Made by a program: the position numbers and the translations under genes
Shown here: positions 1-42,400 of the stretch, in pieces
Layout: each line of letters starts with the position of its first letter
Position numbering within the stretch: the stretch's first letter is position 1
DNA from: Synechococcus sp. UW140
Lineage (GTDB): Bacteria > Cyanobacteriota > Cyanobacteriia > PCC-6307 > Cyanobiaceae
Assembly: GCA_945860085.1 (NCBI GenBank)
Contig: CAMAPJ010000014.1
Location: forward strand, 1-42,400
Length of the DNA: 42,400 bases
Direction of reading: 5' to 3'
The notes under the pieces: model-generated
What the model was told of the DNA's origin: nothing
Databases searched by the model: none
What the model saw: only the letters and a program-made list of their open reading frames with translations

Positions 1-2
1 CC

Positions 3-134
3 GAGTTCGAAACCTTCTACACGAAGAACATTCTTCTCAATGAAGGTCTGCGTGCCTGGATGGCACCGGCCGACCAGCCGCACGAAAACTTCGTCTTCCC
101 TGAAGAGGTTCTGCCCCGTGGTAACGCTCTCTAA
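3..134 (+). CDS. psbD: Photosystem II D2 protein, C-terminal fragment (5' end outside window)
   Basis: Frame from base 3 reads [43 protein letters not shown], the D2 C-terminus; it overlaps psbC. Confidence 0.95.
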
Positions 135-1506
135 TCCCTCCTTGGTGGCCGTCGGGGGCAAGGACCTCGACTCCACCGGCTACGCCTGGTGGGCTGGCAA
201 CGCCCGCCTGATCAACCTCTCTGGCCGCCTGCTCGGCGCCCACGTGGCCCACGCTGGCCTGATGGTTTTCTGGGCCGGCGCCATGATGTTGTTTGAGGTG
301 AGCCACTTCACCTTTGACAAGCCGATGTACGAACAGGGCCTGATCCTGTTCCCCCACGTGGCCACCCTCGGCTACGGCGTCGGTCCCGGCGGTGAAGTCA
401 CCGACCTCTACCCCTTCTTTGTCGTTGGGGTGCTGCACCTGATCAGCTCTGCCGTTCTCGGCTTGGGCGGTCTCTATCACGCCCTGCGTGGTCCTGAGAT
501 TCTGGAAAACTATTCCGCTTTCTTCTCGCAAGATTGGCGTGATAAGAACCAGATGACCAACATCATTGGCTATCACCTGATCCTTCTTGGCGTGGGTGCC
601 TTGCTGCTGGTGTTCAAGGCCATGTTCTTCGGCGGTGTCTATGACACCTGGGCCCCGGGTGGTGGCGATGTGCGCCTGATCACCAACCCCACCCTCAGCC
701 CCGGCGTGGTGTTCGGCTACCTGACCCGCGCCCCCTTCGGCGGTGAGGGCTGGATCATCGGTGTGGACTCCATGGAGGACATCATCGGTGGCCACATTTG
801 GATCGGCCTGATCTGCATCTTCGGTGGCATCTGGCACGTCATCACCAAGCCCTTCGGCTGGGTGCGTCGCGCCTTCATCTGGAACGGTGAGGCTTACCTG
901 AGCTATAGCCTGGGCGCCTTGAGCTTCATGAGCTTCATTGCCTCGGGCTACATCTGGTTCAACAACACCGCCTATCCCTCGGAGTTCTACGGCCCCACCA
1001 ACGCCGAGTCCTCCCAGGCCCAGAGCTTCACCTTCCTGGTGCGTGACCAGCGCATGGGCGCCAACATCGGTTCGGCCATGGGCCCCACGGGCCTGGGCAA
1101 ATACCTGATGCGCTCCCCCACCGGTGAGATCATCTTCGGTGGTGAAACCATGCGCTTCTGGGACTTCCGCGGTCCCTGGCTGGAGCCCCTCCGTGGCCCC
1201 AACGGCCTGAGCCTCGACAAGCTCCAGAACGACATTCAGCCCTGGCAAGTGCGCCGGGCCGCTGAATACATGACCCACGCCCCGAATGCTTCCCTCAATT
1301 CCGTGGGAGGCATCATCACCGAGCCCAACTCGGTGAACTTCGTCAACATCCGTCAGTGGCTCGCTTCCACTCAGTTCGTGTTGGCGTTCTTCTTCTTGGT
1401 CGGTCACCTCTGGCATGCGGGCCGCGCCCGCGCCGCCGCCGCTGGCTTCGAGAAAGGTATCGACCGCAAGGCCGAGCCCACCCTGGCCATGCCTGACCTC
1501 GATTGA
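118..1506 (+). CDS. psbC: Photosystem II CP43 protein; GTG start at 118 overlapping the psbD end
   Basis: Translation [47 protein letters not shown]... is CP43. The ORF-track start at 40 lies inside psbD; GTG at 118 gives the usual psbD/psbC overlap. Confidence 0.95.
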
Positions 1507-1579
1507 GTTCAGCCTTGCCCTCCCTGAGCCAAACCTGCCAAGCCAACCAACGTTGACTAGACGATTTGTTTCAGCCCCA

Positions 1580-1605
1580 GCCCCCGCCTCAGGCGGGGGC
1601 TTTTT
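1580..1605 (+). terminator. Rho-independent terminator downstream of psbC
   Basis: GCCCCCGCC-TCA-GGCGGGGGC followed by TTTTT. Confidence 0.85.
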
Positions 1606-1682
1606 GCTGGCAAGACCTCAGGGCTGAAAAACGAGCACAACAAATCAAGACAGCCGCCAGGTCCTAGGACCTCAAATCAGCC

Positions 1683-2273
1683 TCAAGCGGCCAGCCAACG
1701 GCGCAGCAACGGCAGGCTCAGGCCGATCACATTGCTGAAACAGCCCTCGATGCGTTCCACCACCTGGCCTCCAACGCCCTCGAGCGCAAAGCCGCCGGCA
1801 CAGTGCAAGGGTTCCCCCGTGGCCACATAGGCCTCGATTTCAGCGGAGTTGAGGGCCGCAAACTGCACGCGGGTGGTGACCGTTTCCAGCTGGATGCCAA
1901 CCGGGAGCGACCCGGACCCAGAACCGCCTTGGGGCTCCGGTCGCAGCAGGCAATGGCCCGTGTGCAGCTCGCCCCAGCCACCGGCCATGCACTGCCAGCG
2001 GCGAATCGCCTCCTGGGGATTGGCCGGCTTGCCAAACACTTCGCCAGCTACCACCAGCAAGGAGTCGCAGCCGAGCACGGCCGAAACCTCCCCCGGATCG
2101 CAGTGCGGCAGCACCGCCTCGGCCTTGGCCATGGCCAGCAGCCGAACCAACTCCCTGGGATCGGCAGACGCGATGGCGTCCTCATCGACGCCACTGACCT
2201 TCACCCAATGGGGAATCGCCGCCTGCTCAAGCAAACGGCGACGGGCCGGAGAGGCCGAGGCGAGTAACAACAT
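1683..2273 (-). CDS. maf: Maf-family nucleotide pyrophosphatase
   Basis: [20 protein letters not shown]...[16 protein letters not shown]...[11 protein letters not shown]...GGFALEG are Maf motifs; ATG at 2273 preferred to the longer ORF start. Confidence 0.88.
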
Positions 2274-2387
2274 GGCGCCAGGCGGATCGTCGTTCTCCCC
2301 AGCCTGGAGCAGCAGCCACCGCCAGCACCGCCAGCCCACGATCGGAGCCCCTAGGCCAGAGAATGGCCCTGGTGGCGAGCAGAAGGC

Positions 2388-2792
2388 GTGGGCGACGACG
2401 GCATCGGATCAACGACGCAGAAGGCGATGCGTCGGGCCAGCACGGCCCTGCGCTGTCTGCCCTTTCGCCAGGCTTTTTACCAGCAGCTGGAATCCAGAGC
2501 CCTGAGCAGCAACGACCTCGACCGATCCGAGTCAGGTTCCGGCTCCGGCTCCACCAAGGCCGAGCAACGCTGCTTTAGCCAGGTGGGCCCCTACCAAGCC
2601 GAGGGGCATTTCATTTGGTTGATCCAGCTGGGGGTGTTGCGACGCGAGGTGGATGGCCAGGGCCTGACCGAGCGAGTGCGACTCACTCCCCTGGGCCGGC
2701 AGGTGCTCCTGCAGTGGCCGGGCGAGATCCCTAGGGCCAACTCCGGCGAGCGGCTCTGGGGCTGGCTACAGCGCCACCGGCCCCGGCTTTGA
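2388..2792 (+). CDS. Conserved cyanobacterial hypothetical protein (Npun_F0494-like); start may be 2427
   Basis: [16 protein letters not shown]...[36 protein letters not shown] resembles a small conserved cyanobacterial family; overlaps the cobQ start (TGATG). Confidence 0.65.
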
Positions 2793-4315
2793 TGGCCTCC
2801 GCCAGCCGCTCGCCCAGACCCTTGATGGTGCTTGGCACCTCGAGTGGGGCGGGCAAGTCCTTAATGACCGCTGCCCTCTGCCGAGTGCTGCGTCGCCGCG
2901 GCGAAACGCCCCTGCCCTTCAAGGGCCAGAACATGAGCAACAACGCCTGGGTCGATCAAGGCGGCGGTGAAATGGCCTATTCCCAGGCCCTACAGGCCTG
3001 GGCCGCGGGGCTGGAGCCCACCTGCGCCATGAACCCGGTGTTGCTCAAACCCCAGGGTGACAGCACCAGCGAGGTGATTCACCTAGGCCACTCCGTTGGT
3101 ACGGCCCGGGCCGAGCACTACTACCGCGACTGGTTCAAGCCGGGCTGGGCGGCGATTCGAACCGGCCTGGAGCGCTTGCAGCAGGCCCATCCAGGCGGTC
3201 GCCTGGTCTTGGAGGGGGCCGGCAGCCCGGTAGAAGTCAACCTGCAATCGCGGGACCTCACCAACCTGCGCCTGGCCCAGTACCTGCGGGCCCACTGCCT
3301 GCTGGTGGCCGACATTGAGCGGGGCGGCGTCTTTGCCCAACTGGTAGGGACCCTGGACCTGCTGCGGCCGGTGGAACGGCCCCTGATCCGGGGGCTGCTG
3401 ATCAACCGTTTCCGCGGTCGCCGCGAGCTGTTTGACAACGGCCGCAGCTGGCTGGAAGCACACACGGGTGTGCCCGTGCTTGGGGTGATGCCCTGGCTGG
3501 ATGAACTGTTCCCACCCGAAGATTCCCTCGACCTGCTGGAGCGCCGCGGCCGCAAGGCAGACGCCGAGCTGGAGATCGCCGTGCTGCGCCTACCTTCGCT
3601 CAGCAATTTCTCCGACCTCGATCCCCTCGAGGCCGAGCCGAGCGTGCAAGTGCGCTGGCTCCAGGCCGGCCAGTCCCTAGGCCAGCCCGATGCGGTGATC
3701 GTGCCGGGGAGCAAGCAAACCCTGCGGGATCTGGCGGCCCTGCAGGCCAGCGGCCTAGGGGAGGACTTGCGCCGCTACGCCGGCGGCGGCGGCCAGATCT
3801 TCGGCCTCTGCGGCGGCCTGCAGATGCTGGGCGTCTCCCTGCAGGACCCCGAGGGCCTCGAAGGAGGCGGGGCCGGCCAAGTCCCGGGGTTGGGGTTGCT
3901 GCCCCTGGAGACGGTATTTACACAAGACAAGGCCCTGCACCAGCGGCGCAGCCTGGCCCTCTGGCCGGCGGCTGCGCCGCCTTTAGAGCTCGAGGGCTTT
4001 GAACTGCATCGGGGCCGCAGCCAGCTCCATGGCCCAGGTGCCGAGGCCGCCTGCAAGCCGATTGCCGCCACTGGCGACCTGGGCTGGTGGCGACCATTTG
4101 GCGAGCAGGGCGGCCTGGTGGCCGGCACCTATCTGCATGGGGTGTTTGAAAGTGGTGCCTGGCGCCGCCGCTGGCTCAATGGCCTCAGGCAGCGCAAAGG
4201 ACTCGCTCCCCTAAGTGAACAGGTACCTCACCACAACCAGCAACGGGAAGACCTGCTCGATCGGCTCGCCGATGCCTTCGAGGCCCATGTGAACCTGGAG
4301 CCCCTGCTGCGATGA
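2792..4315 (+). CDS. cobQ: Cobyric acid synthase
   Basis: [43 protein letters not shown]...; C-terminal glutaminase [17 protein letters not shown]. Confidence 0.93.
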
Positions 4316-4569
4316 CGGCCATGGGCTCCCAGGGGGCAGTAACGATCCAGTGGCCAGACGGCCAGCTCAGTTTCGCCCCTGTCGGACAGGACTGGCTGAC
4401 GGCGGCGGCGATCGCAGGCATGGCGATCCCGACCGGCTGCCTGGGGGGCAGCTGCGGAGCTTGTGAAATCGAGGTCAATGGGGAAACCCAGCGAGCTTGT
4501 ATTTCCCAGGTGCCCGCCAGCCTCGACGGCACCCTCAGGGTGGAAATGGGCAGTGATCCCTATTGGTGA
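4312..4569 (+). CDS. 2Fe-2S plant-type ferredoxin-like protein
   Basis: [24 protein letters not shown]: Cx4Cx2C plus a distal Cys; ATGA overlap with cobQ. Confidence 0.85.
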
Positions 4570-4972
4570 GGTCACTCCATCGGGCTTGACCGGCCGGTTC
4601 GGCTGGCGCTGGCAACCCAAGCCTGGCTGCGGGCCCCGAGCCAATCCCCTGGAGTGCGGCAGCCATGCCCACAATGCGCTGCAAGGGCCACCAGCAGCAA
4701 TAGGTAGGCGGATAGGGTTTGCTCGTTAATTATAGCTAGAGGGCCATGAAATCCCGCTTAAAGCATCGCCCTATCAGGCTTGCCTGGTGCGGTAGTTTCA
4801 GAATTCGAGAGCTCCATTTGCCCCGGCTGTGTCCGTACGTTGGGCCCGCTGGCTTGAGGACTTCCAACAGCTATAGCCACCCGTTTGACTTAAACAGCAG
4901 GGCGCCAGTGCGAAGCAGAATAAATGTCTTCCTTTTGCGTGAAGCCCTAAGCACCCTCTGCATGCACCGGAG

Positions 4973-5944
4973 TTGCGAAGCAATCATTTCAAGCCGATGA
5001 CAACCATAATTGCTGTTTGCCTTATTTTATTCAGCTGCATTGCCATCATCGCCCATGATTTTTTTTGGAGATTTCAGCAACGCCTAGACCTCATCCCCAT
5101 GCTTCCCCGCCTCCAGGGCGCCATTGTGCTGACATTTGACGATGGACCCGATTCCCATCTGAAAGCCTGGGGCGACCAATGGGAAGACATTGCCCAGGCC
5201 CGAGAGCTCATTAAAGCGATTGATCCAGGCTGGGATTTTCAAGCCTCAATCACCCAAAACCTAGCAAGAACTCTTCAAGAGTTTGGGGTGAGCGCAATTT
5301 TCTTTGTACAAGGGCAAGTGCTAGCCAAGGACGAGTCCACCCACCCAGTCCTTGATGATTTAGCAAAACGGGGACATACTATCGGCAATCATTTTTTTAG
5401 TCATACCCGCTACCGAGAACAGGCCGCAAAAGTTACTGAGAAAGAAATCAGAGCAACTGACAATCTAATCAAAAAGATCACCGATCGCCAAACCCGTCTC
5501 TACCGCCCTCCCTATGGGCAATGGACGATTCTACGATCCATCCGCCTACGTTTAAATCGCCGCCTTAGCCACTACTTTTTACCCCTCAATTGGACCCACT
5601 GCAGCTTTGACTGGGACAAGCCTATTGCAACGTTGAATCGTTCGAACCTAGAACAGCAGGTCAGCGACATGCTTGATGACATCGAAAAACGGCCTGGACC
5701 CGCAATCATTCTGCAGCACGATATTTGGGCTTACTCCGCCTTATTCACGCGCCTGCTGTTACAGCGCCTGCAACAGAAATCCAAGCTAACGGTAATCAAT
5801 CCGAGCGTTATCCTCCAATCCAACAGCGAAGTGGGACAGGGATTTTGGTGGCTAGGCCTTATCCGTAGCTACCTGCAGCAACGCTATCGATGCATCCTCT
5901 CAAGGGCAACTAGGCAACTTGCATCGCCTCTGCAGGACTACTAA
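4973..5944 (+). CDS. Polysaccharide deacetylase (NodB homology), N-terminal membrane anchor
   Basis: TFDDGPD, GHTIGNHFFSH, YRPPYG and IILQHD motifs; hydrophobic N-terminus. Confidence 0.88.
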   Translation: MRSNHFKPMTTIIAVCLILFSCIAIIAHDFFWRFQQRLDLIPMLPRLQGAIVLTFDDGPDSHLKAWGDQWEDIAQARELIKAIDPGWDFQASITQNLARTLQEFGVSAIFFVQGQVLAKDESTHPVLDDLAKRGHTIGNHFFSHTRYREQAAKVTEKEIRATDNLIKKITDRQTRLYRPPYGQWTILRSIRLRLNRRLSHYFLPLNWTHCSFDWDKPIATLNRSNLEQQVSDMLDDIEKRPGPAIILQHDIWAYSALFTRLLLQRLQQKSKLTVINPSVILQSNSEVGQGFWWLGLIRSYLQQRYRCILSRATRQLASPLQDY

Positions 5945-5954
5945 TCCCCTTCCA

Positions 5955-7040
5955 ATGGACATGGATAACCCTTCGGGCCAGCTGATGGCGGCCGCCCTAG
6001 ACACAGCCACTGGGACCAGATTCCCCCAATTTCATTCAGCAGGCTGCCTGGAGATCCCCAGCTGCAGTGTGATTATCCCGATCTACAATCGCCATGAGTG
6101 GCTTGAAACATGCCTACAAACCATCGCCCGTTCCCATTCAAACCCTAGCCAAATCGAAGTTTTAGTGATCGATGACGGCTCCCTTGATCAACAAAAAGAA
6201 CGAATTTATGCCATCGCGGCCGCCTATCAATGCCACTATCAACGCTTGCCCTTCAATCAAGGTGTTAGCGCGGCGAGAAACGCCGGACTAGCAAGGGCAA
6301 GGGCTTCATGGGTCAAGTTTCTGGATTCAGATGATCAGCTAGTGGCCGGATCCCTGCAGAAAGAAATCTCTATCATGGAAGCGACACACGTGGATTGTCT
6401 CGTTTCCGGGTATCTGGTCAGACAGGAAACCAGAGGCAAACAGAGCCTGCACTTTTACCCGCCAAGGCCATACACCAATACAAACCCATTTGATGCCTTG
6501 CTCAGTGGATTTGGGGCCCCAACTCCGTCGGTTTTATACCGGCGTTCCATCCTCGCAAACGTGCGCTGGAGTCCAACGGTTCGGCATCCGGATGACTGGG
6601 TGTTTATCATCACGGTGCTCAAGCAATTACCCCGGCTGATAACATGGCAGGAACCTACATTCATCTGGTGCAACCATGATGGACCCCGCCAGAGCAATGT
6701 TCCATTGCTGGGGTATTGCCGCTCAAGGCAACTGATCCTTGAAGATATCTGGGCTTTCATTCTCAAGCATGGCGCCGCTACGGATCAACGAGCCCATTGC
6801 CAGTGTGATTGCATTTTCAGGGACATTATCATTGCCTATCGAGAAGATCAGGACTTATACAACAGCATTTTGATACGCATTGAGTCTCTCTATCCTGGCT
6901 TTGTTCCCAGTGCGCGGCAGGCGGGTCTCATCGCAGTTGTGCTGGTAAGGGTCTTCGGCTTACGTCGTTATGTCCCCATCCGTGAACATCTCAAGGCGCT
7001 TGCCTTGGTTCTGATCGCCCCCTTCACTCCCCAAGTTTGA
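5955..7040 (+). CDS. Family 2 glycosyltransferase
   Basis: CSVIIPIYNRHEWLETCLQTI...VLVIDDGSLDQQ...GVSAARNAGLARARASWVKFLDSDD are GT2 motifs. ORF track start is 5919; ATG at 5955 preferred. Confidence 0.87.
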   Translation: MDMDNPSGQLMAAALDTATGTRFPQFHSAGCLEIPSCSVIIPIYNRHEWLETCLQTIARSHSNPSQIEVLVIDDGSLDQQKERIYAIAAAYQCHYQRLPFNQGVSAARNAGLARARASWVKFLDSDDQLVAGSLQKEISIMEATHVDCLVSGYLVRQETRGKQSLHFYPPRPYTNTNPFDALLSGFGAPTPSVLYRRSILANVRWSPTVRHPDDWVFIITVLKQLPRLITWQEPTFIWCNHDGPRQSNVPLLGYCRSRQLILEDIWAFILKHGAATDQRAHCQCDCIFRDIIIAYREDQDLYNSILIRIESLYPGFVPSARQAGLIAVVLVRVFGLRRYVPIREHLKALALVLIAPFTPQV

Positions 7041-7047
7041 GCGTGGA

Positions 7048-8307
7048 TTACTCCGGCAGCTGAATCAGGCCTCCCCCCAGCAGCACCTCTCCCGCATAGA
7101 ACACCGCCGCCTGGCCCGGCGTGATCGAAAACTGCTCCTCGGCAAACTCCAGGCGGCAGCGGCAGGGACGGCCCGCCTGCCGATCGGCCTCCGTGGCGGG
7201 CAGCGGGATGAGGCTGGCTGGCTCCGGGCCGCTGCGGTAGCGCACCTGCACGTCCACGCTGATCGGCTGCTCAGGCGGGGCCATCGACAGCCAGTTGATG
7301 GCTCCGACCACGGCCCCGGCCCTGGCTGCCTCAGAGCGGGGCGCCACCACCACCTGGTTCATGGCGCCATCGAGGCGCACCACATGCAGCGGTTCGCTCC
7401 AAGCCACGCCGAGGCCCCGGCGCTGCCCAATCGTGAAGTGTTCGATGCCGTCATGCTCGCCGAGAACGCGCCCGTCGCTAAGCACGATCTGGCCGGGACG
7501 CGGAGCCAGATAAGCATCGAGAAAAGCCTTCATCGAGCCGTGGTGATCCGCCAAGCAGAGATCCTGGCTTTCCGGTTTGTCGGCGGTGCGTAGGCCATGG
7601 CGGGCAGCCTCCAGCCGGGTGTCGGCCTTGGTGAGTTCGCCCAAGGGGAAGACCAGCTGCCCCAGGATCTCCTGGGGCAGGTCGTAGAGGAAATAGCTCT
7701 GATCCTTGCGTTGGTCAAGGCCGCGCAGCAGCTGATGACGGCCCCGGCCGTCGCCCGGCACGGGCAAGGAATCTCCGGCCCCACTGGGGCGAACCCGGGC
7801 GTAGTGCCCCGTGGCGATGCGGCCAATCGCCCGCTCCTCGGCCGCCCAGGCCAGCATCGGCCCAAACTTCACTTCCCGATTGCAGCGAGAACAGGGCAGG
7901 GGTGTTATGCCGGCGCCATAGCCCTCCACCAAAAAATCAACGATCTGAGCCTGGAAGGTCGCCCTGGAATCGACGACATGGTGGGGAACCCCCAGCTGCT
8001 CGCAGATAGCGGCGGCGTCGACCAGCCCCTCGGCGCAGCAGGCCCCCTTGCCGCTCATCAACCAGAGGGTGAGGCCCTCCACCTGCCAGCCGGCCTCCAC
8101 CAGCAGGGCTGCTGTCAGGGAACTGTCGACCCCACCGGAGAGACCCACTGCCACCCGGCGCTCGCCCGGCCAGGCCCGCAGCCGCTCAATTGCTGCCGCC
8201 CCGGCCGGCGTTGCCGCAGCGGCAGCGCCCGACGCGGAGGGTTGGGGAGGAGCGGAGAAACGGGCCACAACAGGGGCGCGGCCGCCTTGGGGCAGGCAGG
8301 CCGGCAA
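7048..8307 (-). CDS. mnmA: tRNA-specific 2-thiouridylase; exact start uncertain (TTG at 8307)
   Basis: [19 protein letters not shown]...[14 protein letters not shown]...ATGHYARV...KDQSYFLY...[11 protein letters not shown]. Confidence 0.93.
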
Positions 8308-8399
8308 TCGCTTCCATCATGGAACTGACCGGTGCCGATTGCGGCCAGGCCCCTGCCCCCTTCGTCAGCGAACCGAGCGCCATTGGGCTCCCGGGATAG

Positions 8400-8520
8400 G
8401 TTCCAGCCCCAGAGCTAGCTCCAAGCCCGAACTAAGTCCCAGACCCACTCCCAGACCCACTCCCAGACCCAAGCCCAAGCCCAAACCAAGTCCCAGCTCC
8501 AGGGCCAGACCCAGTCCGCA
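8400..8520. repeat. Imperfect hexanucleotide tandem repeat (CAGACC/CAAGCC/CACTCC-type units)
   Basis: ...agtcccagacccactcccagacccactcccagacccaagcccaagcccaaaccaagtcccagctccagggccagacccag... shows a clear 6-nt phase in the mnmA-nnr intergenic region. Confidence 0.85.
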
Positions 8521-8582
8521 AATCAGTCGATCAATCAGGCCAAAATCCCGCTTGAGCCCAGTTCCCAAAGACGGCAACGCCC

Positions 8583-10331
8583 ATGCCCCAGGAGCTCCCA
8601 CTGCCAGACCCCGTTGCCGCCCGAGCCTGGCCCGCCTGGCCCCAGGCCGATGCCAACCATCTGCTGGTGACCAGCGCCCAAATGGCGGAACTGGAGAACC
8701 AACTGTTCGCCAGTGGCTTGCCCGTGGAGGCCCTGATGGAAAAGGCGGCCCTGGCGATCGCCCGCCGGCTACTCGCCGGGGCACCAGCGTCAGCCCTGGT
8801 GCTGGTGGGGCCCGGCCACAACGGCGGCGACGGCCTTGTGGTGGCGCGAGAGCTGCAGCTGGCCGGGGTGCCCGTGCGCATCTGGACCCCCTTTGAACGC
8901 CACAAACCACTGACGAGCGCCCACCTACGCCACGGCCGCTGGCTGGGGATTCCTTTCCTGGAGGAGGCGCCTGATCCGGGCGAAGGGGTCCTCTGGATCG
9001 ATGCCCTGTACGGCGTCGGCCAGCGGCGCCCGATCGAAGCCAGCCTGGCCACCCTGCTGACGCGGCGACAGCAGTTGCGGCCCGGGGCCCTAGTGGCCAT
9101 CGATGTGCCCACGGGCCTATGCAGTGATAGCGGCAGGTTGCTCGGCAGCGGCGCCGCCCGAGCCCGAACCACCTACTGCCTGGGAGTGCTCAAGCAGGGC
9201 CTAGTCCAGGACGCGGCCCTGGCTTGGGTGGGTCAGCTGGAGCGAATCGACCTGGGCATCACTGACGCCCAGCTGGCCCCCCTGGCCAGTAGGGCACCCC
9301 TGGCCCTGGCGGCCGCCGATGGAGGCACGGCCCCCTGGCCGCCACTGGATCCGGTCGCCGGCAAATATGGGCGCGGCCGCCTGCTCGTGGTGGCCGGCAG
9401 CCCCAGCTATCCAGGCGCCGCCCAGCTCTGCCTGGCGGGGGCCAGCGCCAGCGGCTGCGGCAGCCTCAAGGCCCAGGTTCCCGATGCGGTGGCAGAAGGT
9501 CTCTGGGCCAGCCAGCCCCATGTGGTGCTGGCCCCAGCCGCCTTGGAGCAGGCCGACAGCCTGAAACGCTTCGATGCGGTGGTTTTTGGACCGGGACTGG
9601 GTTCAGAAGCACTCCATCCAGATCCCCAGCAACCCCGCGAACATCCCCAGCTCTGGGACCACTTACAGGGCTTCAAGGGACTGCTACTACTCGATGCCGA
9701 TGGACTCAACCGGCTGGCTGAGCTGACCCGAGCGCCGGGGGCGGGGGCCAGCGCCTGGCTGCGCCAGCGCCGGGGACCGACCTGGTTGACCCCCCATGGC
9801 GCCGAATTCCAACGGCTGTTCCCAGAACTGGCCGGCCGGCCGCCCCTGGAGGCCGCCGCCGCCGCCGCCAAGGCCTCTGGCGCCACCGTGCTGCTTAAGG
9901 GGGCCCATAGCGTCATCGCCACAGCCGATGGACGCCGCTGGCAGCTGGTCGAGACCTGCGCAGCCGCCGCCCGGGCCGGCCTAGGCGACGTGCTGGCGGG
10001 CTACGCCGCAGGCCGCGGAGCCATGGCAATTGCGGCCACCAGAGCAGCAGCGGAGCAGCCTGCGGTGGCAAAGCCTGTTGAGCAAACGGCTCTTGAGACA
10101 AAGACTCTTGAGACAAAGACTTTGGAGGCAACAGCGGGTGCGATGTCCGGGGGTAAGGAGGTCAATGGAGCAGGAACGACAGCCTCGGGCTGCTCCTTGG
10201 ATGGGGCCCTGCTGGCGGCGGTGGCCCTAAACCATGCGCTCGCCGGAGAGCAAGCCTGGTGCGAGCGGGGGCCCGGTGGGGCAACACCAATGGCGGTGGC
10301 GGCGGCACTTGCGAAGCAAAGCTTTAATTAA
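8583..10331 (+). CDS. nnr: Bifunctional NAD(P)H-hydrate epimerase / ADP-dependent dehydratase, with low-complexity insertion
   Basis: N-terminal YjeF epimerase (VGPGHNGGDGLVVARELQLAG); C-terminal carbohydrate kinase-like dehydratase (VFGPGLGS, LLLDADGLN, LTPHGAEF, GLGDVLAGY). Confidence 0.92.
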   Translation: MPQELPLPDPVAARAWPAWPQADANHLLVTSAQMAELENQLFASGLPVEALMEKAALAIARRLLAGAPASALVLVGPGHNGGDGLVVARELQLAGVPVRIWTPFERHKPLTSAHLRHGRWLGIPFLEEAPDPGEGVLWIDALYGVGQRRPIEASLATLLTRRQQLRPGALVAIDVPTGLCSDSGRLLGSGAARARTTYCLGVLKQGLVQDAALAWVGQLERIDLGITDAQLAPLASRAPLALAAADGGTAPWPPLDPVAGKYGRGRLLVVAGSPSYPGAAQLCLAGASASGCGSLKAQVPDAVAEGLWASQPHVVLAPAALEQADSLKRFDAVVFGPGLGSEALHPDPQQPREHPQLWDHLQGFKGLLLLDADGLNRLAELTRAPGAGASAWLRQRRGPTWLTPHGAEFQRLFPELAGRPPLEAAAAAAKASGATVLLKGAHSVIATADGRRWQLVETCAAAARAGLGDVLAGYAAGRGAMAIAATRAAAEQPAVAKPVEQTALETKTLETKTLEATAGAMSGGKEVNGAGTTASGCSLDGALLAAVALNHALAGEQAWCERGPGGATPMAVAAALAKQSFN

Positions 10332-10477
10332 TCAGCTGAAATCCGTGGCCTATCCGATGCATCAATGCCGCACACAAATCCCGTGTCAACAGATGGCGCA
10401 AAGCTGAAAAGTTCATGAAGACACAGACAAATTCCGCTTTTCTGTAGGAGGTTGGCCTAACTTCAAGCCCCTGCTTC

Positions 10478-11413
10478 ATGACAGCCTCTGGCCCGCCGGA
10501 CAGGGGCGGCCCCCGCCGCCGCACCAGTGATCCGATCAGCTGGTATCTCGGCACCATTGGGCGTGTGCCTTTGCTGACACCAGCCGAGGAAATTGAACTG
10601 GGCAATCAGGTCCAAACCATGATGCGCCTGCTGGAGGAGCCCAAGGAAGGGGGTTACAGCGACAAGGAAAATAAAATTATTCGGGTGGGTCGCCGCTGTA
10701 AAGAGCGGATGATGAAAGCCAATCTTCGGCTGGTCGTCAGCGTCGCCAAGAAATATCAGGGCAAGGGCATGGAACTGCTCGACCTGATTCAAGAGGGCTC
10801 CCTCGGACTCGAGCGGGCCGTTGAAAAATTCGATCCGACCCGGGGCTATAAATTTTCGACCTACGCCTTTTGGTGGATCCGTCAGAGCATGACCCGGGCC
10901 ATTGCCTGTCAGTCGCGCACCATCCGCCTGCCGGTCCATCTCTCGGAACGGCTCTCGGCAATTCGCAAAGTGAGCCTGGATCTGGCCCACAAACTCGGGG
11001 CAATGCCGAGTCGCCAGGAGATTTCCGAGGCGATGGACATACCGATCGAGGAGCTCGATTCGCTGCTGCGCCAGTCCCTTACCACCTCCAGCCTCGATGC
11101 GCCGGTCAACGGTGATGATGACCGCAGCTTCCTCGGAGAACTCATCGCTGACACCAGCCACAGCGAACCCCTGGAAACGGTCGAACGCGGCATCCACCTC
11201 GAGCAACTCGGCCATTGGCTCGGCCAGCTCTCGGAGCAGGAGCGCCAGGTGCTGGAAATGCGCTTTGGGCTCGAGGGTCACGATCGCCACACCCTGGCCG
11301 AGATTGGCCGGCTGCTCGATGTCTCTCGGGAGCGGGTGCGCCAGGTGGAACTCAAGGCCCTGCGCAAGCTGCGCCACTTCACCCGCCGCACCCCCGCCCT
11401 TCAGGGTCCCTGA
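10478..11413 (+). CDS. RNA polymerase sigma factor, sigma-70 family, probable group 2
   Basis: RTSDPISWYLGTIGRVPLLTPAEEIELGNQV...LRLVVSVAKKYQGKGMELLDLIQEGSLGLERAVEKFDPTRGYKFSTYAFWWIRQSMTRAI...; lacks a long region 1.1. Confidence 0.93.
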   Translation: MTASGPPDRGGPRRRTSDPISWYLGTIGRVPLLTPAEEIELGNQVQTMMRLLEEPKEGGYSDKENKIIRVGRRCKERMMKANLRLVVSVAKKYQGKGMELLDLIQEGSLGLERAVEKFDPTRGYKFSTYAFWWIRQSMTRAIACQSRTIRLPVHLSERLSAIRKVSLDLAHKLGAMPSRQEISEAMDIPIEELDSLLRQSLTTSSLDAPVNGDDDRSFLGELIADTSHSEPLETVERGIHLEQLGHWLGQLSEQERQVLEMRFGLEGHDRHTLAEIGRLLDVSRERVRQVELKALRKLRHFTRRTPALQGP

Positions 11414-11504
11414 ACTGGAACAGGAACTTTGGAGAGCGACTTAAAGCCAATACCCATTGCTGGATTGGGACTGGAGGGCAGCTGCTCAGTCCCAATCCCG
11501 GGGT

Positions 11505-12605
11505 TCAATCTTCAGCCCAGATGTAGCGGGTGAGTTCGGCGGGATCGGGTTCGGGGGCCGCCAGGGCGAACTCGACGCAATCGGCCACGTGGGCATCGAT
11601 CTCCTTTTCAATCTCCTTGAGCTCGGCTTCGCTGGCCAATGCCTGCTCAATCAGATGGCCGGCTAGACGCTTAATCGGATCTCGCTGGGCCCAAAACTGT
11701 TTCTCAGCCTCGGCCCGCAGCTCATCGGGATCGGCGAGGGAGTGGCCGCGGAAGCGGTAGGTGAGGCATTCGAGCACGGTAGGGCCTTCACCGCTGCGGG
11801 CCCGTTCGATTGCCCGCTGGGCTGCAGCCCGCACGGCCAGCACGTCCATGCCGTCCACCTCTTCGCCGGCCATGCCGAAGGCGGCCGCCTTACGCCAGAT
11901 CTCGGGATCGCTGGTGGCCCGGTTGTGGTCCATGCCGATGGCCCACTTGTTGTTTTCGACCACAAAAATGATCGGCAGTTTCCAGAGGGCCGCCATGTTC
12001 AGGCATTCGTAGAATTGGCCGATGTTGCAGGTGCCATCGCCAAAGAAGGCCGCCGTGACGGCATCGCTTGTGGCATCGCCCAAGGCATCGCGCTTATAGC
12101 GGCTGGTGAAAGCAGAGCCGAGGGCCACGGGAATGCCTTCGCCGATAAAGGCATAGCCACCAAGCAGATGATGTTCCTTGGAAAAGAGGTGCATGGAGCC
12201 GCCACGGCCCTTGCTGCAACCAGTTTCCTTGCCAAACAGCTCACTCATCACCTCCCGCGCCGGCACGCCGCAGCTGAGGGCATGAACGTGGTCGCGATAG
12301 GTACTGCAGAACCAATCGTGTTGCAGTTTCATCGCCCGGATCACACCGGTGCTGACCGCTTCTTGGCCGTTATAAAGATGGACGAAGCCAAACATCTTGC
12401 CGCGGTAATACATCTCGGCGCACTTGTCTTCGAAGCGGCGCCCGAGGGTCATGTCGCGGTAGAGCATCAAGCCCTCCTCGCGCGTCACCGTGGCAGGGGT
12501 AGCTGGGTAGAGGGCTGAGAGGCGTTCAGCGTGGCTGCCGGCAGCGCCGGCGCCCTGATCGCCGGCCTGGGGAGCCGCAATTCCCGTGGTCAATTCAGCC
12601 GTCAT
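11505..12605 (-). CDS. pdhA: Pyruvate dehydrogenase E1 component, alpha subunit
   Basis: [38 protein letters not shown]...[33 protein letters not shown]...; ATG at 12605 preferred. Confidence 0.92.
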
Positions 12606-12734
12606 CGCCGAAGGGCCTGAAGCATGTGGCGACTGTACGGGGTCCAATGGCCTCAAGCTCTGGCGAGAGTGGCTGAAAGCGAAGACCCTGCCTAGAGTCG
12701 CTGCCTACAGTTAATTGCCAGCGAAGCTCCTGGG

Positions 12735-15326
12735 TTGGAACTGCCGATCGACCATTTCCACCTGCTTGGGGTGCAGCCGACGACCGACGCCCAGTCCGTG
12801 CTGCGCACTCTGCAGCAGCGGCTTGATCGCGTTCCCGACCAGGGATTTACCCAGGACACCCTTCAAGCCCGGGCCGAATTGCTGCGCAACAGCGCCGACC
12901 TTCTTAGTGATGAAGCGCGGCGGCGCGCCTACGAAGCCCAGCTACTGACAATCAACGCCACCGGGGCCGGCAGCCAGATCGCGGCCCTAGAGATTCCGGC
13001 CTCCCGCGAGGTGGCGGGCCTGCTGCTGCTGTTTGAGGCGGGCCTGGCCCAGGAAGCCTTCGAAACCGCCCGCCGCAACCTGCAACCGCCCCAGGCGCCG
13101 GCCTTGGGCAGCAGCCGCGAAGCCGATCTCACTCTCTTGGCCGGCCTGGCCTGCCTGGCGGCCGCCAAGGATTACCAGGAGCAACGCCGCTTCGAAGCGG
13201 CGGCCACGGTGTTGCAGCAGGGGCTGCAACTGCTGCAACGCATGGGCCAGCTCCCCCAGCAACGGCGCCTGTTGGAGCAGCAGCTGGGCCGACTCCTTCC
13301 TTACCGGGTGCTGGATCTTGTCAGCCGCGACCTGGGCGCCGCCAGTGACCGGGCCGAAGGGCTCAAGTTGCTCGAAGAGCTGGTGCAGCGCCGCGGCGGG
13401 CTTGACGGCGACAGCGACCGGGATTTCGACCAAAGCAAGTTTCAGACCTTTTTCAAGCAAATCCGCCCCTTCCTGACGGTTCAAGAGCAGGTGGACCTGT
13501 TCAGCCGCTGGGCCCAGGCCAGTTCAGCCACCGCCGATTTCCTGGCCAGTTACGCGCTCACCGCCTCCGGCTTTGCCCAGCGCAAACCGGAACGGATCCG
13601 CGAGGCCTACGGCCGTCTGGCCGCCGCCAGCCAGCTGGGGATTGAGCCGTTCCTGGCCTGCCAGCAACTGCTACTGGGCCAGGTGGACCAGGCAGAAGCC
13701 CATTTCGATCGGGGCGCCAGCCCGGAACTGCGCCAATGGGCCAGTGAGCAGGGCAGTGAATCGCTCGAACGCCTGTGCGCCTATTGCCGCGATTGGCTGG
13801 CTCGCGAGGTGTTGCCCGGCTACCGCGACATCGAAGTCGACGCCGATCTCGACGCCTGGTTCGCCGACCGGGATGTGCAGGCCTACGTAGAACAGCAGGA
13901 TCGCCGCAGTAGCCGCCAGGGCGCTGCCGGCGGCCGGGAGCTGGCCGCCACTCCCAACGCCTCAACCGCTGCCCTGGGCCAGGACAGCGCCCCGCCAGCC
14001 CCCTGGAATGCTCCATGGTTGGACAGCTCCGACTTGGGCCTGCCGACGGGCAGCGCCAGCAGCCCTGCTCGGGGCCTTGGTCGGGGCCTTGGTCGGGGCC
14101 CTGACAGCGAGGATGAGGGCTCCCAACCTGGCTGGCCCAGGGGTCTGCGCCTGCCGGCCATGCCTTGGCAAGCGATCCCTTGGCCAGGCCTGCTGGGGTC
14201 GGCCTCCGAATGGGCCGCCAGCCGCCGGCCCCGGCTCAAGCTGCGCCAGCGCTGGGGATCGGGTCTGGCCAAGGTCAAGCTGGCCAGACCGGCTCTCTCC
14301 CGGTTTCAACCGGGCCGATTGGCGCCGAAGGGCACCTCCTTGGGCGGGATCTCCCTGCGAAACCTGCTGCCCCCCTGGGGCGGCCAACGCCCAGCCGGGG
14401 AGGCCGAAACGGTGGCCGAGGGCCCATTGGCCCCAGGCACCTCTGTCGAGGGCGATCTCTTCAAGGGAGAAGTTTTCAAAGGAGATCTTTTCAAGGGCGC
14501 CCGTGTCGAGGACCCGTTGGCTGCGGGCCAGCGCCCGGAGGCCCTGGCAGGCCCTGACTTAGGCCTGGCAGCAGCCGCCTGGCCCGACCAGAACAGCCCC
14601 GCAGCCGAACCAGCCGCCTCGCCCAACCCCTTCGGCCCGCTCCCCGGCCGCGAGCCTTTGGGGGCACCCCATCCGCTCACGCTTGCCGCTGGCTCCCCCG
14701 AGCCAACGCCGGGACTGGCCTGGCCGTTCCCCCTAGTCGCCACCGTGGCTGGGGTTGCAGTGGCCGGGGTGGTGCTGGGGGGCTGGCTGGCCCTGAGGCC
14801 GAAGCCCGAGCAGGGCATTCCCTTACCAGTGCTTCCCCTGGCAAGCCAGCCAGACAGCTCGGCCAGCCGAGGCGGAGCCAGCCGGACCACGCCCAAGCCC
14901 AAAGCGCCCCAACCGGACCTCCCCCTTCAGGTGACTGAGCCCACGGAGGCCCAGCTGCAACGGCTGCTAGAGGCCTGGCTCCAGGCCAAGGCGGCCGTGC
15001 TCTCCGGCAAGGCGCCAGCGATTCCCCCCAGCCAGCTGGCCGTGGGATCCCTGGTGGGGGCCCTTGATCAAAGCCGTCAGGCCGATCTCGATCGTGGAGA
15101 AAGCCTGAAAGTCACCACCAAGGTGACCCGCCTGCAGATCACCAGCCGCAGCCAGGAGCAGATCGAAGCAAGCGTCACCTTGCTTTATGGCGACGAGCGC
15201 CGCAGCCAGGACGGCAAGCTGCTGGAGCAGACCCCCCAGGGGGAACGCCACAACAGCTACGTGTTCGGCCGCAACCAACAGAACTGGAAGCTCGAACGGG
15301 TGATCTTCCAGCCCAGCCAACCCTGA
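12735..15326 (+). CDS. ftn2: ARC6/Ftn2 (ZipN)-like cell-division protein: N-terminal J-like domain, one TM, C-terminal IMS (DUF4101) domain
   Basis: DHFHLLGVQPTTDAQSVLRTLQQRLDRVPDQGFTQDTLQARAELLRNSADLLSDEARRRAYEA...; C-terminus LQRLLEAWLQAKAAVLSGK...NSYVFGRNQQNWKLERV. TTG start. Confidence 0.85.
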   Translation: MELPIDHFHLLGVQPTTDAQSVLRTLQQRLDRVPDQGFTQDTLQARAELLRNSADLLSDEARRRAYEAQLLTINATGAGSQIAALEIPASREVAGLLLLFEAGLAQEAFETARRNLQPPQAPALGSSREADLTLLAGLACLAAAKDYQEQRRFEAAATVLQQGLQLLQRMGQLPQQRRLLEQQLGRLLPYRVLDLVSRDLGAASDRAEGLKLLEELVQRRGGLDGDSDRDFDQSKFQTFFKQIRPFLTVQEQVDLFSRWAQASSATADFLASYALTASGFAQRKPERIREAYGRLAAASQLGIEPFLACQQLLLGQVDQAEAHFDRGASPELRQWASEQGSESLERLCAYCRDWLAREVLPGYRDIEVDADLDAWFADRDVQAYVEQQDRRSSRQGAAGGRELAATPNASTAALGQDSAPPAPWNAPWLDSSDLGLPTGSASSPARGLGRGLGRGPDSEDEGSQPGWPRGLRLPAMPWQAIPWPGLLGSASEWAASRRPRLKLRQRWGSGLAKVKLARPALSRFQPGRLAPKGTSLGGISLRNLLPPWGGQRPAGEAETVAEGPLAPGTSVEGDLFKGEVFKGDLFKGARVEDPLAAGQRPEALAGPDLGLAAAAWPDQNSPAAEPAASPNPFGPLPGREPLGAPHPLTLAAGSPEPTPGLAWPFPLVATVAGVAVAGVVLGGWLALRPKPEQGIPLPVLPLASQPDSSASRGGASRTTPKPKAPQPDLPLQVTEPTEAQLQRLLEAWLQAKAAVLSGKAPAIPPSQLAVGSLVGALDQSRQADLDRGESLKVTTKVTRLQITSRSQEQIEASVTLLYGDERRSQDGKLLEQTPQGERHNSYVFGRNQQNWKLERVIFQPSQP

Positions 15327-15500
15327 CGCCCAGGGGCCAGTCTCAAGGAGATATCCCTCGGGGACTTCCTTCTGCGACTTCCTTCTGGGACCGGCTTCTG
15401 GATCCGCCTCTAGGAGCGCCCTGGCTGAGCGGGCCCTGGCCAGGGCCGCTGGACGGCTCGGCACGGGCTGGGCGGGCTAGCGGCTGACCCCCCCACGTCA

Positions 15501-15529
15501 AGGGCCCAGATGCCGGGGCCCGCTTTTTT
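15501..15529 (+). terminator. Probable rho-independent terminator downstream of ftn2
   Basis: GGGCCC-agatgccg-GGGCCC hairpin followed by a T-rich tract (ctttttt). Confidence 0.6.
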
Positions 15530-15573
15530 ACGATCAGCCCATCAGGGCGACCCGCCTCCCCGCAGCCAACCCA

Positions 15574-17043
15574 ATGTTTGACGAGCTTTCCCAGCGTTTT
15601 GAAGATGCCGTCAAGGGCCTGAGGGGGCAGGCCACCATCTCCGAAACCAATGTGGAGGGTGCCCTGCAACAGGTGCGGAGGGCCCTACTGGAGGCCGATG
15701 TCAGCCTCAGCGTTGTCAAAGACTTTGTCGAGGAGGTGCGCCGCCGGGCCTTAGGCGCCGAGGTGGTGCGCGGCGTCAGTCCCGATCAGAAGTTCATCCA
15801 GCTGGTGCACGAGCAGCTGGTGGAGGTGATGGGCGGCGATAACGCCCCCCTGGCCCATGCCGCCTCGGCCCCGACGGTGGTGTTGATGGCTGGCCTACAG
15901 GGCGCCGGCAAGACCACTGCCACCGCCAAATTGGGCCTGCACCTTAAGGAGCAGGGACGACGCACGCTGCTCGTGGCCGCTGATGTCTACCGGCCGGCCG
16001 CCATCGACCAGCTGCGCACCCTCGGCAACCAGATCGGCGTGGAGGTGTTCAGCCTAGGGACCGAGGCCAAACCCGAAGACATCGCCGCCGCCGGGGTGGC
16101 CAAGGGTCGCGAGGAGGGCTTCGACACCGTGATCGTCGACACGGCCGGGCGCCTGCAGATCGACGTCTCGATGATGGATGAGATGGTGCGGATCCGCAGC
16201 GCCGTGGCCCCGGACGAGGTGCTGCTCGTGGTGGATTCGATGATTGGCCAGGAGGCCGCCGAACTCACCCGCGCCTTCCACGAACAGGTGGGCATCACCG
16301 GCGCCGTGCTCACCAAGCTCGATGGCGATAGCCGCGGCGGCGCCGCCCTCTCGATCCGCAAGGTGAGCGGCGCCCCGATCAAATTCATCGGCACCGGCGA
16401 GAAGGTGGAGGCCCTGCAACCCTTCCACCCCGAACGCATGGCCAGCCGCATCCTCGGCATGGGCGATGTGCTCACCCTGGTGGAGAAGGCCCAAAAAGAA
16501 GTGGAGCTGGCCGATGTGGCCCGCATGCAGCAAAAGCTGCAGGAGGCCTCCTTCGACTTCTCCGATTTTCTGCAGCAGATGCGCTTGATCAAGCGCATGG
16601 GCTCCCTTGGCGGCCTGATGAAGATGATCCCGGGCATGAACAAAATTGACGACGGCATGCTCAAGCAGGGCGAGCAGCAGCTCAAAAAAATCGAGGCGAT
16701 GATCGGCTCGATGACCGCAGCCGAACGCCAACAGCCGGAACTGCTGGCGGCCCAGCCCAACCGCCGCCGCCGCATCGCCGGCGGCAGCGGCCACACGCCC
16801 GCCGATGTGGACAAGGTGTTGGCCGATTTTCAGAAGATGCGGGGCTTCATGCAGCAGATGACCCGCGGCGGCATGCCAGGGGGGATCCCGGGCATGGGCG
16901 GCGGCTTCCCGGGCATGGGGGGCTTCCCGGGCATGCCGGGAATGCCAGGCATGGGCGGCCCTGGGGCGCCAGGGGGCCGGGCCGCCGGACCCAAGCGCCA
17001 GGCCAAGCCCGAGAAGAAACGCAAGGGCTTCGGCCAGCTCTAG
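15574..17043 (+). CDS. ffh: Signal recognition particle protein Ffh, Met/Gly-rich C-terminal tail
   Basis: MFDELSQRFEDAVKGLRGQATISETNVEGALQQVRRALLEADVSLSVVKDFV...GLQGAGKTTATAKLG...DTAGRLQ...MPGMNKIDD. Confidence 0.96.
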   Translation: MFDELSQRFEDAVKGLRGQATISETNVEGALQQVRRALLEADVSLSVVKDFVEEVRRRALGAEVVRGVSPDQKFIQLVHEQLVEVMGGDNAPLAHAASAPTVVLMAGLQGAGKTTATAKLGLHLKEQGRRTLLVAADVYRPAAIDQLRTLGNQIGVEVFSLGTEAKPEDIAAAGVAKGREEGFDTVIVDTAGRLQIDVSMMDEMVRIRSAVAPDEVLLVVDSMIGQEAAELTRAFHEQVGITGAVLTKLDGDSRGGAALSIRKVSGAPIKFIGTGEKVEALQPFHPERMASRILGMGDVLTLVEKAQKEVELADVARMQQKLQEASFDFSDFLQQMRLIKRMGSLGGLMKMIPGMNKIDDGMLKQGEQQLKKIEAMIGSMTAAERQQPELLAAQPNRRRRIAGGSGHTPADVDKVLADFQKMRGFMQQMTRGGMPGGIPGMGGGFPGMGGFPGMPGMPGMGGPGAPGGRAAGPKRQAKPEKKRKGFGQL

Positions 17044-17309
17044 GCCTTTCTTTTCGCCCGGAGCAGAGCCTTCCGCTTTGCCCAGAACTGGGCCGTTTGC
17101 CCGGCACGGGGCCCCGTGCCACTTACCCGGAGCTGAACCTTTCGCTTCGCCCAGCCCTGGTGCCTGGCCAGGCCCGGGGCTGCTTCAAGGAATGGGGTGG
17201 GTCCACAAGCTATTGTGATGTTTGGCGCGTGGATTCACCGCCGATCAAGCTCGGGCGTTCACCGCGACCAGGCTTCCATTCACCCTCCAGTTAGTAAGGC
17301 AAGGCCACG

Positions 17310-17765
17310 ATGATCAAGCTCCGCCTGAAGCGGTTCGGTAAAAAGCGGGAAGCGAGCTTCCGCCTCGTGGCCACCAACAGCACCTCCAGGCGGGATGGTC
17401 TGCCCTTGGAGGAGCTTGGTTTCTACAACCCCCGCACCAAGGAAACCCGTCTCGACACCGAGGCAATCCGGTTGCGTCTCAGCCAAGGCGCCCAGCCGAC
17501 CGATACCGTGCGCTCCTTGCTCGAAAAAGGCGGTCTGGTTGAAAAAACCATCCGTCCGGCCGAAACCGTCGGCAAAGCCAAGCAAGCCCTCGCTCGCGAA
17601 GCCGCCGCCAAAGCAGAAGCCGCCGCGGCTGCTGCCGCCAAGGAAGCTGAGCTGGCCGCCGCTAAGGCTGCTGCTGAGGCTGCCGCCGCCGAAGCAGCCG
17701 CTGCCGCAGAAGCTGCCGCCGCTGCCGCGGCTGCCCCCACTGAGGACGCACCGGCGGACGCTTGA
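17310..17765 (+). CDS. rpsP: 30S ribosomal protein S16 with Ala/Glu-rich C-terminal extension
   Basis: [76 protein letters not shown]. Confidence 0.95.
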
Positions 17766-17776
17766 GAGGACGCCCC

Positions 17777-18790
17777 ATGGCCGGGGCCCCAGCAATCACG
17801 AGCTTCACGATCGATCTCCCCGACCAGAGTGCCGCCCTGGCCCTGGCTGGGGAGGCCGAAATTAATTTGCACCGCCTGGAGGCCCTCACCGGCGCTTCAG
17901 TTGTGATGCGAGGTCTTGCCTTGTCGCTGCGGGGTCTCCCCCCCCAGCTAGAGCGGGCCGCCGGGGTTGTTGAGTTGCTACGCCCCCTCTGGCAGGAGGG
18001 TCAGGCCGTCTCAACCGGCGATCTGCAGACCGTGCTTGCTGCCCTGGACACGGGCCAGGGTGCAGCCCAGCAGCAACTGGGCAAGCAGGTGTTGGTGCGC
18101 AGCCAGAGCGGCCGCTTGCTGCGGCCGCGCACCCTCAAACAACAGGCCTATGTCGAGGCGATCGAGAGCCACGACCTCACCTTGGCCCTGGGACCTGCCG
18201 GCAGCGGCAAGACCTTTCTGGCGGCGGTTCAGGCCGTAAAAATGCTGCAGGAGCGCAAGGTGGAGCGGCTGATCCTCACCCGCCCGGCGGTGGAAGCAGG
18301 CGAACGGCTCGGCTTCCTGCCAGGGGACCTGCAGCAGAAGGTGGATCCCTATCTACGCCCCCTTTACGATGCCTTGCACGCCCTGCTCGGCCAGGAGCGC
18401 ACCAGCAGCCTGCTCGATCGCAACGTGATCGAAGTTGCACCCCTGGCCTACATGCGCGGCCGCACCTTGAGCGATGCCTTTGTGATCCTCGATGAGGCCC
18501 AAAACACCACCCCCACCCAGATGCGCATGGTGCTGACGCGCCTCGGGGAGAACTCCCGCATGGTCGTCACCGGCGACCCCAGCCAGATCGACCTGCCCGC
18601 CCATCAGCGCAGTGGCCTGATCGAGGCGGCCCAGGTGCTCGAAGGCGTCGAGGGAGTAGCGATCTGCCGGCTCACCGCCGCCGATGTGGTGCGCCACCCG
18701 CTGGTGCAGCGGCTAGTGCAGGCCTATGCCCTGCGCGATCGGGATCGGGATAGCAATTCCAGCGGTCGCCCCTCCCTCCCCCACTCCTAA
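17777..18790 (+). CDS. phoH: PhoH family protein
   Basis: LGPAGSGKTFLAAVQAVKMLQERKVERLILTRPAVEAGERLGFLPGDLQQKVDPYLRPLYDAL...FVILDEAQNTTPTQMRMVLTRLGENSRMVVTGDPSQIDLP. Confidence 0.95.
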   Translation: MAGAPAITSFTIDLPDQSAALALAGEAEINLHRLEALTGASVVMRGLALSLRGLPPQLERAAGVVELLRPLWQEGQAVSTGDLQTVLAALDTGQGAAQQQLGKQVLVRSQSGRLLRPRTLKQQAYVEAIESHDLTLALGPAGSGKTFLAAVQAVKMLQERKVERLILTRPAVEAGERLGFLPGDLQQKVDPYLRPLYDALHALLGQERTSSLLDRNVIEVAPLAYMRGRTLSDAFVILDEAQNTTPTQMRMVLTRLGENSRMVVTGDPSQIDLPAHQRSGLIEAAQVLEGVEGVAICRLTAADVVRHPLVQRLVQAYALRDRDRDSNSSGRPSLPHS

Positions 18791-18825
18791 CCAGCCAGAC
18801 CGCCCCGAAGCGGGACCCAAGCAGC

Positions 18826-19347
18826 GTGAACCCAACCCAACGGCTTCGCATTCCAATCCAGATCGCCCTTGCCGCACTCGTGGCCTATGCGCTGGGCTTC
18901 TGGTTTACCAGCCTTTTCCCCGGCTACCTGCCCAAAATTGGGGCGCTGTGGTCGGCGATCTCCGCGATCGTGGTCACCCAGGTCACCCGGAAGGAGACCA
19001 GCTCCTCAGCTTCGCTGAGGGTTCTGGGATCGGCGATCGGGGCGATCACCAGCGCCACGTACCTCACGTTCCTGCCTTTTCACCCGGTTGGGATGGCGCT
19101 GGCCATCTTTGCCACGGTGACCATCTGTACCGCGCTCAATGTGCCAAACCATGGCCGTCTAGCCGCGATCACGGTGATCGTCGTGATGGTGACCGCCAGC
19201 CTGGATCCGACCTTGAGCCCGGGGCTCAACGCCTTGCTGCGTCTGGCTGAATCCTGCATCGGCACCGGGGTCGCCCTAGGGGCGGTATGCCTCTGGCCGA
19301 CACCTGCAGCCCAATCCGGCAGCGATGCCTCAAGCACGCAGCCTTAG
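18826..19347 (+). CDS. FUSC/aromatic acid exporter-like small membrane protein
   Basis: RIPIQIALAALVAYALGFW...YLPKIGALWSAISAIVVTQVTRKETSSSASLRVLGSAIGAITS matches a FUSC/ArAE N-terminal membrane domain pattern. Confidence 0.7.
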   Translation: MNPTQRLRIPIQIALAALVAYALGFWFTSLFPGYLPKIGALWSAISAIVVTQVTRKETSSSASLRVLGSAIGAITSATYLTFLPFHPVGMALAIFATVTICTALNVPNHGRLAAITVIVVMVTASLDPTLSPGLNALLRLAESCIGTGVALGAVCLWPTPAAQSGSDASSTQP

Positions 19348-19437
19348 GAGGAGATCCACACCTTCTGTCGCCCCACTACGGCTGCGAACCCCGTTGAGCA
19401 CTGGCAGGATGGAACCAGTTCGTCCCATCGGTGGACC

Positions 19438-20187
19438 ATGCCCGCAAGCAGCAATTTCCAGCAGGCCATCCGTGAGGCCCAATCCAGCGCCCTGGTGGGC
19501 CCCAATGTGGTCAGCAAGGCCCTTCCCTACGTGGGCGGCGGCATGGTGCTCACGGCCGGCGGAGTCATGGGAGGCCTGACCCTGATGGCCAGCAGCCCGA
19601 CCCTGTTCATGCCACTCTTCTGGGTGGCCCTGATCGGCAACTTCATCCTCTTCTTTGTCGCCCAGAACGTGGCGATGAAGGGCAATAACAGCGCGGCCCT
19701 GCCCTTACTAGCCGCCTACAGCTTGCTCACCGGCTACACCTTGAGCGGCATTGTCGCCATGGCGATCGGCACGGCCGGCATTGGCGCCATCGGCACGGCC
19801 GCCCTAGCCACCGGCATCACCTTTGTGATTGCCTCCTTTGTGGGTCGCCGCATGAGCGACAGCGTCGGCCAATCGCTGACTGCAGTCGTGGGCTTGGGCA
19901 TCGTTGGCCTGCTGATTGCCATGGTTGTGCAGCTGGTCGGCAGCATCTTTGTGCCCGGCTTCGGCATGGGCGGCTTCGGCATGGGCGGCTTCGAGCTGAT
20001 GATCGCCGGCTTTGGCACAGTCTTGTTTGTGGGCGCCGCCTTCGTGGACTTCTACACGATGCCACGCACCTACAACGACGACCAATACTTGGCCGGCGCC
20101 CTTGGGATGTATCTCACCTACATCAACCTGTTTATCTTCATCCTGCGGCTGATCATTGCCCTCAATGGCGGCAGCCGCCGCGACTGA
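19438..20187 (+). CDS. Bax inhibitor-1/YccA family membrane protein
   Basis: Seven-TM pattern with LPLLAAYSLLTGYTLSGIV...GITFVIASFVGRRMSDSVGQSLTAVVGLGIVGLLIAMVVQL...; C-terminus YLTYINLFIFILRLI. Confidence 0.85.
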   Translation: MPASSNFQQAIREAQSSALVGPNVVSKALPYVGGGMVLTAGGVMGGLTLMASSPTLFMPLFWVALIGNFILFFVAQNVAMKGNNSAALPLLAAYSLLTGYTLSGIVAMAIGTAGIGAIGTAALATGITFVIASFVGRRMSDSVGQSLTAVVGLGIVGLLIAMVVQLVGSIFVPGFGMGGFGMGGFELMIAGFGTVLFVGAAFVDFYTMPRTYNDDQYLAGALGMYLTYINLFIFILRLIIALNGGSRRD

Positions 20188-20309
20188 CAAGAAGCTCTGG
20201 ATTGATGCTGAGCTCCTCGGCAACAATTTCTCTCGATTCCTGATAACCAGGACCACCGAATCGCCAATCTTACATTTGGCAATACGATTCAACCAACCCG
20301 ATTAAACCA

Positions 20310-20336
20310 AGCGCCCCTCAAAGGGGTGCTTTTTTG
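20310..20336 (+). terminator. Rho-independent terminator downstream of BI-1 gene
   Basis: AGCGCCCCTCAAAGGGGTGCTTTTTTG. Confidence 0.8.
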
Positions 20337-20343
20337 TTTGGGC

Positions 20344-20877
20344 TCAGGCTTCGGCCACCGCCAACACCGCCGCCGCAATTGCGGCGCGCTGCTCGGCGTC
20401 ATACCCCCAGCGATCGAGGAAGGCCACGTCCTCACCGTTGCCGCTGGTGGCCGCCAGCAGCGACTCCAGGCGCCGCTTCACCTGCTCGGGGTCTAGAAGC
20501 CGCACCAGCTCGGTGCAACGGGCCTGGACCCGCTCCGAGCCCGCCTGCATTGCCCCATCGCCAGAGCGCTTGTGCTGCACGGCCATGGCACTGCTCATGG
20601 CCAGGTTGCGCACGGACAGGTCCACAACCCCGTCGCCGCCAGCGCGTAACACCAGCGCCACCGAGTCCGGTAGCCGGTCCATCAGGGGGCTATCACCCGC
20701 AAGGGACACCACGAAAAAACCACGGGCGCCATCGCGGCTGACCACCAGCTCCGACACCCGATCCGCCAGGACCTCGTCACTGAGTTCGCCCGCCTCCCAA
20801 AGCACCAGCCAATGGGCCGTGATCTCCATGGCCTGCTGAAAGCTGGGCTCAAGCGGCAAGGCGCCGGGACTGGCCAT
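20344..20877 (-). CDS. Conserved cyanobacterial hypothetical protein
   Basis: MASPGALPLEPSFQQAMEITAHWLVLWEAGELSDEVLADRVSELVVSRDGARGFFVVSLAGDSPLMDRLPDSVALVLRAGG...; the longer ORF to 21468 runs antisense to era. Confidence 0.72.
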   Translation of the reverse strand: MASPGALPLEPSFQQAMEITAHWLVLWEAGELSDEVLADRVSELVVSRDGARGFFVVSLAGDSPLMDRLPDSVALVLRAGGDGVVDLSVRNLAMSSAMAVQHKRSGDGAMQAGSERVQARCTELVRLLDPEQVKRRLESLLAATSGNGEDVAFLDRWGYDAEQRAAIAAAVLAVAEA

Positions 20878-22078
20878 GGCAAAGGGGCGGGGAACTGTCA
20901 ATGTTGAGGTTATGAAGTCATCCCGCGAGACGGCGTTGCCCAGCGGCGACCAGCCCAAGGCCGGTAAGCCCAAGCCCAGCAAGCCCAAGGCCGGTAAGCC
21001 CAAGCCCGGCAACCAGAAGGCACCTGCCAAAGCCCCAGGAGCTGCGCCGAAAGGCGAACCGCAAGACGCCGCCAAGCTGGGCGACAACCAGGTCAGGTTA
21101 CTTAGCCTGGACAGCCTTGGCAGCAGCCCACCAGGCTTCCGCTCTGGCTTTGTGGCCCTGATCGGCCGGCCGAATGTGGGCAAATCGACCCTGCTCAACC
21201 AGCTGGTGGGCGAGAAGGTGGCGATCACCTCCCCCGTGGCCCAAACCACCCGCAATCGCCTGCGCGGCATCTTGACCACCCCCACGGCCCAGCTGGTGTT
21301 CGTCGACACCCCGGGTATCCACAAACCGCACCACCTGCTCGGCGAACGGCTGGTACAGAGCGCCCGGGGCGCGATCGGCGAAGTGGATGTGGTGGTGCTG
21401 CTCGTCGATGGCAGCGAGCTAGCCGGTCGCGGCGATGGCTTCATCGTTGAACTGCTGCGGGGCTGCAAAGTGCCCGTGCATGTGGCCTTGAATAAAGCGG
21501 ATCTGGTGGCAGAAGGACGGGCCTGGGCCCTGGAGGCCAGCTACCGGGACCTAGTCACATCGGTCTTGGCTGGCAGCAACCGCAGCGAGGAGCCTGGCTC
21601 CGGCAATCCAGCTAGCAGGAGCTGGCCACTGCATCCGATCAGCGCCATCAGTGGCGCCGGCACCGAAGAGCTCCTAGCCGCCGTGGCCGCCGACCTGCCC
21701 CTGGGGCCCCACCTCTATCCGGCCGATGCGGTGAGTGATCAGCCAGAGCAGCTGCTGCTGGCGGAGCTGATCCGCGAGCAAGTACTCACCCATACCCGCG
21801 AAGAGATTCCCCACTCAGTGGCCGTGTCGATCGATCGCATCGTCGAGGACGGGCCGCGCACGGCGATCCTGGCCACCGTGCTGGTGGAGCGCAGCAGCCA
21901 AAAGGGCATCCTCATCGGCAAGGGCGGCAGCATGCTCAAGGAGATCGGCAGCGGCGCCCGCCAGCAGATGATCAAACTGATCGATGGACCGGTGTATCTG
22001 GAGCTGTTCGTGAAAGTGGTGCCCAACTGGCGCCGCAATCCCGCCCGGCTGGCGGAGCTGGGCTACCGGGGCGATTGA
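20876..22078 (+). CDS. era: GTPase Era with Lys/Pro-rich N-terminal extension; start could be 20912
   Basis: GFVALIGRPNVGKSTLLNQLVGEKVAITSPVAQTTRNRLRGIL...FVDTPGIHKPHHLLGERL...LNKADLV; KH domain GKGGSMLKEIGSGARQQM. Confidence 0.93.
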   Translation: MAKGRGTVNVEVMKSSRETALPSGDQPKAGKPKPSKPKAGKPKPGNQKAPAKAPGAAPKGEPQDAAKLGDNQVRLLSLDSLGSSPPGFRSGFVALIGRPNVGKSTLLNQLVGEKVAITSPVAQTTRNRLRGILTTPTAQLVFVDTPGIHKPHHLLGERLVQSARGAIGEVDVVVLLVDGSELAGRGDGFIVELLRGCKVPVHVALNKADLVAEGRAWALEASYRDLVTSVLAGSNRSEEPGSGNPASRSWPLHPISAISGAGTEELLAAVAADLPLGPHLYPADAVSDQPEQLLLAELIREQVLTHTREEIPHSVAVSIDRIVEDGPRTAILATVLVERSSQKGILIGKGGSMLKEIGSGARQQMIKLIDGPVYLELFVKVVPNWRRNPARLAELGYRGD

Positions 22079-22227
22079 AGCGGCGCAGGTCCAATCGCCG
22101 GCAGCTAGAGCCCAGGACCGATTCCAGACCAGACCTCGGCCACAGGCTTGAAAGGGTTTCACGCTCCTTGCAACTGAGAGGATGGCGACATTGCCTTGCC
22201 ACAGCGGCTGCCTTGACCGACGCAAGC

Positions 22228-22812
22228 GTGACTAACAACGGGACCCCTGACACCGTCAACGAAGCGACCTTTCCGCCCACCGATCTGGCCGCCTTCCTGC
22301 GTTGCTGTGCCGGGGATTGGCTGAGCCTGCGCAGCCGCTTCAGCCTCGAGGCGGCTGCGCCAGTCAACGGAGACAACCCGGCGACCGAGGTCGATGAGAA
22401 CAGCTGGCATGCCAGTGAGCGGGCGGAGCTAAGCGTGACGCTGCTGGGCGCCAATGGCGATGGCCCCGACGGTCTGGCGTTGCAGGTGAAGGGACAGGCG
22501 GGGCTGCAACAGGCCTATTTCCACGCCGATGGCCGCTTCGGCAACCAGCCGGATGCCGCAAAGGGGGTGAGCGGCCAATGGACCCTCTGGCCCGACGGCA
22601 GCCTTGATCTGCAGATCCAGCAGGGAGAAAGGCGGCTACGGGAGCGAATCTGGTTCACAAAGCCCAACCTGCGCCTGCGCTCCACCGTGGAGCAGTTAGA
22701 CGGGGCCAGCCCCGGACGGGCGAGCTTCAGCTCCGAAATCCGCCGGGTTCCCCGGCCTGGGGAACCCTCGCCCGTGGCTGCAGCGCCGGCGCCGCGGACC
22801 CCAGCCAGTTGA
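22228..22812 (+). CDS. CpcS/CpeS-family phycobiliprotein lyase-like protein (GTG start assumed; ORF opens at 22075)
   Basis: DLAAFLRCCAGDWLSLRSRFSL...GQWTLWPDGSLDLQIQQGERRLRERIWFTKPNLRLRSTVEQLDGASPGRASFSSEIR resembles CpcS/CpeS ERLWFASPNLRLRTS...SFCSEIR. Confidence 0.75.
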   Translation: MTNNGTPDTVNEATFPPTDLAAFLRCCAGDWLSLRSRFSLEAAAPVNGDNPATEVDENSWHASERAELSVTLLGANGDGPDGLALQVKGQAGLQQAYFHADGRFGNQPDAAKGVSGQWTLWPDGSLDLQIQQGERRLRERIWFTKPNLRLRSTVEQLDGASPGRASFSSEIRRVPRPGEPSPVAAAPAPRTPAS

Positions 22813-23543
22813 TGGCTCCGATGCGGCTTGATGTGATCAGCCTGGCGCCGGAAGCCTTCGCGCCCCTCCAGGGCCTCGGGGTGATCGGCCGGGCCTTTGG
22901 CGCTGGCATTGCCGAGCTGCACAGCCACAATCCCCGCGATTTTGCTCTCGATCGCTACCGCAAGGTGGACGATGAGCCCTACGGGGGCGGCGCCGGCATG
23001 GTGCTTAAGCCCGAACCGATCTATGCCGCCTTTGAGGCGATACCGGTTCTGGAGCGGCGGCGGGTGCTGTTAATGAGCCCCCAGGGCCAGGTGCTCAGGC
23101 AGGCCGACCTGCAGCGCTGGGCCACGGACTACAACCAGATTGTCTTTCTTTGCGGCCACTACGAGGGCTTTGATGAACGCATCCGCAGCCTGGCCGATGA
23201 AGAAGTCTCAATCGGCGATTTTGTGCTAACGGGTGGTGAATTACCGGCCATGGTGATTATCAACGGAGTCGTACGCCTGCTCAAAGGCACGGTGGGCGCC
23301 GCCGCCTCCCTGGAAGAAGAAAGCCACAGCAGCCTGTTGCTCGAACATCCCCATTACACCCGCCCGGCCAACTTCCGGGGTCAGGCGGTACCCGAGGTGC
23401 TGCGTTCAGGCGACCATGGCGCCATCGCCCGCTGGCGCAGCGAGCAGCAACAGGAACGGACCAGGGAGCGGCGTCCTGACTTGTACGCCCGCTGGTTGGA
23501 CAAGGATTCTCAGCCAGTCCTTGAGAGGCAATCCCAGACTTAG
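22812..23543 (+). CDS. trmD: tRNA (guanine-N1)-methyltransferase
   Basis: MRLDVISLAPEAFAPL...RDFALDRYRKVDDEPYGGGAGMVLKPEPIYAAFE...FLCGHYEGFDERI...IGDFVLTGGELPAMVIINGVVRLL. Confidence 0.96.
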   Translation: MAPMRLDVISLAPEAFAPLQGLGVIGRAFGAGIAELHSHNPRDFALDRYRKVDDEPYGGGAGMVLKPEPIYAAFEAIPVLERRRVLLMSPQGQVLRQADLQRWATDYNQIVFLCGHYEGFDERIRSLADEEVSIGDFVLTGGELPAMVIINGVVRLLKGTVGAAASLEEESHSSLLLEHPHYTRPANFRGQAVPEVLRSGDHGAIARWRSEQQQERTRERRPDLYARWLDKDSQPVLERQSQT

Positions 23544-23552
23544 GCTCAAGAA

Positions 23553-24038
23553 ATGCAGCTGCGCATTGGCAACGGCTACGACATCCACCGCTTGGTGCCC
23601 GGCCGGCCCTTGATTCTTGGCGGGGTGCGGTTGGAGCATCCAGGTGGCCTGGGGCTCGATGGCCACAGCGACGCCGATGTGCTCGTGCACGCCTTAATGG
23701 ATGCCCTGCTCGGGGCCCTGTCCCTAGGCGACATCGGCAAGTATTTCCCCCCCGACGATCCCCGCTGGCGCGGCGCCGACAGCCTGGTCCTGCTGGAGCA
23801 GGTGGTGGCCCTTGTGGCGGAGCGGGGCTGGACGATCGTCAATGTCGATTCGGTCGTAGTGGCGGAGCGGCCAAAGCTCAAGCCCCAGATCGAGGCCATG
23901 CGCGCCGCGATCGCCGCCCGGCTGGGGGTCGATCCCGACCGGGTGGGGGTGAAGGCCACGACCAACGAGCAGCTGGGTCCGACGGGCCGGGAAGAAGGCA
24001 TCGCCTGCCACGCCGTCGCCCTTCTGCAGAAGCCATGA
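23553..24038 (+). CDS. ispF: 2-C-methyl-D-erythritol 2,4-cyclodiphosphate synthase
   Basis: [63 protein letters not shown]...[25 protein letters not shown]. Confidence 0.96.
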
Positions 24039-24574
24039 GTGTCCAGCCCTGGCCCCGCTGGCGCCAGGGCTGGACTGGTCTGCCTAAGGTTTTAGCCCTT
24101 GGGCTGTTGCTGTTGGTGCTGCTCACGGGTCACGCAACGCCTGCTGTGGCCACAACGGCCCTGGCGCCGGCCAAGGCAGAGGCAGAGCTGGCCGCCGAGG
24201 CTCCTGTGGTGGAACTGCTGCGCCTAGGTGTGCCCGCCGCCGACTACGGCGCCTGGCTCAAGGCGGAGAAAGGCAGCTGGGAGCCCTGGCTGGCCGAGCA
24301 GCCCGGCTTTCTAGAGCGTCAGCTTCTGTGGGATCGCCAACGCCAGGAGGGAACCTTGCTGATCCGCTGGGCCAGTCGCGCCCAGTGGAAAGCGATCTCT
24401 GAGGTGGAAGTGGCGCGGGTTCAGGATGAGTTTGAGACCCTGGCACGCCGCTATAGCGGCCAGGCCAGTGGCAACCCCTTCCCCCTGCTGGCAGAGGCCG
24501 AACTGGAGCCCCTGGCTGCTTCAACAAGCCAGCCTGCAACTCCTGCGCCAGAGACACAAGCCCTAGCCCGCTGA
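24035..24574 (+). CDS. TIGR03792-like cyanobacterial protein with predicted signal peptide
   Basis: [66 protein letters not shown]-terminal hydrophobic leader. Confidence 0.7.
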
Positions 24575-24578
24575 TCCG

Positions 24579-25316
24579 ATGACGTTGTCACCAGTTCCCG
24601 GGGACGGGGGCCTTGCTCCCACGATTCGCCTCGACCTGGATCGCCGCCGCCGCTTAGGCATGGTTGAGGCGATCTGGGGCGAACACAAGAGCGCCGAGCA
24701 GATCGCCCTGGTGCTGGCCCAGCTCCAGGCTGCTTCAGAACTGGGCCTGGTCACCCGGGTCGATCCGGCCAAGGCCGAAGCCGTGGCTGCCCTAGTGGCT
24801 GCCAGCCCGCAACGGCTGGTCGGCAGCCCGCAGCAAACGGCCCTGGCGCTGGTGCACCACCAGCAGGCTCGCTGCCTTACCCGGGGGACTCTGCCCGAAG
24901 CCGATGCCCGCCGGGGCCGGGTGGTGGTGCTGGGTGGCGGCAGCAGCGACCTAGCGGTGGCCGCCGAAGCCCAGCTGGCCCTGCGGTGCCATGGCATCGC
25001 GTGCGAGCTGGTGCTCGATGTGGGTGTGGCGGGCCTGCAGCGACTGCTGGACCAGCTCGAAAATTTGCGCAGCGCCCGGGTGCTGATTGCCTGCGCCGGC
25101 ATGGAAGGGGCCCTGCCCACGGTGCTGGCGGGCCTGTTGCCCCAGCCGGTAATCGGCGTACCGGTGAGCGTGGGCTATGGGGTGAGTGCCGGCGGCCAGG
25201 CGGCCCTGATGGGCATGCTCGCCAGTTGCGCCCCGGGGCTGAGCGTGGTGAATATCGACAACGGCTACGGCGCCGCGATGGCGGCCCTGCGCATTCTGCA
25301 GACCCCAGGCGGTTGA
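24579..25316 (+). CDS. larB: Nickel pincer cofactor biosynthesis protein LarB
   Basis: LDRRRRLGMVEAIWGEHKSAEQIALVL...CGIACELVLDVGVAGLQRLLDQ-type region, CAGMEGALPTVLAGLLPQPVIGVPVSVGYG...AALMGMLASCAPGLSVVNIDNGYGAA. Confidence 0.88.
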   Translation: MTLSPVPGDGGLAPTIRLDLDRRRRLGMVEAIWGEHKSAEQIALVLAQLQAASELGLVTRVDPAKAEAVAALVAASPQRLVGSPQQTALALVHHQQARCLTRGTLPEADARRGRVVVLGGGSSDLAVAAEAQLALRCHGIACELVLDVGVAGLQRLLDQLENLRSARVLIACAGMEGALPTVLAGLLPQPVIGVPVSVGYGVSAGGQAALMGMLASCAPGLSVVNIDNGYGAAMAALRILQTPGG

Positions 25317-25408
25317 GGCTTGGGGTCTGCATGCAGACGCCCCCGCCGACTCACTCTCCAAGAGCGGCTAGGAGGACGCTGGCCACAGCACAGAGCCAGC
25401 CTGGGGAC

Positions 25409-25540
25409 CTAGCCCCGGGGCTGATGGGGCGACAGCCGGCAGAGCTCGTTGGAACGCTCCTCAGTTTCCACGGCCTTTAGGTGCGAGATCAACACATGCA
25501 GATCGTTGTCGGCCAGCTCGCCGTTGGCCTGCCATTTCAT
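25409..25540 (-). CDS. Possible 43-aa small protein (MKWQANGELADNDLHVLISHLKAVETEERSNELCRLSPHQPRG)
   Basis: Short ORF in an otherwise gene-free stretch with protein-like, helix-compatible composition; ORF track opens at 25618. Confidence 0.3.
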   Translation of the reverse strand: MKWQANGELADNDLHVLISHLKAVETEERSNELCRLSPHQPRG

Positions 25541-25768
25541 GACACGCGGATCAGGTCTGGGAAGGGGGTGACCCACGGGAGAACAATCAGATGGACAGGT
25601 GTTGGAAACCATACGCAATCAGATTGCCTTTTGAGCCCTACCAACAGACCAATCACCCGAAGAGTTCCTTAAGGTCGCAAATCCGACGAAAAGGTGAAGA
25701 GCGTCTGACCTTTGGACGGGCCCTGGCTACCTCAGCTAGCCGCAGCACCGCTGCAGGGCCGCTGCATT

Positions 25769-25811
25769 GAGCCCATTAGGGCTCAAGCCCACGGGAGAAA
25801 ACCCGTGGGCT
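25769..25811. other. Two adjacent perfect hairpins
   Basis: GAGCCC-ATTA-GGGCTC (25769-25784) and AGCCCACGGG-AGAAAA-CCCGTGGGCT (25786-25811); no T-tract on either strand. Confidence 0.8.
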
Positions 25812-25841
25812 GAAAAGTCAACAAAGGGACCGGTCTTCGGC

Positions 25842-26843
25842 CTACAGGTGTTGCAGATTTGGATAGGCGGTGAGCAGCTCCTCGGTGCTGAGCACCTCAC
25901 CGACCCCCTCTGGCTGCCAGATCACCTCCAGGGCCAGCAGGTCAGTGGAAGAGACCGAACCGAGCAACCGCAGGGCTTCGCGCAGGTCTTCGTCGGACTT
26001 GAGCGGTTTGAGGTTGAGCCGTGAGCGACTGGCCACCAGCAAGGTCACGGCGATGTAGTCACTGGCGGCATCGGCATTACCCGCCACCCCGGGGCGATCC
26101 TCCAGCTTCTGGCCGCCCACGTTGCTGGTCACCTCGCGGCTGAGCTTGCTGCGCTCGGTCATCGAGAGCCGGTTGAAGGTGGATTCGGCGGCCGCAAAGG
26201 GCACCTGGCCCACTTCCGTGTTCGCGTAAACCCAGAGATCCGGATGGCGCAACAGGGCCAAGGTGGTGTCTTGCAGCACCCGTTGCAGGCCTGCGTTGGA
26301 GCTGGTGTCGGCACTGGCCGCCAGGCCACGCAGGTCGTCCTGCAGATCGCGGGCGCTGGCAAGCAGGCCCACCTGCATCTGGGCGATCGCCACCGGACCA
26401 TCAGGCCGGTAGGAGGCAATCGGGCCCGCCTCACCAGAGCCGATGGCGCCACCACCGCCGCCGCCACCCCGCAGGGCATTGGCAAGCAGGCCCACGACCG
26501 CCATCAGGATCAGGAAGCCGAACAGTCCCCCGCCACCGAAGCCAAAGAAAGGAATCAGGAAGGGAAAGCCGATGCCGCCGCCGCCGCCGCGCGAATAGCC
26601 GCCGCCGCCATAACCGCCCCCGTAACTGCCACCGCCGCCGCCATAGCTACGGGGCATGGGCGAAGAGCGGAAACTGCCGCCGCCGATGCGGCCGCCACTG
26701 GCGGCCATGGCGGGCTTGGGCACCACCAGCAACACAGCCAGAAGGACCGGCAGCAACAGGCCGCTGCAGAGCCGGCGCCAGAGCAGGGGCGAGCGCAGGC
26801 AAAGGCGCTCGCCGGAGGGTTGAGTCGAGCGGGAAAAGGCCAA
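25842..26843 (-). CDS. DUF1517 domain membrane protein with Gly-rich linker; start uncertain
   Basis: LLLPVLLAVLLVVPKPAMAASGGRIGGGSFRSSPMPRSYGGGGGSYGGGYGGGGYSRGGGGGIGFPFLIPFFGFGGGGLFGFLILM...; TTG at 26843 is a candidate start. Confidence 0.78.
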   Translation of the reverse strand: MAFSRSTQPSGERLCLRSPLLWRRLCSGLLLPVLLAVLLVVPKPAMAASGGRIGGGSFRSSPMPRSYGGGGGSYGGGYGGGGYSRGGGGGIGFPFLIPFFGFGGGGLFGFLILMAVVGLLANALRGGGGGGGAIGSGEAGPIASYRPDGPVAIAQMQVGLLASARDLQDDLRGLAASADTSSNAGLQRVLQDTTLALLRHPDLWVYANTEVGQVPFAAAESTFNRLSMTERSKLSREVTSNVGGQKLEDRPGVAGNADAASDYIAVTLLVASRSRLNLKPLKSDEDLREALRLLGSVSSTDLLALEVIWQPEGVGEVLSTEELLTAYPNLQHL

Positions 26844-26869
26844 GACCGGAGACCGGAAGTCCTGGAAAT

Positions 26870-27097
26870 CTAGGAACCACCCCCCACGATGGTGACCACT
26901 TCCAGGGCGTCGGCTTGCCGAACCGGCTGCTGCGGCCAATGGCGGCGGGCCAAGATCTCGCCGTTGAACTCCACCACCACCAGCTCGGGCCGGTAGCCAA
27001 AATGCTCCAACACGGCCTGCAGGTTTAGGCCGCCCGGGCAGGAGCGCTGCTCGCCATTGAGCCGCAGGCTGATCGGCTCCAGAGCTAGGTCCGTCAT
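26870..27097 (-). CDS. thiS: Sulfur carrier protein ThiS
   Basis: 75 aa ending VVTIVGGGS; adjacent to and overlapping thiE. Confidence 0.9.
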   Translation of the reverse strand: MTDLALEPISLRLNGEQRSCPGGLNLQAVLEHFGYRPELVVVEFNGEILARRHWPQQPVRQADALEVVTIVGGGS

Positions 27098-28326
27098 GGT
27101 TGAGCCACCCTGACCTGGGCCAGGCGCGCCAATAGTGCGGCGCTGGCGGCACCGGGATCGGTGGCCTCGATGATCGCCCGCACCACCGCCACCCGGTTGG
27201 CGCCAGCCGAAAGGGCCGCCTCGAGGCTGGTGGCATCAATGCCGCCGATGGCGAAAAAAGGGATCGGGCTTTCAGCGGCGGCCTGGCGCACGTAGTCGAG
27301 GCCGACCGGATCGCGGCCCGGTTTGGTGGGGGTGGCGTTCACAGGGCCAACCCCGACGTAGTCACAGCCGTCGGCCACGGCCTGCTGCAGCTGCTCGAGC
27401 CGGTGGCTGCTGCGGCCGATCAGGCGATCGGGGCCCAGCAGGCGCCGGGCGATGGCAGGGGGTAGGTCGTCCTGGCCTAGGTGCACCCCATCGGCGTCCA
27501 CGGCCAGGGCCAGATCAAGGCGGTCGTTGACCAGAAACAGGGCGCCATGGCGGGCGCAGAGCTGGCGCAGGGCCCGGGCTTCGGCCAGCCGCTGCCGGTC
27601 GGTGATCGCCGGCCCACCCCCAGCAGGCGCTTCTGGCTTGGCCCGGTATTGGACAAGCCGCACACCCGCCTCCAGGGCTGCTACCACCACCGACTCCAGG
27701 TTCGGGGCCGGGCTCGTGACCAGATACAGCTGGCAGTGCTGCAGCAGCTCGCGACGCCAGCCGGGGCCGGCGGCGGCCCGCAACACGTCCACCTCCAAGT
27801 CATAGAGGCCGTAGCGGATGGCGGCGGCTTCTACCGCCAAGGGGCCCTCCAGCCCCCGGCCGAATTCCTCCAGCACCCGCAGGGCCTCCTGGACCCGGCC
27901 GCAGTTGGCCGCCACCACGGCTGCGGCCCCGTGTCGCTCAGCCTGGGCCCCATGGGCCATGCCCGCAGCAGGATCGGTGGCCGTGTGGCGGGCCAGCTTG
28001 TAGCTCGCTTCGTGGCAACGGCCGAGGCGCTGGCGAAAATCCTTGGTGCGGCTCACCAGATCGGGGCGTTCCAAACCAAAACGACACCAGTCTTCAATCA
28101 CCCGCAGCCCTTCGCGGGCCCGATCGAGGTTGGCGTCAAGCAAGCGCTCGATCGCCCGGTGCTCCAGGGCCGCAGCTGACCCGGGCGGCGGGGCGGCGGA
28201 CAGGGGTTCGCCAGATTGCCCTTGATCAGGTTGCGCTTGGTCAGATAGGGGTTCGACGGGTCCCGGTTCGGTGCGGAGACTGGGGATCGGGGCAGGGGCC
28301 ATGGAGATCGATGGGAAGGGGAGCAA
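27094..28326 (-). CDS. thiE: Thiamine phosphate synthase (cyanobacterial long form)
   Basis: RLVQYRAKPEA...FLVNDRLDLALAVDADGVHLGQDDLPPAIARRLLGPDRLIGRSSH...DYVGVGPVNATPTKPG...IPFFAIGGID; N-terminal ~200-aa domain typical of cyanobacterial ThiE. Confidence 0.92.
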   Translation of the reverse strand: MLPFPSISMAPAPIPSLRTEPGPVEPLSDQAQPDQGQSGEPLSAAPPPGSAAALEHRAIERLLDANLDRAREGLRVIEDWCRFGLERPDLVSRTKDFRQRLGRCHEASYKLARHTATDPAAGMAHGAQAERHGAAAVVAANCGRVQEALRVLEEFGRGLEGPLAVEAAAIRYGLYDLEVDVLRAAAGPGWRRELLQHCQLYLVTSPAPNLESVVVAALEAGVRLVQYRAKPEAPAGGGPAITDRQRLAEARALRQLCARHGALFLVNDRLDLALAVDADGVHLGQDDLPPAIARRLLGPDRLIGRSSHRLEQLQQAVADGCDYVGVGPVNATPTKPGRDPVGLDYVRQAAAESPIPFFAIGGIDATSLEAALSAGANRVAVVRAIIEATDPGAASAALLARLAQVRVAQP

Positions 28327-28401
28327 ACCGTGCTGGGGACAACCAGTTGGGGGCAGGCCACCTGCCTAGGTTGGGCGAGCTTCCCATGCAACGGATCAGC
28401 A

Positions 28402-28518
28402 ATGGATCAAGGCGGATCCGAGAGCGCGATGGGACTACTGGTGACGGGAATTCTGGTGCTGGGGGGCATCGCCGTCTTCATCAGCTGGGGTCTCAGTAAC
28501 GCCTACCTGCCCAACTGA
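28402..28518 (+). CDS. Small single-TM protein (38 aa)
   Basis: MDQGGSESAMGLLVTGILVLGGIAVFISWGLSNAYLPN: one clear TM helix, divergent from thiE. Confidence 0.6.
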   Translation: MDQGGSESAMGLLVTGILVLGGIAVFISWGLSNAYLPN

Positions 28519-28643
28519 ATCGGTCAACCTTCGTCGACCCGAGGGCCTTAACCCGCGGTGGCATCAAGCGAGTGATCAAGGGCGTGTTGGAGGGCGTGGT
28601 GTTCGCCTGATCAAGGGGCCAAGCTCGGGGAGCAGAGCCAGCC

Positions 28644-29585
28644 TCAGGCCGGCCCTGCGGCAGCCTCGAGCAGGGCCTGGGCCCGCTCGGCGTCAGCGGC
28701 GATCTGGGCCTTGAGAGCATCGAGATCGACAAAGGTCTGTTGGTGGCGCAGCAGCGCCACCGGCTCCACCTGGAGCTCGGCCCCGACCAGCTCCAGGCTG
28801 CGGCCCAGCAGGTGCACCTCCACCGCCGAGGGGGCCAGGGGATCGACCGTGGGCTGGGGGCCCAGGTTCATCACGGCCGCCCAGGGTTCGCCGCCATTGA
28901 CCCGGGCCCAGGCGGCATACACCCCCTCCTGGGGCAGGAACTTGCGGCCATCCACCTGGAGATTGGCGGTGGGCCAGCCCAACTGGCGCCCCAGCTGGCG
29001 TCCCTGCACCACCTGACCACTGAAGCGATAGGGGCGCTCTAGCAGGCGGGCAGCTTCGGCCAGGTTGCCGCTGGCGAGGGCCCGGCGAATGCGGCTGCTG
29101 CTGAAGCGCTCAGGCCCATCCCAGAGCATCGGTACAACCGTGACACCAATGCCCAGGCCCTCACCAATCCGAACCAGAGCAGCCGCATCGCCGCTGCGAC
29201 CGGCGCCAAAGCGGAAGTTTTCGCCAACGGCGATCTGGCCCGCCTGCAGCTGGTCCACCAACACCTGCTGCACGAAGGCCTCCGGGCTGAGCTGGGCGAG
29301 GGCCAGGCTGAAGGGCACCAGCACCAGCTGGCCAATGCCTAGGGGCTCCAGCAGGCAGAGTTTTTCCGCCGGCAGATCCAGGCGCAGGCGGCTGTCGCCG
29401 TAGAGCACCTCGCGGGGATGGGGCCAGAAGCTCACCACCGTGGCCAGCAACGGCACTCCGGCGGGGCTGCTGCTGCCCGTAACCGCCGCAATCACGCGAC
29501 GATGGCCGCGATGCAGACCATCAAAGCTGCCGAGGGCTACCGCGGTCGGGCCTTGGGCCCCGTCCGGGGAACGAAGGGGAATCAC
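28644..29585 (-). CDS. ribF: Bifunctional riboflavin kinase / FAD synthetase
   Basis: VALGSFDGLHRGHRRVIAAV...LVDQLQAGQIAVGENFRFGAGRSGDAAAL...SSSRIRRALASGNLAEAARLLERPYRFSGQVVQGRQLGRQLGWPTANL. Confidence 0.94.
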   Translation of the reverse strand: MIPLRSPDGAQGPTAVALGSFDGLHRGHRRVIAAVTGSSSPAGVPLLATVVSFWPHPREVLYGDSRLRLDLPAEKLCLLEPLGIGQLVLVPFSLALAQLSPEAFVQQVLVDQLQAGQIAVGENFRFGAGRSGDAAALVRIGEGLGIGVTVVPMLWDGPERFSSSRIRRALASGNLAEAARLLERPYRFSGQVVQGRQLGRQLGWPTANLQVDGRKFLPQEGVYAAWARVNGGEPWAAVMNLGPQPTVDPLAPSAVEVHLLGRSLELVGAELQVEPVALLRHQQTFVDLDALKAQIAADAERAQALLEAAAGPA

Positions 29586-29737
29586 GCTCTAGCCACCGTC
29601 ACCCTCGTCAAGTCGATTCTCCCATGGCGGCTTTGGGCCCGGGCCGCCAGGCTGGCGGCAACGGCGCCCTGGCCGAGATTGGTTCGGCCGTGGCAAGTTT
29701 GGGCGGCTCGCGGCCTTGCCGCCCCCGCCCCCTCCCG

Positions 29738-30325
29738 ATGGCCGATCGCCTCGACCTCCAGCTCATCTCTGCAGCCCTGCGCCGGGTGGGCTGGGTGCGC
29801 TTCTGGATCCAGCTGGTGCTGGCGGTGGTGGTAGTGGGTGTGTTGCTGTTCAGCAACATCGGCGGCCAGTTAGCTGGCCGCAGCGAGCGGGCCCTCGGCC
29901 TCGGCCCCGGTCTCTCGATGACGACCCTGGCTTTCCTGGTGCTGCTCTGGAGCCTGTGGCAGAGCTGGCTGGTGGTGCGCTGCGGCCGGGCCATCAACAG
30001 CGCCGCCCGGCCCAGCAAGGGCGAAACCGTCAAGCTGGTCAAGCGGGGGCTGCTCGCCGACCTAGTGGGCCTGAGCCTAGCTTCCGTGGGCTACCAGGCG
30101 ATGGCGGGCAGCCTGTTTGTGCAAGCCTCGATGCAGGTGCCCGGCTTCATCGGCGGCCAGATCGCCATCCAACCGGGCGGACGCCCCAACTTGATGGGCT
30201 ACCCAATCAGCTCGATTGAGATGCTCTCGGTGCTCAGCAACACCCAGGTGTTGTTCGCCCATCTGATCGGGATAGGGATCAGTCTCTGGTTGCTGCAACG
30301 CCTTTATCGGCCTAACGCCAGCTGA
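29738..30325 (+). CDS. DUF3611 family membrane protein
   Basis: ISAALRRVGWVRFWIQLVLAVVVVGVLLFSNI...LVVRCGRAINSAARPSKGETVKLVKRGLLADLVGLSLASVGYQAMAGSLFVQASMQVPGF. Confidence 0.8.
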   Translation: MADRLDLQLISAALRRVGWVRFWIQLVLAVVVVGVLLFSNIGGQLAGRSERALGLGPGLSMTTLAFLVLLWSLWQSWLVVRCGRAINSAARPSKGETVKLVKRGLLADLVGLSLASVGYQAMAGSLFVQASMQVPGFIGGQIAIQPGGRPNLMGYPISSIEMLSVLSNTQVLFAHLIGIGISLWLLQRLYRPNAS

Positions 30326-30333
30326 GAGGCGAG

Positions 30334-31128
30334 CTAGATCCCAGGCAGCGTCGGCAGGGCCGCCGGATTGCCGCGCCAGAACAGCTCTGGCTGCAGGGGG
30401 GAGAGGGACACGCCCCCTGCAGCCACATGGGCCACGTCCGTGGGCCAGTCGAGCGGGCCCGCCACGGCTGCGTCGATGTCATCGACCACCTCTCCAGCCA
30501 GCCAGTAATAGGTGCGGCCGCGGGGATCGGAGCGTTTATCGAACTGGTCGATGTAGCGGCGCACCGCCGTGCGGCACCAGCGCAGGGGCCCCAGCGAGCC
30601 CTGGGGCAACGGAGGCACATTGAGGTTGAGCAGCAGGCCCTCGGGCCAGCCCTGGCCATAGGTGTGTTCGGCCACATCCAAGGCCAGGCGGGCCGCCGGT
30701 TCAAAGTGGCGCCACTGGAAATCGGCACAGCTCACGGCCAGGGCCGGCAAGCCCTCGATCGTGCCCTCCATCGCCGCTGAAACCGTGCCGGAATAGAGGA
30801 CATCGGTGCCCAGATTGGGGCCGTGGTTGATGCCCGAAAGCACCAAATCGGGCGGCTCATCCAGCAGGCGAAACAGGGCGAGCTTGACGCAATCGGACGG
30901 GGTGCCGCTGCAGGCCCAGGCGGTCACCCCCTCGCCGAACAGTTCATCGGCCCGCTCGGCCCTCAGGGGCGTCTGCAAGGTGAGGCCATGGCCAGTGGCC
31001 GAGCGCTCCTGGTCCGGGCAGACCACCGTGACCTTGTGACCACGGCGGGCGGCCTCGGCGGCTAAGGCGCGGATGCCGGCGGCGAACACCCCGTCGTCGT
31101 TGCTGATCAGGATCCGCAAAGGGGCCAT
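30334..31128 (-). CDS. surE: 5'-nucleotidase SurE
   Basis: [48 protein letters not shown]...[13 protein letters not shown]...[31 protein letters not shown]. Confidence 0.96.
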
Positions 31129-31208
31129 CGCGGCTCGGCTGGCTCAGGGTTCAGCCAGAACGGTAGGGGGGTGGCTGCTTAAGCTCCAGTTCTGAACGAG
31201 ACAGCTGC

Positions 31209-32216
31209 GTGAGCGCCACCCCCAGCCTGCAGGAGCTCACCGGCCAGCTGGAGCAGCTCGAAGCCCAGGCCGCCGATGCGATCGCGGCCGCCAGCAACTC
31301 CAGCGAACTGGAAAACCTGCGGGTGGGCCTGCTCGGCAAGAAGGGCCAACTTTCTGCCGTGCTCGGGGCCATGGGCAAGCTGGCAGCCGAAGAGCGGCCG
31401 CTGATGGGCCAGCGGGCCAACGTGCTCAAGGAACTGGTGCAGGACTTGCTTAGCCAGCGGCTGGAGGCAGTGAAATCAGCGGCCCTGCTGGAGCGGATCG
31501 GCCAGGAATCGCTCGATGTCACGGCCCCAAGCAGCTTCATTCCGCCGGGCCATCGCCACCCGCTGATCAGCACGATTGAAGAAATCGTTGATATTTTTGC
31601 CGGCCTCGGTTATCGCGTCGAAGAAGGGCCGGAAATCGAAACCGACCACTACAACTTCACCGCCTTGAACATCCCGCCCCATCACCCGGCGCGGGACATG
31701 CAGGACACCTTTTATCTCTCCGGCAACGATCTGCTGCGCACCCACACCTCGCCTGTGCAGATCCGCCATCTTGAAAAAAATCCGCCGCCGGTGCGGATCG
31801 TCGCCCCGGGGAGGGTCTATCGGCGCGATGCAGTCGATGCCACCCACTCGCCGGTGTTCCACCAAGTTGAGGTGCTGGCGATTGATGAAGGGCTGGATTT
31901 CAGCCACCTGCGCGGCACGGTGACCACCTTCCTGCAACAATTTTTTGGTGATTTACCCGTGCGTTTCCGCGCCAGCTATTTCCCCTTTACCGAGCCCTCC
32001 GCCGAGGTGGATGTGCAGTGGCGCGGCCGCTGGCTTGAGGTGATGGGTTGCGGCATGGTCGATCCGGCGGTGTTGGAGGGGCTAGGTCTCGATCCGGAGC
32101 GCTGGAGTGGCTTCGCCGCTGGTCTTGGCGTGGAGCGCTTCTGCATGGTGCGCCACGGCGTTGATGACATCCGCCGCCTGTTCACCAGCGACCTGCGCTT
32201 CCTCGAGCAATTCTGA
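31209..32216 (+). CDS. pheS: Phenylalanine-tRNA ligase alpha subunit
   Basis: [76 protein letters not shown]...; GTG start. Confidence 0.96.
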
Positions 32217-32272
32217 GCAGACAGCCTGAGGGGCGGCATTGAGCAGGCAGCCTGAAGGGCCAATTTGAGCGG
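32214..32272 (+). repeat. Imperfect 26-bp tandem repeat after pheS (about 2.3 copies)
   Basis: TGAGCAGACAGCCTGAGGGGCGGCAT / TGAGCAGGCAGCCTGAAGGGCCAATT / TGAGCGG starting at 32214, 32240 and 32266. Confidence 0.8.
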
Positions 32273-32341
32273 CCAGGTCGACCGGCCGGCCACTGCGGGC
32301 CCTCCCGCCCATAAACTCCCTAAGCCCCCTGCAAACGATCG

Positions 32342-33256
32342 GTGCCCCGCGTCGGACTGATCGTCAACGACGGCAAAGACCTCGCCCTGCACACCGCCGA
32401 CGCGATCGAGTCAAGGCTGGCGGGGGCTGGCTACGACGTGCTGCGGGTGAGCAGCGCCGGCGGCATGGTGGGCTTCGCCAACCCGGACCAGCACCTGCGC
32501 ACCCTCGGCTACGCGGCCTGCGTACCCGCCAGCTTTCGCACCGACCTGGAGCTGGCGGTGGTGCTCGGCGGCGATGGCACGGTGCTGTCGGCGGCCCGCC
32601 AAACGGCACCGATCGGCGTACCGATCCTGACAATTAATACCGGCCACCTCGGCTTCCTGGCCGAGGCCTACCTGCCCGAACTGGACCAGGCCCTCGACCA
32701 GGTGATTGCCGGCGACTGGACCGTGGAAGAACGCACCATGCTGGTGGTGAGCGTGATGCGGGGCGAGCAGCGGCGCTGGGAGGTGCTTTGCCTCAACGAG
32801 ATGGCCCTGCACCGGGAACCGCTCACCAGCATGTGCCATTTCGAGATCGCCATCGGCCGCCATGCCCCGGTAGATATCGCCGCCGATGGGGTGATCCTCT
32901 CCACCCCCACCGGCTCCACCGCCTACGCCCTTAGCGCCGGGGGGCCGGTGATCACGCCCGATTGTCCGGTGCTGCAGCTCACCCCGATCGCGCCCCATTC
33001 CCTGGCGTCGAGAGCCCTGGTGTTCAGTGATCGCGAACCGGTCACGGTGTTTCCGGCCACGCCGGAGCGATTGATGATGGTGGTGGATGGCAGTGCTGGT
33101 TGCTATGTGTGGCCGGAAGATCGGGTCTTGATCCGCCGTAGTGACCATGGGGTGCGGTTTGTGCGCCTGGCCAACCATGAGTTTTTCCAGGTGTTGCGCA
33201 ACAAGCTGGGCTGGGGCCTGCCCCATGTGGCCAAACCCGGCAATGGGCTTGGCTAG
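32342..33256 (+). CDS. nadK: NAD kinase
   Basis: [26 protein letters not shown]...[40 protein letters not shown]...[21 protein letters not shown]. Confidence 0.95.
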
Positions 33257-33306
33257 TCCTTCTGGCACTGACCAACCCAGCTCCATTCGGCTGAGATCGC
33301 TCCTCC

Positions 33307-34035
33307 TTGACCCCTTCCCCTGCTCCGCAACCGGCCACCAGGCCCCAGGCGCCCTCTGAGTTGTTACTGCTCGGGGCGGCGGCCAGGGCGCTGGCACCCC
33401 GGCTAGAGGCCTCCGGCTATGGCTGCCTCCAGGCTGATCACCAAGACCCGAGCAGCTGGGGCCAGCCGGATCTGGTAGTGCTGTCAGCGGAGGCGGCCGG
33501 AGCCATCGCCCAGTTACGAGGGCAACTGCCTGCGGTGCCCTTGCTTCTCGATATCGAAAGCGACAGCGTCATGGGCCGCTCAGAGACCCTCAGCAGCGGC
33601 GCCCATGACTTCTGGCTGTCCTCGGCCGGGCCGAGCGACCTGTTGATGCGCCTGAGGCTGCATACGAATCTGGTCAAACGGGCCGCAGCCCACAACAATC
33701 GCCTACGGCTAGCGGATCTCTCCTTGGTGCCTGGGCGCCAGGAGGCTTGGCGGGGCCAGCGAGCCTTGGCCCTCACCGCCCGGGAATTCGCCCTACTGCA
33801 GCTGCTGCTGCAAAAGGCCGGCGCCGTGGTGAGCCGCGAGACGATCCTGCAGGTGGTCTGGCCCGATCAGGACAGTGGCGCCAGCAACATCATCGAGGTG
33901 TATGTGCGCTACCTGCGCCAGAAACTGGAGCTCGGCGGAGAACGACGCCTGATCCATACCGTGCGCGGCCTGGGGTATTGCCTAGCGGAAAGCCTGCCCA
34001 AGAACTTACCCAAGCCCCCGTTGAAAGCCCGTTGA
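33307..34035 (+). CDS. OmpR/PhoB-type regulator with atypical receiver domain
   Basis: C-terminal winged helix RALALTAREFALLQLLLQKAGAVVSRETILQVVWPDQDSGASNIIEVYVRYLRQKLELGGERRLIHTVRGLGYCL; N-terminal receiver-like fold lacks canonical residues. Confidence 0.85.
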   Translation: MTPSPAPQPATRPQAPSELLLLGAAARALAPRLEASGYGCLQADHQDPSSWGQPDLVVLSAEAAGAIAQLRGQLPAVPLLLDIESDSVMGRSETLSSGAHDFWLSSAGPSDLLMRLRLHTNLVKRAAAHNNRLRLADLSLVPGRQEAWRGQRALALTAREFALLQLLLQKAGAVVSRETILQVVWPDQDSGASNIIEVYVRYLRQKLELGGERRLIHTVRGLGYCLAESLPKNLPKPPLKAR

Positions 34036-34213
34036 AAGTCGCGCCAAGCAGTGCCGAACAACGCAGCCAACCCTCTGGATCCAGCTCAAGCGAGCCTTGC
34101 GCCCACCCCCTTGCTGGGCGAGCCCCTGCTGGGCTAAGGCTTAATGGCCGGCAGGCCGATCGCCGCAATCCGAGCCAGCCAGTCCACACTCCCCCTGCAA
34201 GCTCAGAGTCGCC

Positions 34214-34702
34214 ATGCCCCCCACGCCTGCGCCACCGTCTGGGCCGCCCCAGTCCCTGCCGATCAGCGCCCAATGGTGTCTGGTGAGACAGCAGCAAGCG
34301 CCCCTGCAACCAGATCCGCCTTGCATCCTGTTAGAGCAGGCCACCACGCCCCAACAACAGCAATGGGGCCTGATGGGGCGCCCACCCCTGGCACCCCTGC
34401 GCGGCATGTGGTTTCCTTTTGAGTCGGCCATTGTCGTTAAGTTCTGGATGCATCGCACGCCAGCCCCCCTAGACATGGTGTTTGTGCGGGAAGGGCGGGT
34501 GATCGCGATCGAAGCCAACGCCTCTCCCTGCCTGCGGCTGCCCTGCCCCAGCTATGGCCCCGACGACCGATCTGATGGGGTGGTGGAACTGGGCGCCGGC
34601 CAAGCTGCTGCCCTGGGAATCGTGGTGGGGAGTCCGGCCCTAATTCAGGCCAAGACCAAGGGAAGCGCGCTGGTAACGGTTGGGGGCGCGCTTCAACCCT
34701 GA
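34214..34702 (+). CDS. DUF192 domain-containing protein
   Basis: GLMGRPPLAPLRGMWFPFESAIVVKFWMHRTPAPLDMVFVREGRVIAIEANASPC has the DUF192 signature FWMxxTxxPLDMxF. Confidence 0.88.
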   Translation: MPPTPAPPSGPPQSLPISAQWCLVRQQQAPLQPDPPCILLEQATTPQQQQWGLMGRPPLAPLRGMWFPFESAIVVKFWMHRTPAPLDMVFVREGRVIAIEANASPCLRLPCPSYGPDDRSDGVVELGAGQAAALGIVVGSPALIQAKTKGSALVTVGGALQP

Positions 34703-34977
34703 GCAGGGAAGCTGGCCAATTCAAACAAAAGCGCAAACCAATTCAAGCTAGGTATTGCAGAATTAGCAAAAAATAAAATGTCCAGAGGTACGGGGCCTTA
34801 AGCCATCCAAGGCATGAGCAAGTCTTCGCAAAGCCAGCCCTTAGTCCTCAAGCCTAGTGGCTCAAACAGGCTACGGGGTTGCCATAGATGCAGGCATTGG
34901 CGCAAGCCAGCAAGGGCTAAAAGGTGGTTATGTTAGCCTTAAGCCTACGTGCTTGAAAGCGCCCAACTACCGTATTC

Positions 34978-36324
34978 ATGTTTCAGTCGCAAACAATCCT
35001 TGAAGAGCTCCTAACAAGACGTCACAGGAGTTTTCTTTCTCAGCAAATAATTTTCTCCTATCAAATACTAATTGACATCCTCTACAAAGTCTGGGGGAGC
35101 AATACGGAGGATTACGGAAGAGCCATTCAGATTGCCACTGGCAGGCGGGGAGATTTAGGGCGCTCAGCCCAACTCTTTGAGGGCATCTTTATCGATGAAC
35201 CGATCGAGATAGAAAAACTGGAAGAATCGCTCAAGTCAGTCAAAATCGTTGAGTGTATTCCTGGCGACCAAAAGCGACCAAGCCCAAACTTTGGCCGCTC
35301 CAATTCACTCATTTCAAGCATCAATTTCTTTGCGGAAAAAAAAGATGAGCAATTCATCCTCGAACGCATTGGCATTTCCAAACAAAAGCTGTTGGGCATT
35401 GCTCGCTGCATGTGGGAAATCCGAGCCTGCGCCTTCTTCCTGCGCACGGCCAGAAACGACGACGAACATCTTGACATTCAAGATTTCTCGGTAGCGACAG
35501 CAATTGCAGCCACAGGTTGCGCCGTACGCGTCTCTGACTGCATGCAAACAATTGCATGGTCGTTGCAAGGGTACTCGCCAAGTTTCAACGCGATGCTTGC
35601 CATTCCCAATGACGACTGTTCCCAGTCTCTCAATGCAATCATGAACCAGATGTTCAGCATTGAGACCGCTACTGACGACGTGGGCACCCCTCCCAAGCCC
35701 CCTACTGATCAGGCAGCCTCAATGGCAACTCTCAGTAGCATGATGACAGGCAATCATGGAGAGCCTTCAGATGTATTGCCAGTATTACTAGAATTGCTGC
35801 GCGGAATCAATGAGAATAAGCGGCAATTTTTCTCCGTAACCCAATCACTCGAACGCATTGAAGGACAAGGTGCGCGCATCGAGAATTGCTTCATCCGCCA
35901 AGCGGCACCCGATGGCAACAGCAACAGTCTCACAAATGCAATAACGACTTCAGCCTTATTGGCAACTGATGCCAGCTCGTTAAAAACAATCCCAGATCGA
36001 CTGAGCAAACGCGAAGCCGAACAAGCTCTTCTCGAATTGAGAAGTTATATTCTTTTCAAAATGAGAATTAGCTATCCGGACTTCGAACCCTATCACTGCA
36101 TTACTCAACGCACCGCTATTCTGCAGGCCCTGCATGCAAGATCGTCCTCCATTGAAGAATATATCAGCGTGCCAGTGATAAAACGCATCATCGCCATGAA
36201 CGACAATGGCGGCGAACTGGTTGATCAGCAACTTGAGGATTGGGGTGATCGAATTTCCAGCATTCTTTCAGCAATTGACTATGCAAAAGCCAATGACGAA
36301 TACGATGTTAACGAGACAAGCTGA
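34978..36324 (+). CDS. Hypothetical 448-aa protein, orphan; possible HEPN-like domain
   Basis: Long ORF in locally AT-richer DNA; contains RTARNDDEHLD (R-x4-H) in a helical context. No family recognised with confidence. Confidence 0.8.
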   Translation: MFQSQTILEELLTRRHRSFLSQQIIFSYQILIDILYKVWGSNTEDYGRAIQIATGRRGDLGRSAQLFEGIFIDEPIEIEKLEESLKSVKIVECIPGDQKRPSPNFGRSNSLISSINFFAEKKDEQFILERIGISKQKLLGIARCMWEIRACAFFLRTARNDDEHLDIQDFSVATAIAATGCAVRVSDCMQTIAWSLQGYSPSFNAMLAIPNDDCSQSLNAIMNQMFSIETATDDVGTPPKPPTDQAASMATLSSMMTGNHGEPSDVLPVLLELLRGINENKRQFFSVTQSLERIEGQGARIENCFIRQAAPDGNSNSLTNAITTSALLATDASSLKTIPDRLSKREAEQALLELRSYILFKMRISYPDFEPYHCITQRTAILQALHARSSSIEEYISVPVIKRIIAMNDNGGELVDQQLEDWGDRISSILSAIDYAKANDEYDVNETS

Positions 36325-36554
36325 ATGCGAGGGTCTCCCCTAGGTGAGCATGAAGGCTCCCCGTCGTAGAGCATGGTCCCCTGAGATCTCTCCCATCAAA
36401 GTTGGGTAAATAATAGGTAGCACAGATGCTCGCTTAGGCGCCATGGATGCGGCCGATCTGCCGTAGTTCCATCGCCGAGATCATTGCCGTAGCCAACGTG
36501 ACAACGCGCCAGGCGGCACAGGCCCCAGGCTGATTCCCCATTGAGGCTCATTGG

Positions 36555-36821
36555 ATGTTAAGCCGGCTGAGCTCCGTACTGGGACGCGGTCAGCGTCACG
36601 CCCGCACCTATCGCCTAATCGATGGCTTTTGGCGGCCCCATCCCGAACTGGATGGCTCCTATGCGTCCCTAGAAGAGGCGATACAGGACGCCGTTGTCTG
36701 GCTGGAGGGCCTAGGGGCTGGTGCGAGCAGCTGCTCGATCGGCCTGGAGGTCAGCACCCCAAGCGGCGACTGGCGCACGATTCGCCAACCGGATCTGTTG
36801 CTTTGTCCGCTTCCCTGGTGA
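36555..36821 (+). CDS. Conserved small cyanobacterial protein (88 aa)
   Basis: HARTYRLIDGFWRPHPELDGSYASLEEAIQDAVVWLEGLGAGASSCSIGLEVSTPSGDWRTIRQPDLLLCPLPW; compact protein-like sequence resembling a short picocyanobacterial hypothetical. Confidence 0.65.
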   Translation: MLSRLSSVLGRGQRHARTYRLIDGFWRPHPELDGSYASLEEAIQDAVVWLEGLGAGASSCSIGLEVSTPSGDWRTIRQPDLLLCPLPW

Positions 36822-36879
36822 GGCAGGCGCCGCGCCCGTCTCCCAGGCTGGCAGGCTCGAGGCGCAAGCACGGCCGCTT

Positions 36880-37426
36880 TCACCCGGGCCACAAGGGCCT
36901 GATCACAAGCCCGCCTGCCATTAGCACCAGCAGCCATAATGACGAATAAAAACTAAGCGCAAAACCTAGTGATCGAGCGGCGGCCCCCTTGCCATAGCCC
37001 CAGCTGAAGCAGAGTCTACCTAGCAGGCAAAGTGCTGCCGCCATGGGGACTGCAGCAAAAGAGGAAGGAGGCATCAAAACAATCCACAGCAGGTGCACAA
37101 GCACGGCCAAGCTGATCTGCTCGAGATTGTTCTGTAACAGCGCCTGCAGGATTCGGGCTCGCTGCGATGCAACGCTGAGGCCACTACCACCGAGATCCAC
37201 CGCAGAAACAAAACGCTGCCGAGCCAACAAAACCGATGGAGCCCGCCAGCCAAAGAGCTAAGCCCAGATCAGCAGCCAGGCCAAGCGTCAACCGCTGGGC
37301 CAAGGGAGCCTGATCCGCCAGCCCAAACGGGTTAGCGCGAATTGCCCAGGCCAGACTCGAAAAAATGGCCGCAGCACCGGTGGCCATGCCGCGCAGGACG
37401 CCCGACTGGTGCTGACTCCAGGCCAT
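36880..37426 (-). pseudogene. MAPEG-family membrane protein split by a +1 frameshift
   Basis: N-terminal part in frame 37184..37426 (VLRGMATGAAAIFSSLAWAI...LALWLAGSIGFVG); C-terminal part in frame 36880..37230 (LARQRFVSAVDLGGSGLSVASQRARILQALLQNNLEQISLAVLVHLLW...GYGKGAAARSLGFALSFYSSLWLLVLM). Removing one T from the T4 run (+ strand A at 37229-37232) gives IGLLARQRF. Confidence 0.72.
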
Positions 37427-37594
37427 CGCTGCTCCGCCATAGGCTGATGGTGAGGGTAGGGGCAGGGGAGTGGCCTATCGCGCGGGCAGATACGAGGTTG
37501 AACTGTTCCTGGCTGCTGCAAGGTTATTTTGACAGGAACTGGTCCTGCGGTCGCTGCCAACACTCACAATGGCGTGGTTGCCTAGGCGATCACC

Positions 37595-38203
37595 TTGCTC
37601 TTTTCCCCCGCCTGCGAGCGCAACCAGCAGCCCATCAGGGAGTTGTTGCGCCAGTGGCTACCTCCAGGGGCCAGAGTGTTGGAAATTGGCTCCGGCAGCG
37701 GCCAACACGCCATTTTCTTCGCTAAGGCGTTGGCGGGGTTGGATTGGCAGCCGAGCGAGCGGCGCGAAGCCCTCAACGACCTAGCGGAACGGATTGCTCT
37801 GGAGGGTCGCTCTGGCCTAGCCGTGGCAGCCCGGGTGGCCGAACCCTTCGAACTGGATGTCGATCAGGCAGAACACTGGCCCTCAAACGATTTTGACGCG
37901 CTGTTTAGCGCCAACACCTGCCACATCATGGCAGCTGGATCGGTGGCAAACCTGATTGCTGGGGCCGCCAAGGGCTTAAAACCCGGAGGGTTGCTGCTGC
38001 TCTACGGGCCCTTCCGAGACGAAGGAATCCCCATGGCCGCCAGTAACGCCGCTTTCGATGCCCACCTGCGCAGCCTTGATCCGGGCATGGGTCTGCGCGA
38101 TGCCCAGGAGATCGGCCGCTGGGCCCAGGAGCAGGGCTTCACCGCCATGGCCGATCAACCGATGCCAGCCCAAAACCGCTGTTTGATCTTTCGACTGGCC
38201 TGA
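37595..38203 (+). CDS. DUF938 class I SAM-dependent methyltransferase
   Basis: FSPACERNQQPIRELLRQWLPPGARVLEIGSGSGQHAIFFAKALAGLDWQPSE...SANTCHIMAAGSVANLIAGAAKGLKPGGLLLLYGPF; TTG start. Confidence 0.85.
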   Translation: MLFSPACERNQQPIRELLRQWLPPGARVLEIGSGSGQHAIFFAKALAGLDWQPSERREALNDLAERIALEGRSGLAVAARVAEPFELDVDQAEHWPSNDFDALFSANTCHIMAAGSVANLIAGAAKGLKPGGLLLLYGPFRDEGIPMAASNAAFDAHLRSLDPGMGLRDAQEIGRWAQEQGFTAMADQPMPAQNRCLIFRLA

Positions 38204-38220
38204 CGAGAGAGCTCTGCCGC

Positions 38221-38991
38221 TCAGGTGAGCTCAAACAGCAGCAAGTCAGCTCCCTCAAGAGTGGCCGTCAGGCCGCTGAGCTGGCCGGCCGAAAAACCCA
38301 GGCCGTCGCCCTGAACCAGGCAGCCGAGGGAGCCGAAGGCGCCCGTCGCCCCAGGGTCAACCCTCACCAGGAGGCCGCCAGCAATCACCTGGATCCAGCC
38401 CGAGGTTGCTGGTGCCAGCGGCAGATCAAGGCTGCCACCGGACCCAGGACAAGCGCGCCAAAGACGGATCGGCCGCTGGATCGCCATGGCCCCACCTAGA
38501 CGTTTGGGGTCAATTAGGGCCGTCCACCCCTCGCCAAGGGGAAAGGCCTGCTGGTCATAGCTGGGGGGGATACCCTGGCTGCTGGGTTCAATCCAGATCT
38601 GCAACAGACGGCAGGGAGCCTGGCCGCCATTGATCTCACTGTGGACAATGCCGGTGCCAGCACTCATCCGTTGCACTTCACCAGCGCGCAGGGTGGCGCG
38701 GTGGCCCATTGAATCCTGGTGATTCAATTCACCCTCCACCATCACAGTGATGATCTCCATGTCCCGGTGGGGATGCATGCCAAACCCCTGGCCGGCCCCA
38801 ATCCGGTCATCATTGATCACCAACAGCGGCCCAAAACCACGCCATTGGGGATCAAAGTGGCCGGCAAAACTGAAACTATGCCAACTATCGAGCCAGCCTG
38901 ACTGGCTATGAAAACGCTCAGCGTCTGGCCGATACACTAGGCCCGGCAAGGAAAACTGATCAACAGCAGGATCAAGCTGGAAATCTTTCAT
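38221..38991 (-). CDS. Pirin family protein
   Basis: GWLDSWHSFSFAGHFDPQWRGFGPLLVINDDRIGAGQGFGMHPHRDMEIITVMVEGELNHQDSMGHRATLRAGEVQRMSAGTGIVHSEIN. The ORF-track N-terminal extension is arsJ 3' sequence. Confidence 0.9.
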   Translation of the reverse strand: MKDFQLDPAVDQFSLPGLVYRPDAERFHSQSGWLDSWHSFSFAGHFDPQWRGFGPLLVINDDRIGAGQGFGMHPHRDMEIITVMVEGELNHQDSMGHRATLRAGEVQRMSAGTGIVHSEINGGQAPCRLLQIWIEPSSQGIPPSYDQQAFPLGEGWTALIDPKRLGGAMAIQRPIRLWRACPGSGGSLDLPLAPATSGWIQVIAGGLLVRVDPGATGAFGSLGCLVQGDGLGFSAGQLSGLTATLEGADLLLFELT

Positions 38992-39049
38992 CAGCGCAGC
39001 AAGACCCGATCGGGCGACGCCTTCAGCATGGATCAGGCTCGCAGTCCTG

Positions 39050-40332
39050 GCAAGCCGATCGCCCTGGCCTCCAGGCAAGGGCGGCAAACGCAGACTGCTG
39101 AGCCGAGACAAGCCCACCAGCAGGGCCGAAACAGCAAGGCAGGCCTGCATGCCGCCATGGAGAAACACCCAACCGGAGAGCAAGGTTCCAAGCAGGCGGC
39201 CGCCAGCATTGGCCATGTAATAAAAACCGACGTTGAGGCCCACTGAGTCGGCATCAGTATAGGCGAGGATCAAATAGCTATGAATCGATGAATTCATCGC
39301 AAACACCATGGCAAAGACAGCCAATCAAGCCACGATGACCAGGCCGGGATGGACCAGCTGACGCGCTAAAGCAACCGCCAGCAGGGCCGGGATAGCGGTG
39401 AGCAAGGCGCTCCAGAACTGCACAGCAGAAGGGCCTGGTGGGCCACCCCGCCCCCAGCAGCGGCGGAAGGTCGGGGCGCAAGGTGGGGGCGCAAGCTTGC
39501 ACGAAACCGTAGCCAATCACCCAAAGGCCCATAAAGCCGCCCACCTCCGAGAATCGCCAACCCAAGGTGGCCTCCAAAAAAACTGGCAAGGCAACCACAA
39601 ACCAGACATCGCGAGCGCCGAACAAAAAGAAACGTGCCACAGAAAAGCGATGGACCGCTTCGCTCTTACAAAACAAATCGCTGAAGGCTGGTTTTTGCCC
39701 CATCTTGCCGATGTCGCCTGGCAAGAAGAGAGTGGCCAGCAGGGCCGCCAGAATGGCCACTGATCCCCCAAACCTAACGGTGGCTAGCAACAAGCCACCT
39801 GCAAAAAACCCACATCCTTCAAGGCATTCTTAGAGCCAGTCAAGACGGCGACCCATTGGAAAAGCTGGTGCTCGCCGTCGGCATCCTGCCCGCTAGGGAA
39901 AGGGGCGTGGGGAGAGGCCACCACGGTTTTAATTGCACTTTTGGCGCTCATCTTGCTGAGATCCTTGGCGATGCCACTGATCGCCTATACCACCATCACA
40001 TAGATCACCGAAACAAATTTGGGCCAACTGGCAGACACGGGAATCAGCGAAAGCAGGGCAAAAATCTGTTGGGCTCAGCCAGCCCATAGTGTGAAGCGCA
40101 GACCAAAACGGGCTCCAAGCCAGCCCCAGCAAAGGTTAGTGAGGATGCCGAAGACCTCATAAAATAGAAAAAGGCCGGCAATATCCAAGGTGGAATAGCC
40201 CAGCTGGTGAAAATGGAACAACACCAACATGCGCAGGGCCCCATCGCTGAGGGTGAAGGTCCAGTAGGCCTCTGTAACAACCCCGTACTGCTGCAGGGCA
40301 GACAGGCTGCCACTGCCATTCAGGCGTGTCAT
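39050..40332 (-). pseudogene. arsJ: ArsJ-like organoarsenical efflux MFS permease, disrupted by multiple lesions
   Basis: YGVVTEAYWTFTLSDGALRMLVLFHFHQLGYSTLDIAGLFLFYEVFGILTNLCWGWLGARFGL; AISGIAKDLSKMSAKSAIK; QWVAVLTGSKNALKDVGF; RFFLFGARDVWFVVALPVFLEATLGW; SSIHSYLILAYTDADSVGLNVGFYYMANAGGRLLGTLLSGW. Segments lie in successive frames; ATGA overlap with GAPDH stop. 3' limit approximate. Confidence 0.85.
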
Positions 40333-41360
40333 GGCTGCTCCAGGGCGACCACATGCCAAACCAGTTCGGCCAGGCGGCAGCTGTAACCCCACTCGTTGTC
40401 ATACCAGGCGTAGAGCTTAAGCTGGGTACCATTCACCTCCAGGGTGGAGAGCGCATCAACAATGGCGCTGCGCGAATCATTAATGAAATCAACAGACACT
40501 AAAGGACGGGTCTCATAGCCAAGAATGCCGCTCAACTCACCTAGTGAGGCCCGCTCAAAAGCGCCATTCACTTCCGCCACATCGACGCTGCACTCAAGCT
40601 CAAAAACCGCATCGGTGAGGGAGGCATTGAGCAAGGGCACCCGCACGGCATGGCCATTGAGCTTGCCCTGGAGTTCTGGAAAAATAAGACCAATTGCCTT
40701 GGCCGACCCCGTGGTCGTAGGGATCAGACTCTGGGATGCGGAGCGGCAACGGCGCAAATCGCTGTTAAAAGAATCAACCAGCACCTGGGTGTTAGTGACA
40801 TCGTGGAGGGTGGTGATCGATCCATGGCGAATGCCAAAGGCTTCGTGCACCACCTTCACCAGCGGAGCCAGGCAATTGGTGGTGCAGGAGGCCGCTGTGA
40901 CTAGGCGATGCCGGCTGGGGTCATAGAGCTGATGGTTGATACCAAAGACCAGGTTGAGTGCCTCAGCGCCGGCAATCTCACCCTTGACCGGACAGGCCAC
41001 AATGACCCGTTTGAGGCCAACCTGGCCGAAATAAGGCTGGAGGGCTGACGGGGTTTTGAACTTGCCGCTGCATTCGAGCACCATCTCCACGCCGGCCTGC
41101 GTCCAGGGAACGTCGACCGGCTCAGACTCCTGGCTGTAGCCGAGGGAGTGGGATCCAACCACCAAGGTTTTGCCATGGCCATGACAATCCTGGTCCCAAC
41201 GGCCATGGACCGAATCGAACTGCAGCAGGTGGGCGGCCGTGGCCGCGTCGCCGCCACTGTCATTGATCTGAACGATGGTGAGACCCGGCCGGCCCCAAAG
41301 GGCGCGCAAGACTAGGCGGCCGATGCGGCAAAAACCATTGATGCCGATCTTTATCACCAC
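40329..41360 (-). CDS. ArsJ-associated glyceraldehyde-3-phosphate dehydrogenase
   Basis: [20 protein letters not shown]...[12 protein letters not shown]...[22 protein letters not shown]...[19 protein letters not shown]; located between arsR and arsJ. Confidence 0.9.
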
Positions 41361-41420
41361 AGACGGCCGTGAGCGCGAGATCCATCAACTATATTCAATA
41401 GGTCAGGTGTTCCGGAGTGC

Positions 41421-41744
41421 ATGAGCGTTAGCGCTGCATCCCAGATCGACAGCCACCAAGCCCGCGCCTTGCTGAAGGCCCTGGCCGATCCTCCGCGCCT
41501 GCAGGTGATTGAATCCCTCGCGGCGGGTGAGCGCTGCGTCTGCGATCTGGCCGGCGAACTGGATCTAGGCCATACAAAATTGTCGTTCCATCTCAAGGTG
41601 TTGAAGCAAGCTGGCCTCCTGGCCGATCGCCAGGACGGCCGCTGGATCTATTACCGCCTCCAGGGCGAGGCCCTCGAAGCCCTGGCCCTCTGGCTGGGCG
41701 AACTTAGCGCCAGCTGCCGCAAGCCAGCCGCCCTTTGCCTGTGA
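41421..41744 (+). CDS. arsR: ArsR/SmtB family metalloregulator
   Basis: ARALLKALADPPRLQVIESLAAGERCVCDLAGELDLGHTKLSFHLKVLKQAGLLADRQDGRWIYYRL; CVC metal-binding motif. Confidence 0.92.
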   Translation: MSVSAASQIDSHQARALLKALADPPRLQVIESLAAGERCVCDLAGELDLGHTKLSFHLKVLKQAGLLADRQDGRWIYYRLQGEALEALALWLGELSASCRKPAALCL

Positions 41745-42184
41745 TCCCCATGGGGCCACAGCCGCCATCGAGCTTCCAGTCCCGATCCCCCTCGAGGCCC
41801 GATCACGGTCCTCACTTCGCCCAGGGAACCAAGCCTGGATCGGGCCAAGGTCCCGGCAAGCCAAACGCTAGGGATCTAGCCAGAGCTCCCGCCGCAGCCA
41901 CCAGCGCTGAATGGGCTAGCGACACGGTGATCAGCAAGCTCTCGCCGCTGGATCGCTGGTTACCGGTGTGGATTGTCTTGGCGATAGCCGCTGGGCTGCT
42001 GCTCAGCCACTGGTTTCCATCAATTCAGGCCAGCCTCGATGCGATCAAGCTGGGCCAGACATCCCTAACGATCGCCCTGGGATTGCTGCTGATTTATCCC
42101 ATACTAGCCAAGGTGCGCTACGGGGAGCTAGGGCATGTGATGCGGGATCGACGCTTACTTGGCCTAGGAGTTTGTTGCCAATAG
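41735..42184 (+). pseudogene. acr3: ACR3-like arsenite efflux permease, N-terminal fragment truncated at an 89-bp repeat
   Basis: SKLSPLDRWLPVWIVLAIAAGLLLSHWFPSIQASLDAIKLGQTSLTIALGLLLIYPILAKVRYGELGHVMRDRRLLGL matches an ACR3 N-terminus, then enters the repeat (VCCQ*). Confidence 0.8.
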
Positions 42185-42346
42185 AGAAGCAGCCTGCCTG
42201 AGACGGCGTACGGCAGCACTGAGCAGGACCGCTGCGGCTCTGTTCTGCTGCCCTAGGAGTTTGTTGCCAATAGAGAAGCAGTCTGCCTGAGACGGCGTAC
42301 GGCAGCACTGAGCAGGACCGCTGCGGCTCTGTTCTGCTGCCCTAGG
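42163..42346 (+). repeat. 89-bp tandem repeat, 2 copies plus CCTAGG of a third
   Basis: Copies at 42163-42251 and 42252-42340 differ only at 42193 (c) vs 42282 (t); each starts CCTAGG, and CCTAGG recurs at 42341. Confidence 0.95.
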
Positions 42347-42400
42347 TGCCCATTGAGACGAGCCTCAGACAGCCCTGGCCACTCTGACCACGGCCACTGC

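Follow-up and report, generated by a model that had tools for sequence, protein, structure and literature searches.

HEPN domains have Rx4-6H as their main conserved feature, with the residue next to the arginine mostly N, D, or H, and certain known HEPN domains are inactive (PMC3710099). Two HEPN families resemble the gene described here: the MAE_28990-like family (PF18737), with which it shares R-x4-H followed by a polar N, D, or H, a helical domain, and a defense setting, and the Swt1-like family (PF18731), with which it shares an RN-x3-H motif. A third point of comparison is class 1 DISARM (drmD-drmMI-drmA-drmB-drmC), an operon of which one branch of the gene's relatives (subfamily B) is a fixed neighbor. 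DrmC is dispensable and does not copurify with DrmAB (PMC9142583), and the question touched here is how DISARM finishes phage once DrmAB loads. The open-access papers searched do not name the R-x4-H gene as a DISARM component, and no mention of a DISARM accessory role for its family was found in them. The best joint explanation of the whole, to which a probability of about 0.5 is given, is that the protein combines a HEPN-type RNase domain with an HRDC-like domain and would act as a DISARM accessory effector in subfamily B and as a stand-alone RNase or RNA regulator in subfamily A.

The window, i.e., the whole stretch of 42,400 nucleotides that was analyzed, carries the gene on its forward strand as a single ORF with an ATG start and 448 codons (Table 1). 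Its GC content is 0.476 versus 0.638 for the window, and its GC3 is 0.507 versus 0.832 in the neighboring nadK. No match was found for the protein in Pfam, NCBIfam, PADLOC, PHROGs, or PDB, even at E values of up to 10. A sequence-only reading had described one long AT-richer ORF, belonging to no recognized family and with RNDDEH at residues 159 to 164, and all three descriptions hold; the confident match to an unrelated family that it had named as speaking against its proposal did not appear in any of the four profile libraries or PDB.

Table 1. Coordinates of the gene and of its domains and motifs in the window
Feature	Coordinates	Strand	Evidence
Complete gene, encoding a 448-aa member of subfamily A of the R-x4-H family	34978..36324	+	ORF call, homologues
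HEPN-like candidate domain at the N terminus (residues 1-223), predicted all-helical; 92-95% identity across the genus	34978..35646	+	dN/dS; AF2 model, pLDDT 50, pTM 0.52
E147-I-R149; E147 kept without exception in both alignments, R149 throughout subfamilies A-C	35416..35424	+	Alignments
R159-N-D-D-E-H164, R-x4-H motif at C-terminal end of predicted helix 135-162	35452..35469	+	Alignments, low-confidence model
Variable linker, residues 226-343; predicted helices 263-280 and 287-309, possibly coiled coil	35653..36006	+	Identity 49-56% across the genus; low-confidence model
HRDC-like domain at the C terminus (residues 344-438), shared more widely in the family than any other part (FxxYHCI...R..I.QAL)	36007..36291	+	Homologue matches, hhalign

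The ORF founds an undescribed family of four subfamilies that are approximately 20% identical: A, which includes the window protein, B, C, and D. The family is seen almost only in picocyanobacteria, the same family as the source genome, where a profile search found members in 24 of 400 genomes; a sample of the phylum added one weak match (L062), to an apparently unrelated protein. Phage and plasmid searches returned no family members, and neither did searches of viral contigs with the window protein and subfamilies B and D. A single member, of subfamily C, was found on an IMG/VR contig (L180), where it is preceded by two DUF488-like genes and a gene that matches the PADLOC candidate PDC-M72B (1103 to 4802).

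With 28 arginines and 5 histidines per 448 residues, approximately 0.31 R-x4-H motifs are expected by chance from composition, and the motif within one sequence alone is therefore no evidence. What goes beyond chance is that each of the 20 full or near-full members has it in register, although between subfamilies they are otherwise only approximately 20% identical; lack of this conservation would have counted against the sequence-only reading. The motif takes the forms RNDDEH (A), RHHA[SA]H (B), RDSxxH (C), and RNR[TK]SH (D), so that the residue directly after R is N, H, D, and N, respectively, in agreement with the rule for HEPN domains (PMC3710099). A 13-row alignment that covers the four subfamilies has invariant columns at E147, L155, R159, H164, F170, and a few positions of the C-terminal domain; in the N-terminal domain, very few columns besides R159 and H164 are invariant. 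Profile-profile alignment of N-terminal domains, which is independent of the multiple alignment, also places the motif in register between A and C (P = 8e-4) and between B and C (P = 4e-4) and weakly so between B and D and between C and D; the A-B and A-D profiles did not align directly. The spacing of the acidic residue is unlike that of MAE_28990-like HEPN domains: E147, found 12 residues before R159, is followed by xR, outside the Ex3[KR] pattern typical of the conserved acidic residue in HEPN domains, and its placement in subfamily D needs a one-residue gap.

The linker is the fast-evolving middle part of the protein. The C-terminal domain matches subfamilies B and C at E values of 1e-8 to 2e-3. 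By hhalign, its alignment with HRDC (PF00570) spans 59 columns (P = 0.002 to 0.004), a result equaled by 1 of 150 column shuffles; hmmscan found no direct match of HRDC to the window protein, and the FxxYHCI stretch and the C-terminal helix are unlike HRDC. This weak resemblance is suggestive of a nucleic-acid-binding domain and of nothing more specific. A non-catalytic adaptor or regulator that binds nucleic acid through the HRDC-like domain, with R and H being structural or contacting RNA or DNA phosphate, would fit this domain, the existence of inactive HEPN domains (PMC3710099), and the housekeeping-like constraint and absence of adjoining drm genes in the window's genus, but is considered rather unlikely given that exactly R and H are kept, with N, H, or D after R, across four such divergent subfamilies, as is expected of a catalytic site without being proof of one.

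Comparisons of the N-terminal domain with HEPN profiles are borderline. One subfamily D member matches HEPN_MAE_28990 with an E value of 0.014 over residues 24 to 201 (178 residues, motif included), which is below the curated cutoff, and subfamily D scores above all 60 column-shuffled decoys against this profile. Subfamilies A, B, and C taken singly do not convincingly beat shuffles in hhalign comparisons with HEPN families and gave no significant match to the Swt1, RiboL-PSP, or MAE_28990 HEPN profiles (hhalign P of 0.05 or worse); for the window protein itself, no HEPN profile reaches significance. Pooling the N-terminal domains gave a slightly better result: against three HEPN families, between 0 and 2 of 60 shuffles scored equally well, and the motif itself formed the best local match to MAE_28990. 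These tests were built on small families assembled in this analysis, and hhalign is a weak test here, as the known HEPN pair MAE_28990-Swt1 reached only a P value of 0.049 in it. Assignment to the Swt1 type, which the sequence-only reading had named for comparison, was rejected: PF18731 gave no Pfam match at E values of up to 10 and none in genome G000, its hhalign comparison was not significant, and no fused AAA or PIN domain was seen.

Structure prediction gave low-confidence models, with a pLDDT of 36 for the full protein and the values in Table 1 for the N-terminal domain, which is predicted to consist entirely of helices, with R159 near the end of the helix that spans residues 135 to 162 and H164 just beyond. 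Foldseek searches with both models, which are too weak for this purpose, returned no HEPN domain and nothing usable. On these low-confidence models, the structural check that had been proposed from the sequence placed the motif at a predicted helix end and yielded no HEPN match. A different helical fold, unrelated to HEPN, with a coincidental R-x4-H and some other service to DISARM or the cell, is compatible with these searches and with the lack of significant profile matches for A, B, and C; the subfamily D match to HEPN_MAE_28990, the N, H, or D after R, and the position of the motif argue against such a fold, which is regarded as improbable. The earlier proposal of a HEPN-like N-terminal domain stands insofar as R159 and H164 are invariant, the following residue is of the right type, and the motif ends a long helix of an all-helical prediction. 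HEPN homology is not proven by profile or fold searches, because the models are poor and the profile matches borderline, and the domain is termed HEPN-like.

Neighborhoods of the relatives link the family to DISARM. Subfamily B lies tail to tail with drmC wherever its position is visible. In L049, L050, L051, L056, and L058, the two genes are within about 40 bases of each other, with a slight overlap in L051, and are followed by drmB and drmA; DrmA, DrmB, and DrmC were confirmed by PADLOC profiles in L049 and L051. The island in genome G216 has DrmD (SNF2 helicase) and DrmMI (methylase) upstream, which makes it class 1 DISARM. In a DrmB tree of 26 loci, all nine rows linked to an R-x4-H gene fall inside one clade of ten, and the contig of the tenth (G111) ends where the gene would lie. 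Adjacency of subfamily B to drmC is a trait of this one DrmB clade, and the clustering of homologue neighborhoods that had been proposed at the outset found it in every readable locus. The R-x4-H gene is convergent to drmC, which makes it a separate unit.

Other subfamilies also occur near DISARM genes. A subfamily D member in G264 lies beside drmD, about 14 kb from drmABC with DrmMI, and a subfamily C member in L052 lies near a 5'-truncated drmC. G242 and G217 have truncated relics of subfamily B at a distance from DISARM, and in G343 a broken relic adjoins a drmA piece. Since relatives adjoin DISARM genes, the defense link is real for the family; the defense setting suggested earlier holds in this sense. 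Subfamilies C and D also take part in a recurrent cluster (L052, 7233 to 11771; L053, 6700 to 10104; L055, 7353 to 13296) with a Cas4-like nuclease, an AAA_33 and WYL-like protein, and unknowns of 228 and 170 aa, which is possibly another set of DISARM-associated genes. The class 1 island of G216 contains a HepT-like short protein and a GmrSD_N-like protein (L171, 10430 to 12517); in the window's genome, too, a GmrSD_N protein is encoded ahead of drmA (L168, 2657 to 4405).

In the window's genus, subfamily A was present in all six sampled genomes, the other five proteins being 78 to 81% identical to that of the window. In L002 and L005 the site is shared, with surE, pheS, nadK, a gene for a response regulator, and one for a methyltransferase beside it, and the GC content of the gene is equally low. 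Within the genus, the N-terminal domain has a dN of 0.026 to 0.048, a dS of 1.5 to 2.1, and an omega of about 0.02, and the full-length omega is 0.04 to 0.08; for comparison, nadK and pheS have a dN of 0.007 to 0.021 and a dS of 0.3 to 0.55. Purifying selection on the gene is strong, although saturation is nearly reached at its synonymous sites, and subfamily A is a fixed, syntenic, resident stand-alone gene of the genus. The earlier remark that the gene sits alone is right for the window. The window contains no drmB, and DrmB was found in the source genome only on contigs C42 and C114 and in two of the six genomes of the genus, which are partly incomplete; the window member is therefore not itself linked to DISARM.

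Recently acquired mobile defense or toxin cargo, as the sequence-only reading had proposed from the setting of the gene, would fit the low GC and GC3 and the relatives inside DISARM islands, but is very improbable given the presence in six of six genomes, synteny wherever flanks are readable, the equally low GC at L002 and L005, and the N-terminal omega. Genus-wide presence at the same site rejects recent mobility within the genus, a result that does not extend to the time before the genus arose. A small conserved ORF of no assigned family lies just downstream (about 36564 to 36812, forward strand) and is 77% identical to its counterpart in L002 (6373 to 6762). As an antitoxin candidate it was rejected, being conserved in L002 and L003 and broken in L005.

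The best reading of the protein remains a HEPN-like domain that would cut or bind RNA and an HRDC-like domain, with a helical linker between the two; this fusion is another difference from MAE_28990-like HEPN proteins, as is a match that is subthreshold in subfamily D and absent for the window member. The invariant R-x4-H probably marks a HEPN-type, metal-independent RNase active site that would form where one helix ends and probably be completed through dimerization, and the C-terminal domain probably binds nucleic acid, as its weak similarity to HRDC suggests. We infer RNase activity, HRDC function, and the effector role. By position, subfamily B most likely is a class 1 DISARM accessory effector, which would cut or bind RNA when DISARM engages or fails against phage DNA. 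The resident gene of the window's genus, being stand-alone and strongly constrained, most likely acts without the DISARM core, as an RNase or RNA regulator triggered by stress or infection.

A likely RNase motif in a gene that is a fixed neighbor of drmC in one DISARM clade makes this gene a direct candidate for a missing effector arm. The full statement, put forward tentatively, is that it encodes an undescribed class 1 DISARM accessory effector, in which an R-x4-H (HEPN-type) RNase carries a fused HRDC-like domain; this effector would give DISARM, a system regarded as acting on phage DNA, an RNA-targeting or abortive arm and would be kept as a stand-alone, strongly constrained gene in one freshwater Synechococcus genus. 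The family would also exemplify defense-linked genes with a stand-alone, genus-wide branch.

Elsewhere in the window, an ArsJ-like transporter frame is broken (38221 to 40392, reverse strand), its C-terminal end running into a pirin-like ORF, which may reflect either genuine decay or a fault in the assembly; L002 has an intact 443-aa copy (9199 to 10530). A second AT-richer patch (4973 to 7040; GC of about 0.51) contains a polysaccharide-deacetylase-like ORF and a glycosyltransferase-like ORF. The IsrR antisense RNA is encoded at 535 to 721 on the reverse strand, with a strong Rfam match.
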